Source: Paracoccaceae bacterium (GTDB lineage: Bacteria; Pseudomonadota; Alphaproteobacteria; Rhodobacterales; Rhodobacteraceae). From it: DNA of 64,000 bases. Positions within the stretch are counted from its first letter, which is position 1. The number at the start of each line of letters is the position of its first letter. Position numbers and translations under genes: made by a program. Below, piece after piece: positions 1-64,000 of this stretch. The stretch is from the NCBI GenBank assembly GCA_902543185.1, contig CACBXB010000002.1:1-64000 (forward strand), read 5' to 3'. Below the pieces are notes generated by a model that worked only from the letters and a program-made list of their open reading frames with translations, did no database searches and was not told the DNA's origin.

Positions 1-973
1 TAACTCGACCAACCTCAGTTTTGCCATCAAAGATCAATGACCCTCCCGCTGGCGTCTCAGTGGCACAAGTGAGTCCGAAAAGACAGCACCGCTTATCTTT
101 ACTTAAAAGCGCATTTCGTCCAATAAAATTGCCTTTTTCCATGTTAACGAAAGGTGCAAGGCCTGCTTCGAACGGTGTCATATCTGGAGTTAAATCTGTA
201 CCATTTCCCAAAATACCACCTTCAATTCTTCGGATTGTAAGGGCACGAGTAGATGAAAACTCCATGCCGTGAGGCGCTCCGGAGGCCATCAGATGATCCC
301 AAAGCGCCAGATGATCTGTTTGCGCCCCTTGCGTGTAGATTTCATAGCCGAGTTCGTTTGTGAAACCAGTGCGCGATACATAAAGTTTTTGTCCGCCAAG
401 TTCAAAATAACCAGAATGAAAATATTTCATTGTTTCATTAATCACGCCATCGGACGCTGCTTCCATAATTGCCATCGACGCTGGACCTTGAATCTGCACA
501 ACACGACTTCGTGGGTCGGTTATTTTGATATCAAAACCTCCCGAATGCGCCACTAGCCAGGTTTCCATGGGTCCGTCGGCTTGTATGTACCAAAACCGGT
601 CTTCAGCCAATCGGAACATAACCCCGTCCATAAAAACTCCACCTTGCGGAGTGCAAGCAAGAGAATAATATCCTCGCCCCTCAATCATAGTTTTAATTTG
701 CCGGGTGAATACAGTTTCCAAAAACTCAACAGAATCTGGCCCCGAGACTTCAACGGGTTTTTCCGGCACATCAAAGATTAGAGCTTTTTGGCGAAGACAC
801 CAATATTTTTCGAGATAATCTTCACCAGCATAAATGGTAAAAAACCGCCCCGCATAAACGCCTCTAATCATCTCTGGGCTACGCGTTTGCTCTATAAATG
901 GCGATTCCTCAAAGCGGCGTGCACTTATAGATACATTATTAAAAAAATCAGAAGCTTCTTGAAGATTACTCAC
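1..973 (-). CDS. GcvT/DmdA-like aminomethyltransferase, 3' part cut by window edge
   Basis: A continuous minus-strand frame begins at a GTG (971-973) and runs off the left edge without a stop, giving about 324 residues beginning MSNLQEASDFF. An AAAGGA ribosome site lies six bases before the GTG. It is collinear with the complete GcvT-like protein at 9285-10436: both share the stretches FDVPE(K/R)PVE, GGxFMDG and YVSRTG. The family (GcvT, DmdA, betaine and sarcosine demethylating enzymes) moves methyl or aminomethyl carbon to tetrahydrofolate in the cytoplasm. The exact substrate cannot be read from sequence; the adjoining osmolyte transporter suggests a methylated amine or sulfonium compound. 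The gene follows the permease gene by 40 bases and may be the last gene of that operon. Confidence 0.85.
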   Translation of the reverse strand, partial: MSNLQEASDFFNNVSISARRFEESPFIEQTRSPEMIRGVYAGRFFTIYAGEDYLEKYWCLRQKALIFDVPEKPVEVSGPDSVEFLETVFTRQIKTMIEGRGYYSLACTPQGGVFMDGVMFRLAEDRFWYIQADGPMETWLVAHSGGFDIKITDPRSRVVQIQGPASMAIMEAASDGVINETMKYFHSGYFELGGQKLYVSRTGFTNELGYEIYTQGAQTDHLALWDHLMASGAPHGMEFSSTRALTIRRIEGGILGNGTDLTPDMTPFEAGLAPFVNMEKGNFIGRNALLSKDKRCCLFGLTCATETPAGGSLIFDGKTEVGRV

Positions 974-1013
974 GTTGTATCCTTTGCTTTCTTTTCTCTG
1001 GTAAGACGAAGAA

Positions 1014-3095
1014 TTATTTTATCGCCAGACCTAATGCTTCACTTCTTTTTTCGCTTATTGTCTTAGTAATCCGGTCGACAATCATAGCAATAATTGCCAT
1101 AGATATTCCTGCAATTAAGCCCTTGCCCATATTACCATCGGTTAAACCAATAAATACAATCTGTTCCAGCCCATTTGTACCTATCAATGCTGCGATAACT
1201 AACATCGCAATCCCATACATAATTGTTTGATTTAATCCCAACATTATAACCGGCATTGCGAGCGGTATTTTTACGAGGAATAGTAATTGCATTCTTGTTG
1301 AACCCATCATGTTTGACGCTTCAATGACTTCACTTGGCAAATTTCTAATGCCATGTTCGGCATAACGAATAGAGGGTACAATGGCATAAATTATAATTGC
1401 CAAAAGTGCCGTGAAATCACCAATCTTAAATAGCATCACAAATGGAATTAAAATCACAAACAAAGGAATAGTCTGCAAAGTATCATTTATAGGCCTCACG
1501 ATGGCTGAAACGATAGAGCTATGTGCTGCCCAAACGCCCAAAGATGTTCCAGTAATAAAGCAAAATACAACAGCAATCCCACAGAGATAAACTGAAATCA
1601 TAGCTTCAGGCCACATTCCAACAACAACAATAAAACCAAGACCAAAAAAAGTGCCGAGCGCTAGTTTATGCCCACCTATTTGCCAAGCAAAAAAGCTATA
1701 AATAATTAGAAGTGGTGGCCAGGGCATCTGTGTTAAGCCAACGTAGATGAAAATCATAAGTAAAAGCGTAAATACAAAAACATTATTTCTTTTATTCTTC
1801 AACAACCAAAGTGAAAGCATTAAAAGGGAGCCAAAGTAAAATATTTTGTGTACCATTTCCAGCTGAAAACCCCAAGTAAATGGGCTTACAGCTTGTTGGA
1901 GCCCAATCTTGGTCGGTAACATAATAAAAAATAACGTATAGTTTTTTATTAGTTTAATTTCTGCCCTAAACGTTTCCACAAAAGTATCAAACAAATCGTT
2001 GATATGGCTTGCTAACCAAACACTCAAATCGTATGGCCAATCATCCAAGACTTCAAAAAATCTTGCAAATATAAATAAGATTACACTCCCAGCTAATGCA
2101 AAACTTAAATAACTAATTTTAATATTTTTTGAAGGCCTATGATCTTTTTTTTCTTGATCAGACTTCTGGGCGAAACCCGAGGTTATTCTATCGATAATTA
2201 TAGCCATTAAAGCGATAACCACTCCTACAACTAAACTCTGTCCAACCTCAGCTTTTCTTATATAGTACAAAACTTCCCAACCAATGTCGGCTGTCCCTCC
2301 AATAATTGCAGCAATAATGACCATGCTGAGGGCTGCCATTGTTGACTGATTAATCCCCAGAAGGATTTGTTTTTTACATGAGGGCAGCATTGCTTGCCAA
2401 AAAAGTTGTTTGGGATCTGCTCCAGACATAATTGCAGACTCAATAATATTATTAGGAACTCTCTTTAGCCCGAGTATTGTATTTCGCACCATAGGAGGAA
2501 ACGAGTATAAAATACTAGCAATCAAACCAACTACCGTTCCAAACCCAAATAATAGTAGAATTGGCAGAAGATACGCAAAGGTGGGAACGGTTTGAAAAAT
2601 ATCAAGGATTGGCATTATTATTTTTTCCGCCCGTTTTGAAAAATATCCCCATACTCCTAGTCCAAAGCCAATGAGTACTGCCATTGGAACAGATATAATT
2701 ACTAGGGAAAGGGTATTCATACTTTCTTCCCAGTACCCTATTAGCACCATGTAAAAAGTAGCGCATAAGCTAAACAAGGCTAATCTGATACCTGCAGACA
2801 AATAGGCTGCGAGGGTTACCAAAAAAATGACCACTATCCAGGGCAAACTATGTAAAAGCCATTGCGCAGCATTTATGGGTAAACTCAAAACCCAGGATAT
2901 ATTTAAGAAAAACCAGCCAAATTTACTAACAAATTTTTCCATCAAAAAATTTATCCAATCCGAAAATGGTATAATAAATTCCTTCGGATATTTTGTTGAC
3001 CAACTCCATTCTTCCTTAAAAATTAAAAAAATTAAAGTTATTAGAATTATCCCGATCCAACTTAAGGTTTTATTTTTAAGGATTACCGATCTCAT
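1014..3095 (-). CDS. Fused double permease of a betaine/TMAO-type ABC transporter
   Basis: This 693-residue inner-membrane protein contains two complete binding-protein-dependent permease domains in one chain. Each has an EAA-type loop: one near residues 225-250 (ESAIMSGADPKQ) and one near 610-640 (EASNMMGSTRMQ). They are separated by several hydrophobic helices around residues 320-480. ProW-type permeases normally have one such domain. Fused double permeases of this size are known in TMAO (TmoW) and betaine transporters of marine alphaproteobacteria. It lies downstream of the ATPase and binding-protein genes on the same strand, completing the importer. Substrate assignment is by family resemblance only. 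Confidence 0.85.
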   Translation of the reverse strand: MRSVILKNKTLSWIGIILITLIFLIFKEEWSWSTKYPKEFIIPFSDWINFLMEKFVSKFGWFFLNISWVLSLPINAAQWLLHSLPWIVVIFLVTLAAYLSAGIRLALFSLCATFYMVLIGYWEESMNTLSLVIISVPMAVLIGFGLGVWGYFSKRAEKIIMPILDIFQTVPTFAYLLPILLLFGFGTVVGLIASILYSFPPMVRNTILGLKRVPNNIIESAIMSGADPKQLFWQAMLPSCKKQILLGINQSTMAALSMVIIAAIIGGTADIGWEVLYYIRKAEVGQSLVVGVVIALMAIIIDRITSGFAQKSDQEKKDHRPSKNIKISYLSFALAGSVILFIFARFFEVLDDWPYDLSVWLASHINDLFDTFVETFRAEIKLIKNYTLFFIMLPTKIGLQQAVSPFTWGFQLEMVHKIFYFGSLLMLSLWLLKNKRNNVFVFTLLLMIFIYVGLTQMPWPPLLIIYSFFAWQIGGHKLALGTFFGLGFIVVVGMWPEAMISVYLCGIAVVFCFITGTSLGVWAAHSSIVSAIVRPINDTLQTIPLFVILIPFVMLFKIGDFTALLAIIIYAIVPSIRYAEHGIRNLPSEVIEASNMMGSTRMQLLFLVKIPLAMPVIMLGLNQTIMYGIAMLVIAALIGTNGLEQIVFIGLTDGNMGKGLIAGISMAIIAMIVDRITKTISEKRSEALGLAIK

Positions 3096-3112
3096 AGGAT
3101 TTTCTTTTCTAT

Positions 3113-4135
3113 TTAATTTTCTGCCGTGGCTAAAGCAGCCACAAAACTCTGCGCAGTTGCCATACCAATCTTTTTTCCAATATGGTCAATAACCACGACA
3201 CCAGTAGGTTTTTTTGAAAGTAAATGGAGCATTTTAGCCACAGGCATATCAAATGATACTTTTTCAGCTGTTTCTGATATCTTCTTGCCCTTGTCTATAA
3301 TATCGGAAGCCCGCAAAACGCTTTCCCATGGAACATCTTTAGTAAATTCCCTGACATAATTATCTTTTGGGCTTAAAATAAGGTCTACCGGTTCTCCAAT
3401 TTGTACTATTTGCCCATCTCTCATTAGGGCTATTCTATCCGCAATCCTTAATGCTTCTTGAAAGTCGTGAGTTATAAAGACAACAGATTTTTTTTGAATT
3501 GACTGTATCCGTAAAAACTCATCTTGCATTTGTTTCCTGATCAAAGGATCCAAGGCGGAAAAGGGTTCATCCAAAAACCAGACATCCGGCTCGACGGCGA
3601 GCGATCTTGCTATTCCAACCCTCTGTTGCTGACCACCTGATAATTCCTTAATGAAATTATTTTCTCTACCAGTTAAGCCTACTAATTCAATCACTCTTTC
3701 AGCTTTTTTAATTCGTTCTTTTTCCTTTAGACCTTGTAATTTTAATGGGAATGCAATGTTTTCGATTACATTTAAATGCGGTAAAAGTCCAAAGTTTTGA
3801 AAGACCATCCCCATTTTATGTCTTCTTATATCAATTAATTCCTTCTCACTTTTTTCTAAGAGATTCTCTTCATCTAGAAAAATTTGACCAGCGGTTGGTT
3901 TGATTAAACGCGAGAGACAGCGGACAATAGTAGATTTGCCAGAACCAGAAAGCCCCATTATTACAAAAATTTCGCCAGTATGAACGTCAAAGCTCACATC
4001 AGCGTTTGCCACTATGTGACCTTGATTTGATATGTCTTTACTTAAAGCTGAAGGATCTTTTGCCGAGTGGGAGCCATTTGAAAAAAAATGATCAGGGTTG
4101 TCACCATAAACTTTCCACACGTTTTGGCAGGACAT
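3113..4135 (-). CDS. ATP-binding subunit of betaine/TMAO-type ABC transporter (ProV/TmoV-like)
   Basis: Cytoplasmic ATPase that powers the adjacent permease. It shows a Walker A motif (GLSGSGKST), the ABC signature (LSGGQQQRVGIARS) and a Walker B (FLDEPFSALDP), with an N-terminal extension of about 50 residues before the core and a C-terminal regulatory tail, as in ProV-like proteins. I chose the ATG at 4133-4135 because AAGG precedes it at good spacing; an ATG 36 bases upstream (4171) has no visible ribosome site. It is separated from the binding-protein gene by a strong hairpin and from the permease gene by only 17 bases. Confidence 0.85.
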   Translation of the reverse strand: MSCQNVWKVYGDNPDHFFSNGSHSAKDPSALSKDISNQGHIVANADVSFDVHTGEIFVIMGLSGSGKSTIVRCLSRLIKPTAGQIFLDEENLLEKSEKELIDIRRHKMGMVFQNFGLLPHLNVIENIAFPLKLQGLKEKERIKKAERVIELVGLTGRENNFIKELSGGQQQRVGIARSLAVEPDVWFLDEPFSALDPLIRKQMQDEFLRIQSIQKKSVVFITHDFQEALRIADRIALMRDGQIVQIGEPVDLILSPKDNYVREFTKDVPWESVLRASDIIDKGKKISETAEKVSFDMPVAKMLHLLSKKPTGVVVIDHIGKKIGMATAQSFVAALATAEN

Positions 4136-4190
4136 TTTTACCTTTTTCGATACTTTTTGAATATTCTTCATTTATATATCTACATATTAA

Positions 4191-4226
4191 AATAATCTGA
4201 GGGACACTAAGGTCCCTCAGATTATT
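4191..4226 (-). terminator. 15-bp perfect hairpin after the binding-protein gene
   Basis: Bases 4191-4205 pair perfectly with 4212-4226 around a six-base loop. On the minus strand the stem is followed by a T-rich but not pure T tract. It sits between the binding-protein gene and the ATPase gene of one operon, so it is better read as a partial terminator or mRNA-stabilising stem that raises binding-protein output than as the end of the operon. Confidence 0.7.
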
Positions 4227-4245
4227 TATTGACATAAAAAGAGAC

Positions 4246-5184
4246 TTAGTTCATCCAATTTTGCCAAATATTTTTATTTTCTGCGATCCACTCCGCAGCC
4301 ACTTCTTCTACTTTTCTACCTTTTTCGTCTACTTCTAGGATTGCTGCGTTTTCATCTGCATTCGTTAGCTGCATAGCTTTAAACATTTTGAAGGCAGCAG
4401 GCCACTTATCTTCAAACCCTTTCGAAACTATTTTTTGCACTTTAGCTTGTTCGAAGCCACATGCAGTTTCTTTTTCTTGAGATTCTTCGATGCACTTACC
4501 TTCGATTGGATTCCATTCAACCCAATTAAAATCATATGCTGCGAACAACCAATGAGGTTGCCAAAACATCATAATGACTGGTTCCTCCGCTGCTAGTGCT
4601 GACTTCAGTTCTGCTACCATGGCTCCTTCACTACCGCCTGGGATCGGTTCAAATGGCATCTCGATACTTGCAATTATATCTCTAGAACGTGTTCCCCAAC
4701 TGGCAGGATATGTTATCAATCTACCTTTTGGGAAAGTCTCAGCAGAGCCAAAGGCTTGAGCACATTCATAAAGCGCTTTGTAGTCTGGCAAACCTGGGCA
4801 CCTTTCATCCATATATGGTGGGTAAATCCAACCCTCTTTAGGAGAAAGCCCCAATTCTCCAACTACTACTATGTCTCCTTTGTCCACCAAGCCATCATAC
4901 AAGTCGCCAACATTATTTGTCCAAACTTCAGTGGAAAGATTGATATTGCCGGAAGCGATGGCGGGATGCTGGGTGATAGCATCAGAAACAACTATCTCTA
5001 CGTTATAACCCATTTCCTCTAATAAGCCTGCAGCTACATGCGTTGAAAAGTGCTGACCTGTCCAATCTTGAATTGTTACTTTGATCGGATCATCACTTTC
5101 AGGAACATTACCTGCGAAAAGTGCCTGACCTGATACTATAAACGCTGTTGCAGCAATGCTGAATAGCTTAGATATTTTAAACAT
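4246..5184 (-). CDS. Periplasmic binding protein for quaternary amine/TMAO-type substrate
   Basis: A 312-residue OpuAC/ProX-type substrate-binding protein. The start at 5182-5184 is supported by an AGGGAGGAA ribosome site; a longer in-frame start (5232) lacks one. Residues 1 to about 24 form a signal peptide ending at ALFA-GN. The mature part has many aromatic residues that could cage a methylated cation (IQDWTGQH, TEVWTNN, MFWQPHWLF, NWVEWN), as in ProX and TmoX. It is the first gene of the transporter operon, divergent from the BetI-like regulator. Glycine betaine, choline, TMAO and DMSP are all possible ligands. Confidence 0.85.
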   Translation of the reverse strand: MFKISKLFSIAATAFIVSGQALFAGNVPESDDPIKVTIQDWTGQHFSTHVAAGLLEEMGYNVEIVVSDAITQHPAIASGNINLSTEVWTNNVGDLYDGLVDKGDIVVVGELGLSPKEGWIYPPYMDERCPGLPDYKALYECAQAFGSAETFPKGRLITYPASWGTRSRDIIASIEMPFEPIPGGSEGAMVAELKSALAAEEPVIMMFWQPHWLFAAYDFNWVEWNPIEGKCIEESQEKETACGFEQAKVQKIVSKGFEDKWPAAFKMFKAMQLTNADENAAILEVDEKGRKVEEVAAEWIAENKNIWQNWMN

Positions 5185-5259
5185 TTTTTCCTCCCTGAAA
5201 ATGTGCGGTAATTCACTTTGAGCATCGCTCATTTATCTTTCTAAATGTACGTAAAACTT

Positions 5260-5288
5260 ACCATTAGACAAATATTTGTGTCAATGGT
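5260..5288. promoter_or_regulatory. Candidate BetI-type operator dyad
   Basis: An interrupted dyad, ACCATT ... AATGGT, surrounds AAATATTT between the divergent transporter operon and the TetR/BetI-like gene; the two arms are off by one base from perfect symmetry. The position suits an autoregulatory operator. A related AACCATTGGTCA string occurs at 7072-7083, upstream of the GMC oxidoreductase gene. Binding is inferred. Confidence 0.4.
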
Positions 5289-5352
5289 TGTTTATATCGA
5301 TTATTCTAATATTATCGAGCTAAAATAGAAGCTTACTACTGGAGTTGCCTCA

Positions 5353-6036
5353 ATGCGCACAAACTCAATCCGAGAGATCAGACGCGGAGAACTTTCTCGA
5401 GCAGCCTTCGAGGCGGTTATTAGATATGGATTAAGAAAGACAACACTGGAAAAGGTAGGGAGTATCGCGGGTGTCTCTAAAGGTGTTGTACTTCACCATT
5501 TCAAAGATAAAGGCGCCTTGCTCGAGGCGGTTTTCCGTAGATCGAATATGCTGTTAAGTGGATCTGTCGTTGAGCTTTATCGTTACGCAAAAACTCCTTA
5601 TGAGCGACTTTGGGCAATTATATTTGCTAATTTTTGTGATAGTATATTTAATCGGCCAGTGTGCCAAGCTTGGGTATCTTTAATCTCTGAAGTGCCACAT
5701 AACAAAGGGTGCCAACGCGTCCAGCTCATAAATAATGAACGCATCAGAAGTAACCTCATACATGAGTTGAAACATTTTCTGCCAGCAGATGAGGTGCAGG
5801 AGGTGGCAAGTCATATTGGAGTTCAAATTGATGGCATCTGGGTACGCGCTGGCCTTCTACCTCAAATCATTGACACGAGCACTGCAATATCTGAAATGGA
5901 ATTTACTATATCAAAGATGCTGCCATACGATGAAGTTAGCGCTGCTAGACATAAAGAGGCTCGCAAGAAGATTGAAACAGTAGCAGATATTGCTTTAGGT
6001 TCAAAAATATTTAAAGAAAAATTTCTTAGAGTCTAA
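5353..6036 (+). CDS. BetI-like TetR-family transcriptional repressor
   Basis: A 227-residue regulator with an N-terminal TetR helix-turn-helix (about residues 10-55, including GVSKGVVLHHFKDKGALLEA) and a ligand-binding C-terminal domain. Similarity to BetI extends through the C-terminal domain (QIDGIWVRAGLL compares with LIDGLWLRAAL of BetI). BetI represses choline-to-betaine genes and is released by choline. Its place divergent from the transporter and near a choline-dehydrogenase-like gene suggests it controls both. It is longer than BetI by about 30 residues at the C-terminus. Confidence 0.85.
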   Translation: MRTNSIREIRRGELSRAAFEAVIRYGLRKTTLEKVGSIAGVSKGVVLHHFKDKGALLEAVFRRSNMLLSGSVVELYRYAKTPYERLWAIIFANFCDSIFNRPVCQAWVSLISEVPHNKGCQRVQLINNERIRSNLIHELKHFLPADEVQEVASHIGVQIDGIWVRAGLLPQIIDTSTAISEMEFTISKMLPYDEVSAARHKEARKKIETVADIALGSKIFKEKFLRV

Positions 6037-6054
6037 ACATTTAATATTCACAAT

Positions 6055-6993
6055 TCAGGCTGAATTTGTGCTAGTGCCTCTGAGTGCTAATAGTGGTTCC
6101 AACATGCTTGCTCCTGCAATAAGCAAGACACCAATTAGTTCCCGAATGCCAAAAGGTTCACCTGCCAAAAGGGCTACTGAAATAGCCCCAACGATAATTT
6201 CAGTCATTAACAAAAGCCCGACAATACCTGGACTAAGATACTTAGGTCCCCAAAGTGACGCGTAGGTTCCTGGCAAAACAAGAAGTGCCATGAAAATAAG
6301 CAATAACGGCAGCGCTGGTAAAATCTGTTCAATATCTGGCATTTGACTTGTTGCTAGCAAGAAGGCAGCACCTGATGAAAAAATCAGTGACCACTGAAAA
6401 AATCCGGCAGTTAGCTCGATGGCTGAGTGGCTTTCAGACATCCGTATTCGCACCATTGCAACAGCCCAAAGGAAGCCAGATCCAATACCAAGCCAATCTC
6501 CTATATTTTGGGGGATGGGGAACCGCGCTCCTAGACCAAAAATGGTCAACATACCTAGTATGGCCAGGACCATTGCAATTACACGGCTCGGGGTTATCAA
6601 ATCACCTAAAAAGATACGGGCCAATATCGTCGCCCATATTGGCGTGAGATAAAATAATAATATTGCACGCACAACATCGGTGTACACTATTGACGTGGAA
6701 TATAGTAATAGTGCCCCGCCTGATAACATCGTGGTAAGCTGTAATGAAATCCCACCCTCTTTGACATGCTGCCATCGCAATATGAACACTGGTATGAGGC
6801 ATATTGTTGGTATCAGAAAATAGACAACAGTAATCCACAGCCCGTTAATACCAGCTTCTTCGAGGGCTCTGAGGGGGATCCAAAATAGTCCCCATACTGC
6901 TCCAGCATAGAGACATGCGAGTTTAGCTTTGAATTCAAGGGAAGTGGAAACATGTAGCATCGCAGTGGCCGCCCTGGCATTAAATTTCCGCAA
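6055..6993 (-). CDS. EamA/DMT-superfamily permease
   Basis: A 312-residue, strongly hydrophobic protein with about ten predicted transmembrane helices in two EamA repeats, typical of drug/metabolite transporters. It is convergent with the BetI-like gene (18 bases apart) and divergent from the GMC oxidoreductase operon, sharing that 206-base promoter region. Family members export or import small metabolites; the substrate cannot be told from sequence. The start is uncertain because a second ATG lies 11 codons further in. Confidence 0.8.
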   Translation of the reverse strand: MRKFNARAATAMLHVSTSLEFKAKLACLYAGAVWGLFWIPLRALEEAGINGLWITVVYFLIPTICLIPVFILRWQHVKEGGISLQLTTMLSGGALLLYSTSIVYTDVVRAILLFYLTPIWATILARIFLGDLITPSRVIAMVLAILGMLTIFGLGARFPIPQNIGDWLGIGSGFLWAVAMVRIRMSESHSAIELTAGFFQWSLIFSSGAAFLLATSQMPDIEQILPALPLLLIFMALLVLPGTYASLWGPKYLSPGIVGLLLMTEIIVGAISVALLAGEPFGIRELIGVLLIAGASMLEPLLALRGTSTNSA

Positions 6994-7199
6994 TCAAATT
7001 TCAGAAGTGTTGGGATGTTTCGCGTTCCAAATCAAGATTAATTTGCACAACCTTCCTATTATTTCATAACTAACCATTGGTCAGTATATTGTCAAAGAGT
7101 AAGTATACATATAAAATGGTAAATATTAATTTTCCATGCGGGTAATGATCAAATTGAGATCCATGGAATTAGTGAAAATTTGTTTGGAAAAGACCAAAA

Positions 7200-8867
7200 A
7201 TGGAATTCGACTACATAATTATAGGCGCAGGTTCAGCGGGCTGTGTTTTGGCTCACCGTCTTAGCAGCGATAAAAGTAATCGGGTTCTATTGATTGAAGC
7301 GGGTCCAGAAAATGGGGCGCTTTCTCTTAAAATGCCAGCAGCCGTTTTATCGAACTTGACAAGCACAAAGCACAATTGGGCGTTTAAAGGTGAGCCTGAG
7401 CCTGAACTAAATAATCGTGTCATTCAACATGATCGAGGTAAAACGATAGGTGGATCTTCATCCATCAATGGTTTGGTCTTTATCCGTGGTCACGCCTTAG
7501 ACTACGAAGGTTGGCAACAGTCTGGATGCCCAGGCTGGGGATATGCAGATGTTTTGCCCTACTTCAAACGTATGGAAAACTACGGTGGTGGGGAAGATGA
7601 TTTTCGTGGTGTAGATGGTCCTTTGCACGTTCACCGCGCGGATCCTCAGGATCCAATCACACTGGCTTTTATAAAAGCGGGTCAGGAGGCTGGTTATCCG
7701 AGGACAAATGATATTAGTGGCTTTTGTCAGGAGGGGTTCGGTGTCTCGGATAGGACTGTTTATAATGGTGAACGCTGGAGTACTGCACGTGCCTACCTTG
7801 ATCCAGCTCGAAAGCGATCAAACCTGAAAATTCAAACGGGGTCACTTGTTCATAAAATTACTTTTGATGGAACCAAAGCGGTAGCGGTGACCTATATGAC
7901 TGGAAGTGGGGCTTTAAAGAGCGTTCATGCTAGAAAAGAAATTATTCTAAGTGCGGGTGCGGTTGGATCACCTCATATATTAATGTTATCTGGTATCGGT
8001 CCCGCTGCACATCTTCAGGATATGGGGATTGATGTTCTTCATGATTTGCCAGGCGTAGGTCAAAACCTGAATGACCATCCTGATTTTGTCTTGAAGTATA
8101 AATGTAAACAGCCTGTTTCAATTTGGCCGAAAACAAAGGGGCTAGCCAAACTTGGGGCAGGAATTCAATGGATAGTAACACGTCGTGGCATTGTTTCATC
8201 AAATGGATTTGAAGGTCTGGGTTGTATTCGATCAGGCAAAGATGTGGATTACCCTGACCTTCAGATTATCATCACTCCGATTGCAGTCGATGACTCTACA
8301 TGGACGCCACTGCAAGAGCATGCCTTTCAAATTCATGTGGGATTAATGCGTGCTCATAGCCGCGGAAGCATCGAGTTACGATCCTCTAATCCGAACGATC
8401 CTCCCCATATTTTGGTAAATTATCTTAAAGACGATCGCGACAGAGACAGAATGCGCAAAGGCATTCGCTTGGTTCGGGATCTGGTAGACCAACCCGCCTT
8501 TTTTGACCTCAAAGGTGACGAGATTTTTCCAGGATGTGATGTGCAGTCCGATGAGGATCTTGACCAAGTCTTGAATTCACATACGACAACACAGTGGCAT
8601 CTTTCATGCACGGCTCGTATGGGGGCAGTAACAGACAAAGGGGCAGTCGTTGATGCTGGTGGTTGGGTCCACGGTTTATCTGGTTTGAGGATCGTGGATG
8701 CTTCCATAATGCCTGCTGTTACCAATGGTAATACAAATGCCCCTACTATCATGCTAGCTGAAAAACTAAGCGATGAAATCTTAGGACGTAACCCTTTGCC
8801 AAGGATTGATGCAGATATCTGGCAGAACACAAATTTAGAAAACATGCGAACCACAACGGAAAAATAA
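7200..8867 (+). CDS. GMC-family oxidoreductase, choline dehydrogenase-like
   Basis: A 555-residue flavoprotein, nearly the same length as E. coli BetA. It starts with the FAD-binding motif IIGAGSAGCVLA and contains the GMC signature GKTIGGSSSINGL, the second GMC motif GAVGSPHILMLSG, and the catalytic-region His (HLSCTARMG) and Asn (NGNTNAPTIM) of choline dehydrogenases. It would oxidise an alcohol, plausibly choline or a related amino alcohol, to the aldehyde. It is first in an operon with the VOC and GcvT-like genes. No betaine-aldehyde dehydrogenase is nearby, so a strict BetAB pathway is not shown. Confidence 0.85.
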   Translation: MEFDYIIIGAGSAGCVLAHRLSSDKSNRVLLIEAGPENGALSLKMPAAVLSNLTSTKHNWAFKGEPEPELNNRVIQHDRGKTIGGSSSINGLVFIRGHALDYEGWQQSGCPGWGYADVLPYFKRMENYGGGEDDFRGVDGPLHVHRADPQDPITLAFIKAGQEAGYPRTNDISGFCQEGFGVSDRTVYNGERWSTARAYLDPARKRSNLKIQTGSLVHKITFDGTKAVAVTYMTGSGALKSVHARKEIILSAGAVGSPHILMLSGIGPAAHLQDMGIDVLHDLPGVGQNLNDHPDFVLKYKCKQPVSIWPKTKGLAKLGAGIQWIVTRRGIVSSNGFEGLGCIRSGKDVDYPDLQIIITPIAVDDSTWTPLQEHAFQIHVGLMRAHSRGSIELRSSNPNDPPHILVNYLKDDRDRDRMRKGIRLVRDLVDQPAFFDLKGDEIFPGCDVQSDEDLDQVLNSHTTTQWHLSCTARMGAVTDKGAVVDAGGWVHGLSGLRIVDASIMPAVTNGNTNAPTIMLAEKLSDEILGRNPLPRIDADIWQNTNLENMRTTTEK

Positions 8868-8886
8868 TTGGACAAGGAAAAATGAA

Positions 8887-9288
8887 ATGATCGGGTATGT
8901 GATGGTTGGCACAAATGACCTGACTAAGGCAACAAAATTTTATGATACCATTTTAGCCCCACTTGGACTTCTGCAGGCTGAACGAACTGCAACTTATACG
9001 GCTTACGCGCCAAATGGGTCAAAAGATGCTATTGAATTCTACGTTACTATTCCCTTCGATCAAAAATTTGCAACACGTGGAAATGGAACAATGATTGCGC
9101 TTGCAGCCCCAACAATGCTTGCGCTCAAGCAGTTTCATAGATTTGGACTATCGAGTGGCGGTGCCGATGAGGGTGCCCCTGGCCTCCGTGAAGAAGGCAG
9201 TGATGTCTGCTACGCTTATATTCGCGATTTAGATGGAAATAAAATTTGTGCATTTTATGACGGAGTAAAAAAAGCTGTTGGCTCATGA
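8887..9288 (+). CDS. VOC-family (glyoxalase/dioxygenase fold) protein
   Basis: A 133-residue single-domain protein beginning MIGYVMVGTNDLTKATKFYD, typical of the vicinal-oxygen-chelate fold, with the late strand motif YIRDLDGNKICAFY. Many relatives are uncharacterised; some act as glyoxalases, lyases or dioxygenases. AAGGA lies eight bases before the start; a nearer upstream ATG opens only a two-codon frame. Its stop overlaps the next gene by four bases (ATGA), so it is co-translated with the GcvT-like enzyme. Confidence 0.8.
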   Translation: MIGYVMVGTNDLTKATKFYDTILAPLGLLQAERTATYTAYAPNGSKDAIEFYVTIPFDQKFATRGNGTMIALAAPTMLALKQFHRFGLSSGGADEGAPGLREEGSDVCYAYIRDLDGNKICAFYDGVKKAVGS

Positions 9289-10436
9289 ATGACTATCCCG
9301 CTCTTAATCCTGCCAACATTTTTGCAACTTATGTCGGCAGCAACGAACTGTCGCCATTTCATTACTGCTACGCAAATGAAAATACCGTATTACGCCTGGC
9401 AGCTGGGCGTTTTTATGCCCACCACAACGGAGAGGATGTGATCTCCAGCTATTGGGCACTGAGAAAGCAGGCAGCACTTTTTGATGTGCCAGAACGCCCT
9501 GTTGAAATTGCTGGCCCGGATGCTGTTGCATTTTTAGAGTACCTAGTCGCTAGAAAGATCAAAGATATGGAAGTAGGTCGTGGGCGTTACGTATTAATAT
9601 GTACCCATGAGGGTGGTATTTTTATGGATGGCATCCTATTCCGATTAGCTGAAAACCGCTTTTGGTTCGTACATCCAGATGGTGATCTAGATATGTGGCT
9701 CCTAGCTCATAGCAGGGGCTTTGATGTAAAGGTGAGTGATCCAAAATCTCGGGTATTGCAGTTGCAAGGGCCAAAGTCTTTTCGGATCATGCAGGATGCA
9801 ACTGAAGGCGCTATTACGCAAAACTTTAGGTACTTTCATTCTGGGCTTTTCAATTTTGATGGTCAGCAAGTCTATGTTTCTCGCACTGGGTGGACTGGTG
9901 AATTAGGGTATGAACTTTACACCTTAGGCGAACATACAGATTGCCCCCGTCTGTGGGATCACTTGATGCGAAAAGGTGAACCTTATGGAATGGTATTTAG
10001 CTCGATGCAGGCCATGAATATTCGTAGGATTGAGGCTGGTATTTTCGACAGCGGTACCGATTTCAATAGCTCCATGACCCCCTTTGAGTCAGGATTAGAG
10101 AAATTTATTGATCTTAGCAAAAAAGGTTTCATGGGTCGTGATGCATTGAGGGTCGCCAACTCCGGAGCCCGGCTTTTTGGTCTAAGCTGCAAAGGTACTA
10201 CCCCTAATGCTAGCGATCTTGTGTTCAGTGACAATGCGCCTGTAGGAAAAGTCACTACTGGTGCGTTCTCACCGTATTTGGAGTGTGGCATAGGATATGT
10301 CCGGTTTGATAAACCCAATGACTGGTCTGGCAAAATACTGACTTTACGATCGCATAAATTTGGTGAGGTGAGTTGCACAATCGTTGATTTACCATTTTAT
10401 GATCAGGAAAAACTCTTGCCCCGTGACACAAAATAA
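9285..10436 (+). CDS. GcvT/DmdA-like aminomethyltransferase family protein
   Basis: A complete 383-residue GcvT-fold protein: N-terminal folate-binding domain (to about residue 280) and a C-terminal barrel (from GARLFGLSCKG). Such enzymes pass a methyl or methylene group from an amine or sulfonium compound to tetrahydrofolate. It is the third gene of the GMC-VOC-GcvT operon and overlaps the VOC stop by four bases. It is a paralogue of the truncated gene at 1-973. It differs clearly from the characterised DmdA of Ruegeria, so DMSP is only one of several candidate substrates. Confidence 0.85.
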   Translation: MNDYPALNPANIFATYVGSNELSPFHYCYANENTVLRLAAGRFYAHHNGEDVISSYWALRKQAALFDVPERPVEIAGPDAVAFLEYLVARKIKDMEVGRGRYVLICTHEGGIFMDGILFRLAENRFWFVHPDGDLDMWLLAHSRGFDVKVSDPKSRVLQLQGPKSFRIMQDATEGAITQNFRYFHSGLFNFDGQQVYVSRTGWTGELGYELYTLGEHTDCPRLWDHLMRKGEPYGMVFSSMQAMNIRRIEAGIFDSGTDFNSSMTPFESGLEKFIDLSKKGFMGRDALRVANSGARLFGLSCKGTTPNASDLVFSDNAPVGKVTTGAFSPYLECGIGYVRFDKPNDWSGKILTLRSHKFGEVSCTIVDLPFYDQEKLLPRDTK

Positions 10437-10541
10437 CACAGCTGATCCAATTGGGCTCAGTGAATTTTGGCATATTTTGATCTCGGACACGAGATATCGA
10501 AGTTGCAATTAACAGGTGGCGCCCTCTTGCTTTTTTGGCTA

Positions 10542-11627
10542 TTAGCCTAGAGAGCGACCTTCAGCTGCGAGTTTATTATTTAGTAGCTGACGAACCTTCA
10601 CGCCTGCTCCGTCTGCTCCAAGTGTTACTTCCAGATAATCAAGCCCACGTGGGTCATTTTCGACATTTTTTTGGAGTTTCTGAAGCAGGTCTTTATCCTC
10701 ATTAAAAGCTGCCACTACACTTGCTTTAGTTTTCTCCGCAACCTCTTGAGTTATTTTTGGGACATCAAAAGCGGCCCCCCAAAAATAATGGGTTTTGCCT
10801 TTAGTGGATGGAGTTACTATGTGACACCCTCTCATAATGAAATCTGATCGACGACCTCTCTCGGGCTTTGGATCATGTACTTTCCAATCAGAAAATGAAA
10901 TTGCAAGTGATGGCATTGTTCCCTTTTGAACTCGCTTGATTGGCTTGTCTTCAGGCAAACCCATCCCTGCGCAAAACAATGGAGAAAGGGGAGCTAAGTC
11001 AAATTCTTGTTCGTAACAAATTGACTCGCCCTCCCAGTAAGTATCTGGAGCAGTAATCCAATCATCTTGCTTGAAAGTATTTTTATGTAAAAAAGCAATG
11101 TGAGTTAAATCCATTACATTTTCTCGGATTAAAATCCAATTTGCGGCTACTTCCATGTACCCTGTTATGAAACTCCAATCTTTATCCACCTGATATGCAA
11201 CATCAGGAGGATCTCGATCAATAGCCTCTGGGTCACCCATCCATATCCATACAAATGCACCAGCTTCCCTCACAGGGTAAGAAGGAATTTGTGCTGTTTT
11301 GGGCATCATTGTTTGAGTGGGTGCCTTAGTACAATTCCCATTCGTATCAAACTCCATACCATGGTAGGGGCATATAATTTTCGAACCACTTACATGTCCC
11401 TCTGATAAAGGGGCCCATCTGTGCGGACAGCGGTCATAAAGTGCCGCAGCTGTTCCATCTTCTAGGCGATAAAGAACAACAGGTGTTTCAAGCAACCATC
11501 GTGTTATTGGTTTAGTGGTTACCTCTTCACTGTAGGCAGCAACCCACCACATATTACGGGGATAATTGTCCACTAACATACCATTGGGTATTCGTTGACC
11601 CTTAGGGTTTTTCCCTTGCATATTCAT
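10542..11627 (-). CDS. Rieske non-heme iron oxygenase, vanillate demethylase-like
   Basis: A 361-residue oxygenase subunit. The Rieske cluster site (CPHRWAPLSEGH ... CPYHGMEFD, about residues 66-92) binds a 2Fe-2S cluster. The mononuclear iron site follows at ENVMDLTHIAFLHKNTF, near residue 170, with Asp and two His in the usual spacing. Relatives such as VanA carry out O- or N-demethylation, releasing formaldehyde, and need a separate reductase; none is adjacent. Its start overlaps the stop of the PanB-like gene by four bases (ATGA), so the two are translationally coupled. The substrate is unknown. Confidence 0.85.
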   Translation of the reverse strand: MNMQGKNPKGQRIPNGMLVDNYPRNMWWVAAYSEEVTTKPITRWLLETPVVLYRLEDGTAAALYDRCPHRWAPLSEGHVSGSKIICPYHGMEFDTNGNCTKAPTQTMMPKTAQIPSYPVREAGAFVWIWMGDPEAIDRDPPDVAYQVDKDWSFITGYMEVAANWILIRENVMDLTHIAFLHKNTFKQDDWITAPDTYWEGESICYEQEFDLAPLSPLFCAGMGLPEDKPIKRVQKGTMPSLAISFSDWKVHDPKPERGRRSDFIMRGCHIVTPSTKGKTHYFWGAAFDVPKITQEVAEKTKASVVAAFNEDKDLLQKLQKNVENDPRGLDYLEVTLGADGAGVKVRQLLNNKLAAEGRSLG

Positions 11628-12487
11628 TTTAAGTTCCTCTTTAATAATTCTTTTTTGAATTTTTCTATTTCTTCATCTTTCATTTTATAACTGTGATCTG
11701 CGTCTGGAAACTTGCCTGTTTGAACCTCATGGACATATTCTGAAAAAGCCTTGGTAGCAGCTTCACTCAAGTTAGCATAACGCTTCGCAAATTTTGGTTT
11801 AAAAGTATCAAAAGCGCCTAACAAATCATATCCATTTAACAACTGGCATGTTCCAGCTGATCCTGCACCAATTGAGAATGTGAAAATAGATATAGCGTCG
11901 TCTACGGCCTTTCCTACTTCATAGGGCATTGCTTCTATTTCCAGACCAATTGCGCCAGCGCCCTCAATGGCCTTTGCATTTTCAATAATTTCGATAGCCG
12001 CATCAGTTGTTTTGCCCTGCATCTTAAAACCACCGAGAAGATGTACTTTATGAGGTAGAAGTCCGACGTGGCTCATTATGGGAACTCCTGCATCAGCGAC
12101 TGCTTTAATTATACTTGTTCCCTCTTTCCCAAGTTGCAACTTAAGCGCATCAGCTCCGCTTTCTTTCATCATTCGTACAGCATTTTCTACGGCATTTTCT
12201 TCAGTCGCATATGAGCCGTATGGCATAGATGCTATCGTCATAGTATTTGGGGCACCGTTACGAACTGCAAGGATATGCATTATCATTTGATCAACTGTAA
12301 TCTGCAATGTATTTTGATGGCCATGTAATGTCATTCCAAGACTATCTCCAACGCCAATAATATCAACGCCAGCGCGCTCCGCCCAGGCAGCTGACATGGC
12401 TTCCCCGACAGCTACCATAGCTAGACGTTCGCCATGGGCTTTTTTTTCGGTTAATTGGGGTATTGTAAGTTTGCTTTCTCGCATCAA
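11624..12487 (-). CDS. PanB-like (ketopantoate hydroxymethyltransferase fold) protein with altered metal site
   Basis: A 287-residue protein collinear with E. coli PanB (shared GDSLGMT, VRxGAPN, HxGLxP, KFAK). By hand alignment with E. coli PanB, metal ligand Asp45 is kept (Asp48) and catalytic Glu181 is kept (Glu185). Metal ligands Asp84 and Glu114 are replaced by Ser87 and Gln118, and the IGAGNVTDGQ loop is changed to IGAGSAGTCQ. It is therefore unlikely to be the pantothenate-pathway enzyme. The coupling to a Rieske oxygenase suggests a catabolic step, perhaps a related aldol or C-C bond reaction. The true function is unknown. Confidence 0.8.
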   Translation of the reverse strand: MMRESKLTIPQLTEKKAHGERLAMVAVGEAMSAAWAERAGVDIIGVGDSLGMTLHGHQNTLQITVDQMIMHILAVRNGAPNTMTIASMPYGSYATEENAVENAVRMMKESGADALKLQLGKEGTSIIKAVADAGVPIMSHVGLLPHKVHLLGGFKMQGKTTDAAIEIIENAKAIEGAGAIGLEIEAMPYEVGKAVDDAISIFTFSIGAGSAGTCQLLNGYDLLGAFDTFKPKFAKRYANLSEAATKAFSEYVHEVQTGKFPDADHSYKMKDEEIEKFKKELLKRNLK

Positions 12488-12576
12488 AACTCTTAAAGTT
12501 GTTCCAATTGGAACAATAATTAGTTATTTAATTGAGAACTGACAAGTGAATAAATCAGGAAGAATTTTGAATACTA

Positions 12577-13068
12577 TTGGATTTTCAAAATATGAGTAGA
12601 GTAAAAGTGGAACTAGATTATTCAAATATTTTTGAATCTGTTGAATTTCCTGATGCTTATAAAGTTTCATACTTGGCAAATGCCATCGTTTTTCCAACAT
12701 ATGAGGATGTTAGAAAAGATTTTGGTTTAGTCAGAGCAGAGTATCATCTGTTGTTATGTTTGGCACATTATTCTGAGCTGACAGCGCAGGATGTTGCTAG
12801 GATTACTCGGCGGCCACGAAATTCGATTTCTAGAGCGGTCCATAGAATGTTGGATTTAGGTTTTTTGAAGCGGGTCCCGGATCCAAGTGATGCAAGACAA
12901 GCAAAATTACAAATAACTAATGAAGGCAAAATTATGCATAAGAAAGTTTCAGAATATTTAGTAGCCCGTGAAGCTGAGATTTTCAGTGTCCTCTCTGAAA
13001 GCGAACGCAAGCATTTTAGAGATTTAATCAGAAAATTAGCAAATTTTGCATCAACGCTCAAACGCTAG
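12577..13068 (+). CDS. MarR-family transcriptional regulator
   Basis: A 163-residue winged-helix regulator. The recognition region TAQDVARITRRPRNSISRAVHRML and the wing LKRVPDPSDARQAKLQITNEG fit MarR proteins. It is divergent from the PanB-like/Rieske pair across a 90-base gap and convergent (four-base overlap) with the molybdopterin reductase gene, so it probably controls the PanB-like/Rieske operon and itself. The TTG start at 12577 has AGGAAGA about 12 bases before it; an ATG at 12592 is an alternative. Confidence 0.85.
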   Translation: MDFQNMSRVKVELDYSNIFESVEFPDAYKVSYLANAIVFPTYEDVRKDFGLVRAEYHLLLCLAHYSELTAQDVARITRRPRNSISRAVHRMLDLGFLKRVPDPSDARQAKLQITNEGKIMHKKVSEYLVAREAEIFSVLSESERKHFRDLIRKLANFASTLKR

Positions 13069-15290
13069 TTTCCTTGGTATTTTTCAACTTCCACTTCGAT
13101 ATTATGTGCTGCAGAACCTTGCCCTAAATCTGACGTGCCTGTATCTGCTGTTAGCACATTAGGGTTTCCAGAAATGTCTAAGCCGTCCTCGGCTGGTGAA
13201 AACCAAGCACCCGTCGCTAATGAGATGACTCCGGGTATAATTGTTTCCTGAGGCCGTAAAGTAGCAAGACAAGAGCCTCTAGAATTCCAAATTTTGATCA
13301 AGTCACCCTCTGAGATGCCTCTTTTTCGTGCATCTTGAGGGTTCATAACTAAAATGGCATGTTTGGATATTTCCTCAGCAGCAACTTGTAGCTGGCTATG
13401 CAATTTATCGTGAGGTTGTGGCGAAAGTAAACGAAGAGGAAACTTCCGGTCCAAACAAGGCTTATTAAAAATGGGATGGCCAGGGATTTCTGGGTAATTA
13501 AATTTTGCAATTTTTTCTGAATAGATTTCAATTTTTCCGGATGGTGTGCCAAGTGGGTTCTTTAATGGGTCATCACGGAAAGCTTTGAAGGGGACGTAAT
13601 CCTCTTCATCTTGGTCAATCGACATTCTCTCGAAATTTTTTTCTTTAAGTGTTTCGAAGTCTGCGACGTTAATTCCCTGACTTCTAGCCTGCTTATAAAA
13701 CTTATCATAAATGCCTTCAATCCATTCCTCTGATGACTGATTTTCTGTAAATTTTTCCTCGCAATTAAGCTTTTTCGATAGGGCCGTAAAAATATCATAA
13801 TCATTTTTTGCCAGTCCCACTGGTGGTATCATCTGAGGCATATAGAATATGTATGGATCGCCTTTTGCCCAGCCTATATCTGACCGCTCAAATTGTGTGG
13901 TGGCTGGGAAAACGATATCTGCTCGCTGAGCTGTCGCTGTCCACCAGGGTTCATTAACAATTATGGTCTCAGGATGTTGCCAAGCATTATTGAGACGGTT
14001 TAGGTCTTGGTGATGATGGAATGGATTTCCACCACACCAGTAAACAAGTTTTATGTCTGGATAAATCCGCTTTTCACCGTTGAAATTGTAGGGTCCGCCT
14101 GGATTTAATAGCATGTCTGCGATGCGTGAGACCGGTATAAAATCAGATATTGGATTTTGCCCCTGCTCAAAAAGAGGGCCTTGCATTCTCTGTGCTGTTT
14201 TACCAACATTACCAATCGCACCGTATCCAAAGCCAACACCTCCACCAGGTAGGCCAATTTGACCTAGCATTGCCGCCAAGACGCAAGCCATCCAGAAAGG
14301 GTGCTCCCCATAACGCGCTCTTTGCAATGACCATGAAACACAAATTAGCGTTCTGCCCGATGCCATGCTTCTGGCTAAGTCTCTAATTGTAGAAGCATCT
14401 ATGCCGGTTTCTTGAGAAGCCCATTCTGGAGTCTTTGCAGAGTGGCCGTCTTCCCCAAGAAAATATTTTTTGAATAATTGGTAACCTGAAGAGTGAGTAT
14501 TCAAAAACATTTGGTTGGCCAGTTCCTCAGTTTCAAAAACGTAAGCGATAGCCAACATTAAAGCCATATCTGTACCAGGAATTATTGGTAGCCAATTAGT
14601 TTCCTTGGGGCTATCGTCTTGTTGCGGGCTAATTGAGATCATATTCTTCCGCAGCTGTTTGAAATTTTTGAAATGGTTTGAAACGTCGTGTTCTGTGGAT
14701 CCTCCCATACTGACTTGCGAATTTTTGGGATTGATACCACCAAAAATAATTAGGTTATCAGTATGTTTTTCTATCAACCTCCAGCTATTTATCTCACCCC
14801 AAGTTACTTTATGAAAATTTAATCCTAGTACATGGGGGATAATAGCTTGTGCTGCACCAGTGCTATAGCTGGCATAAGAACTAACATAGCCGCCTATAGA
14901 ATTTAAGAAACGATGTAATTGGCTCTGCGAATGATGAAATCTGCCTGCACTAGCCCAACCATATGAACCACCAAATATAGCTTCATTACCAAAATCATTT
15001 TTTACCCGAATTAACTCACTAGAGGCGAGGTCAATGGCATCTTCCCATGACAAAGGAACGTATTCATCATTTCCTCTGGCGTTAGTTGTGTTTTTTTTGA
15101 GCCAACTCTTTCTAACGTAGGGTTGGTCAACCCGCTTTGAATGATGAACAGCATTTGGTACAAGCTGTGAAATATTTGGTGGTGCAGGATCGGCGTGGAA
15201 AGGTTCAGTATCAATTATTTTGTCATTTTCGACAAAGACATTGAAAGCTCCCCAATGGCTAGTAGTTACTTTTGAAAATTTCTTTCCCAT
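13065..15290 (-). CDS. Molybdopterin oxidoreductase of the DMSO/TMAO/biotin sulfoxide reductase family (BisC-like)
   Basis: A 741-residue protein matching BisC/TorZ along its length (AHWG-like TTSHWGAFNV at the start, VRKSWL near residue 60). The molybdenum Ser is in SYASYSTGAAQ near residue 145, and the C-terminal dinucleotide-binding domain includes GDLIKIWNSRGSC. There is no signal peptide or twin-arginine motif, so it is probably cytoplasmic, as BisC is. It would reduce an S-oxide or N-oxide (biotin or methionine sulfoxide, TMAO). The start was set at the ATG at 15288-15290; a TTG two codons upstream is possible. It follows the URO-D-like gene on the same strand. Confidence 0.85.
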   Translation of the reverse strand: MGKKFSKVTTSHWGAFNVFVENDKIIDTEPFHADPAPPNISQLVPNAVHHSKRVDQPYVRKSWLKKNTTNARGNDEYVPLSWEDAIDLASSELIRVKNDFGNEAIFGGSYGWASAGRFHHSQSQLHRFLNSIGGYVSSYASYSTGAAQAIIPHVLGLNFHKVTWGEINSWRLIEKHTDNLIIFGGINPKNSQVSMGGSTEHDVSNHFKNFKQLRKNMISISPQQDDSPKETNWLPIIPGTDMALMLAIAYVFETEELANQMFLNTHSSGYQLFKKYFLGEDGHSAKTPEWASQETGIDASTIRDLARSMASGRTLICVSWSLQRARYGEHPFWMACVLAAMLGQIGLPGGGVGFGYGAIGNVGKTAQRMQGPLFEQGQNPISDFIPVSRIADMLLNPGGPYNFNGEKRIYPDIKLVYWCGGNPFHHHQDLNRLNNAWQHPETIIVNEPWWTATAQRADIVFPATTQFERSDIGWAKGDPYIFYMPQMIPPVGLAKNDYDIFTALSKKLNCEEKFTENQSSEEWIEGIYDKFYKQARSQGINVADFETLKEKNFERMSIDQDEEDYVPFKAFRDDPLKNPLGTPSGKIEIYSEKIAKFNYPEIPGHPIFNKPCLDRKFPLRLLSPQPHDKLHSQLQVAAEEISKHAILVMNPQDARKRGISEGDLIKIWNSRGSCLATLRPQETIIPGVISLATGAWFSPAEDGLDISGNPNVLTADTGTSDLGQGSAAHNIEVEVEKYQGN

Positions 15291-15391
15291 AAACAATAAC
15301 TCAAAGAATTTTTTCTTCTCTTATGTATCGTCTCAGACAAACTTAATTTTTGTTGTATTTCAAGACTGATTTTCTTGGAAAGTAGTTTCTT

Positions 15392-16702
15392 TCAATTGGT
15401 CTGTCTTAAGATTTTGGGGCAGTCATGCACCTGTTTTAGAATGAGCTCTACAAGACCAAACTCTGATTCACCATTTAGATCCTCAAAATAAAGATGGCTG
15501 GGCCAAGGCTCATTTACAAAATTATTTAATGGCAAATCAATTTGTTCACAAACCTCTTTAATCGCTTTTACATAGTCTTTAGCCGCGTTACCTAACTGCT
15601 CTCTGGCTAATTCTAAATCTTCTATACTATTTCTATCGACTTCGCCGGAGCCGATACCTGTTGTTAGTGGTATATTTCTTTGCAAAGACTGATCTCGATA
15701 AAAAGCAACATCAACTTTATCAGCTTCTAGTCGCATCATGAATTTCTGACAGACACTAAATTTGATATCAGTCAACTCATTCAGGTCTACTTTCGTGGAT
15801 GTGCCGGTGCTTTTTGAACTCCTGCGTGAGCGTCTACTTTTACTTTGTACATTTGCTACGTAGTCACCTCTGTAATTACAATCAAATACTCTTCCATTCC
15901 AAAGGTTTCCATCGTCCATTCTTTGAATTGATCTTATGGACATCGTTTTACAATTTTCTGGCCCAATAAAAAAAGGAGAACCTGAAGCATCCGAAAGCTC
16001 TACCCATCCATTAGGAAAAACGGTCAAATGGTGTTCAATCCAAGGTACTATGACTTTGTCAGCAAGATGATCAAGTAAAGCGTTTACGTGATCCGGATCA
16101 TTTACAACATCTGCTAAAAGTGGTTCTTGACCGTATATATCAGCCGCAAGACTGTAAGGTGCTGAAATCTGGAGCAAGGGCTCCATACCAGTTAATTCTT
16201 CCGTAACACGCAATATATCATCAATTATTTTTGGAATACCTGTACTGAAATCTGGCGTTTCTAATTCAAAGCAGTTTTCTTTGTTGATCAAAGCTTCATC
16301 AGGGTCAGATCCAGGAGGGAATTTATCTGGATACATCATTTTTTGGCCTAATACTTCGCAAGAAAAAGCATAGAGGGCCCAAGTCATGTACAATTTTTTT
16401 ACACCTAATAGCCTACCAACAGTAAGGTTTGCGCGCACATACCTATAGGGATCAGTTTTATAGTATTCAGCGGAAGTGACACCATACAAGTCATTCAAGA
16501 TGGCGAGAGCTAACATATGCACAGAGGCTGTTGAATGGACCTCATCAGCTGGAGCAAGAATAGAAAAGTTTTCATCAAAATTACCAGCAATTGCTGCATC
16601 GAATACAGATTTGATCTCTGTTTTTGCGTCTTCACTACCAGCTTGCCATGATTTTAAAAGGTGAAGACCTTTAGGATAGGAATAGGTTGCTAAATTGATC
16701 AT
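15392..16702 (-). CDS. URO-D-fold (uroporphyrinogen decarboxylase family) protein, possible methyltransferase
   Basis: A 436-residue protein with URO-D family features in its middle part (LQISAPYSLAADIYG, then DPDHVNALLDHL, then DASGSPFFIGPENC). Catabolic members of this family (MtaA, CmuA-like) transfer methyl groups between corrinoid or folate carriers and thiols. The His-X-Cys zinc motif of MtaA is not visible, so methyltransfer is unproven. A Ser/Arg-rich stretch (SKSRRSRRSSKSTGTSTK, about residue 290) looks like a flexible insert absent from ordinary HemE. It is not the heme-pathway enzyme. It lies 101 bases upstream of the BisC-like gene on the same strand. Confidence 0.7.
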   Translation of the reverse strand: MINLATYSYPKGLHLLKSWQAGSEDAKTEIKSVFDAAIAGNFDENFSILAPADEVHSTASVHMLALAILNDLYGVTSAEYYKTDPYRYVRANLTVGRLLGVKKLYMTWALYAFSCEVLGQKMMYPDKFPPGSDPDEALINKENCFELETPDFSTGIPKIIDDILRVTEELTGMEPLLQISAPYSLAADIYGQEPLLADVVNDPDHVNALLDHLADKVIVPWIEHHLTVFPNGWVELSDASGSPFFIGPENCKTMSIRSIQRMDDGNLWNGRVFDCNYRGDYVANVQSKSRRSRRSSKSTGTSTKVDLNELTDIKFSVCQKFMMRLEADKVDVAFYRDQSLQRNIPLTTGIGSGEVDRNSIEDLELAREQLGNAAKDYVKAIKEVCEQIDLPLNNFVNEPWPSHLYFEDLNGESEFGLVELILKQVHDCPKILRQTN

Positions 16703-16843
16703 CTTAAACCCAAATTTAAATTTAATTTGAAATAGATTTATTACAAAATCTAATGATTAATTGGGCCGTATACACAATAAATTGGATTTATAATATAGAT
16801 CCATTATAAAATTTTTAATAAGCCCATTAAGAATTAGAAATTT

Positions 16844-17896
16844 TTAAACAACGCGGAGGGCAAAAACATTTTGTAGAAAAAAGAGACCTATAAAACATAT
16901 AATAAAAGCGACGGCTGGCGCTAAAACCCATCCAATTAAGATTTTTCCTAAAACCGCCCAATTTATACTGGCTACACCCCTTAAAATTGATATGCCAATA
17001 ATAGCACCAACCACAGCTTGGGAACTGGAAACTGGTACTAATGGTATAGTTGGTAAACCCAGATTTAATAAAAACGTTTCAAGACCACGTGATGCGAACA
17101 TAAACAAAACAATTGAGTGTGAGATTACCGCTATCAAAGCTGTCGTTGCAGAAAGACTGCCAAGTTGGGATCCCACTGTGTCCATAACTTTTCGAGAATA
17201 TGTGAAGACGCCTAGACCGATTGATAAACCACCCAAAAGCAAAAGCTGTTGCGCTGAACTTATGGTAAAATTCCCAAGTCCAAGAGTTGGGAAGGGTTGG
17301 ACTGGTATAAAAACCCCAACAACGTTTGCTATATTATTTGCCCCAAGAGCGTAAGCACCCAATCCACCTGCGACTATTAGAGCAATTCTTTTTATTGCGT
17401 CCAATGTAGTCATATGGATAGCCACACGCCGAGAAATAAATTTTATTAATTGCACAATTAAAACGGCAATGATGCCTGCCATTAAAGGGCATAAGATCCA
17501 AGTACTCAGAATTTTCAGTAAAATAGTTGTATCGGTGGGTTTTTGAGAAAAGAAATTCCAACCAATGATTGCCCCAACTATAGCCTGAGATGTTGAAACA
17601 GGTAGGCCGCCTTTTGTCATAATAAAAACTGAAAACCCTGCAGAAAGAGCGGTCATAAAAGCGCCGGGTAGTGCCGAAATGGCTCCTAGTTTTCCCAAGG
17701 TTTCTGTCGGTCCAGCCCCGGAAAATACAGCGCCTAATAAAACACAAATGGAGCAAATTATGGCAGCAGTCTGCCACGACACCATTTTTGTTCCAACAGC
17801 GGTGCCAAAAACATTAGCAGCATCGTTTGCTCCTAGAGCCCAGCCTAGAAAAAGGCCGCTGGATAAAAATACCAATACCAGAGGGTCAATAGCCAC
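16844..17896 (-). CDS. Low-affinity inorganic phosphate transporter, Pit family
   Basis: A 350-residue membrane protein with the two inverted PiT signature repeats, GANDAANVFGTAVG (about residue 22) and GANNIANVVGVF (about residue 185), and about ten hydrophobic helices. It would carry phosphate, probably as a metal-phosphate complex, by ion symport. Its start overlaps the last base of the DUF47 gene stop, the usual paired arrangement in alphaproteobacteria. Confidence 0.9.
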   Translation of the reverse strand: MAIDPLVLVFLSSGLFLGWALGANDAANVFGTAVGTKMVSWQTAAIICSICVLLGAVFSGAGPTETLGKLGAISALPGAFMTALSAGFSVFIMTKGGLPVSTSQAIVGAIIGWNFFSQKPTDTTILLKILSTWILCPLMAGIIAVLIVQLIKFISRRVAIHMTTLDAIKRIALIVAGGLGAYALGANNIANVVGVFIPVQPFPTLGLGNFTISSAQQLLLLGGLSIGLGVFTYSRKVMDTVGSQLGSLSATTALIAVISHSIVLFMFASRGLETFLLNLGLPTIPLVPVSSSQAVVGAIIGISILRGVASINWAVLGKILIGWVLAPAVAFIICFIGLFFLQNVFALRVV

Positions 17897-18552
17897 TAAG
17901 ACTGCCTTTTTATGGCATAGATTGTTAATCTGTCAGCCACATCTTCTGCGTGATCTGCGATTGAGTCAATTCGGTCAACAAATTCTCTGAGATGAAGTTT
18001 TAATGCCAACTCCATTTTTGAAGAAAAGATTTGTTTCTTAAGATTAGTACTTAATTTGTCAGCCTCTTTTTCATAGAGATTTATTTTCGCTAAATAGCTC
18101 GAAACTAAATGTGGTGATTGAAAAAAAACCTGCGCGCCTGTTGCTAATTCATCTACAGCTTTTACCACCATATTCGTTAGTTTCCGATAACCGGGGACTA
18201 ATTCTTCGTCAATAACCGGGGCTTCGATTGAAAAAGCCCATAGTGATGTTTTCATCAGTGAAAAAACCTCATCTGCTGTTTCGATTAGACCAAGAACATC
18301 ACCTCTAGAATCTGGGATTAGCATTTCGGAATAAATTGCTAGTTTAATTTCGCTTCGTAGAGTATCTGCATTGGTTTCAATATCGCATACCTTTTCAAAA
18401 TGAGTTGTGTACTCTTTCGACAAACCTTCTTTTAAATAATTGCGTATTGCTAATCGATAAATGACACTAGCTTCTGCCAGTTTAATAAAGAAGCTATCTA
18501 CTTTATTTTCGAGATCACTGGTTTTTTGAAAAAGTCTTAAATTGAGTGCCAC
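17896..18552 (-). CDS. DUF47 / PhoU-like phosphate transport accessory protein
   Basis: A 218-residue, largely helical protein of the PhoU-like DUF47 family (motifs FFIKLAEASVIY near the start, DVLGLIETADEVF near 85, DRIDSIADHAEDVADRL near the end; acidic residues for metal binding). DUF47 proteins are encoded with Pit carriers and regulate them. It is the first gene of the two-gene phosphate operon and is divergent from the MocR gene. Confidence 0.85.
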   Translation of the reverse strand: MALNLRLFQKTSDLENKVDSFFIKLAEASVIYRLAIRNYLKEGLSKEYTTHFEKVCDIETNADTLRSEIKLAIYSEMLIPDSRGDVLGLIETADEVFSLMKTSLWAFSIEAPVIDEELVPGYRKLTNMVVKAVDELATGAQVFFQSPHLVSSYLAKINLYEKEADKLSTNLKKQIFSSKMELALKLHLREFVDRIDSIADHAEDVADRLTIYAIKRQS

Positions 18553-18690
18553 TTGCTAACCTATTTTTAATGTTTGCTGATCTATGGAGCAGGCGTTTAT
18601 CGAACATGTTGTTTCTAAACTCACTAGAGTTATAATGGAATCTCGTCTATACCCAATTTTGCAATAAATATAGACCCATTGGAAAAGATT

Positions 18691-20181
18691 ATGGTTAAAG
18701 CTGCAAAAGGTGCACTATTAGCAACGTTGGAAATCGATAGAAACTCTGGTGCACCAATTTATCGCCAAATCGAAGAATTTTTACGTCGGATGATACTTAA
18801 CGGAGCACTTCCACCTGGTCAAAAATTACCTTCAACGCGTGAACTGGCATTAGAATTGGGGGTTTCTAGGATCACAATTAAATCGGTGTACGAACAATTA
18901 ATTTCTGAAGGTTATGTTCAAGGAAAAACTGGTGCTGGCACATTTGTTTCTGAGGGATTAGACGGTGAGACACCGGTAGTGCCTTCCCTTGACGCAGGAA
19001 AAAAAGACTATCTCGATGGAAATTTTTCTCAAACCGCCGAACATATTTCGTTTTCAAAAGCAAGTGCACGGTATGGGTCAATCTTACCTTTCCGCCCTGG
19101 TGTGCCTGCTTTAGACGAATTCCCAATTAAAAGATGGAATAAATACCTTAGCCGGGCGATGACTAAATCTGACATTACAAATTTTAGTTATGGTGACTTA
19201 CTGGGATCTAAAAAACTACGGTCATCGATTGCTCACCACTTGGCAGACTCAAGAGGCATGAAGATTGATCCAAAACAAATTTTAATAACCTCTGGAGCTC
19301 AGCAAGCTTTTGTTCTTATTTCTTACATATTAATGAATAAAAATGATACCATTTGGTATGAAAATCCAGGTCATATTGCTGGTCGAGATTTGATGAAAAT
19401 TGTTGGTGGTGATGTCTCACCAATCCCTATTGATAATGAAGGCTTAAATTTGCCTATTGCGATTTCAAATTTTCCAAAACCAAAACTGATATTTTCAACA
19501 CCATCTCATCAACAGCCACTGGGTATCACAATGTCCCTGCAGAGAAGGCTTGCTCTTTTAAAATATGCCCATGAAAATGCCTCTTGGGTAATTGAGGATG
19601 ACTATGATAGTGAATTTCGTTATCGGGGTCGGCCACTTCCTGCACTTGCGGCATTAGATAATGTCGGCCGCGTCTTGTATGTTGGAACCTTTTCTAAGTC
19701 ACTTTTCCCATCAGTTCGTATTGGTTATGTCGTAGTGCCGGAAATTCTTATGGATGCATTTGCTAAGATGCGAAATATTTTTGGGCAAACTTCGTCAGCC
19801 ATTACGGAAGAGGCCCTTTCAAATTTTATGGATGATGGTGGCTTTGCAGAGCACATACGAAAAATGCGCCGTCTATATCGTGATAGACGAGATATTTTAC
19901 TGAATGCTCTACAAGAAAATTGTTCTAATATTTTGATACCGCAGCAAACAGATGCAGGAATGCACATTCTTGCTGATATTAAGAATGGTATAAGTGATCG
20001 GTTGGCACATTTGGAAATCCTAAAATCGGGGATAGATTCACTGCCCTTATCAATCTATTATGAAGGTCCTGCTGAAAGACAAGCGCTGGTCTTGGGTTTT
20101 TCGGGTGTTCAAAAAAAAGTTATTCCACAGCTAGTTAGAAAGATGGGTGCTGCCCTTAATTCTTTGAATACTAATAAGTAA
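18691..20181 (+). CDS. MocR/PdxR-type regulator (GntR helix-turn-helix fused to aminotransferase domain)
   Basis: A 496-residue protein. Residues about 15-85 form a GntR winged helix (PPGQKLPSTRELALELGVSR). The remainder is a fold-type I PLP aminotransferase domain with the PLP Lys in VGTFSKSLFPSVRIGY. MocR regulators sense an amine or vitamin B6 through the bound cofactor (PdxR, TauR, GabR). ATG at 18691 was preferred over the TTG at 18679 because GGAAAAG precedes it. The EamA permease gene starts 27 bases downstream on the same strand and is a likely target or partner. Confidence 0.88.
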   Translation: MVKAAKGALLATLEIDRNSGAPIYRQIEEFLRRMILNGALPPGQKLPSTRELALELGVSRITIKSVYEQLISEGYVQGKTGAGTFVSEGLDGETPVVPSLDAGKKDYLDGNFSQTAEHISFSKASARYGSILPFRPGVPALDEFPIKRWNKYLSRAMTKSDITNFSYGDLLGSKKLRSSIAHHLADSRGMKIDPKQILITSGAQQAFVLISYILMNKNDTIWYENPGHIAGRDLMKIVGGDVSPIPIDNEGLNLPIAISNFPKPKLIFSTPSHQQPLGITMSLQRRLALLKYAHENASWVIEDDYDSEFRYRGRPLPALAALDNVGRVLYVGTFSKSLFPSVRIGYVVVPEILMDAFAKMRNIFGQTSSAITEEALSNFMDDGGFAEHIRKMRRLYRDRRDILLNALQENCSNILIPQQTDAGMHILADIKNGISDRLAHLEILKSGIDSLPLSIYYEGPAERQALVLGFSGVQKKVIPQLVRKMGAALNSLNTNK

Positions 20182-20208
20182 TTTATACCCCTGAAAGGTC
20201 GATAAAAT

Positions 20209-21108
20209 TTGGAAATAAAACAGAGCCTTCCGGTTGGTGTAATTTACTTAATAATTGAACTTGTTTTATCGTTTTTTATTGCAAGTATTGTTAAGCTACT
20301 TGAGCCGAATATTCCCATATTTCAAATCCTTTTTTATAGATATTTGTTAAGTTTACCTCTGTTGATGATCTATGGATTTGCAAAATATGGGTTCAAGATA
20401 GTCAAAGTTAATAACATTAGGCTTCTGCTACTCCGAATTATTTGTGGTTTTTTGGGTTTAGCAATGTGGTTCTTAGCCGTTGCTAAAATTGACATTAGTT
20501 TAGCTACCGTACTTCTAAATACGATGCCGCTTTTTATTACAATTTTATCCGTAATAATTGCACGGGAGAGTGTTGGCTTGCGAAGGTCAGTCGCTGTGAT
20601 CGTGGGGTTTTTTGGTGTGGTTTTTATAATTCTACCCATAAATGCATCTTTTAATTTTTCGGGTGTAGTATACGCACTATTGGGTGCCATTTTTGCTGGG
20701 CTGATGTTTGTTTTTATCAGGATGCTTGGCAAGACAAATGCCTCTATACCGACAGCGATATGGTATAACTCTTTTGGTGTTGTCGTTTCGGGGATGATTT
20801 TATTTTTCAGCGAAAACTATTTAAACAATAATTCTATTAGTCTTATTCACAAAGATCTTCCATGGAGTTATTTATTGGCTCTTGGTTTACTAGCTAGTTT
20901 TCAGCAATTTTGCCTCGCTGAGAGTCATAGATATGCTGATGCATCAGCTTTAGCTCCGTTTCACTACCTTGCTATACCTATGAGCGTAGCTTTTGGGGTA
21001 ATATTATTTAATGAAACAATCACAGTTAAATTTATAACAGGAGCTTTAATAATAGTAGCGTCGAATTATTACATTCTTACTCGAGAGAAAGCGCATTCTC
21101 AAAATTAA
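20209..21108 (+). CDS. EamA/DMT-superfamily permease
   Basis: A 299-residue hydrophobic protein with two EamA repeats and about ten membrane helices (end motif APFHYLAIPMSVAFGVILFNE). The start is a TTG with GAAAGG upstream at long spacing, so weak translation is possible; no better ATG is near. It follows the MocR regulator by 27 bases and is convergent with the next permease (one base apart). The substrate is unknown; control by the MocR protein is inferred from position. Confidence 0.8.
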   Translation: MEIKQSLPVGVIYLIIELVLSFFIASIVKLLEPNIPIFQILFYRYLLSLPLLMIYGFAKYGFKIVKVNNIRLLLLRIICGFLGLAMWFLAVAKIDISLATVLLNTMPLFITILSVIIARESVGLRRSVAVIVGFFGVVFIILPINASFNFSGVVYALLGAIFAGLMFVFIRMLGKTNASIPTAIWYNSFGVVVSGMILFFSENYLNNNSISLIHKDLPWSYLLALGLLASFQQFCLAESHRYADASALAPFHYLAIPMSVAFGVILFNETITVKFITGALIIVASNYYILTREKAHSQN

Positions 21109-21109
21109 A

Positions 21110-22165
21110 CTATTCATCATTTTTGTCATCTAAGTTTGGCTTTTGGTACATAGCAGCTGAAGCGGGCATCGGAACTTTTGAAATTATCTCAATTTCTCTG
21201 ATTCTTTCTCGGTAAATAGCATAAATTCCTCCGAACAAAATAAAACTCATGCCAATCCATGACAAATTTGAGGGCCAATCACCGAATATCGCAATTCCCC
21301 AAAAAATACTGAATGGAATTGCTACGTACTCAAATGGTGCAAGTAATGAAGCTTCGACTGTACGGTATGCATAAGAAGATGTTATAGATAGCATTAAAAC
21401 GGAAAATGCACAGATAACTATAAAAATCATATCTTGAAAAGTTGGATAAATTGGGCCTCTAAGAAGGAAGTCCATTGATAAATTACCGGTTGGTTCCAGT
21501 GGATTGAGCCAGTTTATAAAAAGTAACGGAATTGCTGAGATGAGGTAGCAAAAATTTTGAATAGTAACGAGGGCATATAAATTTCCCTCAGACTTTAAGC
21601 TTCGGGTGAAAATCTGAAAAACAGCGTAGCTTAATGCTGCTCCCAATGCTAGTAACATTTCCGGTTTAAAATTCTCCGTTCCAGGGCGCATTATTAAAAT
21701 TACCCCAACCAGAGCTATCAGGACTGAGCTGATACGGTGAATGCCTATTTTTTCCTTGAGTATAATTGACGATAGTAAGGTGATTAGTAGTGGCGATACG
21801 AAAAATATAGAAACGACCTCGGAAAGGGGTAGGCTCCCCAATGAGATAAAGTACAGATACATGGCAATTACTAAGCACATACCACGGAGTGAAAACAGAA
21901 GGATTACTCTGGTTGGTAATTTAATAACTTCCCTAATACCTGCTCCGAAAAAAGAAACAATTAAGATACATAGTACGGCTCTAATTGCAACAATCTCTGC
22001 GAGTGGAAAGCGGTCACTTAAAAGCTTTATTAGCGCGTCATTGAGAGGTATTATTGACATTCCAAAAGCCAATAAAAATATTACGACCGGTGTCTTGTCT
22101 GTATGGAATTTAAACTTCAATTGAACATCTTTGATTAAAATTAAACTTTGTTGCAACTTAGACAA
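21110..22165 (-). CDS. EamA/DMT-superfamily permease
   Basis: A 351-residue member of the same superfamily, again with about ten helices and the typical late motif (APFEYVAIPFSIFWGIAIFGDWP). The reading frame opens at a TTG (22163-22165) without a clear ribosome site. The first hydrophobic helix begins only near residue 27, so the real start may lie a few codons inside. It is one of three EamA permeases in the first 22 kb. The substrate is unknown. Confidence 0.75.
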   Translation of the reverse strand: MSKLQQSLILIKDVQLKFKFHTDKTPVVIFLLAFGMSIIPLNDALIKLLSDRFPLAEIVAIRAVLCILIVSFFGAGIREVIKLPTRVILLFSLRGMCLVIAMYLYFISLGSLPLSEVVSIFFVSPLLITLLSSIILKEKIGIHRISSVLIALVGVILIMRPGTENFKPEMLLALGAALSYAVFQIFTRSLKSEGNLYALVTIQNFCYLISAIPLLFINWLNPLEPTGNLSMDFLLRGPIYPTFQDMIFIVICAFSVLMLSITSSYAYRTVEASLLAPFEYVAIPFSIFWGIAIFGDWPSNLSWIGMSFILFGGIYAIYRERIREIEIISKVPMPASAAMYQKPNLDDKNDE

Positions 22166-22544
22166 AGTTCCAAATTGTGCTGCTTTTCTATTAGCGCCAA
22201 AGAATTTGTCGTAATTAACAAGAAGTCAGCCAAATTCATATTAATTAACCGCCATGAATTATGCTGTTTAACTTTCTTCAGAATAATTTTTGAAAATTGG
22301 ACACCTTTTTTTGCAATTTTATCAAAATTTGGTGCGTTTAGATTGGGGTAGTCCGTACAAGATAAAGTAGGAAAATCTAAGTTGATCTTAAATGATAAAT
22401 AGAATGTTCAGCTCTAAAACCTTCTTGCAGTTTATTGCCCATATCCAAAAGCGAGAATACGAAATAATCTGAGAATTAAAATTTATTTTTTTTAAAAAGG
22501 TAGAAATAATGCTGTTTCTTGTATTACCAAAAACGATATAAAGA
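22166..22544. other. 379-base gene-free stretch
   Basis: AT-rich spacer between a minus-strand permease gene and the plus-strand waaA gene. I see no open frame with a ribosome site, no tRNA and no strong hairpin. It should contain the promoters for both divergent genes. Confidence 0.6.
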
Positions 22545-23837
22545 TTGCATTTAAAGTTATTTAACGATGGTTATAATCTAGTGAAAAAAAAATCTTTTAG
22601 CTTGAGACTTTATTTTTTTCTTAGTTTTGTATTAGATCCTGTTTACTTAGTTTACCAATTGATTTCTGTTTTGAGGGGAAAAGAGAGCCCAAAACGGTTT
22701 TGGGAACGTTGGGTCAGTAAGCAAACTAAAAGGCCTTCAGGAAAACTAATTTGGCTACATGCTGTGAGTGTTGGGGAAACTTTATCACTGTTGCCACTTA
22801 TCGAAAAAATTGCAGGAGATAATCCAGAGGTTAACATTTTAATTACCTCAACTACTAAAACATCAGCTCAAATTTTTGAGAAGAGTTTGAAGAAACGAGT
22901 GATCCATCAAATGGCACCCCATGATACGTTTTTTGTCTCAAAAAGATTTATCAAATATTGGCGCCCTGATGTCGCTGTAAGAGTAGAGAGTGAAATTTGG
23001 CCAAGAATTCTTCTTGAGTTAAACAAAAAAATGGTGCCTAGTTTTTTGTTTAATGCACGATTTTCAAAGAAATCTCTAAAAAAAATTGAAAACCAAGCTG
23101 GCTCTGCACAGTTTATATTTTCTCTATTCAATGAAATTCATATTCAAGAGAATAAGACATTAGAAAAGCTAATAAATATTGGGGTCCCAATTGAGAAGTT
23201 AGTTCTAACCGGTTCACTTAAAGATAGCGCAAAGAAATTAGTCTTTGATGAACATATTATGAAACAATTTTTGGAAGCTGCCGCTAAACAAAAGATTTGG
23301 TTGGCTGCTTGTACTCACTCTGGTGAAGATGAAATCGTTTTGAAAGCTCACAAAAAAATAGGTGGTATTTTGTTGATTGCGCCGCGTCATATCGAGCGCG
23401 GCAAACATATTGCTAACCTTAGTCGCGCAATGGGCTTTACCACGCAATTAAGGTCTGAGGTCCCAGAACTTCAAAAAGAGACAGTAGTTTATATTGCTGA
23501 TACTATGGGTGAGATGGGCTTATGGTATTCGATGGTTAGTGTCGCTTTCATTGGCGGTTCATTAGTTGAAAAAGGCGGCCATAATCCTGTTGAAGCCGCT
23601 CAACTCGAAACTTTTATTCTTCACGGGCCTTTTACATATAATGCGGAAGAAAAATACCATCAGTTAAATTCTTTGGGTGTTGGATTCCAAATTGAAAATG
23701 CGGATACCCTAGTCAACGAATTAAAAATTCTTCGGAATAAAGATCTAAACAAAGAATTTAAACGATTTAAACCATTTTTGAAGAAAAATGATACTGCTCT
23801 GATTACAGCTTTGGATACAATAAGATTAGCGATTTAA
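22545..23837 (+). CDS. waaA: 3-deoxy-D-manno-octulosonic acid (Kdo) transferase
   Basis: A 430-residue glycosyltransferase that adds Kdo to lipid A precursor at the inner membrane. It has an N-terminal membrane anchor (about residues 15-40), the family motif WLHAVSVGE with the catalytic Glu, RVESEIWPRILLEL, and the C-terminal donor-binding region (GGSLVEKGGHNPVEAAQ). The TTG start at 22545 is uncertain; a GTG at 22581 in the same frame (before KKKSFSLRL) is an alternative. It converges with the acyltransferase gene, overlapping by 12 bases. Confidence 0.9.
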   Translation: MHLKLFNDGYNLVKKKSFSLRLYFFLSFVLDPVYLVYQLISVLRGKESPKRFWERWVSKQTKRPSGKLIWLHAVSVGETLSLLPLIEKIAGDNPEVNILITSTTKTSAQIFEKSLKKRVIHQMAPHDTFFVSKRFIKYWRPDVAVRVESEIWPRILLELNKKMVPSFLFNARFSKKSLKKIENQAGSAQFIFSLFNEIHIQENKTLEKLINIGVPIEKLVLTGSLKDSAKKLVFDEHIMKQFLEAAAKQKIWLAACTHSGEDEIVLKAHKKIGGILLIAPRHIERGKHIANLSRAMGFTTQLRSEVPELQKETVVYIADTMGEMGLWYSMVSVAFIGGSLVEKGGHNPVEAAQLETFILHGPFTYNAEEKYHQLNSLGVGFQIENADTLVNELKILRNKDLNKEFKRFKPFLKKNDTALITALDTIRLAI

Positions 23838-24773
23838 GAACTTTTTGGTAGAGTAGTCTTTAGGGCTTATATTCGGCGGGACCTTCCAACGTCTGTGCGT
23901 CCATAGCCATTGGTCCATATTTTTCCTAATTCTATCCTCTAGTAAGTCATTCAGAAATTGCGTCATTTTCTTAGGGTCTTCGTGGGAGATTGGTTTTCCA
24001 AAATATAGATTAAAATTTAAACCATCTTTTTGTCTTTCTGAGAAGAAGGGTATAAGAAGTGCATCATATTTAATGGCCATTTTGGCAACGGAGGTCGCGG
24101 TATATGCAGGTCGACCAAAAAACATTAAGGGTTCACCTTTTCCCATTACTTGATCAAATAAAACTGCAATGCAATTACCGGACTTGAGAAATTTCATCAT
24201 TTCATTCATACCCTTTCGATCTTTTGGAAAAAGGGGTTTATTTATACTTGATATTTTTTTTAAATAAAGCCGATTAAAGTGCTTATTCTGCATTGGTTTA
24301 TAAAGAGCACCAACTGCTATTTTTTCCTTTTTTAGTTTGGCTCTAACCACATCATAATTTCCGTAATGACCAGAAACTAAAATTACGGGGCGTCCCGATT
24401 TATGTGCTTGCTTTAATACTTCAAAGCCTTGACCTGATATTTCTGCTTTACTTGCAAAGCTCGAAAATGCTTCTGGCGAAAATAATTCAAAAATTGTTCT
24501 TCCAATGTTCTTTGTAATAGATTTGGCGAGCTCGTTTTTTTGTGAGTAAGACAAGTTAGGAAGTACATGAGACAAATTCTGATGGATCTTTTTTTTGTTA
24601 CCTAAAAAGGGAGAGATAATTAATCTAAAGAAATTTGCTCCTAAAGGTATTCGTACAGCGTATGGAAAAATCGAAATAGACCAAGTTAGCAAATGGGCAA
24701 AAAAATAGACTATAAAATCGATTATATATTTAGATTCGTGTTGTTTTTTTTTTTTCAATTCACTACCTATCAC
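23826..24773 (-). CDS. Lysophospholipid/lipid A-type acyltransferase (LpxL/HtrB family)
   Basis: A 315-residue, membrane-associated acyltransferase with an N-terminal hydrophobic segment (about residues 17-45) and the HX4D catalytic motif in SGHYGNYDVV. FDQVMGKGEPLMFFGRPAYT matches the substrate region of LpxL proteins. Its place next to waaA supports a role in lipid A secondary acylation. The start codon is a GTG with no obvious ribosome site, so the first residues are uncertain. Confidence 0.85.
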   Translation of the reverse strand: MIGSELKKKKQHESKYIIDFIVYFFAHLLTWSISIFPYAVRIPLGANFFRLIISPFLGNKKKIHQNLSHVLPNLSYSQKNELAKSITKNIGRTIFELFSPEAFSSFASKAEISGQGFEVLKQAHKSGRPVILVSGHYGNYDVVRAKLKKEKIAVGALYKPMQNKHFNRLYLKKISSINKPLFPKDRKGMNEMMKFLKSGNCIAVLFDQVMGKGEPLMFFGRPAYTATSVAKMAIKYDALLIPFFSERQKDGLNFNLYFGKPISHEDPKKMTQFLNDLLEDRIRKNMDQWLWTHRRWKVPPNISPKDYSTKKFLNR

Positions 24774-24863
24774 ACATGGGTCTGATGCCTTTGTATTTTA
24801 TAAATGAAACGAAATTCAATGGTTTTTATCTCGTCTGGAAATTTAACATTTTAGGGTGCTTAG

Positions 24864-25550
24864 GTGAAAAAAAGATATGAAAAGCTAATTTTGGCTGATG
24901 AAAAGCTCTCTGAAGAGTTAAAGACGGCAGAAGGTAGAGAGAATTATTTTCAAACTTTGATAAAGCAAGCTAAAAACCATGATCTTTATGATTTACTTTT
25001 GGAAAGTTTATCTGTTCCAGGTGAAATAATAGAATTGGGCGTTTGGCGCGGTGTCACAACAAGACGAATTAGTGCTGTGATGAAAAAATCAGGGTTCGAT
25101 AAAAAAATATATGCTTGTGATAGTTTTGAAGGTTTTGGAAGTGAAACTATTACAAAAGAAGATACTTCATTATTTAGATCAGTTAACCGCTTGAAGAAAA
25201 AATTTACAGCCGCTGGAGATGTGCCCGAAGTACTTGGACAGTTTTTTGATCATTACAAAATAACAGGTTTTTGTGTTAAGGGTTTTTTTTCAAATTCTCT
25301 CAAAGCCATTGAAGGTGAAAAATTTTGTTTTGCCCATGTAGATTGCGATGCTTACAGCTCACATGTTGATTGTTTGAACTTTATCTATCCTCGCCTATCT
25401 TCCGGCGGTTACATAGTTTTTGATGACTATAATGAAAAGAAATGGCCTGGTGCATCTAAAGCTATAGACGAATTTTTTGAGGACAAACCGGAAAGCATAA
25501 AATTAAGCGATAAAAAAGAAAATTCGGCGTGGTATACAATTAAGTTATAA
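24864..25550 (+). CDS. TylF/macrocin O-methyltransferase-family SAM methyltransferase
   Basis: A 228-residue class I methyltransferase. The SAM-binding strand is GEIIELGVWRGVTTRRI (about residue 52), followed by IYACDSFEGFG and the metal-site region HVDCDAYSS ... VFDDYNEKKWPG, as in TylF-type sugar O-methyltransferases. The start is a GTG. It is divergent from the acyltransferase gene, and a role in methylating a cell-surface sugar is plausible given the lipopolysaccharide genes beside it, but this is inference. Confidence 0.75.
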   Translation: MKKRYEKLILADEKLSEELKTAEGRENYFQTLIKQAKNHDLYDLLLESLSVPGEIIELGVWRGVTTRRISAVMKKSGFDKKIYACDSFEGFGSETITKEDTSLFRSVNRLKKKFTAAGDVPEVLGQFFDHYKITGFCVKGFFSNSLKAIEGEKFCFAHVDCDAYSSHVDCLNFIYPRLSSGGYIVFDDYNEKKWPGASKAIDEFFEDKPESIKLSDKKENSAWYTIKL

Positions 25551-25553
25551 AAT

Positions 25554-26114
25554 TTAATCTTTTAATTCTTTTTTATAAACACCCCAGATGCCACTTTTGG
25601 GGACCCAACCTTTGTATCCATCGTCAGTAATGCGGCACCAATCTTTGGTGCATTTATCCAAAGTGGCTATATTGTGCTGCGGTAATTTAGCAATCACTTG
25701 TGCCTCAATTGAAGGCAATAACCTCATTTCCAAAAGTTCATTTTTTACCAAAACAAAACGAATTCCTGAAAGAAGAGTATAGTGTACCCATCCGCCAAAT
25801 CCCTCAAAATCACGAACACGGCGCCAGTTTTCATATTCACCATATATCTCTAAAGGCATATTCTTCCTTTTATAAATCCAATCGATCTTATGTGATAGTG
25901 AAGGGCCCCTTCGTGCATTTGCTTCGTTAACTTTTAAGGATACGTATCTTGGAATTTGTAAGTTTGTGACTTGTCCCTTTTGAATTTCCTTCGAAAACAA
26001 AAGAACTGGAGCAAATAAAAACGATCCTAGGAAAAATATTACAACAACTTTTGGCAAAAAAATTTCTTTCAAGACAGACTTTTTGAACAAAACTGATTTC
26101 GTGTACTTTGACAT
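25554..26114 (-). CDS. Secreted or anchored SH3b-domain protein
   Basis: A 186-residue protein with an N-terminal hydrophobic segment (about residues 20-42) acting as a signal or anchor. It is followed by two bacterial SH3 repeats: VNEANARRGPSLSHKIDWIY ... GWVHYTLLSG, and LEMRLLPSIEAQVIAKL ... DGYKGWVPKSGIWG. Such proteins sit in the periplasm and bind peptidoglycan or protein partners. The specific role is unknown. The gene ends convergently with the methyltransferase gene. Confidence 0.8.
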   Translation of the reverse strand: MSKYTKSVLFKKSVLKEIFLPKVVVIFFLGSFLFAPVLLFSKEIQKGQVTNLQIPRYVSLKVNEANARRGPSLSHKIDWIYKRKNMPLEIYGEYENWRRVRDFEGFGGWVHYTLLSGIRFVLVKNELLEMRLLPSIEAQVIAKLPQHNIATLDKCTKDWCRITDDGYKGWVPKSGIWGVYKKELKD

Positions 26115-26279
26115 TTATCAATATAATTGAAAAGCAGGTTAAAGTAATTCAGGAAAGATGACCTTCTAAAAGTTTCTTTAGTAAGTCCTATTCTATAACC
26201 AGTAGAGACATAATTGTCTGCAACTATTCAATTTAGTGATATGCCGACAATTTTTTCAAATAAGATAGTTTCATAGAAT

Positions 26280-27002
26280 CTAGACAAAAAACTGAGCCCC
26301 ATTTGCAGAAATCGTCGAGCCATTTATGAAACTTGATTTTTCAGAAGCAAGAAACAATACACATCTTGCGATTTCCTCAGGCTCTCCCAAGCGACCAGTA
26401 GGTATCTGGGAAATAGTTGCTTCAATAGCTTTTTCAGGCATTGCCATAACCATGTCGGTGGCGATGTATCCTGGACAAATGGCATTGGCCGTTATCCCAT
26501 TCCTTGCGCCTTCATGTGCAAGCGATTTCACTATACCCAAATCTCCAGCTTTTGTCGCTGAATAGTTAACCTGAGCGAATTGCCCCTTTTGGCCATTTAT
26601 AGATGATATAACAATTACCCTACCAAATTTTTGGTCTCTCATTGAGGGCCACAAAGGGTGGATCGTATTGAATACTCCTGTGAGGTTCGTATTGACTACC
26701 TCATTCCACTGATCTGGGGTCATTTTATGAAAAGGGGCGTCTCTGGTAATGCCAGCATTGGCAACTACTGTATCGATAGAGCCAAGGTCACGTTGGACAC
26801 TGTTTAACCCTTCCACACTTTCTTCGTAACTAGCAACGTTCCATTTGTAGGTGTTTATGCCAGTATCATTTGAGAACTTTGAAGCTGCTTCATCATTACC
26901 AGCGTAAGTTGCAGCTACTTTGTAGCCTTCATTTTTAAATGCTAAAGATATGGCAGCTCCAATACCGCGAGATCCGCCTGTTACTAATGCTACACGTTTC
27001 AT
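26280..27002 (-). CDS. phaB: Acetoacetyl-CoA reductase
   Basis: A 240-residue short-chain dehydrogenase with NADPH motif TGGSRGIGAA, NAG, the catalytic Ser (VISSINGQKGQFAQ) and YSATK (Tyr/Lys). It reduces acetoacetyl-CoA to 3-hydroxybutyryl-CoA for polyhydroxybutyrate. The start at 27000-27002 is backed by an AGGGAG ribosome site; a longer frame opens at 27059 without one. It follows phaA by 86 bases. Confidence 0.92.
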   Translation of the reverse strand: MKRVALVTGGSRGIGAAISLAFKNEGYKVAATYAGNDEAASKFSNDTGINTYKWNVASYEESVEGLNSVQRDLGSIDTVVANAGITRDAPFHKMTPDQWNEVVNTNLTGVFNTIHPLWPSMRDQKFGRVIVISSINGQKGQFAQVNYSATKAGDLGIVKSLAHEGARNGITANAICPGYIATDMVMAMPEKAIEATISQIPTGRLGEPEEIARCVLFLASEKSSFINGSTISANGAQFFV

Positions 27003-27088
27003 AAAGTACTCCCTGAATCGCTGAGTTATCAAATTACCAAAATAATTGTATATACGCAATTATATTACTTAATACGTCTTTTAAAAAT

Positions 27089-28261
27089 TTAACGTTCAAT
27101 ACACATTGCAACGCCCATACCACCACCTATACAAAGTGTTGCCAGGCCTTTTTTTACATCACGTCTTTTCATTTCGAATAGTAATGTGTTTAGAATTCTA
27201 GCGCCTGAAGCACCAATTGGATGCCCAATAGCAATTGCTCCACCATTTACATTTACTATTTCAGGGTCCCATCCCATGTCCTTATTAACGGCAAGAGCTT
27301 GGGCGGCAAATGCCTCATTAGCCTCAACAAGATCCAAATCTTCAACTCGCCAGCCTGCTTTATCTAAAGCCTTCGTTGAGGCATTTACAGGTCCTACTCC
27401 CATTATTGCAGGGTCTAAAGCAGCTGTGGCATAAGATTTTATAGTAGCAAGTGGTTCAATGCCTTTTTTTTCGGATTGCTCTTTCGACATGACAAGAACA
27501 CCCGCTGCTCCATCATTTATACCTGATGCGTTTGCTGCAGTTACAGTTCCGTCTTCGGTAAAAGCGGGCCGAAGTTTTTGCATCCCCTCGATTGTTACCC
27601 CGTGTCGGATGTATTCATCTTTATCGACTGTAATTTCACCTTTACGATGTTTGACTACAAAAGGTATAATTTCATCTTTAAACTTATCCAGCTTTTGCGC
27701 ATTTTCCGCTTTGTTCTGCGAAGCTACAGCAAACTCATCTTGCATTTCTCTGCTGATTTGCCACTTTTCTGCAACATTTTCTGCAGTTTGGCCCATGTGA
27801 TAACCGTTGAAGGCATCCCAAAGACCGTCTTTGATCATGCTATCAATATACCTAACATCGCCCATTTTTTGCCCTGAGCGTAGGTGTGATACGTGTGGTG
27901 ACAAAGTCATATTCTCTTGACCTCCAGCCGCAACAATATCCGCATCTCCAAGCATAACGTGCTGAGCCGCTAAGGCTACAGCTCTAAGGCCTGATCCACA
28001 AACTTGATTAATACCCCAAGCTGCACTTTCAATTGGTAATCCTGCATTAACATGAGCTTGCCTAGCTGGGTTTTGGCCTTGCCCACTTGATAGTACCTGC
28101 CCAAGAATAGTTTCTGAAACTTCTTCTTTTTTTATGCCAGCTCGTTCAACTAAAGCGGAGAGTACTCTAGCACCTAAATCGTGTGCTGGAACAGTAGCAA
28201 ATGATCCACCAAAACTACCTACGGCAGTCCTAGCGGCAGAAGCAATTACAATATCAGTCAT
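27089..28261 (-). CDS. phaA: Acetyl-CoA C-acetyltransferase (beta-ketothiolase)
   Basis: A 390-residue biosynthetic thiolase. The nucleophilic Cys is in [15 protein letters not shown] (about residue 88), with the conserved NEAFAAQ, the His of [17 protein letters not shown], and the second Cys in [10 protein letters not shown]. It condenses two acetyl-CoA to acetoacetyl-CoA. Together with the next gene it makes the PHB monomer; no PHA synthase is in this window. Confidence 0.93.
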
Positions 28262-28465
28262 CAGTCGAATCCCTTGGGTTAATAATTGGCATTTCAGCTT
28301 TTAAATGTTTTGCTGCGTCGCGGCAACCTGATCTTTAAAGTTGGGGTTCAAGTTAATTGAAAATAGTTGCTCAATTAAAACATATTTGGAATAAGGCCTC
28401 TGGTTAACTTCATGAAAAAAAAAAAAAATATTAATAATTTTTCAATTTATTTTAAAATTTATGCG

Positions 28466-28493
28466 TTGACTCTTTTTAGTGAGAGCTTATACC
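28466..28493 (+). promoter_or_regulatory. Candidate sigma-70 promoter for rpsD
   Basis: TTGACT (28466-28471) and TATACC (28488-28493) are separated by 16 bases, close to the vegetative consensus, and lie about 130 bases before rpsD. The upstream 100 bases are very AT-rich, including an A14 run near 28417, which could act as an UP-like element. The rest of the 28262-28465 gap shows nothing else. Confidence 0.55.
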
Positions 28494-28499
28494 GGCGCC

Positions 28500-28620
28500 T
28501 TATTGGTGTTGGTGGCCTCCGCAAGGAGTTGCCTGTCGTACTTAAGCACTAAGGTGTTAAATGTAAAAGGACAACGCCCTTCGTAACGGCTTACAGCCAC
28601 ATAAAAAGGAAGGAGACCAG
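28500..28620 (+). promoter_or_regulatory. Structured 5' leader of rpsD
   Basis: The probable untranslated leader contains GGC-CTCC-GCAA-GGAG-TT-GCC (28514-28533), a stem capped by a GNRA-type GCAA loop, and a second small stem GGC-TTACA-GCC (28588-28598). These precede a strong GGAAGGAG ribosome site. Ribosomal protein S4 is an autogenous repressor in other bacteria, so this leader may be its binding site here; that is inference. Confidence 0.4.
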
Positions 28621-28623
28621 CAG

Positions 28624-29244
28624 ATGACAAAGAGAACTGCTGCCAAACATAAAATAGACCGCCGTATGGGAGAGAACATATGGGGTAGACCAAAATCACC
28701 TGTGAACCGTAGAGAGTATGGTCCAGGACAACATGGGCAAAGAAGAAAAGCTAAGCTGTCAGATTTTGGACTACAGTTACGAGCCAAACAAAAACTAAAA
28801 GGTTACTATGGCGACTTGACCGAGAAACAGTTTAGGCGAATATACTCTGAGGCCGAACGTGTTAAGGGTGACACTGGCGAGAATTTGATTGGGTTATTAG
28901 AAAAACGCTTGGACGCTGTTGTTTACAGAGCTAAATTTGTGGCCACAATGTTTGCAGCGCGGCAGTTTGTAAACCATGGTCATGTTTTGGTGAACGGTAA
29001 ACGAGTTAATATTCCGTCCTTCCGTGTAAAAGAGGGAGACGTGATCGAAGTGAGAGAAAAGTCCAGACAAATCGCCGTTCTACTCGAGGCTACTCAGTTG
29101 CCAGAGAGAGATGTGCCGGAATATATTGAGGCTGATCATTCAAAAATGTCAGCAAAGTTTATTAGAACACCAAACCTTGGGGATGTTCCTTATCCCGTGA
29201 TCATGGAGCCAAATCTCGTCATCGAATACTATGCCCAAAATTAA
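28624..29244 (+). CDS. rpsD: 30S ribosomal protein S4
   Basis: A 206-residue protein, the usual length for alphaproteobacterial S4, with the S4 RNA-binding domain at about residues 95-160 ([30 protein letters not shown]). It binds 16S rRNA early in small-subunit assembly. It is a single-gene transcription unit with its own candidate promoter, leader, GGAAGGAG ribosome site and terminator. The lack of the zinc Cys cluster is normal for this lineage. Confidence 0.97.
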
Positions 29245-29262
29245 ATTGAATTAAATTCAACG

Positions 29263-29301
29263 AAAAGGGCTGCGACGGGGTGCCGGGGCAGCCCTTTTTT
29301 T
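29263..29301 (+). terminator. Rho-independent terminator of rpsD
   Basis: An 11-bp stem, AAAAGGGCTGC paired with GCAGCCCTTTT, closes a 14-base loop and runs into seven T residues, 19 bases after the rpsD stop. Confidence 0.92.
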
Positions 29302-29359
29302 CTTCTGGAAAGAAATTTAAAGGGCTTATACAAGGTTTTATAGTTTCTGGAGATCTTGC

Positions 29360-30445
29360 ATGGTAAATATAAAACCTCAGCCAGGTATAATGAAAATTGA
29401 CCTATATAAAGGCGGGGCATCCCAATTAGAAGGACATGATAACGTAGTAAAGTTATCTTCCAATGAAAATCCTTTTGGGCCTAGCCCAAAGGCGGTAAAG
29501 GCCTATTTAGCTTCTGGAGAAGCTCTGCACCGATATCCATCAACATCTCATGGTCATTTACGAAAAGCGATATCTAAAGTTTTAGATTTACCGGAAGAAA
29601 ATATAATTTGTGGGGTTGGGAGTGATGAGATTATTTCACTATTGTGTCAGACATTTTCTGGCAAAGATGATGAAGTTATTTACACTGAACATGGCTTCGC
29701 AATGTATAAAATATCAGCACTTGCTGCCGGTGCTAAGCCAGTTGTTGTTAAAGAAGAAAGTCGTACCACTGATACCTCTAACATCCTCAGTAAGTGCAAC
29801 GAAAAAACTAAGTTAATTTTCATTGCAAACCCAAATAACCCAACTGGGACAATGATAAATTTAAAACAAATTTACGATCTTGCTACCAAAATACCAAAGC
29901 AGGCACTGCTGGTTCTAGATGGAGCTTACGCTGAATACGTAGATAATTACGATGGTGGCATCCAGTTGGTCAAAAAGATGAGAAATGTAATGATGATCAG
30001 AACTTTCTCAAAGATATATGGCTTGGGCGGCATGCGGGTTGGTTGGGGTTTTTCTTCTAAACAAGTAATTGAAGCGCTTCAAAGAGTACGGGGTCCCTTC
30101 AATCTATCTGTACCGGCATTGGCCGTAGCAGAAGCTGCGATTTACGACCAAGACTACGTGATAAAATGCAAAGAAAAAAACAATTTCACAAGAGACTGGC
30201 TGATAAAAAGTTTGCGTGAGTTAGGATTAGCATGTGATAACTCCTTTACAAACTTCGTTTTGCCGCGGTTTAAAGATCAATCACAAGCCGAACTTTGCGA
30301 CAAGTATCTGCAGTCTAAGGGTTTTATAGTGCGAAGAGTAGATGGATATAATTTGCCCGAGGCTCTACGAATAACCGTTGGGGATCAGACTACAAGCGAA
30401 AGAGTAGTAAGTTTAATTGAAGAATTTCTAGTGGGGCAAAAATGA
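29360..30445 (+). CDS. hisC: Histidinol-phosphate aminotransferase
   Basis: A 361-residue fold-type I aminotransferase: LSSNENPFGPSPKA (substrate region), IANPNNPTGT, LDGAYAEY, and the PLP Lys in RTFSKIYGLGGMRVGW. It makes histidinol phosphate and often also serves in tyrosine and phenylalanine synthesis. It overlaps the next gene, a prephenate/arogenate dehydrogenase, by four bases (ATGA), which supports an aromatic-amino-acid role as well. GGAG precedes the start. Confidence 0.9.
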   Translation: MVNIKPQPGIMKIDLYKGGASQLEGHDNVVKLSSNENPFGPSPKAVKAYLASGEALHRYPSTSHGHLRKAISKVLDLPEENIICGVGSDEIISLLCQTFSGKDDEVIYTEHGFAMYKISALAAGAKPVVVKEESRTTDTSNILSKCNEKTKLIFIANPNNPTGTMINLKQIYDLATKIPKQALLVLDGAYAEYVDNYDGGIQLVKKMRNVMMIRTFSKIYGLGGMRVGWGFSSKQVIEALQRVRGPFNLSVPALAVAEAAIYDQDYVIKCKEKNNFTRDWLIKSLRELGLACDNSFTNFVLPRFKDQSQAELCDKYLQSKGFIVRRVDGYNLPEALRITVGDQTTSERVVSLIEEFLVGQK

Positions 30446-31368
30446 GCCAAGTTTATGATCGTGTTGCCTTAATTGGCTTAGGTTTAATAGCTTCTTCGAT
30501 TTTTTGGGCGTCAAAAAGAAATAACGTTTCAGGTCACATTACAGGTTTTGCAAGGTCTGAACAAACACGGAATACGGCGAGAAAAATCAAGCTTTGTGAT
30601 GAGGTGTCTGATAACCTGGAGAATACCGTAGCTGATGCAGATTTGATTATTCTATGTGTACCTGTGGGTGCAATGGAGCAGGTAATGGTGGAAATTGCAC
30701 CATTTCTAAAGGCTGGAGCAACAATAACTGATGTTGGCTCAGTAAAAAGGGCGGTTATTGATGCTGTTGAGCCACATTTGCCAACTGGTGTGAAATTCGT
30801 TCCAGCTCATCCGCTGGCGGGCACCGAGCACTCAGGACCAGAGAGTGGTTTTGCTTCTTTATTTGATAATCGTTGGTGTTTGTTGACTGATCATAAAAGT
30901 GCAGACGAAAAAGCTCGGAATAAAGTTATGAGTTTTTGGAAAGGTTTAGGTGCTAACGTTGAATTTATGGATGCCGATCATCATGATTTGGTTCTTGCTG
31001 TAACAAGCCACGCTCCTCATCTTATTGCATATACAATGGTTGGCGTCGCCGATGATTTAGGCAAGGTTACTGACAGTGAAGTAATAAAATATTCTGCAGC
31101 GGGTTTTCGTGATTTCACTCGAATAGCTGCATCAGACCCTACAATGTGGCGTGATGTTTTTTTATCCAATAAAGAAGCAACATTAGAAATTTTGGGAAGA
31201 TTTACTGAAGAGCTTTTTGATTTACAAAGAGCCATTCGTACAGGGAATGGTGACAAATTATTGAATTATTTTTCGCATACTAGGTCTGTTCGTCGTGAAA
31301 TTATTGAGGCAGGTCAGGATACAGAGGCTCCAAATTTTGGAAGAAATATAGAACCAGATGGAGATTAA
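30442..31368 (+). CDS. tyrC: Prephenate/arogenate (cyclohexadienyl) dehydrogenase
   Basis: A 308-residue NAD(P)-dependent dehydrogenase with Rossmann motif GLGLIASSI, the catalytic His region PAHPLAGTEHSGPESG, and a helical C-terminal dimerisation domain (TSHAPHLIAYTM). It produces tyrosine or 4-hydroxyphenylpyruvate. It is coupled to hisC through an ATGA overlap, an arrangement common in Rhodobacterales. No C-terminal ACT domain is present, so feedback control may be at the active site. Confidence 0.88.
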   Translation: MSQVYDRVALIGLGLIASSIFWASKRNNVSGHITGFARSEQTRNTARKIKLCDEVSDNLENTVADADLIILCVPVGAMEQVMVEIAPFLKAGATITDVGSVKRAVIDAVEPHLPTGVKFVPAHPLAGTEHSGPESGFASLFDNRWCLLTDHKSADEKARNKVMSFWKGLGANVEFMDADHHDLVLAVTSHAPHLIAYTMVGVADDLGKVTDSEVIKYSAAGFRDFTRIAASDPTMWRDVFLSNKEATLEILGRFTEELFDLQRAIRTGNGDKLLNYFSHTRSVRREIIEAGQDTEAPNFGRNIEPDGD

Positions 31369-31413
31369 AGTTTTTAACGATATATATATATTAGCAATAA
31401 TCTCTCGGAATAT

Positions 31414-31908
31414 ATGATGAATAAAGCAATGCCGAAAGAATCTCCAGACGTCCTTTCAATGCAAGAGATACTTGAGATCCCTGGGCTTGAAATGATGAAG
31501 GGAATATTAACAGGCATTTATCCGGCTGCGCCAATAGCTAAGATCTTGAATTACAAAGTTCACGCTGTTGAGAGAGGAAGAGTGGTTTTTAGGGGTACAC
31601 CTAATTTAGATTCCCTTAACCCGATGGGCACCTTACATGGCGGATGGTATGGAACTATTTTAGATAGCGCTATGGCTTGCGCGGTAATGACAACTTTGCC
31701 TGCGGGGAAAATTCAAACGACGCTAGAATTTAAAGTGAACATTATTCGTACAATACCTTTGGGAACAACTGTTGATGCGATTGGCTCTGTTGAGCATGCC
31801 GGGAGGTCTACCGGTGTTGCTGTGGGAAGAATTGTTGATGTAGACACAGGTAAATTATACGCATCGTCTTCAACCACTTGTATTATTATGACTCCCGAAT
31901 TGAAATAA
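31414..31908 (+). CDS. PaaI-family hotdog-fold thioesterase
   Basis: A 164-residue protein whose centre holds the hotdog thioesterase motif LNPMGTLHGGWYGTILDSAMACAV (catalytic HGG) and a typical C-terminal strand (STGVAVGRIVDVDTGKLYASSS). Such enzymes hydrolyse aryl- or acyl-CoA esters. It begins 46 bases after tyrC. The substrate is unknown. Confidence 0.8.
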   Translation: MMNKAMPKESPDVLSMQEILEIPGLEMMKGILTGIYPAAPIAKILNYKVHAVERGRVVFRGTPNLDSLNPMGTLHGGWYGTILDSAMACAVMTTLPAGKIQTTLEFKVNIIRTIPLGTTVDAIGSVEHAGRSTGVAVGRIVDVDTGKLYASSSTTCIIMTPELK

Positions 31909-31972
31909 AATTTGTGGTTTTTCTAAGTATTAGTATAAATATATTTAACAAAGCTTCTTGATATATTTTTTT

Positions 31973-32134
31973 ATGCGTTACACAGCTACTTTTATATTCA
32001 TCTTAAGTTTGTCTACTTATGTTTTAGGAAAAGAGGGAATAGAGTGCCCTAACCGAGGCAATGATCCTTCTAAGTTTTGTCTTCCTGGGCAAATTTGGAA
32101 TGAGGAAATCAAAGAATGTGTTAATCTGGTATAA
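31973..32134 (+). CDS. Small secreted cysteine-containing protein (53 residues)
   Basis: An ATG-to-TAA frame of 54 codons. Residues 1-19 (MRYTATFIFILSLSTYVLG) make a signal peptide. The mature peptide has three Cys, in IECPNRG, KFCLPGQIW and KECVNLV, in a spacing reminiscent of chitin-binding or peritrophin-like modules. There is no strong ribosome site, so expression is unproven. It lies alone between the thioesterase and cupin genes; the rest of that 307-base gap holds nothing else that I can see. Confidence 0.5.
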   Translation: MRYTATFIFILSLSTYVLGKEGIECPNRGNDPSKFCLPGQIWNEEIKECVNLV

Positions 32135-32215
32135 CTGACTAATTTTAATAGTTTTGAATTATTTTGGTTTATTGGATTAGTCTCGTAAGGTTGTTGTAAT
32201 AAAATATAGGGTAAA

Positions 32216-32515
32216 ATGCGTACTACATGTTCATCAAAACTGCTTGTGGAAGATGAAAAAGTGAGGGTCACTAGATTCGACTTTGAACCGGATCAAGAAA
32301 CGGGATGGCACGTTCACCAATACGATTATGTTATTATTGCTGTAACCGAATGCTGTATGCTCTTGCAAAATCCAGACGGTACTCAAACTAGTTCGAAAGT
32401 TTCAGCTGGAAGTGCTTATAGTAGAGATACTGGTGTCCATCATAACGTGATAAATGCGTCTGAGCAAAAAATGAGCTTCATAGAAATTGAATTAAAGAAT
32501 TCTATCAGGTCATAA
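32216..32515 (+). CDS. Small cupin-domain protein
   Basis: A 99-residue single-cupin protein. The first cupin motif is GWHVHQYDYVIIAV with two candidate metal His, and the second motif is near YSRDTGVHHNVIN. Small cupins can be sugar or amino-acid binding, isomerases or dioxygenases; no specific role can be assigned. It is separate from its neighbours and convergent with the tRNA gene. Confidence 0.75.
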   Translation: MRTTCSSKLLVEDEKVRVTRFDFEPDQETGWHVHQYDYVIIAVTECCMLLQNPDGTQTSSKVSAGSAYSRDTGVHHNVINASEQKMSFIEIELKNSIRS

Positions 32516-32545
32516 AGATGGTACATGTCCATCGAGCTAGAGCAT

Positions 32546-32565
32546 ATTTTCGTTTAAACGAAAAT
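32546..32565. terminator. 20-bp perfect palindrome between cupin gene and tRNA-Thr
   Basis: ATTTTCGTTTAAACGAAAAT is its own reverse complement. It lies 30 bases after the cupin stop and 8 bases after the 3' end of the oppositely oriented tRNA, so it may serve as a bidirectional terminator. There is no long T tract and the loop must form by opening the centre, so a protein-binding site is also possible. Confidence 0.45.
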
Positions 32566-32573
32566 GGCCTTAA

Positions 32574-32648
<75 letters not shown>

Positions 32649-32765
32649 ACAATTTACGCAGTTGAACTAAACCTAAAAGTAGTGTGAGGCAAGTGAATTT
32701 TCATACAGTATAGGTGCTAAAGACGAAGTCTAGACGCAATTTACAGTATCAAGTATAGAAACTGT

Positions 32766-32912
32766 ATGCAAAGTTCAAAATCAAACAAAATTGAAACAAA
32801 TAATCGAGAAAATCGCTTAAAGGCTGCCTTGAAAGCGAATATGGCGAAAAGAAAAGCCCAAGTTAAGGCGCGAGCCTCCGCATCTTCAGACAAGTTAACT
32901 CGAAAGGATTAA
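32766..32912 (+). CDS. Small highly basic protein upstream of murA (48 residues)
   Basis: An ATG-to-TAA frame of 49 codons immediately before murA, the murA start lying two bases after the stop. The product is rich in Lys, Arg, Ala and Ser ([20 protein letters not shown]), probably a single helix with disordered ends that could touch nucleic acid. I recall a similar short basic gene before murA in other Rhodobacterales, which supports it being real, but I cannot verify that here. The function is unknown. The gap from the tRNA (32649-32765) holds nothing else. Confidence 0.6.
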
Positions 32913-32914
32913 AT

Positions 32915-34186
32915 TTGGACTCTATATTAGTGACAGGCAATGGCCCTTTAAATGGGAAAATTCCAATTGCTGGGGCAAAAAATGCCTGTCTAGCATTAAT
33001 GCCTGTAACACTTTTAACTGATCAACCTGTTACACTCACAAATGCTCCAATATTGAGTGATATCAAAACAGCCGAGGCTTTACTAAGTTCATTGGGTACT
33101 GAAGTTTCCTTTTTAAATGGTGGGAAAGTGCTTGTTATGTCCTCCCATAATTTAAAGTCAAGCCATGCCGACTATGACATTGTAAGAAAAATGAGAGCCT
33201 CTAACTTGGTTTTAGGACCATTACTGGCTCGTACTGGCGAAGCTGTTGTGTCATTGCCTGGCGGATGTGCAATTGGAGCTCGCCCTATGGATCTCCATAT
33301 TGGTGCTTTGGAGGCTTTAGGTGCTACCATTGAGTTAAAAGAAGGTTATTTGCACGCTAAATCTAATGGTCGATTAAAAGCGGGAACTTTCGAGATGCGC
33401 ATGGCATCTGTAGGTGCGACAGAAAATTTCATTATGGCAGCGGCTTTAGCTAATGGCACATCAGTTTTAAAAAATGCAGCTAAGGAACCTGAGATAGTTG
33501 ACCTTGTAAAATGTTTGCGATCGATGGGCGCACAAATAACAGGAGAGGGTTCAAGCACTGTGGAGATCCAAGGTGTAGATACTTTAGGCGGAACTACTCA
33601 TCCTGTGGTCGTTGATCGAATTGAACTTGGCACCTACATGATCGCTCCAGCAATGGCCGGCGGCCAGGTTGATTTGATTGGTGGAAAAAAGAATTTGTTA
33701 GGCCAGTTTTGGAACAGTCTAGAGCGCTCTGGTTTAGAGATTTCAGAAACAGCGGATGGTATAAGAGCCAAAAGGGTAAATGAGATAATTAAAGCTGTTG
33801 ATGTAAAGACTGAAGTATATCCCGGTTTTGCAACTGACTTACAAGCTCAGTTTATGGCGCTGATGTGTTTGGCTGATGGAACTAGTTTTTTGGAAGAAAC
33901 CTTATTTGAAAACAGATTTATGCATGCTCCAGAATTAATAAGAATGGGAGCAAAAATTGACGTGCAAGGTGGCATAGCGAAAGTGCAAGGTGTGTCAAAA
34001 CTAAAAGCTGCTCCTGTAATGGCAACTGATTTGCGTGCATCTGTTTCTTTGATTTTAGCGGGCTTAGCGGCAGAGGGTGAAACAAAAGTTGCCAGGGTTT
34101 ACCATCTCGACAGAGGATATGAAAATTTGGTCAGTAAATTATCTAATGTGGGTGCAAAAATAGAGAGGATCTCAGATAATGTCTGA
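32915..34186 (+). CDS. murA: UDP-N-acetylglucosamine 1-carboxyvinyltransferase
   Basis: A 423-residue enzyme for the first committed step of peptidoglycan synthesis, transferring enolpyruvate from PEP to UDP-GlcNAc. The catalytic, fosfomycin-target Cys is present in [17 protein letters not shown]. The N-terminal [17 protein letters not shown] is diagnostic. It starts at a TTG with AAAGGA seven bases upstream. It overlaps the DUF2948 gene by eight bases, a gene order typical of Rhodobacterales. Confidence 0.95.
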
Positions 34187-34664
34187 AGACGCTCGCTTTG
34201 AAGATGGTGAAGATAAAGTTTTAAACATTGGCGCATTTGATAAAAATGATTTGGAAATTGTATCATCTCTCATACAAGACTCAATTTTACCGGCTAGTGA
34301 AATAAAGTGGCTTTCTAAGTCAAATAAATTAGCCTTATTAATAAATAGATTTAGGTGGGAAGACAAAAGCTTAGCATTATCACAGGGCAGAAAATTAGAG
34401 CGCGTCCAATCATTGTTTATGATAAGTCATGTTAAAAATATCTCTTCGAGCGGTTTTTCTCCTAAACAAAAGGACAAAGTTTTGTCTATTTTATCCATTT
34501 CTTTTGATGGTGATGAAGGAGGTTCGGGTAGTATTTTGATTTTATTATCTGGAGATGGGGCTGTCCGAGTAGACGTGGATGCATTGGAGATAGATTTGCG
34601 CGATGTTACCATGCCCTACCTTGCACCTTCTGGACTTTTACCAGATCATAAAACTGATATATGA
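34179..34664 (+). CDS. DUF2948 family protein
   Basis: A 161-residue protein beginning [21 protein letters not shown]. It is the conserved but uncharacterised DUF2948 gene found between murA and hisD in Rhodobacterales. It shows no signal peptide or membrane segment, and the C-terminal half is acidic ([18 protein letters not shown]). It overlaps the murA stop. The function is unknown. Confidence 0.8.
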
Positions 34665-34741
34665 AAAGTTAGTTTTTTGGGAAGACTTGAGAAAATTAAA
34701 AACAGGCGCTATTTCGAGCGTTGTGGTTAAAGGAAAAATTA

Positions 34742-36049
34742 ATGCCTGTTTTTTTGAATTCATTGAATTCCAATTTTGAAAACGACTTTGAGACGCTTTT
34801 GTCAGCTAAAAGAGAAGATAGCGTCGATGTTGATTTATCTGTTAGAGAGATAATAGGCGCGGTTAAAGAAAGAGGTGATAAAGCACTTATTGATTATACC
34901 CAAAAGTTTGATGGGATTAATTTAACGTCAGATCAATTAAGGTTCACTAAGTCAGAGCTAAAGGAACAATCCGTTAAGGTAACTGACAAAGACCGCAATG
35001 CATTAGAATTGGCGGCAGCCAGAATAGAAGCTTATCATAAAAAGCAATTGCCAGATGATGCTTTTTGGACCGATGAGTGTGGAGTTGAATTAGGTTGGCG
35101 GTGGTCTCCAGTAGCTACTGCAGGATTATATGTTCCCGGAGGTTTGGCTAGTTATCCTTCTTCTGTGCTTATGAATGCTATTCCAGCTAAGGTTGCCGGC
35201 GTTAAAAGGCTAGCAATAACAGTTCCAACACCAGATAATAAAATAAACCCATTGGTTTTACTCGCAGCGCAACTATCAGGGGTAGATGAAATTTATCGGG
35301 TAGGTGGAGCGCAGGCTATTGCGGCTTTGGCCTATGGGACAAAAACAATAAAACCTGTTGATAAAATAACTGGACCAGGAAATGCCTTTGTAGCAGCGGC
35401 CAAGCGCCAGGTTTTTGGCAAAGTAGGCATTGATATGATCGCCGGACCTTCGGAGATCTTAGTTGTTGCTGATAAGACGAGTAGGCCGGATTGGATCGCT
35501 TTAGATTTATTAAGCCAGGCTGAACATGATCCAAACGCTCAATCTATCCTGATTACCGATAGTGATAGTGTTGCTCAAGCTGTTAAGGAGTGCATAGAAA
35601 AAAATTTAAAAAGCCTTTCTAGAAATGAGATAGCTGGACAAAGTTGGAGCGATAATGGTGCGATTATTAAAGTACCAGATTTTAATAAAGCGGCTGAACT
35701 TTCAAATAGAATAGCTCCAGAGCATTTAGAACTTTGCGTCGCTGACCCAGAAAGTTTAGCAAAAAAAATATCAAATGCCGGCGCTATTTTTCTTGGTCAT
35801 TGGACTCCCGAAGCCGTTAGTGATTATGTGACAGGCCCTAACCATGTATTGCCAACTGCAAGATCAGCCAGATTTAGTAGTGGTTTATCAGTAATGGATT
35901 TCCTGAAAAGGACGACGCTGGCAAAAGTATCTAGAGAGGCTCTTCTGAAAATTGGACCTTCGGCAGTAACTCTTGCTGAATCCGAAGGTTTGGAATGTCA
36001 TGGTCTATCGATAAGTGAGAGAATGAAGTCAAATTCTGAGAAATTTTGA
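34742..36049 (+). CDS. hisD: Histidinol dehydrogenase
   Basis: A 435-residue NAD- and zinc-dependent enzyme that carries out the last two steps of histidine synthesis. Diagnostic stretches are GLYVPGGLASYPSS, KITGPGNAFVAAAKRQV and GIDMIAGPSEILVVAD, with the catalytic Glu/His in NRIAPEHLEL. I set the start at the ATG at 34742 because AAAGGA lies eight bases before it; a TTG at 34721 would lie upstream of that site. Confidence 0.95.
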   Translation: MPVFLNSLNSNFENDFETLLSAKREDSVDVDLSVREIIGAVKERGDKALIDYTQKFDGINLTSDQLRFTKSELKEQSVKVTDKDRNALELAAARIEAYHKKQLPDDAFWTDECGVELGWRWSPVATAGLYVPGGLASYPSSVLMNAIPAKVAGVKRLAITVPTPDNKINPLVLLAAQLSGVDEIYRVGGAQAIAALAYGTKTIKPVDKITGPGNAFVAAAKRQVFGKVGIDMIAGPSEILVVADKTSRPDWIALDLLSQAEHDPNAQSILITDSDSVAQAVKECIEKNLKSLSRNEIAGQSWSDNGAIIKVPDFNKAAELSNRIAPEHLELCVADPESLAKKISNAGAIFLGHWTPEAVSDYVTGPNHVLPTARSARFSSGLSVMDFLKRTTLAKVSREALLKIGPSAVTLAESEGLECHGLSISERMKSNSEKF

Positions 36050-36133
36050 ACGGAACTAGTTTCGATTAAATAACAAAATTATTGTTGATCCCCTTCGAAC
36101 CCTAAACTAACTTTATTCTCTATAGGAGTAGAA

Positions 36134-36613
36134 ATGAGTTATCTTTCGAATATAGAGTTGCATGACAGAAATTCGCCCCCGCCTACACCTGAAATTGAGC
36201 AGGAGCGAAAAGTAGCTATATTCGATTTGTTAGAGAAAAATACATTTAAACTTCCGGAAAAGGTTAGTGGAGGGACTATAAATGGACCATTTAACCTAAA
36301 TTTAGCAATCAAAGATAAAAGACTTGTTTTTGACTTAGCTACGAGAGAGGGAAAAAGGGTTACGGAATTTCATCTTTCTCTTTCACCATTTAAACAAGTA
36401 GTCAAAGATTACTGGTCCATCTGCGAAAGTTATTACGATGCAGTAAAAAACCTACCACCTGGACAGATTGAAACAATTGATATGGCAAGACGAGGGATTC
36501 ATAATGAAGGTGCACGCATATTACTTGAGAGATTAGAAGATAAAGCTGAAATTGATTATGATACCTCCCGAAGATTATTTACATTAATTTGTGTACTACA
36601 TTTTGGTAGGTGA
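36134..36613 (+). CDS. UPF0262 family protein
   Basis: A 159-residue soluble protein of the conserved alphaproteobacterial UPF0262 family (start MSYLSNIELHDR; later IDMARRGIHNEGARIL and TSRRLFTLICVLHFGR). It always lies near hisD in Rhodobacterales as far as I recall. No catalytic motif is visible; the function is unknown. The next gene starts three bases after its stop. Confidence 0.82.
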   Translation: MSYLSNIELHDRNSPPPTPEIEQERKVAIFDLLEKNTFKLPEKVSGGTINGPFNLNLAIKDKRLVFDLATREGKRVTEFHLSLSPFKQVVKDYWSICESYYDAVKNLPPGQIETIDMARRGIHNEGARILLERLEDKAEIDYDTSRRLFTLICVLHFGR

Positions 36614-36616
36614 TGG

Positions 36617-37075
36617 ATGAGTAAATCGCTCCCACAATCAATATTATTTTGCTGTGATCATAATGCTGTTCGATCTCCAATGGCTGAAGGTATTATGAAA
36701 AAACTTTTTGGAACTGACACCTATGTTCAGTCAGTTGGAGTGATTAATGATCTTGAAATAGATGGTTTTTCGATAGCTGTATGTGAAGAAATCGATGTTG
36801 AACTTTCAAGGCATAGATCGAGAAGTTTTGATGAGATGGAGCAATGGGGAGATAACTTGTCTTCTTTTGACCTAATTGTAGCACTTTCGCCAGCGTCTCA
36901 AAGAAGAGCTTTGGAGCTAACGCGCTTATTTCATTTAACAGTTGAGTACTGGCAAATTCTTGATCCAACGGGTATAGGCGAGACTAGAGAAACGAAGTTA
37001 GTTTCTTACAGGCAAACCCGCGATCAAATCTTAAATAAACTAAAGGAAAAATGGGGTCAATTCGCGTTGACTTGA
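36617..37075 (+). CDS. Low-molecular-weight protein-tyrosine-phosphatase-like protein
   Basis: A 152-residue protein of the LMW-PTP/arsenate reductase fold. The P-loop CDHNAVRSPMAEG near the N-terminus has the CX5R spacing of the phosphate-binding loop. The usual DP general acid could be the DP of ILDPTGIGET. It follows UPF0262 by three bases. It could remove phosphate from protein tyrosine or act on arsenate; the family member in this conserved context is not characterised. Its 3' end overlaps the converging aminotransferase gene by 19 bases. Confidence 0.78.
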   Translation: MSKSLPQSILFCCDHNAVRSPMAEGIMKKLFGTDTYVQSVGVINDLEIDGFSIAVCEEIDVELSRHRSRSFDEMEQWGDNLSSFDLIVALSPASQRRALELTRLFHLTVEYWQILDPTGIGETRETKLVSYRQTRDQILNKLKEKWGQFALT

Positions 37076-38340
37076 CCAATAGATGCATCAACTTGGAATT
37101 CATTTAGTGCCAATAAAAAAGATTTAATTTCCTCGGAACTATTATAATGGCATACAGAAACCCTAACGCAATCTTCCCACCCCAGAGGATCCAAGATATT
37201 CCCCGAGTAGTGATCAGCTTTTCGTACATGGGTCCTAATGCCTTTTTCATTGAGAAAATCTACTAGTAAATGGGATGAGGTTCCATTGATCCTAAAGCTC
37301 ACCAAACCTTTGCGGTCTGGATTTTTTTGACCTCCGATAATTTCAATACCTTTAAGATCTTTGAGACCTTTTATATTGTCCTCTCCGTGTATCATTAAAT
37401 CGGTTAATGCTATTTCCTGGGCTGCAATAGCCTTCGCCGCATTGGATAATTTAACAGAACGGCTCTCTGAATTTTCGATTTTTCCGCCAAGCCATTCTAA
37501 ATATTTTACAACGTCAGATATTGTAGCATAGGAACCGGTGTCTCTGGTTCCTAGTTCCCAGCTTTCAATTGGCCCATCTAGAAGCTGTTCGTGGCTCATT
37601 TGAGTCAGTCGATCAGAAACCCATGCAAAACCATATCCGTGACGAGAGTACATCTTGTATGGTGAGATAGCATATCCGTCAATTTTATAATGATCTATCT
37701 TTATCCCGCCGTGGGCTGCATATTGTACTCCATCTACTATTATAAGAGCCTCGGGAGCTATTGAATTAACAGCCTTGCTTATTGCTTCTAAATCAACGCT
37801 GATACCAGTAACAGGAGAAGCATGTAAAATGGTCACTAAGCGAGTATCTCGGTTCACTATTTCTGAATAAAGTTGTGCTGTTACATTTCCATTATTATTT
37901 TCATGTTGAACGTTTATATACTGGCGTCCTGTTTGAGCAGCCCAATATTTTGCGGCACTTCTTGTCGCGGGATGCTCGAAACTACTGCCTACTATATTTC
38001 CACCTACTTTTGCTGAAGTGGCGGCATTTCTAACAAGTCGGAATAATAGTTCTGTACCACTCTCACCTACAAAAAATTGCCCTGTTGTGGCTCCAAATAG
38101 CTTTGCTGCATCTTTTTTCGCTTCCTGGATAATCTCCATTAAAGCCTTACTCGCAGTGTTTGCACGTCCTTGATTATCAGGAATGGCGGCAAATTTAGAC
38201 GAAGTTTCCACCACTGATTTAAGTGTCAAAGCACCACCGGCATTCTCAAAAAAAATTCTTTTGCCTACGAATGGGCAATCTTCAACAAATGCAAATTTGT
38301 CTCTTATTTCAGCTAATAAATTTGATGAAAAATGATCCAT
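37057..38340 (-). CDS. Class V aminotransferase-family protein, SufS-like without catalytic Cys
   Basis: A 427-residue PLP enzyme of the cysteine desulfurase/isopenicillin epimerase branch: FENAGGALTL at the start, the cofactor Asp and Gln in IIVDGVQYAAHGG, and the PLP Lys in SPYKMYSRHGYGF. The loop where SufS and CsdA carry the persulfide Cys (HHCA) reads ADHYSGNIL here, with no Cys. It is thus unlikely to be a cysteine desulfurase and may be an epimerase, lyase or transaminase. It is not in an evident operon. Confidence 0.78.
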   Translation of the reverse strand: MDHFSSNLLAEIRDKFAFVEDCPFVGKRIFFENAGGALTLKSVVETSSKFAAIPDNQGRANTASKALMEIIQEAKKDAAKLFGATTGQFFVGESGTELLFRLVRNAATSAKVGGNIVGSSFEHPATRSAAKYWAAQTGRQYINVQHENNNGNVTAQLYSEIVNRDTRLVTILHASPVTGISVDLEAISKAVNSIAPEALIIVDGVQYAAHGGIKIDHYKIDGYAISPYKMYSRHGYGFAWVSDRLTQMSHEQLLDGPIESWELGTRDTGSYATISDVVKYLEWLGGKIENSESRSVKLSNAAKAIAAQEIALTDLMIHGEDNIKGLKDLKGIEIIGGQKNPDRKGLVSFRINGTSSHLLVDFLNEKGIRTHVRKADHYSGNILDPLGWEDCVRVSVCHYNSSEEIKSFLLALNEFQVDASIGQVNAN

Positions 38341-38470
38341 ATTGATATTCCTACTTATGCTGAAATCAAAGCAGTGTTATGGCGAGCCTGCAAGAAAAAT
38401 CTTTTGTCGTATGAAATTGTGATCTTGCTTATCACTATCCTCTTGTTAGTGTATTCCAGGGGAAATCAAC

Positions 38471-39313
38471 ATGGAAACAGATGTCATTATTTTTGAAATG
38501 GGTCCAAGAGATGGTCTTCAAAATGAGAGTACATTCATAGATACAATTGATAAAATAAAACTGGTTAATCTATTATCAAAAAGTGGAATAAGTAAAATAG
38601 AGACTGCCAGTTTTGTTAGCTCCAAGTGGGTTCCCCAGATGGCTGATGGCGAAGAGGTTATGGCAGGTATACAGCGGAAATCTGGTGTATCTTTCACAGC
38701 ATTAGCTCCTAACGAGAAAGGACTAGAGCGCGCTATTAAAGCTAAGGCTGATGAAATAGCCATTTTTGGATCTGCTTCAGAGGGTTTTTCAAAAGCAAAT
38801 ATAAACAAAAGTGTAAGAGAGAGTTTGCAGACATTTAGACCGATCGTTGAAGCTGCACCCATGCCGGTAAGGGGATATATTTCTTGTATAACGGATTGTC
38901 CTTATGACGGTCCAACAAACCCTGCTGACGTTATTAAAGTCGCTGAAGAATTGCTTGATATGGGGTGCTATGAAATATCTTTAGGTGATACTTTGGGATC
39001 AGCTAATCCAGGCAGAACAGAAAAATTATTGTCTGAACTATTATCTGTATTTGAGACAAAAGATTTAGCTGTTCACTTCCATGACACACAAGGCAAAGCC
39101 ATTGAAAATATCAATGTTTCATTAGATTTTGGAATTTCAACTTTTGATTCTTCGATTGCTGGCTTGGGCGGCTGCCCTTATGCACCTGGAGCTAAAGGGA
39201 ATGTTTCAACAGAAGCAGTTATTGAGTTTTTAGAAGGCAAAGGCTTGCGTACTGGTGTTGAAAGAGAAAAAATAAAAGAAGCAGCTGAGTTTGCAAGGAG
39301 CCTTAGGCGATGA
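38471..39313 (+). CDS. mvaB: Hydroxymethylglutaryl-CoA lyase
   Basis: A 280-residue enzyme cleaving HMG-CoA to acetyl-CoA and acetoacetate in leucine breakdown. It shows the N-terminal GPRDGLQNE, the metal-binding HFHDTQG and the Cys-containing loop GLGGCPYAPGAKGN. It overlaps the following crotonase gene by four bases. The other leucine genes (ivd, mcc) are not in this window. Confidence 0.93.
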   Translation: METDVIIFEMGPRDGLQNESTFIDTIDKIKLVNLLSKSGISKIETASFVSSKWVPQMADGEEVMAGIQRKSGVSFTALAPNEKGLERAIKAKADEIAIFGSASEGFSKANINKSVRESLQTFRPIVEAAPMPVRGYISCITDCPYDGPTNPADVIKVAEELLDMGCYEISLGDTLGSANPGRTEKLLSELLSVFETKDLAVHFHDTQGKAIENINVSLDFGISTFDSSIAGLGGCPYAPGAKGNVSTEAVIEFLEGKGLRTGVEREKIKEAAEFARSLRR

Positions 39314-40083
39314 ATTTTGAGACCTTATTAATCAACCAAGATAAAAGAGGTGTTGTTTCACTAACTTTAAATAGACCCGAAAAAAGAAATGCCCTATCTG
39401 CAAGAATGATAGATGAACTAACAAGGTTCACTTCTTCATTAACATCTGACATTCGTGCAGTTGTCATCCAAGGCGCTGGTCAGTTATTTTGCGCTGGGGG
39501 TGATTTAGATTGGATGAATGCCCAAATTAGTGCGGATAGGAAAACAAGAATTGCAGAAGCCAGAAAACTGGCTTTAATGTTAAAAGCCCTAAATGAAATT
39601 CCCGTCCCTCTAATTGCAAAAGTGCATGGCGCTGCTTATGGCGGGGGAGTTGGATTAGCCTGTGTATGTGACTTCGTTATATCAAGCTCAAATGTAAAGT
39701 TTGGCTTAACTGAAACACGTTTGGGCCTGATACCGTCCACTATTGGCCCCTACGTAGTTGGAAAAATGGGTGAAGCCAAGGCTCGAGAAGTATTTATGTC
39801 CGCTAAGATTTTTAATGAGGTGGATGCAAAAAGGCTAAATATAGTGTCTGAGATTTCGGATGATTTGGATCAATCTGTCGAAGACCATATTCTTTTATAT
39901 TTAAAAACTGCGCCTAAAGCGGTTGGTGAAGCAAAAGCTTTGGTAAGGTCTCTAGGGACTACCATAGATGACAAAGTTATCGAGCGAACAATTGAGCAAT
40001 TGGCTGATATATGGGAAGGTGAGGAAGCTCGTCATGGGATAGAAGCCTTTTTCAGCAAGACTAAACCGAGCTGGTTGAGTTGA
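39310..40083 (+). CDS. Enoyl-CoA hydratase/isomerase, probably methylglutaconyl-CoA hydratase
   Basis: A 257-residue crotonase-family protein: oxyanion-hole segments GQLFCAGGDLDWM and HGAAYGGGVGLACVCD, and TETRLGLIPSTIGPYV with a catalytic-region Glu. Coupled by ATGA to mvaB, it most likely supplies HMG-CoA from 3-methylglutaconyl-CoA in leucine catabolism (LiuC). Specificity rests on context. Confidence 0.85.
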   Translation: MNFETLLINQDKRGVVSLTLNRPEKRNALSARMIDELTRFTSSLTSDIRAVVIQGAGQLFCAGGDLDWMNAQISADRKTRIAEARKLALMLKALNEIPVPLIAKVHGAAYGGGVGLACVCDFVISSSNVKFGLTETRLGLIPSTIGPYVVGKMGEAKAREVFMSAKIFNEVDAKRLNIVSEISDDLDQSVEDHILLYLKTAPKAVGEAKALVRSLGTTIDDKVIERTIEQLADIWEGEEARHGIEAFFSKTKPSWLS

Positions 40084-40111
40084 GCAGTGATCTGAATATA
40101 CTAACTTCAGA

Positions 40112-41170
40112 TCAGAACAAGTGCGCCTTACTACTTTCAAATTTAAATTTTAAGCTATTTCCCACAGCTATGTTGGGTGTTTCCGCTGCTGCATATCTAA
40201 AAGGGGTTCCATTTTCAGTAGCTAATTCAACTACAGTCTCTGTTCCCAGTTTTTCAACTAAGGTCACTAGACCTATCAGATTGCCTTTTTCGTGGATCTT
40301 CAGGTGCTGTGGACGAATACCTAAGCGCACAGGGTCATTGGAATTCTTTTCCTGGGAAGTAAGTCGAATGCCACTGGCTTCAAATCCTTGACCCTTGAAA
40401 GATCCTGAAGAACCATTTTTTGTAACTTTTGATAAACTACCCTCGAAGAAATTCATTTGTGGCGATCCTAGAAATCCTGCTACAAATTCATTATCGGGAA
40501 AATTGAATAAGTCCATCGGCGATCCCACCTGCATAACTTCACCATCTCGTAAAACAACAATTTTATCAGCTAGTGTCATAGCTTCCACTTGATCATGTGT
40601 TACGTAAATAGTTGTTGCATCCAATTGGTTGTGCAACTTGGCAATTTCAACGCGAGTATCGTGCCGAAGCGCAGCGTCCAAATTCGATAAAGGTTCATCG
40701 AATAAGAACACATCAGGATTTCTTACAATAGCTCTGCCAATAGCAACACGCTGACGTTGTCCACCAGATAGTGCTGCTGGTCTTCGATCAAGAAGATGCT
40801 CCATTTGAAGAATTTTAGCAGCAGCTTCAACGCGCGTTCTGATTTCAGCTTTAGAAAATTTTTGTAGGCTTAAGGAAAAGGCCATGTTCTGGAAAACAGA
40901 CATATGTGGGTAGAGAGCATAGGATTGAAAAACCATAGCAATCCCTCTTTCCGAAGGTGGTAAGTCCATAACGGGCCGATCGGCTATTATGATTTCACCG
41001 TTACTTAAATTTTCTAAGCCTGCGATGAGCCTGAGCAAGGTCGATTTTCCACAACCTGAAGGTCCTACAAAGACGACAAATTCGCCTTTTTCTATAGATA
41101 AGTGAACATCTTTAATGACTTTTGTTTGTCCAAAAGATTTATTGACATTTTTAAGTTCAACTTGTGCCAT
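40112..41170 (-). CDS. aglK: Sugar ABC transporter ATP-binding protein (AglK/UgpC type)
   Basis: A 352-residue ATPase of the MalK/UgpC family. It shows Walker [10 protein letters not shown], signature [14 protein letters not shown], Walker [14 protein letters not shown], the switch His in [10 protein letters not shown], and a C-terminal TOBE regulatory domain (about 240-350). It is the last gene of the agl operon and overlaps aglA by 14 bases. The MalK-like tail may allow control by other proteins. Confidence 0.9.
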
Positions 41171-42725
41171 ATGTTACCTCTTCAAAGGTGGCTATAACGT
41201 TTTCAAAATCAAATTTACATCTCAAAATTTGAGTATCACTTATTCTATTAAAAATTATCTCTCTTGGCCCACCGGATAACTCTGACATATTGTTAGCCGT
41301 CATCATTGCAGGTTGTTTTCTGCGCCAATTTAAGAAATTAGAAAATTTTTGGTAGATTGATCCTGCATTTTTTGCCATGTCTAGGCCCGCTTTCTCTAGA
41401 TGAGCTTTGGCTATGGGTAACCAAGATTGATTTGATGTGGTAAAGCCACCCATGGGTTTGTTCTTTTCCCAAACCATAGGCGTTCTACATGTATCTCGCC
41501 CTAAGAATTCGGGATAAAAGTTTATTCCCCATGGATCCTTCATTTTATCAAATTGAATATCTGTAACGTCCGATAAACCTAATTCTTCACCTTGATAGAT
41601 ACAGGTTGAACCAATCAGTGATGTTTCCAGCTGAAGAAGTAACAATTGCAAATTATCTTGCTTGTCTGAAGACATTCCAAGAGGTTCCAACTGCCGAGTT
41701 GCCGACCTTGGAACATCATGATTAGAAAAAGCAAAACATAGTCGACCGGATTCATTGAAAACCTCAAGTGCATTAGAAATAGCTTTTTTAAGCTCTGATA
41801 CTGTTAATCCTGACCATTCGAGAAGATCAAAATTATAAGTTGCATGAAGCCGACCAGGTTCTGAGAATGTTTTACTAACACTCATTGCATTACCGTCGTC
41901 TCCATCTACCTCTCCCATTAGAAAACGATCACCGTCATATTCATCAGCTATTTTTCGATACGCTTCACTAAATTTCTGGATCATAGGTTGATTAAGTTGA
42001 GCAACATCATGCAGTTGCCTAAAGAATGGTTGTTTGTCTTGTGGCAATGGGCCGAGGGTAAAGTTCGGATCCGCCAAATTATCCCTATAGGGTTCACAGT
42101 CTCCATTAATCGTATGTACTGCATCTAATCTGAAACCATCAACACCCCGGTCAAACCAAAATCTAGCAACTTTGTTTAACTCTTCCTGTACTTCTTGATT
42201 TGCATGGTTTAAATTTGGTTGTTCTGGTAAAAAATTATGTAAATAGTATTGTTGTCTCTTAGGCTCCCATGACCAAGCAGGGCCTCCAAAAAAAGATAAC
42301 CAGTTGTTTGGTGGACAACCGTCAGGTTTTGGGTCGACCCAGTGAAACCAATCAGATTTTGGATTGTCTTTTGATTTTCGGCTTTCTTCAAACCATGGGT
42401 GTAAGTAAGAACAATGAGCTGGGACAATATCTATCATCAGGCGCAAGCCGAGCTCGTGAGCTTTCTCAATTAATTGATCAAAATCACTTAGATTTCCATA
42501 CTCAGGGTTCACATCACAATAATTAGATACATCATACCCAAAATCATATTGAGGGGACATGAAAAACGGACTAATCCAAATGGCGTCGACACCCAGGTTT
42601 GCAATATATTTCAACCTTGATGTGATCCCATTGATATCACCAATTCCATCTGAGTTTGAGTCCTGGAACGACCTGGGATAGATTTGATAAATGACGGCGT
42701 GTTCCCACCATTTCAAAGAAGACAT
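41157..42725 (-). CDS. aglA: Alpha-glucosidase, glycoside hydrolase family 13
   Basis: A 522-residue cytoplasmic GH13 enzyme with the four family regions in order: DIVPAH, GFRLDAV (nucleophile Asp), LMGEVDG (acid/base Glu) and FSNHD (transition-state Asp). It would hydrolyse imported alpha-glucosides such as sucrose, maltose or trehalose. Region I has Ala where amylases usually have Asn before His, a known variation among oligosaccharide-active subfamilies. It sits inside the transporter operon between aglG and aglK. Confidence 0.88.
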
Positions 42726-42728
42726 TCA

Positions 42729-43955
42729 CTAACCTCCCTTGACGGATCCAGCGAGCAAACCCCTAATAAAATATTTTTGCATAGCAAGAAATACTATCAC
42801 TGGAACTATCATGGAGATTACGGCTGAAGCGTTGAGAAGGTGAAGTTGGTCTCCAAAAGTTCCCAACTGTCGCTCCAACAAAATTGGGAAAACTATATTG
42901 TCATTTTCGCTGGGGCCAACAAACATTGCTACCAATAAATCATTCCAGATCCAGAGAAACTGAAATATACTGAATGAAGCAAGCGCTGGTACAGAAAGTG
43001 GAACAACTACTTTTACGAAAATTTGCATATGATTGGCTCCATCAATTTTGGCGCTCTCGAGCAATTCTCTAGGTAATCCAACAATATAATTTCTTAAAAG
43101 AAATATAGCGAGAGGCAGACCGAAGCCTGTATGTGTAAGCCACAAACCTGCAAATGATTTTGTTGGGAATTGACATGAATTTGTTAATTCACAGTCCGTT
43201 GTCCATTGTTTTAGAGCCGTCGCCCATGTGGCAATTCCGTTAAAGCCTTGAAGTATTGGTAAAAAAGCCAGTTGCGTCGGGACTACCATAAGCGAAACTA
43301 CAATTATGAATAACCAATCCCTGCCTGGAAACCGCATCCATGAAAAGGCATAAGCAGCAAAAGCAGCGACTGTTATTGGAATGATTGTTGCTGGGACAAC
43401 TACTATAAAGGAAGAGATCAAGGCGTTAGGTACGTCTTTATTATCCAATAAAACTTCAAAATAGGCTTCCGTGCCAAATACGGGGTCTTGATTTATAAAA
43501 ACATCAAGGTTTTTCGGTTTTGGTGCAACTTCTTCCGGAAAAGACCAAACAAAATCCCCATTAGCCTGGAAAACGAATTCGCCCCCTCTGACATCCATGA
43601 CTTCACCGGCAGGCACAAGTTTCCGGATTAGCTTGGTTTTCCCGGGTTTGTCAGGGTCGGGAACTCGACCTTTAAACATTATGGAGTTAATCTCTCCGGA
43701 TATTTGAAACCATTCTTCATCTTTGTTTATGCGTTGGAAAATATTACCCCGCATTTCCGTTATTGTGACCTGCTCGCCTTTATCATGTGTACTGAAACGG
43801 TGCCCGAGTTCTGTTGGAGTGAATGCTGTCCAAAAGCCTGAAGTTTTAGATGCAATTTCTGATCTAAATGAAGTTGTTATAAGGGCTACGAAAGGCACTA
43901 CCCAGATTACCAGGATAATAGCGAGTATTATGTGAGCAAACGAACGATTATACAT
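42729..43955 (-). CDS. aglG: Alpha-glucoside ABC transporter permease
   Basis: A 408-residue inner-membrane permease of the MalG type. A membrane helix near the start is followed by a soluble insert of about 140 residues (residues 30-170), then five further helices and the EAA loop ESAKIDGANHMQIFVKVVVP. The large periplasmic insert is characteristic of AglG-type proteins. It is separated from aglA by three bases and from aglF by 14. Confidence 0.88.
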   Translation of the reverse strand: MYNRSFAHIILAIILVIWVVPFVALITTSFRSEIASKTSGFWTAFTPTELGHRFSTHDKGEQVTITEMRGNIFQRINKDEEWFQISGEINSIMFKGRVPDPDKPGKTKLIRKLVPAGEVMDVRGGEFVFQANGDFVWSFPEEVAPKPKNLDVFINQDPVFGTEAYFEVLLDNKDVPNALISSFIVVVPATIIPITVAAFAAYAFSWMRFPGRDWLFIIVVSLMVVPTQLAFLPILQGFNGIATWATALKQWTTDCELTNSCQFPTKSFAGLWLTHTGFGLPLAIFLLRNYIVGLPRELLESAKIDGANHMQIFVKVVVPLSVPALASFSIFQFLWIWNDLLVAMFVGPSENDNIVFPILLERQLGTFGDQLHLLNASAVISMIVPVIVFLAMQKYFIRGLLAGSVKGG

Positions 43956-43969
43956 GAGCAGTCAAATCC

Positions 43970-45223
43970 TTAATGCTCCAACAGCTTTTGTTCGCGCCGA
44001 ATACGCCAACCAAGAAAAATCATATGAGGTATAACTGTTAGCATCAGCATAACTGCTATAGCGGCAAATAAATTATCAACATTGTTGCCACCTATAGACC
44101 ATGTGTTCATTGCGGCTTCCATCATTGTGGCAAGAAGAAGCTTGTCGTCATCATTAGCGGAAAGCGCATAGGGAATATCAAAAACCTTTAATACATCCGT
44201 AACAAGGTAGGTCCATACCACAACAACTGTTGAAAAAATTTGAGGTAATTTCACTCTGAAGAAAAGTTGTCTTGGGTTTGCTCCGTCAATAATGGCGGCT
44301 TCTACTGTCTCTTGTGGAACACCTCTTAACGCAGCAGAGAAAATAACCATCGCAAAGCCAGTTTTAATCCATACCATAATCCACATTAGGTAAAAATTAC
44401 CCCAAAATTTAAGATTATACATGGGTTCATTATACTCGGGCGTGTGCCCCAAAATAGCCTTTAGTAGGCCTATTTGATAGGAAGGTGTAACGCCATTTAT
44501 TGCTTCTTGTGGCTCGATGCCTCCACCCGCAAATATATTTCGCCAGATCACGGCTGCTCCAACAAATGAGATGGCTAAAGGTACAAAAATAAATGTTTTT
44601 GCAACCATACCCCATCTTACAGAGTCGGCTAAAACAGCAATTAGTAACCCAAATATTATACAAAGAGACGGGACTAAAATTAGCCACATTAAGCTATTTC
44701 TCATAGCGAGCCTAAACTGTATATAACCCAAAGCGTTTGGATCCCACAGGAATGAATAGTTATTAACTGAGGCTGCTCCACCAGGTTCTGTAAAAGAGAT
44801 TTTTAATGTTGTAAGTGCGGGAACTAGTAAAAAAAGTAAGAGTAGGATCAGTGCTGGGCCCACAAATATCCACGGTTGAATGGCTTCTACGATTAATGAT
44901 CTTCTGCCAATTGAACTACTTGATCTGAAATTTGCTAGCCCAAAGTTAAGCCAGTTTGTGATCCAATAATATAAAAATGAGATAAACAAAGCGATTACAA
45001 CAGAACGTAAAGCAAAACCAACTTTTGCAAATCTTAATTCTGTTACAAAAGTTGCTACAGACCATCCATATTTATTGTGAAGCCAAAGGCCAAAACTTGC
45101 AAAAGCGTCGTCAATGGGTGCAGTTAGAGAAAATACAAAGACAGCAGTAATTGGTAATACGCAAACTATCGTGAGAACGATGGCTAAGCTATTACTGAAA
45201 ATTATAGATTGAACAGAACGCAT
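43970..45223 (-). CDS. aglF: Alpha-glucoside ABC transporter permease
   Basis: A 417-residue MalF-type permease with the EAA loop EAAIIDGANPRQLFFRVKLP. The core begins near residue 110 (QPWIFVGPALILLLLF). The first 100 residues contain two or three additional hydrophobic segments, making it longer than the roughly 330-residue AglF I know from rhizobia. The partners AglG, AglK and AglE are all encoded in the same operon. Confidence 0.85.
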   Translation of the reverse strand: MRSVQSIIFSNSLAIVLTIVCVLPITAVFVFSLTAPIDDAFASFGLWLHNKYGWSVATFVTELRFAKVGFALRSVVIALFISFLYYWITNWLNFGLANFRSSSSIGRRSLIVEAIQPWIFVGPALILLLLFLLVPALTTLKISFTEPGGAASVNNYSFLWDPNALGYIQFRLAMRNSLMWLILVPSLCIIFGLLIAVLADSVRWGMVAKTFIFVPLAISFVGAAVIWRNIFAGGGIEPQEAINGVTPSYQIGLLKAILGHTPEYNEPMYNLKFWGNFYLMWIMVWIKTGFAMVIFSAALRGVPQETVEAAIIDGANPRQLFFRVKLPQIFSTVVVVWTYLVTDVLKVFDIPYALSANDDDKLLLATMMEAAMNTWSIGGNNVDNLFAAIAVMLMLTVIPHMIFLGWRIRREQKLLEH

Positions 45224-45252
45224 TTAAATGTTTGACCCAAACTGACAGAATA

Positions 45253-45277
45253 GGAGCACAGGTTTTAGCTGTGCTCC
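45253..45277 (-). terminator. 9-bp hairpin between aglE and aglF
   Basis: GGAGCACAG (45253-45261) pairs perfectly with CTGTGCTCC (45269-45277) around a seven-base loop, just after the aglE stop and before aglF. There is only a short T-rich tail on the minus strand. It probably tempers read-through or protects the aglE message so that binding protein exceeds permease. Confidence 0.6.
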
Positions 45278-45298
45278 CATCAAAATTGTATTGTTTTA

Positions 45299-46642
45299 TT
45301 ATTTTATAGCGTCCCAAGCTGCTTGAATATTGTCAGCAGTAGTTTTTGCATCCTGACCGTTTGCAAATGCGGTCATTTCACTCCAGAAAGCGCCAGCACC
45401 GATAGCACCAGGCATCAAGTCAGAAGCATCAAAGCGAAATGTAGTAGCATTTGCTAGGATTTCACCTTGCTTTCTTAACAGCGGTGTTGCGTAAGCACTT
45501 AAGTCAGCACCTTTATGAGCGGTAAGGAATACACCTTGCTGCATCCAAGCTTCATGTGCTGAGGCTTCTTGCAAATACTTAAAGAATGCGCGTGTAGCAG
45601 GAGAGTCTTTCGCCATAGTGTACAAAGTTCCAGCACCTAGAACTGGGTTCCCTAGGTTTCCAGATGCAAAAGGTGGAAAATAAAATGCATCTGCTTCACC
45701 GCGAGCAACCTCTTCACCCTTATCAGGGAAAAATCCAGTAATGAATGAAGCTTGACGGTGCATCATGCAACTCGGGGGTGATGTGAACAATCCTTTTGGC
45801 GCATCACCAAATGAAGTAGTCGCTACGGAAGCCGCTCCACCCGCAACGTAATCATCATTTCGAGAGAATTGACCATAAAGTTCCATAGCATTAATCACTT
45901 CTGGACTATTAAAGGCCAGGTCATTTGAAACCCAACGGTCATAGTTTTCAGCAGAGGTAGTACGCAGCATGATGTCTTCCATCCAGTCGGTTGCGGTCCA
46001 ACCTGTAGCATTCCCAGACTCGACACCAATACACCAAGGTGTATTTCCATCAGCTACCATCTGATCTGACAGAGCAATAAGTTCTTCCATCGTGGATGGA
46101 ATTTCATAGCCGTTGTCTTCAAATTGTTCTGGTGAATACCAAACAAGTGATTTTAAATCCATTTTAAAGGCAAAACCGTAAAATTGATCATTACCATCTG
46201 GATCTTTATACGTGCCAAGATCTACCCAAGATGAACCTGCACCATAATTGTCTTTCATCCATGCTGCTGCGTCGTCTCCAATTGGAATTAAGTGGCCTTC
46301 TGCTGCCATATCGGCCGCAAGACCTGGCTGTGGAAAGATAGAAATGTTAGGTGGGTTGTTTGAACGCATATCGGCAACGACTAAAGCTGCAAAATCGCGA
46401 GAACCAGAATATTGAACTTTTGCACCAGTTGCTTTTTCAAAGCAACTAATGGTATTTTCTAACATTTCTTGGTCAGTGCCCAGCATTGATCCTTGCATGG
46501 TTATGACTTCACCGGGAAAGCTTCCCATGTCGCCTAATTTAGATGGTGTATTGCAAACATCGTGAGAGCCCGCGATACCCATTGAACCGAAGCCCAAGGA
46601 TAAAGCAGCCGTGATGCTTAAAGTTTTAGTATTAAGTTTCAT
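45299..46642 (-). CDS. aglE: Alpha-glucoside ABC transporter periplasmic binding protein
   Basis: A 447-residue family 1 solute-binding protein with a signal peptide (about residues 1-25, cleaved after SMGIAG). Sugar-binding features include GSMLGTDQEMLENTISCFEKATG and a late FRFDASDLMPGAIG, typical of AglE. It starts the operon with a GGGAGGA ribosome site and lies downstream of a perfect LacI-type palindrome. The ligand is presumed to be an alpha-glucoside; the neighbouring monooxygenase module leaves open a sulfonated or other modified glucoside. Confidence 0.88.
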   Translation of the reverse strand: MKLNTKTLSITAALSLGFGSMGIAGSHDVCNTPSKLGDMGSFPGEVITMQGSMLGTDQEMLENTISCFEKATGAKVQYSGSRDFAALVVADMRSNNPPNISIFPQPGLAADMAAEGHLIPIGDDAAAWMKDNYGAGSSWVDLGTYKDPDGNDQFYGFAFKMDLKSLVWYSPEQFEDNGYEIPSTMEELIALSDQMVADGNTPWCIGVESGNATGWTATDWMEDIMLRTTSAENYDRWVSNDLAFNSPEVINAMELYGQFSRNDDYVAGGAASVATTSFGDAPKGLFTSPPSCMMHRQASFITGFFPDKGEEVARGEADAFYFPPFASGNLGNPVLGAGTLYTMAKDSPATRAFFKYLQEASAHEAWMQQGVFLTAHKGADLSAYATPLLRKQGEILANATTFRFDASDLMPGAIGAGAFWSEMTAFANGQDAKTTADNIQAAWDAIK

Positions 46643-46738
46643 TCTTTTCCTCCCAAGAGTTGAAACATTTGAATTTTAATAAAAACCAAGTCAATAGATG
46701 ACCTAATCTTTAAAATTTAAGTGCTAAAATTTGCACTG

Positions 46739-46754
46739 TTGGTAGCGCTACCAA
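46739..46754. promoter_or_regulatory. Perfect 16-bp LacI-family operator upstream of aglE
   Basis: TTGGTAGCGCTACCAA is a perfect palindrome with the central CG step expected for LacI/GalR-family operators and lies 97 bases upstream of the aglE start. An AglR-type repressor would be expected to bind it, yet no LacI-family gene is encoded in this window. The 216-base gap (46643-46858) holds nothing else apparent. Confidence 0.75.
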
Positions 46755-46858
46755 ACTCTAAAATCTAACGCAGGTCAAATATAAAAAGTTTGGTTATATA
46801 AAAACAAAAAACTGCTTAAAATTTTATTTTCCTCATTTTTCTGAATTTTTGTCATAAA

Positions 46859-47320
46859 TTAAAGTTTTTGGTAATTTCCCCCTAAATAAAGTAACGGTTT
46901 ATGATCTGTAGTTTCAAACTTCTTGACTTCTCCTACTATGATTGAATGATCTCCTCCATCAAAGTGATTGTATTTTATACATTCAAAACGCGCCGAACAA
47001 TTTTCGATAAATGCATCACCTTCATCATTATAAGCCCAAATCAATTCACTTTCCCCATTTGCACTCTTTGAGAAACTTTTACAGAGCTCAATTTGATTTT
47101 CGCTAGCAATATGAACAATAAATTTCTTGGCTTCTAAAAAAGTATTATGCCTTTTAGAAGCTTTCGCAGGTGCCCATAGTACCAACGGTGGGGATAAGGA
47201 CAGGCTTGAAAAACTATTGGCTGTAATTCCGATAGGACCATTTTCACTATTACAAGTAACAATTGTGATCCCTGTTACATATTTTCCTAAGGCAAATCTG
47301 AACTCATCTAAATCAATCAT
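46859..47320 (-). CDS. Flavin reductase of a two-component monooxygenase (SmoA-like)
   Basis: A 153-residue flavin-reductase-domain protein (FRFALGKYVTGITIVT at the start, ANSFSSLSLSPPLVLW for flavin binding, GDHSIIVGEV near the end). It would supply reduced FMN to a flavin-dependent monooxygenase. It is the last gene of a three-gene operon whose first gene is an SsuD-like monooxygenase. The pairing with an aldo/keto reductase matches the SmoA-SmoB-SmoC set of sulfoquinovose oxidation in Agrobacterium. The assignment to that pathway is inferred. Confidence 0.82.
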   Translation of the reverse strand: MIDLDEFRFALGKYVTGITIVTCNSENGPIGITANSFSSLSLSPPLVLWAPAKASKRHNTFLEAKKFIVHIASENQIELCKSFSKSANGESELIWAYNDEGDAFIENCSARFECIKYNHFDGGDHSIIVGEVKKFETTDHKPLLYLGGNYQKL

Positions 47321-47341
47321 AAAAATTTAATTCCACTGTCA

Positions 47342-48232
47342 TTACGCAATTTCGCGCCCGAGCGCGGCTGTGTAAATTTCAAACCAGGTTTGCCTATCTA
47401 ATTTAACCTCTAAGGCTTTTGAAATTGTCTCTATTCTAGCCAATGAGTTTGTTCCTAGTACGGGTAGAATATTAGCCGGGTGCGCGAGCAACCAAGCCAC
47501 AGCTATCGTACCCGGTTCGACGTCAAATATTTTACCTATACTGTCAAGTTGATTTAAAATCTTTTCGTTCGATTTCAAAAATAAGTCTCCTCCCGCTAAA
47601 GGAGACCATGCCATAATGGGAGTATTATTACTTTGGTGAAATGCGACATCTCCATTAGTGAAGCCATCGTGTGCTAGCACGCTTAACTCAATTTGATTGG
47701 TGACGAGTTTGTTTTTCATCCCAGTTTGCAATAAATTCCAATCCCAAGGTTTAAAGTTTGAAACACCCACATTTCTTACTTTCCCAGAGGCAATTATTTC
47801 ATCAAGAGCGGCACCAGTTTCAAAGTGGTTCATTAATGGGTCTGGCCTATGGAGCAAAAGCAAATCGATGTAATCGATACCCATAAGTTTTAAAGATGAG
47901 TCTACTGAATTTAGAATATGATCTCTTGACGTATCATAATACTTAACGCGGGCACTTTCATATCTACCCACTGGAGCTACGATATCGCATTTGGTAACAA
48001 TTTCCATTTTTTGACGGAGATTTGAACTTTTAAGCGCATTTCCTAGAATTTCTTCAGCTTCATAGCCGCCATAAATATCGGCCTGATCAAAGGAAGTTAT
48101 TCCTTGATATAAACAACTCGATATTTTATTGCGCACGTGATCAATCGATGTGTCTTCGTCATCACCCAATCTCCACATTCCGTATACCAAACGCGACATT
48201 GTAAGAGATGAACTGATTTTAATTCTTTCCAT
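47342..48232 (-). CDS. Aldo/keto reductase (SmoB-like candidate)
   Basis: A 296-residue AKR with the full catalytic tetrad: Asp and Tyr in SFDQADIYGGYEAEE, Lys in EIVTKCD, His in LLLLHRPDPL. In the sulfoquinovose monooxygenase pathway the AKR (SmoB) reduces 6-dehydroglucose to glucose with NADPH; a similar role fits here because the gene is joined to the SsuD-like monooxygenase gene (its start abuts that stop at 48232). Other AKR substrates remain possible. Confidence 0.82.
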   Translation of the reverse strand: MERIKISSSLTMSRLVYGMWRLGDDEDTSIDHVRNKISSCLYQGITSFDQADIYGGYEAEEILGNALKSSNLRQKMEIVTKCDIVAPVGRYESARVKYYDTSRDHILNSVDSSLKLMGIDYIDLLLLHRPDPLMNHFETGAALDEIIASGKVRNVGVSNFKPWDWNLLQTGMKNKLVTNQIELSVLAHDGFTNGDVAFHQSNNTPIMAWSPLAGGDLFLKSNEKILNQLDSIGKIFDVEPGTIAVAWLLAHPANILPVLGTNSLARIETISKALEVKLDRQTWFEIYTAALGREIA

Positions 48233-49386
48233 TAGTTACGCTCTCCTAGTCCTAATGGAGTTGAAGGTATATTATTGGGAACTCGGCCATATACATGCGG
48301 TAAAGAGCAAGTTTTTATGTTTGGCAAGACTTTCGAGCCAAAATGTTTGCATTCTTCAAGGTGGGGGTATCCAGATAAGATAAAAGACCGAATTCCTAAT
48401 TTCTGATACTGTTCTAATTCGCTCATCACTTGATCAGTTGATCCAACAATAGCAGCACCACATCCAGATCTTGCTCTACCCACTCCTGTCCAAAGATGAG
48501 GTTCGACATAACCGAATTCATCCGAAATTTGTCTATTTTTTGCTTGGTGAGAGACTCCCAATGAAGAGCTATCTTGAGCACGTTCTCTTATTTTTTTTCC
48601 GAAGTCATCTTCTAGCCTTGATACTATATACTCAGCATATTCTTTGGCTTCTATTTCGGTATCTCTAACAATCATATGAACACGTAGACCATAATCGAGG
48701 GTTCTATTATATTTTTCAGCCACCTCATTCACAGATTTCATCCGCCCAGTTATTTGTTCTCTTGGTTCAGGCCACATCAGATAGACATCACAATGCTGTC
48801 CGCATAACTCAAGAGCTGGTGGAGAATAGCCCCCAAAATAAAGCAGCGGTCCTCCAATTTGAAATGGCTTTGAAGGTTCTGTTGTGAGCCCTGAGAAGTT
48901 GTATATTTCACCTGCATAATTAATCTCATCTTGGATCCAGGCTTGTTTCAAAATTTCCACTACTTCTCGTGAGCGTTGATATCGATATCCACTTTCAGCT
49001 TTTTCCCCGGGAAAATCGGAACTAATAATGTTAATTGTCAAGCGACCTTTCATCATGTGATCCAAGGTGGCGATAGTTCGGGCAAGCATAATAGGTTGCA
49101 TTTCACCGCATCTTACTGCAGCAAGCATATTAATTTTTTCGGTTATTGGTGCGCAGCCAGCTACAAAGCTCAATGTGTCTTGTCCAACTTGATAAGATGA
49201 TGGGCATAGAATATTTCGGAATCCATAATTTTCTGCTTCTTTTACGATTGAACTACAATGTTCCCAGGAACTGCGAAGATTTCCATCAGGAACCCCTAAA
49301 AATTGGTAATCGTCGGAGCATAAAGCCGAGAACCAAGAAACTTCCGCAGCTCTTAAGTCAGCAGATGTTATTGGCACGACGGTCAT
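48232..49386 (-). CDS. SsuD-like FMN-dependent sulfonate monooxygenase (SmoC candidate)
   Basis: A 384-residue luciferase-like monooxygenase collinear with SsuD. Comparable stretches include PIMLARTIATLDHMMKGRL, LLYFGGYSPPALELCGQHCD and the C-terminal RSFILSGYPHLEE. SsuD enzymes cleave C-S bonds of sulfonates with FMNH2 and oxygen, releasing sulfite and an aldehyde. With the reductase and AKR downstream it forms a desulfonation operon of the SmoC-B-A kind. It is divergent from a GntR regulator across 90 bases. The actual sulfonate is not shown by sequence. Confidence 0.85.
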   Translation of the reverse strand: MTVVPITSADLRAAEVSWFSALCSDDYQFLGVPDGNLRSSWEHCSSIVKEAENYGFRNILCPSSYQVGQDTLSFVAGCAPITEKINMLAAVRCGEMQPIMLARTIATLDHMMKGRLTINIISSDFPGEKAESGYRYQRSREVVEILKQAWIQDEINYAGEIYNFSGLTTEPSKPFQIGGPLLYFGGYSPPALELCGQHCDVYLMWPEPREQITGRMKSVNEVAEKYNRTLDYGLRVHMIVRDTEIEAKEYAEYIVSRLEDDFGKKIRERAQDSSSLGVSHQAKNRQISDEFGYVEPHLWTGVGRARSGCGAAIVGSTDQVMSELEQYQKLGIRSFILSGYPHLEECKHFGSKVLPNIKTCSLPHVYGRVPNNIPSTPLGLGERN

Positions 49387-49476
49387 AGGCTTCCCCTTAT
49401 CTTAGGTCTTGCGTAGCATTCCAACATATGTAAATCAATGGTGTATCAATTTTGAAATTACTTACATTTTGAAAGC

Positions 49477-50178
49477 ATGTCCGAAGCCACCTCTTTACCA
49501 GTTTATATCCAAATTAGTGAAATGCTTATGCGAGAAATTATAGCTGGTCGTTTATTGGATGGAGAACGTCTTTTGCCCGAAAGAAATTTAGCTAAGTCAC
49601 TCAATATTTCTGTTGGAACATTGCGAAAAGCCTTACAAGACCTTGAACAAAAAGGTGCGCTATTTCGAAAACATGGTTCAGGTAATTATGTAAAATTCAA
49701 TACAAAGTTTGATTCCATTTACTCGTTTTTTAGAGTTGAATTAATTGATGGTGGAGGTTTGCCTTCTGCAAAAAATTTAGATATCAATTTGGTTCAAAAG
49801 CCAAAAACTGCACCGTTTTTTGGAGAATCAAATAAGTGCCTGCGGATTAGGCGATTACGTTTCCTCGACGACCAACCCTGCGTATTGGAAGAAATACACT
49901 TAGATTCTATGAAAACTAATGGGCATAAGTTTGATCAAATTTCACAGTCAGTTTATCTTTTTTATAAAGATATTTTAAATTTGCGCATCATGTCAGCTAA
50001 AGATAGTGCGACTTTACTTCCAGTTCCTTCTTGGGCACCAGAGGAATTTAAATTAGCGCATGACAATGAGACGGTTTGTATAGAGCGTTTGGCGAACGAC
50101 CAGTTTGGAGCGCCTGTTGAGTTTTCACGAAGTTGGATCGATACAAGTATTGCCCGCTATACGACGCGTATCAGTTAG
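49477..50178 (+). CDS. GntR-family regulator with UTRA domain
   Basis: A 233-residue regulator. Residues about 8-75 form the GntR winged helix (LLPERNLAKSLNISVGTLRKAL), and the rest resembles a UTRA effector domain, which often binds sugars or phospho-sugars. It is divergent from the monooxygenase operon and directly upstream of the Gfo/Idh/MocA gene (seven-base gap), so it probably controls both. ATGTAA and TTACAT half-sites flank the shared promoter region (49428-49472) as possible operator parts. Confidence 0.85.
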   Translation: MSEATSLPVYIQISEMLMREIIAGRLLDGERLLPERNLAKSLNISVGTLRKALQDLEQKGALFRKHGSGNYVKFNTKFDSIYSFFRVELIDGGGLPSAKNLDINLVQKPKTAPFFGESNKCLRIRRLRFLDDQPCVLEEIHLDSMKTNGHKFDQISQSVYLFYKDILNLRIMSAKDSATLLPVPSWAPEEFKLAHDNETVCIERLANDQFGAPVEFSRSWIDTSIARYTTRIS

Positions 50179-50185
50179 GAGTGTT

Positions 50186-51271
50186 ATGAAAAAAAGGTAT
50201 GGAATTATAGGCTGTGGAATGATGGGGCAGGAGCACCTTCGCAATATAAATTTAGTAGATGATGCTTTAACCTATGCTATTTATGAACCTAATCCAAATA
50301 TGCAGAAAATGGCACAAATACTTGCACCAGAGGCCAAGTTTTATGGCTCACTTGATCAAATTTTAAAAGACGAAAATATTGATTGCTGGTTAATAGTTTC
50401 GCCAAATCATCTTCATATGGAACAATTGGAAAAATTGGCAAGCGTACCTCATAAGCCAATTTTGGTGGAAAAGCCTTTATTCACTAACATCAATCATTTG
50501 GAGAAAGTAGAAAATTTTTTAGTTAAATACACAGCACCGGTTTGGGTAGCCATGGAATATCGATATATGCCACCAATAACAGAACTTATTAGGCAGCAAG
50601 AAAATGTGACTGGTGATATCAAAATGCTTTCTATCCGTGAACATAGATTTCCATTTCTTCCTAAAGTTGATAACTGGAACAGATTTAATAAAAATAGTGG
50701 CGGAACATTTGTTGAAAAATGCTGTCATTTTTTCGATTTGATGAGATTAATAACAAAGTCTAACCCAACTAAGATAATGGCAAGTGGGGGGCAGGCCGTT
50801 AACCACCTTAAAGAAAATTACTCGGGTTTGGTGCCTGATATTTGGGATCACGGATATGCTATTGTTGAGTTTGAAAATAATATGAAGGCAATGCTCGAAC
50901 TTTGCATGTTTGCTGAAGGAGCTAGGTATCAAGAAGAGATATCAGTCACGGGTGAGGCTGGTAAAATTGAGGCTTTTATTCCAGGACCTGACAGGCTTTG
51001 GCCAAAAAATCTTGGTACTCCTCCAATATCAAAAATAGTTATTAGCCCAAGAGATAAGTCTGGTTTAAAAGAACTAGAGGTGCCTGTGGATAAAAAGATA
51101 TTAGAAGCTGGAGATCATAATGGTTCCACGTTTTATCAGCATCAAAAATTCATGCTTGTGGTGGACGGAAAAATGTTGCCAGAAGTTACACTGGAAGATG
51201 GTATCTGGGCAGTTAGAATGGGCCATGCAGCGCAGGTTTCTGCCGAAACTGGAAAAGTGATTAGCTTCTAA
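50186..51271 (+). CDS. Gfo/Idh/MocA-family NAD(P)-dependent protein
   Basis: A 361-residue protein with N-terminal Rossmann motif GIIGCGMMG, the EKP catalytic-Lys motif (ILVEKPLF) and the substrate-domain motif GGTFVEKCCHFFD. Family members oxidise sugars or inositols; some branches (GH109, GH188) are NAD-dependent glycoside hydrolases, including sulfoquinovosidases. The start at the ATG at 50186 has TAGGAG upstream; a longer frame from 50105 lies inside the GntR gene and is rejected. Its pairing with the GntR gene opposite the monooxygenase operon makes an SQ-glycosidase or dehydrogenase role worth testing. Confidence 0.82.
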   Translation: MKKRYGIIGCGMMGQEHLRNINLVDDALTYAIYEPNPNMQKMAQILAPEAKFYGSLDQILKDENIDCWLIVSPNHLHMEQLEKLASVPHKPILVEKPLFTNINHLEKVENFLVKYTAPVWVAMEYRYMPPITELIRQQENVTGDIKMLSIREHRFPFLPKVDNWNRFNKNSGGTFVEKCCHFFDLMRLITKSNPTKIMASGGQAVNHLKENYSGLVPDIWDHGYAIVEFENNMKAMLELCMFAEGARYQEEISVTGEAGKIEAFIPGPDRLWPKNLGTPPISKIVISPRDKSGLKELEVPVDKKILEAGDHNGSTFYQHQKFMLVVDGKMLPEVTLEDGIWAVRMGHAAQVSAETGKVISF

Positions 51272-51314
51272 AGTTACTAATTTGCAATCATACTCTCGGG
51301 TTAATGACTTTAGA

Positions 51315-51749
51315 TTAAATTTCGATTAATTTTAATGCATCACGCATTTTCTCAGGGATAGGTGTAGGCCTTCTATTTTTACAATCTACGAGAACTTGGG
51401 CAAAAAAACCTAGGGCAAAACACAATTTATCCTCTGCTCTAAAAAGCCCTGCCTGATATATCCATGATGTATTGCCAATTTTTTTTATTCTTAAGCCCAC
51501 TGCTATTTTATCTGGATACGCAGCTTCGGAAAAGTAGCGACAGCCACTTTCAACTACCATAAATTCTAGATATTTATGTTCTTGATTAAAGAAGCCATGG
51601 TTTCTCTGCCAGTCAGTAACAGCTGTGTCTATTAGTGCATAATGGACAATATTGTTCATATGGCCGTAGGCATCGTTATCCATCCATCTTGTTGGCATCT
51701 CAATAAAGGTGGGAAACTCTTCTCTTGGAAGTTGTTTGTGTTGTGTCAT
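51315..51749 (-). CDS. Acyl-CoA thioesterase, YbgC/4HBT hotdog family
   Basis: A 144-residue hotdog protein with the 4-hydroxybenzoyl-CoA thioesterase motif RWMDNDAYGHMNNIVHY carrying the catalytic Asp. Such enzymes hydrolyse acyl-CoA. It converges with the Gfo/Idh/MocA gene and is divergent from the short-chain dehydrogenase, whose similarity to hydroxyacyl-CoA dehydrogenases suggests a fatty or branched acyl-CoA context. Confidence 0.82.
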   Translation of the reverse strand: MTQHKQLPREEFPTFIEMPTRWMDNDAYGHMNNIVHYALIDTAVTDWQRNHGFFNQEHKYLEFMVVESGCRYFSEAAYPDKIAVGLRIKKIGNTSWIYQAGLFRAEDKLCFALGFFAQVLVDCKNRRPTPIPEKMRDALKLIEI

Positions 51750-51854
51750 TTCTGTATCCTAGCGCAAATATATGTATAGATCACTTAGCGCGTCTAAAAT
51801 TTAGCCAAAAGAAAGGATTTGTATAGTAAATAAGAAAATATGGTGAGATGATAA

Positions 51855-52622
51855 ATGGAAATAAATGGAAAAGTATCAGCTGTAGTTACCGGTGGCGCCT
51901 CCGGTTTGGGTGAAGCAACTTCGCGAATGTTGTCATCCATGGGCGCAAAGGTAGCTATTTTTGACTTAGACGCTGATAAAGGTTTAGCGATTTCGAAAGA
52001 AATAAATTCGGATTTTTACAAAGTCGATGTATCGGATGTTAATTGCGTAAAACAAGCAGTTTTATCTTTTTCGAAGCAAAATGAAGGAATTCAGATTGTC
52101 GTAAATTGTGCGGGTATAGGTCCAGCAGCAAAAACTGTTTCACGAGGGGAAGCTCATTCCAACGAATTATTTGCTAAAGTGATTAACATTAATTTAATTG
52201 GTTCCTTTAATGTAGCTTCTATATGTGGGGCTGAAATGGTCAAAAATAGGGAGTATTCGGAGGATGGATTTAGAGGTGTTATAGTGAATACAGCGTCGGT
52301 TGCCGCTTATGATGGGCAGATAGGTCAGGTTGCATACTCAGCTTCCAAAGGCGGTATTGTTGGAATGACACTTCCAATGGCAAGAGACCTTTCTGATAAA
52401 GGTATTCGTGTCTGTTCGATTGCGCCTGGATTATTTTTGACACCACTTTTAGAAAGTTTGCCTGAAGAAATTCGAGAATCTCTGGGAAAACAGGTCCCAT
52501 TTCCATCACGATTAGGAAAACCAGCAGAATTTTCTAAATTAGTGGTTCAGATTATTGAAAATGACATGCTGAATGGAGAGGTTATACGTCTAGACGGAGC
52601 AATAAGAATGGCTCCGCGCTAG
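51855..52622 (+). CDS. Short-chain dehydrogenase, HSD10-like 3-hydroxyacyl-CoA dehydrogenase
   Basis: A 255-residue SDR: NAD motif TGGASGLGEATS, DLDAD acidic residue favouring NAD, NCAG, Ser in NTASVAAYDGQ, and YSASKGG. The C-terminal APGLFLTPLLESLPEE and the closing RLDGAIRMAPR are characteristic of type 2/HSD10 3-hydroxyacyl-CoA dehydrogenases acting on short branched acyl-CoAs (isoleucine breakdown). The substrate is inferred from similarity. Confidence 0.8.
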   Translation: MEINGKVSAVVTGGASGLGEATSRMLSSMGAKVAIFDLDADKGLAISKEINSDFYKVDVSDVNCVKQAVLSFSKQNEGIQIVVNCAGIGPAAKTVSRGEAHSNELFAKVININLIGSFNVASICGAEMVKNREYSEDGFRGVIVNTASVAAYDGQIGQVAYSASKGGIVGMTLPMARDLSDKGIRVCSIAPGLFLTPLLESLPEEIRESLGKQVPFPSRLGKPAEFSKLVVQIIENDMLNGEVIRLDGAIRMAPR

Positions 52623-52645
52623 GTAGTTTTAATCAACTTGAATGA

Positions 52646-53788
52646 CTAGCGTTCTTTTACATATGGTTGCCCGCCTGCCCGAGGAGGAATAGCTTTTCCA
52701 ACAAACCCAGCCAAAACCACTACTGTTAGGACATAAGGAAGTGATTGTATGAAGACGACAGGGATTTTAATTTGGCTGCTAGCTCCAGTATTCCAAACTG
52801 AGAAAACAATCATTAATGCAATAGTTGAGATTCCAAGGGCTAAACCTCCAAGGACCACTTTGTCTAAATAATCCTTTCTCCAAATATAGCTCATCAACCC
52901 TAGCGCTATGAGTATTAGAAATCCACTCAGTGACCAAGCTGGTAATAGTATGTTCTGAAATCGAGTATCTACTGCGAAGAAAAAACCAAATAATAAACAT
53001 GCGCTAAGTGCATACCAAGGACGCCACTTCGCAAAGATTAAGGCTGCTAGTGCAATAAAACCACGTCCCGCAGACATATCTTTTGTAAAGTTAGCCTGAA
53101 GGGAAGTTGCAATATATGCACCCGCAATGCCGCACAAAATTCCCCCTATAATAACTGCACTGTACCGCAATCCTACAACTGATATTCCCGCTGTATCAAC
53201 TGCAGCAGGATTTTCGCCAACAGCGCGTAAGCGAAGTCCATATCTCGTTTTGTAAAGTATAAACCATGATAAAGGCACAGTAAGCAGTGCAACATAAACA
53301 AGAAGAGAGTGTCCGGAAAAAAGTTCTGAGTAAAGCTGCATTAATGGACCCGCATCATTAATTTCTTTTGACGACGTAGCCCCTGGAAAGTTTATTGGTT
53401 CGAACCTGCCGCCCGACTTTAAAGGTGGCGTTCGACCTCCTTGTCCAAACAAATCTTGCGCTATTACGACGGTTAGGCCTGCTGCTAGAAAATTTATGGC
53501 TACGCCTGATATAATTTGATCGCCTCGAAGTGTAATCGATGCTAATCCGTGAAGTAATGATAGCATAATTGACGCTAATATGCCTGCTAAAAGACCTAGC
53601 CAAACAGATCCTGTTATTGCTGCGAATGCTGCAGACACAAACGCTGCAGCTAAAAGTTTTCCTTCGAGCCCAATGTCAAAAATACCTGCGCGTTCAGAAA
53701 ATAAGCCCGCCAAGCACACCAATAATAAAGGTGTTGCGAGGCGCAATGAACTATCTAAAACCTGAAGTAGGGTTAAAAAGTCAATCAT
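52646..53788 (-). CDS. Nucleoside-type ABC transporter permease (second subunit)
   Basis: A 380-residue inner-membrane permease of the branched-chain/ribose-type family that partners BMP binding proteins (N-terminal LVCLAGLFSERAGIFDIGLEGKL; later NPAAVDTAGISVVGLRY). About nine to ten helices. It overlaps the upstream permease gene by four bases and ends the transporter operon. Purine nucleosides are the likely cargo by family precedent. Confidence 0.87.
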   Translation of the reverse strand: MIDFLTLLQVLDSSLRLATPLLLVCLAGLFSERAGIFDIGLEGKLLAAAFVSAAFAAITGSVWLGLLAGILASIMLSLLHGLASITLRGDQIISGVAINFLAAGLTVVIAQDLFGQGGRTPPLKSGGRFEPINFPGATSSKEINDAGPLMQLYSELFSGHSLLVYVALLTVPLSWFILYKTRYGLRLRAVGENPAAVDTAGISVVGLRYSAVIIGGILCGIAGAYIATSLQANFTKDMSAGRGFIALAALIFAKWRPWYALSACLLFGFFFAVDTRFQNILLPAWSLSGFLILIALGLMSYIWRKDYLDKVVLGGLALGISTIALMIVFSVWNTGASSQIKIPVVFIQSLPYVLTVVVLAGFVGKAIPPRAGGQPYVKER

Positions 53789-54888
53789 TCTTTTGCCTTC
53801 TGAACAGACATAAAAAACCTTTCAAGTGGAGCTCTCACCATCAAACTTAGGGCTCCCGTAAATAGTATCACCAAAGCTTGAATCACTACTATTAGTTCAC
53901 GGGGTATTTTGGTCCAAAGGGCTAATTCGGCACCGCCTTGGTATAGAAAGCCAAATAATAAGGCAGCCAGTAGAACACCTAACGGATGGCTCCGGCCCAT
54001 TAGAGCGACTGCGATGCCAATAAAACCCGCACCTTCGGTAAAATTCAGAATAAGCCGCTCACTTTCCCCTTGCGTGGTATTAATTGCCATCATTCCACAT
54101 AATGCACCTGATATCATCATCGCTATCATTATTATTTTGACTGGTCTAACACCTGCATAGCGCGCCGCTGGTCCAGATTTCCCCAAAGCTCTAATTTCAT
54201 ATCCTAGTGGAGAGCGCCAAATCAGATACCAAACGGCAATGCATGCCAAAAGTGCAATAAAAAAACTCACATTTGCAGGAGCAGATCTGAAAGCTTTTTC
54301 AAACCCAAATAAGCTCGCCAGATCTTGGAAGGTGGGAAGATGAGTAGTTGATGGAAAGTTGGCGGATGCAGGATCCATGCTTCCTTTTGGTTTTAAAACG
54401 TCTACCAAAAAGAAATTTAAAACCCCTGCCGCGATGAAATTAAACATAATAGTGGTAATTACGATATGGCTGCCTCTTTTTGCCTGCAGATAAGCAGGTA
54501 AACCTGCCCAAATCATACCAAAAAGAGCAGCTCCGATCGAAGCACCAACTATGGCTAATGTCCAGTGTGGCCATGGAATAAACAAGCATACAAGGGCTAC
54601 TCCCAAGCCTCCGATCATAGCTTGGCCTTCGCCTCCAATATTAAAAAGTGCTGCATGAAAAGCCACTGAAACGGCAAGGCCAGTAAAAATAAAATTTGTT
54701 GTGTAATACAGCATATAGCCCCAGCCTGCAGATCGAAGCAATGTGCCTTCAATCATAAGATTTAGGGCTGCTATCGGGCTTTCACCAATTGCTATAATGA
54801 GTAATGCAGATAAAAAAGCTGCTAAAAACAAAGACAACAAGGGCACGATTATTATATCGACCCATCTTGGCATTATATCCATTTGCAT
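53785..54888 (-). CDS. Nucleoside-type ABC transporter permease (first subunit)
   Basis: A 367-residue permease of the same family (FHAALFNIGGEGQAMIGGLG near residue 80; GKSGPAARYAGVRPVKII near 230). With the next subunit it forms the heterodimeric channel. It lies 34 bases after the ATPase gene and is coupled to the second permease by a four-base overlap. Confidence 0.87.
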   Translation of the reverse strand: MQMDIMPRWVDIIIVPLLSLFLAAFLSALLIIAIGESPIAALNLMIEGTLLRSAGWGYMLYYTTNFIFTGLAVSVAFHAALFNIGGEGQAMIGGLGVALVCLFIPWPHWTLAIVGASIGAALFGMIWAGLPAYLQAKRGSHIVITTIMFNFIAAGVLNFFLVDVLKPKGSMDPASANFPSTTHLPTFQDLASLFGFEKAFRSAPANVSFFIALLACIAVWYLIWRSPLGYEIRALGKSGPAARYAGVRPVKIIMIAMMISGALCGMMAINTTQGESERLILNFTEGAGFIGIAVALMGRSHPLGVLLAALLFGFLYQGGAELALWTKIPRELIVVIQALVILFTGALSLMVRAPLERFFMSVQKAKE

Positions 54889-54922
54889 GCTCCACTACAG
54901 TCATTTTTAGGATTAAGATATA

Positions 54923-56464
54923 TCATTGAGCCGCTTTCTCAGAAACACCAGCCATCAAAAGCCCCAGTTCTTTTTCATTTGTATTTGCCGGGTTTCTCTC
55001 ACCCATAATCTCTCCATCGAACATGACAAGTACTCTATCTGACAGGGACAATATTTCATCCAATTCTACGGAAATAAGCAAAATAGCTTTTCCTTGGTCG
55101 CGTAGTGCAACAATTTGTTGATGTATAAATTCAATAGCACCAATATCAACTCCCCTTGTTGGTTGTCCCACAAGCAGCAAGTCTGGATTCCGCTCAATTT
55201 CACGAGCCAAAACTATTTTTTGTTGATTTCCACCTGAAAAATTTTTTGCGGTTAGTCTTGGGTTAGGAGGACGAACATCGAACCGCTTCATTTTCTCTTC
55301 GGTTTCTCTTCGAATTGCATTATTGTCCATAAAAAATCGATTTGCTTGGTTGGATTTTTCTCGGTGATAACCAAAAACTGCATTCTCCCATGCCATGAAG
55401 TCCATTATTAGACCTTCACGTTGCCTATCCTCGGGTACATGTGCCATTCCTAGTGCCCGTCTTGCCTGACCATCACCAGATACACTGGTTGATAGGTCTA
55501 TTTCTGATCCATTTAATTTAATAATACCCGTAGCGGCGCTATAGCCCCCCAAAACCTGTAAAAGTTCTGACTGACCATTACCCGCGACACCAGCAATACC
55601 AAGTATTTCCCCGGCTTTAACAGTCAGGTTAATATTTTTTAACCTTTGCACGTCAAAATCATCGACCATATTTAGGTTTTGTATTTCAAGAACTGGCTTT
55701 GTGGGCTTTGCAGGCGCTTTATCAACGCGAAGAAGAACTTTTCTTCCAACCATAAGTTCTGCCAAATCCTCAGGTGTAGTATCGACAGTTCTCAAGGTGG
55801 CTGTCATTTCGCCCTGACGCATTACGCTCACTGTGTCTGTAATGTCCATAATTTCCCGGAGCTTATGAGTGATTAAAATAATTGTCTTTCCTTCTTCGCG
55901 TAGCCGCTTGAGTATTCTGAAAAGCTGGTCCGCCTCAGCTGGTGTTAAAACGCCTGTAGGTTCATCCAAAATTAAAATATTTGCTTGTCGGTAAAGAGCT
56001 TTAAGAATTTCTACTCGTTGCTGCATTCCAACCCCAATATCCTCAATTATAGCATCAGGATCTACATTAAGCTCATATTCTGCTGCTAATGCTGCAAGTT
56101 CTGCTCTGGCTTTGCCAAGAGATGGGGACAAAAGAGCTCCACTTTCTGCACCGAGAACAATATTTTCAAGAACCGAAAAGTTCTCAACTAGCTTAAAATG
56201 TTGGAACACCATTCCGATTCCTGCAGCTATTGCCGCTTGGCTATCCGGTATGGAAATTTTTTTACCATCAACAAAAATTTCCCCTGCATCAGCCTTGTAA
56301 AATCCGTATAAAATGGACATTAAGGTTGACTTTCCAGCACCATTTTCTCCGATAATTCCATGAATTGTTCCAGGCATAACTCGGATAGTAATATCTTTGT
56401 TTGCTTGAACAGGACCAAAGGATTTAGATATTTTTCTTAATTCAATCGCTGGGTTTTTAGTCAT
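54923..56464 (-). CDS. Nucleoside-type ABC transporter double ATPase
   Basis: A 513-residue protein with two ABC domains. The first has Walker A GENGAGKST, signature-equivalent IGVGMQQRVEILKAL and Walker B ILILDEPTGVLTP. The second has a changed Walker A (GVAGNGQSELLQ) and FSGGNQQKIVLAREI, with Gln in place of the catalytic Glu (LLVGQPTRGVD), the usual asymmetry of this family. It energises the two permeases downstream. Confidence 0.9.
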   Translation of the reverse strand: MTKNPAIELRKISKSFGPVQANKDITIRVMPGTIHGIIGENGAGKSTLMSILYGFYKADAGEIFVDGKKISIPDSQAAIAAGIGMVFQHFKLVENFSVLENIVLGAESGALLSPSLGKARAELAALAAEYELNVDPDAIIEDIGVGMQQRVEILKALYRQANILILDEPTGVLTPAEADQLFRILKRLREEGKTIILITHKLREIMDITDTVSVMRQGEMTATLRTVDTTPEDLAELMVGRKVLLRVDKAPAKPTKPVLEIQNLNMVDDFDVQRLKNINLTVKAGEILGIAGVAGNGQSELLQVLGGYSAATGIIKLNGSEIDLSTSVSGDGQARRALGMAHVPEDRQREGLIMDFMAWENAVFGYHREKSNQANRFFMDNNAIRRETEEKMKRFDVRPPNPRLTAKNFSGGNQQKIVLAREIERNPDLLLVGQPTRGVDIGAIEFIHQQIVALRDQGKAILLISVELDEILSLSDRVLVMFDGEIMGERNPANTNEKELGLLMAGVSEKAAQ

Positions 56465-56483
56465 TTATTTCTCAATTTAATAT

Positions 56484-56513
56484 AAAAACCGCACCTGAAT
56501 TGGTGCGGTTTTT
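56484..56513 (-). terminator. Rho-independent-type hairpin after the BMP binding-protein gene
   Basis: AAAAACCGCACC pairs with GGTGCGGTTTTT around a six-base loop, giving a 12-bp stem with T tracts on either strand. It sits between the binding-protein gene and the ATPase gene of one operon, so it must be leaky for the rest of the operon to be expressed. Confidence 0.8.
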
Positions 56514-56532
56514 ACTAGTATTTTTAAACCTA

Positions 56533-57531
56533 TTAGAATGAAATGGCTGGGCAAGACTCATCGTCGGTGTAGTTATGAACTTTCATTGATCCATTTGCTA
56601 TTGAAGCTGATGCTGCATCAACCGCAGATTTCATAGCGTCAGAAACTAAAGAAGCATTATGCTCATCTAATGCGTATCCTACTCCGCCGTTGGCTATACC
56701 CATTTGAAAATTTCCAGTTTCTAAATTTTCTCCAGCAGAAAATGCTTCATAAACAGCATTATCAACACGCTTCAGCATTGAAGTTAACACTTTGCCTGGG
56801 TGTAGATAATTCTGGTTTGCGTCAACACCTATAGATAAAATACCCTCATCGGCAGCTGTTTGTAAAACACCGACACCTGTACCGCCTGCTGCCGCATACA
56901 CTACATCTGCACCTTGGCTAATTTGGGCTTTTGTAAGCTCAGAACCTTTTACTGGATCGTTCCATGCAGCGGGTGTCGTTCCAGTCATATTAGCTATAAC
57001 CGTAGCATTAGGATTTACTGCCATTACGCCTTGTGCATAACCGCATCCAAAACGCCTGATAAGAGGTATATCCATACCCCCTACAAAACCAACGGTTCCT
57101 GTCTTGGATGCCTGTGCTGCGAGCATTCCAACCAAATATGACCCTTCGTGCTCATTGAAGCCAATGCCCCTTACGTTTGGTAAACTTAGCCAGTTTACGT
57201 CGATAACAGCAAACTTTGTATCTGGATAATCTGGTGCAACCTTCCCAAGTGAATCAGCAAATGCAAAGCCAGCCATTACAATTGGGTTAGCTCCGGCTTC
57301 GGCAAATCTACGTAAAGCTTGTTCACGCTGTGCTTCATTTTGAAGTTCAATTTCTCTGAATGATCCTCCCGTTTCATCTGCCCAGCGCTGCGCCCCGGTA
57401 AACGCAGACTCGTTGAAGGATTTATCAAATTTTCCCCCAAGATCAAAAATAATGGCGGGTTCGGCTAAAGCTATACTTGCACTCATGGTTAAGCCAACTC
57501 CGGCCGACAACATTTTCGTAACGATATTCAT
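56533..57531 (-). CDS. BMP/PnrA-family periplasmic nucleoside-binding protein
   Basis: A 332-residue binding protein with a signal peptide (cleaved after ASIALA) and the Med/PnrA motif IFDLGGKFDKSFNESA, in which Asp and Phe contact purine nucleoside bases in characterised members. It is first in the operon, preceded by a GGGAG ribosome site. The ligand is most likely a purine nucleoside; no nucleoside catabolic gene is adjacent to confirm it. The 147-base upstream gap holds no recognisable riboswitch. Confidence 0.88.
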   Translation of the reverse strand: MNIVTKMLSAGVGLTMSASIALAEPAIIFDLGGKFDKSFNESAFTGAQRWADETGGSFREIELQNEAQREQALRRFAEAGANPIVMAGFAFADSLGKVAPDYPDTKFAVIDVNWLSLPNVRGIGFNEHEGSYLVGMLAAQASKTGTVGFVGGMDIPLIRRFGCGYAQGVMAVNPNATVIANMTGTTPAAWNDPVKGSELTKAQISQGADVVYAAAGGTGVGVLQTAADEGILSIGVDANQNYLHPGKVLTSMLKRVDNAVYEAFSAGENLETGNFQMGIANGGVGYALDEHNASLVSDAMKSAVDAASASIANGSMKVHNYTDDESCPAISF

Positions 57532-57678
57532 ATAAAACTCCCAGTTGTTAATTTATCCCTACACGTTCTAGCGCGTTTGGATCGTAAAATATTATTGTCT
57601 CATTAAGACGCCTCAGCAAATGCTGGTCAACAGCTTTTTTCTCAAATCAATCTAATTTTAGAATAATTTAAGGCGAGC

Positions 57679-58089
57679 TCATATTTCTTTGGATAAGATT
57701 ACTGCATCGTCTTTACGACCATCAACAAATTTGTAGTAATTGTTTCTCTGCCCAACCTTCAAATAGCCCAGAGCACTATAAAGTTTTTTAGCTGAGTTAT
57801 TCGATTCGGCAACTTCAAGAAAACACCTTAAAGATCCTGAATCTTTTGCTTCTTTTTCGAAGGTACCAATGAGTTTGCTTGCCTTGCCCAGTCGGCGATA
57901 ATCTGGATGAATAATAACATTTAAAATCTCTGCATCTTGGTCAATAACACGACCAATAAGAAAGCCATTTTTGGTGTAAAATAATCTGCTTGTATTTGTA
58001 TCCAGGAGATTCTTGTATTCAATTTCACTCCATGGCCGAGTATGGTCGCCCGAAAGCGAATGTAGTTTTGCCATCTCAAACGGTGTCAT
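57679..58089 (-). CDS. rimI: Ribosomal-protein-alanine N-acetyltransferase-like (GNAT)
   Basis: A 136-residue GNAT acetyltransferase: acetyl-CoA loop IIHPDYRRLGKASKLIG, then FLEVAESNNSAKKLYSALGY, matching RimI. It overlaps tsaB by four bases; tsaB-rimI pairing is widespread and supports the name. RimI acetylates the N-terminus of ribosomal protein S18. Confidence 0.85.
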   Translation of the reverse strand: MTPFEMAKLHSLSGDHTRPWSEIEYKNLLDTNTSRLFYTKNGFLIGRVIDQDAEILNVIIHPDYRRLGKASKLIGTFEKEAKDSGSLRCFLEVAESNNSAKKLYSALGYLKVGQRNNYYKFVDGRKDDAVILSKEI

Positions 58090-58667
58090 TTTAGAATATT
58101 GGGCGCCTTGTTTAGGCTCGGTGCAGCATCTGCGGGTTTAATATAGCATGGAACAGGGCGACAGATTTCTTTTTCTTGCGTTAATAAAGCTATATTTTTC
58201 AAATGAACTTCGGGTGAGGGTTTATTAATGTACTTAAAGTTTTCGGGATCTATTTTATCTTCTGATATAAATTTTGCATTTTTTCGATTTGAGCCAACAT
58301 AATAGAAACCTTTTTTGGCTGGCAGCAAAGCTAGATTTTCATTACCACGCCCATACAAAGTGGCTTCAAAACTAGTAACTCCTATTGCTGGAATTTCTAA
58401 GCCTAAAGCTAAACCCCGTGCGGCCGACACGGAAATTCGAATACCTGTAAAATTACCTGGACCTGTACAGACACCGATCTTACTCAAATCTGACCAATTT
58501 AAAGAGGAAACTGCTAGAAGCTTGTTAAGAAAAGACATAAGCGCCTCTGCTTGCCCTGTAGCCATGAATTCTATTTTTGTTTGGATATTTTCTTTTCCCC
58601 GATATAGCGCTGCGGCGATATATCGGTCGGAGGTGTCAAAAACAATTACATTCTCATCAAAGATCAA
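58086..58667 (-). CDS. tsaB: tRNA threonylcarbamoyladenosine biosynthesis protein TsaB
   Basis: A 193-residue ASKHA-fold protein (VFDTSDRYIAAAL at the start; VCTGPGNFTGIRISVSAARG near residue 65). It is the scaffold partner of TsaD in making t6A37 on ANN-reading tRNAs, such as the tRNA-Thr found in this window. It overlaps the Nfu gene by 11 bases and rimI by four. It is somewhat short at the C-terminus, as in other alphaproteobacteria. Confidence 0.88.
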   Translation of the reverse strand: MIFDENVIVFDTSDRYIAAALYRGKENIQTKIEFMATGQAEALMSFLNKLLAVSSLNWSDLSKIGVCTGPGNFTGIRISVSAARGLALGLEIPAIGVTSFEATLYGRGNENLALLPAKKGFYYVGSNRKNAKFISEDKIDPENFKYINKPSPEVHLKNIALLTQEKEICRPVPCYIKPADAAPSLNKAPNILK

Positions 58668-59217
58668 CTGGGCGAACCTCGGTCACCTCTGGAATATAAT
58701 GCCTTAAAAGATTTTCGATTCCCATTTTTAGGGTCATTGTTGAAGAGGGACAACCTGCACATGCACCTTTCATTTGAAGGTAAACTACTCCTCGATCAAA
58801 CCCGTGAAAAGTTATGTCTCCTCCATCTTGAGCAACTGCTGGTCTGACCCGGCTGTCGAGTAATTCTTTTATTTGGCCAACGATTGGTGCGTCTTCCTCC
58901 GACACGTCTGTTGAGTGATCAGGTGTCGCTTCGCCACTAATTGCTTCTTGACCCGATTGAAAATGTTCCATTATAGCGCCAAGAAGAGCTGGTTTGGCGT
59001 GATCCCACTCCACATCATCTTCCTTTGTTACAGTGACGAAATCGCGGCCCAGAAAAACACCAGTTACACCATTTACACTAAAAAGTCTTTGGGCAAGTGG
59101 TGAAATGTTAGCGTCATCAGCAGTAGGAAAATCAGCGGTTCCTTCTTCTAATACAGTTTGTCCTGGTAAAAATTTCAAAGTAGCCGGATTTGGAGTGGAT
59201 TCTGTTTGTATGAACAT
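58657..59217 (-). CDS. Nfu-type iron-sulfur cluster carrier protein
   Basis: A 186-residue protein with an N-terminal Nfu domain (MFIQTESTPNPATLKFLPG) and a C-terminal NifU-like domain carrying the cluster CXXC in GACAGCPSSTMTLKMGIE. It delivers Fe-S clusters to target enzymes. The start at 59217 has AAGGA at proper spacing; the frame extends 18 codons further upstream without one. It leads the operon with tsaB and rimI. The 270-base gap to trpS shows nothing recognisable. Confidence 0.9.
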   Translation of the reverse strand: MFIQTESTPNPATLKFLPGQTVLEEGTADFPTADDANISPLAQRLFSVNGVTGVFLGRDFVTVTKEDDVEWDHAKPALLGAIMEHFQSGQEAISGEATPDHSTDVSEEDAPIVGQIKELLDSRVRPAVAQDGGDITFHGFDRGVVYLQMKGACAGCPSSTMTLKMGIENLLRHYIPEVTEVRPVDL

Positions 59218-59487
59218 CGATTGATCCTTAATTAACGTGATCAATATGTAAATTAAGTCAAAAAAAGTCAAGAGTTTAGAATCATTCTAAACCCATTAAT
59301 CTTATAAGTTAAATTGAGAATATGCGAAATTATCCGGCAGCTGCTTCGGGATCCTCTTTACTAAAAATAGCCGGTTACAATTCCGATTGATTTTGAAGGC
59401 GTCTTTGAACTTTTTTCTAGCAAAAAAACTATTAGCTATAGCACATTATTTTTAATTTCAGTGCTAAGAAAAAGAACACCGAATTAT

Positions 59488-60522
59488 CTAATTCAAACCT
59501 ATGATATCGAACGTTTTTTTCAAAATTGGTTCGGCTAAGGATTTAGCTTTAAATGCGCCATCATTCAACACTTTATCTAACTGAGGTATATCCTGCATAA
59601 TGCGACCCATTTCACTGGAAATTGGTGACAGTACTGCGGTAGCTCTCTCTACCAACATAGGTTTAAAATCTGAAAATTGTTTGCCGCCAATTTCGCTTAA
59701 AACGCTTTCCAGGCTTTGATCTCCGAGTGCTGCGTATATTGATACTAAATTCTGTGCTTCAGCTCTCCCTTCCAGACCTTTTGGTTCGGACGGAAGGCCA
59801 TATTGATCTGTTTTTGCTTTTCTAATTTTATTAGCAATCATATCTGAGTTGTCTGTCATGTTTATTCGACTTAAATCTGAAGGGTCAGACTTAGACATTT
59901 TTTTTGTACCGTCACGCAGGCTCATTACTCGAGCTGCTGGTCCTCCAATAACAGGCTCAGTCACTGGAAAAAAATCAATTTCATAATCATGATTGAATTT
60001 TATGGCTATATCTCTGGTAAGTTCAAGGTGCTGCTTCTGATCATCGCCAACTGGAACATGAGTCGCATGATAGGCCAAAATATCAGCTGCCATTAGCGCA
60101 GGGTAACCAAATAGACCTAGCGATGCATTCTGAGCATTTTTCCCAGCTTTATCTTTAAACTGTGTCATTCTTTGCATCCAGCCCATGCGAGCCACACAAT
60201 TAAAGACCCAGCCTAACTGAGCATGTTCAGGTACTGCCGATTGATTAAATAATATAGATTTTTTTGGATCGAGCCCTGATGCAATAAAGGAAGCCGCTAA
60301 CTCCCTTATATTTTGCCTGAGCATTTTTGGATTTTGCCAAACGGTAATCGCGTGGAGGTCAACTACACAATAAATTGTTTCGTAATCGTCATTCTGCATC
60401 TGAACAAATCGTTTGATTGCACCCAAGTAATTACCAAGGGTCAATCCACCAGATGGTTGTACTCCAGAAAAAACTCGCTTCTTGAACTTGCCTATTGGTT
60501 CAGATTGCACAGCTTCACTCAT
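59488..60522 (-). CDS. trpS: Tryptophanyl-tRNA synthetase
   Basis: A 344-residue class I synthetase with the HIGH-equivalent in [13 protein letters not shown] and the KMSKS motif ([11 protein letters not shown], about residue 210). [16 protein letters not shown] is the Trp/ATP pocket region. It charges tRNA-Trp. The gene is divergent from the rhomboid-like gene. Confidence 0.96.
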
Positions 60523-60599
60523 TACTACTCTCCATCTGGATTTTCCGTCTCAAATCGCTTACCTGTGTCACTAATTTTGGTCAAGCTAAGGAAGTTAAC

Positions 60600-61286
60600 T
60601 TGTCAGAGTATAATAAACACCCAGTGGTAAATCCAATACCAACCGCTATTCTGGCTATTCTTTCTGGCATAGTCTTAGTTGAGGTTTTCCTTTTCTTTGG
60701 TTTTCGTGGTCTAGTTGGGAAGTCTGGGGTGGCCGCCGAAAGGTTATTTCTCATACAAAACTACGGTGTTCCTCCTGATCTTGCAAATTGGATGTTTGAG
60801 ACAAGTAATTTTTCAATTGATTATGTCTTAAGATTTATAACTTATCCATTTGTTAACTTATCAGGCCTTTCAGTTGTTTTCGCTGCAGTTTTATTGTTGG
60901 CCTTAGGAAAAATGGTTGGAGAAGTTTTTTCGGCTCTGTCTGTAATTTTGATTTGGTTTTTAAGTACAACTCTTGCGGCTTTTTTTTATTCCATATCGGC
61001 AACTAATGGCCAAATATTGGTTGGGTCTTACCCAGGAGTTTATGGCTTTGTTGGGGCGTATACATTTGTTTCTTGGATCACATTACGATTAGCGAAAAAT
61101 AAAAATCAATCGCAAGCGTTTTCATTGATTGTAGCATTAATGAGTGTTCAGTTGCTTTTTAGCTTTTTGTTTGGAACTGGGCAACTTTGGATCGCTGATT
61201 TTGCAGGTTTTATTATAGGTTTTATAATTTCGTTTTTTGTAAGTCCCGGAGGGATAAAAGGAGTACTTTCCATTCTAAGAAGTTAA
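60600..61286 (+). CDS. Rhomboid-fold membrane protein lacking catalytic Ser and His
   Basis: A 228-residue protein with about six hydrophobic helices and rhomboid-like spacing. Where GlpG has the catalytic Ser in GLSGVVYALMG, this protein reads GSYPGVYGFVG (Tyr in place of Ser). Where GlpG has the catalytic His in AHIAGLAVG, it reads ADFAGFIIG (Asp). It would thus be a pseudoprotease like iRhoms or derlins. The TTG start at 60600 was chosen because AAGGAAG lies eight bases upstream. It converges with murJ (four-base overlap). Confidence 0.75.
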   Translation: MSEYNKHPVVNPIPTAILAILSGIVLVEVFLFFGFRGLVGKSGVAAERLFLIQNYGVPPDLANWMFETSNFSIDYVLRFITYPFVNLSGLSVVFAAVLLLALGKMVGEVFSALSVILIWFLSTTLAAFFYSISATNGQILVGSYPGVYGFVGAYTFVSWITLRLAKNKNQSQAFSLIVALMSVQLLFSFLFGTGQLWIADFAGFIIGFIISFFVSPGGIKGVLSILRS

Positions 61287-62824
61287 CTTTTCTTAATCAC
61301 TTCTTGGATCTCTTTGATACTAAATGCGCCTAAGAAATTTGCAACAAATGTGTAAATGGCCGCTCCCGTTAAAACCAAAAAACTAGCAAATGAAATTTTT
61401 TCAATAAGAGAGACCACTTCTTTTTTAAGTAGGTAATCTGCAATCCATAGAAATAGCCCCATAGCAAAAGATGAAATAATAATAAGCAAAAATTTTGATC
61501 TTGAAATTTTAGATAGTTGGACGCTAGCTCCAAATTTTTTGGTTCCGGCAAAAAGTAAGATTATCATAGCCCAGGCAGAAACCGTCGTTGCAATTGGTGC
61601 AGCAATCCATCCATAGAATGGCATTAAGCCAAATGCAATTAATGAATTTACTATCATCGATATGAGAGCAAATCGAAAAGGCGTTTTAGTATCTCCTCGA
61701 GCGAAGTATATCGGTTGATAGACTTTTTGTAACACAAATGCCGGTAGCCCAAGCGCATAAATTGATGTGGCGAGCGCCATAGCCACAGCATCGGCAGAGG
61801 TTGTTTGGCCATGCTGAAAAAGAGCTGATATCAACGGTAGTGGAACAATAAATAAAGCCACGGTGGCTGGTATGGTTAGCGCCATACTTGTTGTAAAAGC
61901 ATTATTGAAAGCAGAGTGAGCTCCGCCCTCGTCATTACTAGCTATTCGGCGTGATAATTCTGGAAGCAGTACTATACCAATAGCAATTCCTACTACACCT
62001 AAGGGTAACTGATACAATCGATCTGCACCGTATAGCCAGCTAATTGCTCCTGTCTCTTGGCTTGAAACAAATTGTCCAACAAGCAAATTAATTTGTAAAA
62101 CTCCATTTGCGAGAACGCTTGGAATTGCCACCCTAACTAAAGTCTTCATATCTTTTGATAATCTTGGCCTACTTGGCCGAATTACTAAGCCAGCCTTTTT
62201 TGCAGCTGTCCATAAAAGTATCAATTGCAAAATACCCGCAAGTGGAACTGAATAGATTAGTATTGTCATTATTGGCCACTCAAAGAAGAATGAAACACAC
62301 AATCCCAAAATGATTGTAATGTTAAGTAGAACTGGAGCAGCGGCAGCGGCAGCAAAGTACCCAAGTGCATTCAGCACTCCAGATAAAAGTGCCGCGAGGG
62401 AAATTAGCAAAATATAAGGGAACATTACTCGGCCAAAAGCAACAGTTATTTCGAAGCGCTCATCGCCGACAAACCCATTGGCGATAGCCCATATAAGTGC
62501 TGGCATAAAAATTATTGCAAAGGTTGTAAGAATTAATAAAACAAAAGCTAAACTGCCCATAGCTTCATTTGCGAAAGCCATAGCATTTTCTTTTCTTTCA
62601 TATTTTTTTGAAATTAAAGGGACGAAGGCTGAATTAAAAGCACCTTCGGCGAAAAACCTTCTAAACATATTTGGTAATCTGAATGCTGCAAAAAAAGCGT
62701 CTAAAAGTGGACCAGCCCCTATTAAAGAAAATAATAGTATTTCTCGAACCATACCCAAGATGCGACTTGCTAAAGTCCAGAAGCCAACTGTCAAAAAGCC
62801 AGATATAAGGCGAATTGGTTTCAA
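61283..62824 (-). CDS. murJ: Lipid II flippase
   Basis: A 513-residue membrane protein with about 14 helices and the MurJ/MviN start signature (TLASRILGMVREILL), then FFAAFRLPNMFRRFFAEGAFNSAF. The conserved Arg residues in these motifs bind lipid II in characterised MurJ. It moves the peptidoglycan precursor across the inner membrane. It overlaps glnD by four bases, an order frequent in alphaproteobacteria. Confidence 0.94.
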   Translation of the reverse strand: MKPIRLISGFLTVGFWTLASRILGMVREILLFSLIGAGPLLDAFFAAFRLPNMFRRFFAEGAFNSAFVPLISKKYERKENAMAFANEAMGSLAFVLLILTTFAIIFMPALIWAIANGFVGDERFEITVAFGRVMFPYILLISLAALLSGVLNALGYFAAAAAAPVLLNITIILGLCVSFFFEWPIMTILIYSVPLAGILQLILLWTAAKKAGLVIRPSRPRLSKDMKTLVRVAIPSVLANGVLQINLLVGQFVSSQETGAISWLYGADRLYQLPLGVVGIAIGIVLLPELSRRIASNDEGGAHSAFNNAFTTSMALTIPATVALFIVPLPLISALFQHGQTTSADAVAMALATSIYALGLPAFVLQKVYQPIYFARGDTKTPFRFALISMIVNSLIAFGLMPFYGWIAAPIATTVSAWAMIILLFAGTKKFGASVQLSKISRSKFLLIIISSFAMGLFLWIADYLLKKEVVSLIEKISFASFLVLTGAAIYTFVANFLGAFSIKEIQEVIKKS

Positions 62825-64000
62825 GATTGTGCTCGTTTCACTCCAATAGTAATTGCCTGTCGCAAATTCTGCTCAAGTTTTTTTTGTTTACTCTCACTAT
62901 AAAATTTTAAACCGAACATGTCTTTAACATAAAAACTGTCAACGACCTGTTCGCCGTAGGTCGCTATAATGGCAGATGCTATATATACATTCATGTTGGC
63001 AAGCGTTCTTGTTAAATCAAAAAGTAATCCAGGTCTATCTCTAGTGTCCACCTCTATAATTGTATAGATTTCCGACCCTTCGTTGTTGAAAGTTATAGAA
63101 GTTGGGACTTTAAATGCCCTTTCCCGTTTTTTAAATTTATCTCGTTCCTTAATGGCCTCGCGAGTGATAATTTCACCGCTTAATGTTTTTTCAATCATAG
63201 CTCGCAGTCTTGAAAACCGGGACCGGTCATATGGTGCACCATCTGAGTCTTGAACCCAAAAAGCAGCAGTCGCAAAGCCATCCTTTGATGTGTAAGATCG
63301 GGCATCAACTACATTTGCCCCAACCAATGCAAGGGCACCAGAAAGGCGAGAAAAAATGCCAGGGTGGTCTGAGAGAGCAAAGCAAATTCTCGTAGCATCC
63401 CTGTCTGTATCGGGTGTCAGGTCTATTTTGATTTCATCTGACCCAAGACTTTTTAGTAATTTGGCAAAAGTAAACTGCGCTCCAATCTGGAAGCCTTGCC
63501 AATATGGTGGATAATGCCGCCCAGTTTCCAATTTAACGTCTTTAGGGTCCCAGTTCGATAATTTTTCTCTTAATAATTTTTTGGCTTCCACCATACGATT
63601 TTCTCTGTTAAGAGCTTCGCCACCCTTTTCCAGAGTTAGTCTTGTTTCGGAATATAATTGTCGGATAAGGGTTGCTTTCCAATTATTCCAGGTGTTTGGC
63701 CCTACACTGCGCACGTCGCATACTGTTAAGACGGTTAAAAGATCTAACCTTTTGACGCTCTGGACTGCTTTTGCAAAATCACGAACTGTTCGAGGATCAG
63801 ATATATCTCTTTTCTGCGCCATATCAGACATCAGTAAATGATATCTAACGAGCCACTCAACTGTTTCTGTTTCCTGTTTTTTAAGACCTAACCTGCGTGA
63901 AACTTGCCTGGCAATTGTAGCTCCTAATATTGAGTGATCATCTGAAAGCCCTTTACCAATATCATGAAGTAACAGCGCTACGTAAATTACCTTACGGTTC
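62821..64000 (-). CDS. glnD: Bifunctional uridylyltransferase/uridylyl-removing enzyme, C-terminal part
   Basis: The frame stays open to the right edge, giving about 393 C-terminal residues. The HD uridylyl-removing domain appears near the edge (LLLHDIGKGLSDDHSILG). Two ACT domains for glutamine sensing follow: CFALSDHPGIFSRLSGALAL and VDTRDRPGLLFDLTRTLA. GlnD modifies PII proteins in response to glutamine. An internal ATG at 63831 is not the start. The nucleotidyltransferase domain lies beyond the window. Confidence 0.93.
   Translation of the reverse strand, partial: NRKVIYVALLLHDIGKGLSDDHSILGATIARQVSRRLGLKKQETETVEWLVRYHLLMSDMAQKRDISDPRTVRDFAKAVQSVKRLDLLTVLTVCDVRSVGPNTWNNWKATLIRQLYSETRLTLEKGGEALNRENRMVEAKKLLREKLSNWDPKDVKLETGRHYPPYWQGFQIGAQFTFAKLLKSLGSDEIKIDLTPDTDRDATRICFALSDHPGIFSRLSGALALVGANVVDARSYTSKDGFATAAFWVQDSDGAPYDRSRFSRLRAMIEKTLSGEIITREAIKERDKFKKRERAFKVPTSITFNNEGSEIYTIIEVDTRDRPGLLFDLTRTLANMNVYIASAIIATYGEQVVDSFYVKDMFGLKFYSESKQKKLEQNLRQAITIGVKRAQS

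Follow-up and report, generated by a model that had tools for sequence, protein, structure and literature searches.

A PanB-like protein with a changed metal site, encoded next to a Rieske oxygenase gene in a Paracoccaceae bacterium, and its oxygenase-linked relatives

The window analyzed here is a stretch of 64,000 nucleotides from a Paracoccaceae bacterium (assembly GCA_902543185.1, contig CACBXB010000002.1, positions 1 to 64,000). In it, the gene for a PanB-like protein is directly followed by a Rieske oxygenase gene and is opposed by the gene for a MarR-family regulator (Table 1). This is the divergent arrangement described in a first-pass annotation made from the sequence alone, and the four-base overlap noted there is equally present, the stop codon TGA of the PanB-like gene sharing bases with the ATG of the Rieske gene. 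The ATGA overlap likely leads to translational coupling of the two genes. The PanB-like reading frame opens with a TTG at 12487, followed by an ATG at 12484, which is the likelier start and would give a product of 286 amino acids. The Rieske protein scores 75.5 bits with PF00355 and 142.3 bits with PF19112; both the C-x-H and the C-x-x-H motif can be read in its translation (as CPH and CPYH), the VanA_C domain is present, and the top-scoring solved structure is that of the dicamba O-demethylase DdmC. The GcvT-like gene convergent with this pair may correspond, at this locus, to the DmdA-like gene of other clusters.

Table 1. Positions of the features in the window and of related genes elsewhere in the same genome (G000)
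Feature	Position	Strand	Basis or remark
GcvT/DmdA/TMAO-demethylase-like folate-binding protein, convergent	9285..10436	+	profiles; same type near L004, L023
Rieske oxygenase with VanA_C domain	10542..11627	-	domain profiles; best solved structure DdmC
ATGA start/stop overlap of PanB-like and Rieske genes	11624..11627	-	sequence read
PanB-like enzyme (PF02548), type I	11624..12487	-	ORF call, profile match, alignment, AF2 model
Codon Ser87, PanB-like gene	12227-12229		
Codon Gln118, PanB-like gene	12134-12136		
Codon His146, PanB-like gene	12050-12052		
Codon Glu183, PanB-like gene	11939-11941		
Codon Glu185, PanB-like gene	11933-11935		
Perfect palindrome TTGTTCCAATTGGAACAA, putative MarR operator	12499..12516	.	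sequence read, locus comparison
MarR-family regulator, divergent	12577..13068	+	ORF and profile match
Type III copy L002/L142	G000:C10:34886-35464		MocD-like, MocE-like, and sugar ABC binding protein genes beside
Type III copy L003/L143	G000:C31:6799-7305		
DmdA gene off the cluster	G000:C3:165916-167013		561 bits
DmdA gene off the cluster	G000:C6:69719-70795		561 bits

In the profile search, the PanB-like protein scores 284.5 bits with PF02548 against a cut-off of 28.7 bits, and it also passes TIGR00222, the panB equivalog of NCBIfam (245.9 versus 207.55 bits). With E. coli ketopantoate hydroxymethyltransferase (KPHMT; 1m3u) it is aligned nearly over the full length by HMMER pairwise comparison (residues 8-267, E 5e-49). 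The AlphaFold2 (AF2) model (pLDDT 91.7; 37 sequences) superposes on 1m3u_A with Z 32.8 and an rmsd of 1.6 Å over 233 residues, residues 6-239 of the model lying on 3-235, so that the PanB fold previously assigned to this protein is borne out by the predicted structure. In E. coli KPHMT, Asp45, Asp84, and Glu114 are taken here to be the Mg ligands and Glu181 the base. Of this ligand set only Asp45 is retained in the window protein (as Asp48), Asp84 being replaced by Ser87 and Glu114 by Gln118; the catalytic glutamate is kept as Glu185. The HMMER alignment gives these replacements, which had first been aligned by hand. Since the model superposes on 1m3u_A, a misalignment of the ligands is unlikely, and on the predicted structure this explanation was rejected.

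Relatives were collected from GTDB species genomes, in which 145 stretches were confirmed and the best 80 of these analyzed. Among those 80, 71 loci (L004-L074) encode proteins of at least 63% identity, here designated type I, and nine loci (L075-L083; 40-45% identity) encode canonical PanB with all ligands. Type I hosts, by genome labels, are Alphaproteobacteria, Chromatiales and Granulosicoccaceae, and Acidimicrobiia, with one record labeled Oceanobacillus. Residues were compared in an alignment of 110 proteins, from which L003 and L071-L074 were omitted as incomplete or broken; type I comprises 68 rows therein (the window and L004-L070). Position 84 (E. coli numbering, used throughout unless stated) is Ser in 41 and Ala in 27 type I rows, and position 114 is Gln in all 68; Asp45, Lys112, and Glu181 are retained in every row and His136 in 66. 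Two residues have been gained in all 68 rows, namely, a Glu at position 179 (Glu183 of the window protein), two residues before the catalytic Glu, and a His at position 142 (His146 of the window protein). The 33 canonical rows read V, I, L, or M at position 179 without exception and Gln at position 142 in 32 cases, and only positions such as these two are independent, because the canonical rows were grouped by their ligands. A further canonical set of 20 loci, five of them already in the 110-protein alignment, uniformly reads D/D/K/E/H/Q/V/E. As Ser or Ala at 84 and Gln at 114 occur throughout type I, the residue changes are not due to chance or sequencing error, and the notion of a lone odd gene is ruled out by the number of loci at this identity among the best 80 of 145. 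P198 has been changed to Phe in all type I rows and V214 to Asn in 99% of them; therefore, the pocket is remodeled. Variants of E. coli KPHMT at I202, I212, and V214 alter the substrate range, according to PMC7610986. The gains of Glu183 and His146 go beyond the first-pass annotation, as does the wider oxygenase-linked branch described below. One type I copy, in a Roseovarius MAG (L074; G109, G198, contig C56), has its PanB-like gene in pieces, and possibly its Rieske gene as well; decay or an assembly error is possible there.

The coupling to a Rieske oxygenase recurs outside the window. Among 66 type I loci with at least 1.2 kb of downstream sequence, 35 have the Rieske gene directly downstream on the same strand, and a Rieske gene (E <= 1e-60) is present in 38 of 50 genomes carrying the PanB-like gene; in the other 12, some of which are incomplete assemblies, no orthologue was found at that threshold. 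Within 149 family genomes, the PanB-like gene (at least 68%) and the Rieske gene each occur in five, and these are identical genomes; as the two genes are adjacent there, their co-occurrence is not independent of linkage. Ten small alphaproteobacterial genomes (1.5-2.3 Mb) have no Rieske gene beside the PanB-like gene: six of them carry a Rieske orthologue (74-77%) on another contig, and in four none was found at E <= 1e-60. Around these unlinked Rieske genes, nothing of the type I clusters was found apart from genes remotely related to their GMC, aldehyde dehydrogenase, and ligase members (named by eye). Of 50 type I loci, 33 have any oxygenase gene within 3 kb of the PanB-like gene, and 11 of the 17 without one in that range come from the small-genome group. 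Where Rieske is absent, a PhyH-type Fe/2OG oxygenase gene can adjoin the PanB-like gene (L023, L024, L030, L039, L040, L041, L043). The gene row of L058 is PanB-like, PhyH, Rieske, and CitE-like, and that of L044 from Ruegeria marina is MocD-like, MocE-like, PanB-like, and Rieske. Neighbors at the 43 type I loci with 4 kb of flanking sequence on each side are Rieske (24), MarR (20), DmdA-like (18), PhyH (12), CitE-like (7), GntR (6), and SBP56 (3). A plasmid collection contained no PanB match above 60% identity (best 49.8%) and no Rieske match at E <= 1e-80.

The palindrome between the divergent PanB-like and marR genes follows the regulator gene across loci. Its 16-base core, with up to three mismatches allowed within 1.3 kb upstream of the type I loci, was matched in 30 of 30 loci with a MarR gene versus one (L068) of 41 without, four of the latter having less than 200 bases upstream. 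Five Acidimicrobiales loci have the palindrome upstream of a DmdA-like gene, which is the first gene of the cluster there. The MarR protein would, by this distribution, be expected to bind the palindrome. In the genome of the window, there are one exact site, one site with two mismatches (beside ribE/nusB-like genes, named by eye), and 24 sites with three; a wider MarR regulon, to which the exact and the two-mismatch site do not point, may still exist in this genome.

A Glu-x-Glu pair at positions 179 and 181 is found in two further groups of PanB paralogues. Type III comprises the other PanB-family matches in the same 149 genomes, whose alignments begin at residue 64 or beyond with 31-39% identity; 35 loci were sampled, 34 of them from the 37 matches of this kind and one from the genome of the window. 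Both glutamates and His136 are present in 35 of 35 (the residues of L131, L135, L142, and L143 were already known before this count), Asp84, Lys112, and Glu114 are absent in all, the Asp45 loop is gapped, the Lys112 position is Tyr or Phe throughout, and His142 is found in a single locus. Within 3 kb of these 35 genes lie MocD-like desaturase-type genes (23), MocE-family ferredoxin genes (24), sterol-desaturase-like hydroxylase genes (7), and Rieske genes (2). Any MocD/MocE, sterol-desaturase-like, or Rieske gene within that distance is found at 33 of the 35 type III loci versus none of 26 canonical PanB loci, whose flanks of 2.0-4.1 kb per side are somewhat shorter than those of most type III loci; the two misses are L157 and L143, the latter truncated where its contig ends. 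The MocE cut-off was passed by one of two MocE-type proteins scored, and DmdA-like genes were found near none of the 35 loci. In type II (L088, L089, L090; about 48% identity), the pair is combined with Cys at 84 and Gln at 114, and His is present at position 146 of the window numbering in 3 of 3 rows. The queries used for type III revealed no oxygenase gene near the three type II genes; at L088, a gene annotated as sterol desaturase family lies 1.2 kb upstream. One of the type II genes is carried by a plasmid of Methylobacterium nodulans and has a gene of the sterol desaturase family in its vicinity. In trees from two samplings, calculated by a quick method and containing some long branches, the canonical rows lie together on the same side of a branch whose SH-aLRT support is 99. 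The genome of the window itself holds two type III copies besides the type I gene, both lacking the Asp45 loop; the sugar ABC binding protein encoded beside L142 is only distantly of the rhizopine type.

Whether the type I protein still serves pantoate synthesis was judged from a genome-wide PanB search covering 50 of the 71 type I loci and a PanC search in 34 genomes with the PanB-like gene, that of the window included. PanC is present in 13 of the 34 and was not found in 21, namely, in the window's own assembly and in 20 of the 33 others. The absence from the own assembly is weak evidence when taken alone since that assembly is 75% complete; PanC is also missing in the near relatives G149-G152, in the ten small genomes, and in Ruegeria marina (G178). 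In none of the 21 PanC-less genomes was a canonical-type PanB match found at E <= 1e-15. A canonical PanB was found in ten of the 13 PanC-bearing genomes as well; in G153 it is a fragment beside PanC, and in seven of the nine with an intact copy it adjoins PanC. Several cultured relatives possess such a separate canonical PanB, and R. marina does not. The view that the protein is a usual biosynthetic PanB, able to tolerate the residue changes and placed here by accident, would be in line with the passed equivalog cut-off and with the retention of Asp45, Lys112, and the catalytic Glu, as well as with three PanC-bearing draft MAGs (G162, G168, G173) in which no canonical PanB was found and where, therefore, a role of the PanB-like gene in making pantoate is conceivable. 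In view of the residues, the distribution of PanC, and the gene context, this explanation was nevertheless rejected and is considered very improbable: the gene goes with the Rieske gene and not with panC, and the first-pass annotation was right to set its context against that of biosynthetic panB. With high confidence, the type I protein is not a biosynthetic PanB and is linked to oxygenases, and the earlier claim of a repurposed, Rieske-coupled enzyme is well supported by the family-wide residue changes, the shared genomes, the missing PanC, the separate canonical PanB of several cultured relatives, and the palindrome tracking MarR. The PanB cut-off of NCBIfam (TIGR00222/NF001452) is passed by both type I proteins tested, those of the window and L008; genomes without PanC are therefore probably annotated with a working PanB, and such calls are likely misannotations. 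At L080, L081, and L083, from sulfate-reducer-type MAGs, the canonical PanB gene stands beside genes for a PanE-like reductase and a TRAP transporter (neighbor families by eye, except for PanE in L082 and a DctM relative). As regards the GcvT-like neighbors, an assignment of the PanB-like gene to the known route of DMSP demethylation would be favored by their match to the DmdA model (E < 1e-100 in 22 of 26) and by the five of 11 singly scored proteins that pass the 410-bit cut-off of NF009133 with 438-483 bits. Six of the 11, however, fall below it, and the GcvT-like protein of the window reaches 175.9 bits. DmdA above the cut-off is encoded in 26 of the 34 genomes (in a few, it is the cluster's own), and 13 of them, including that of the window with two copies, have a strong DmdA (550 to 696 bits) encoded outside the cluster. 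We know of no PanB or Rieske step in the DMSP route, and a part of the PanB-like gene in it is regarded as extremely unlikely.

Ancestral PanB chemistry consists in the transfer of a C1 unit between 5,10-methylene-tetrahydrofolate and carbon, with the Mg site serving enolization of the 2-oxo acid; the partner oxygenase families are presumably able to oxidize methyl groups. The explanation preferred here, with a confidence somewhat short of even, is that the PanB-like protein is a repurposed C1 enzyme taking over a hydroxymethyl or formaldehyde unit from a methyl-group oxygenase, probably onto tetrahydrofolate; we infer the folate use, the direction, and the substrate. It would be a KPHMT paralogue that has lost ketopantoate synthesis and would be made together with the cotranslated Rieske enzyme from one operon, which MarR would control via the palindrome. 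The Rieske enzyme would act on a methyl group bound to O, N, or C in a small molecule and oxidize it to hydroxymethyl, and the PanB-like enzyme would remove the C1 unit as formaldehyde or iminium. Transfer of this unit to tetrahydrofolate would yield 5,10-methylene-tetrahydrofolate in the reverse half of PanB chemistry, acid-base work being done by the Glu-x-Glu pair and the conserved His. Two of three Mg ligands could be dispensed with because, in the proposed mechanism, no alpha-keto acid needs enolizing. Removal of a C1 unit would thus explain the loss of the Mg site, the retained base, and the DmdA-like genes in many type I clusters. Binding of a 2-oxo acid with one metal ligand may still occur since Asp45, Lys112, and, in nearly all rows, His136 are retained in type I. 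For the step from the C1 unit to folate by the PanB-like enzyme taken separately, the case is tentative and leans to the doubtful side. More doubtful still is the extension that the Glu-x-Glu branch is an unrecognized class of C1-transfer enzymes, serving several unrelated oxygenases (Rieske, MocD-type, sterol-desaturase-like, and Fe/2OG) by passing the hydroxymethyl unit directly to tetrahydrofolate with no free formaldehyde.

A folate-free C-C lyase is an unlikely, though serious, alternative to this C1 transfer. The oxygenase would then hydroxylate its substrate on the carbon skeleton, and cleavage of the hydroxylated acid by retro-aldol reaction, in the manner of class II aldolases, would fall to the PanB-like barrel. 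In PMC7610986, E. coli KPHMT with cobalt is described as a class II aldolase that is independent of a cofactor, and both the remodeled type I pocket and the CitE/RipC-like C-C lyase genes near seven of 43 loci would suit such a reaction. A class II aldolase, however, needs its metal, and two of the three ligands have been lost; type III lacks Lys112 and the Asp45 loop as well, and the Rieske partner is of the VanA/DdmC kind. An improbable alternative is a rebuilt site in which a transition metal would be coordinated by Glu183 and His146 together with Asp48 (and His140), making the protein a metal-dependent transferase of new specificity. The invariance of Glu183 and His146 in type I, the presence of the latter in type II against a canonical Gln, and the location of Glu183 and Glu185 on one strand of the AF2 model, which should turn the two side chains toward the core of the barrel, argue for it. 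Of the ligands placed elsewhere that were considered from the outset, a relocation to Glu183 and His146 is the form that may still apply. The Glu-x-Glu pair persists in type III without the Asp45 loop, with Tyr or Phe for Lys112 and with His142 nearly always missing; therefore, an acid-base role, as in the preferred C1 transfer, is favored over that of a new metal ligand.

Compared with known systems, the window protein shares with PanB/KPHMT (PF02548, TIGR00222, 1m3u) the fold, the full-length homology, and D45, K112, H136, and E181, but differs in lacking D84 and E114, in having the Glu at 179 and the His at 142, and in being tied to a Rieske oxygenase and MarR instead of a PanC partner. The newness lies in the PanB fold with a changed active site and changed partners. 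The Rieske protein resembles O-demethylases of the VanA/DdmC type in its domains and its best solved match; unlike these, it has no reductase gene directly beside it, and its partner is a PanB paralogue. With the folate demethylases DmdA, LigM, and GcvT, the clusters have in common the theme of a folate-dependent C1 acceptor and, in many cases, DmdA-like genes; these, however, belong to the GCV_T family and are extra genes in the clusters, distinct from the PanB-like protein. MocDEF acts in demethylation, and to our knowledge the moc set has no PanB-like member. Type III paralogues lie beside genes of the MocD-like desaturase type and the MocE ferredoxin family, but the binding protein near type III is far below the cut-off of the rhizopine model. 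MocDEF is part of rhizopine catabolism and is termed a "ferredoxin oxygenase complex" by Bahar 1998, as cited in PMC10107442.

A description of the PanB-like/oxygenase cluster was not found among open-access papers, including the accessible part of PMC7487153; as this covers open-access papers only, it is not proof of novelty. The earlier proposal of an undescribed catabolic route agrees with this result, and its catabolic part is plausible in view of the oxygenases and the MarR-type control. A homarine route was dismissed: one paper combining homarine, operon, and Rieske concerns, as far as its abstract shows, glycine betaine in Vibrio natriegens, and among the further papers listed there was no match to the cluster. 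A link of PanB to nicotine catabolism was also dropped, the review PMC3891541 describing vitamin supply. Betaine-lipid head groups and sulfonium compounds as substrates are guesses and are not claimed. If the C1-capture reading is true, it would explain how marine bacteria save methyl carbon from osmolyte-like or methoxylated compounds in oxidative demethylation, and the Glu-x-Glu pair and the operator motif would be handles for finding the substrates. The role of "extra PanB" genes becomes directly testable in cultured roseobacters.

Further genes of the window lie on either side of the cluster. A BisC/TorA-type S/N-oxide reductase gene (13065-15296, minus strand) adjoins the MarR gene, and a remote relative of URO-D/corrinoid methyltransferases is encoded close by (15392-16702, minus strand); among the fetched type I loci, these two neighbors are found in L004-L006 only. 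The region 4246-8867 encodes a betaine-type OpuAC binding protein, a BetI-like regulator, and a choline-dehydrogenase-like GMC oxidoreductase.
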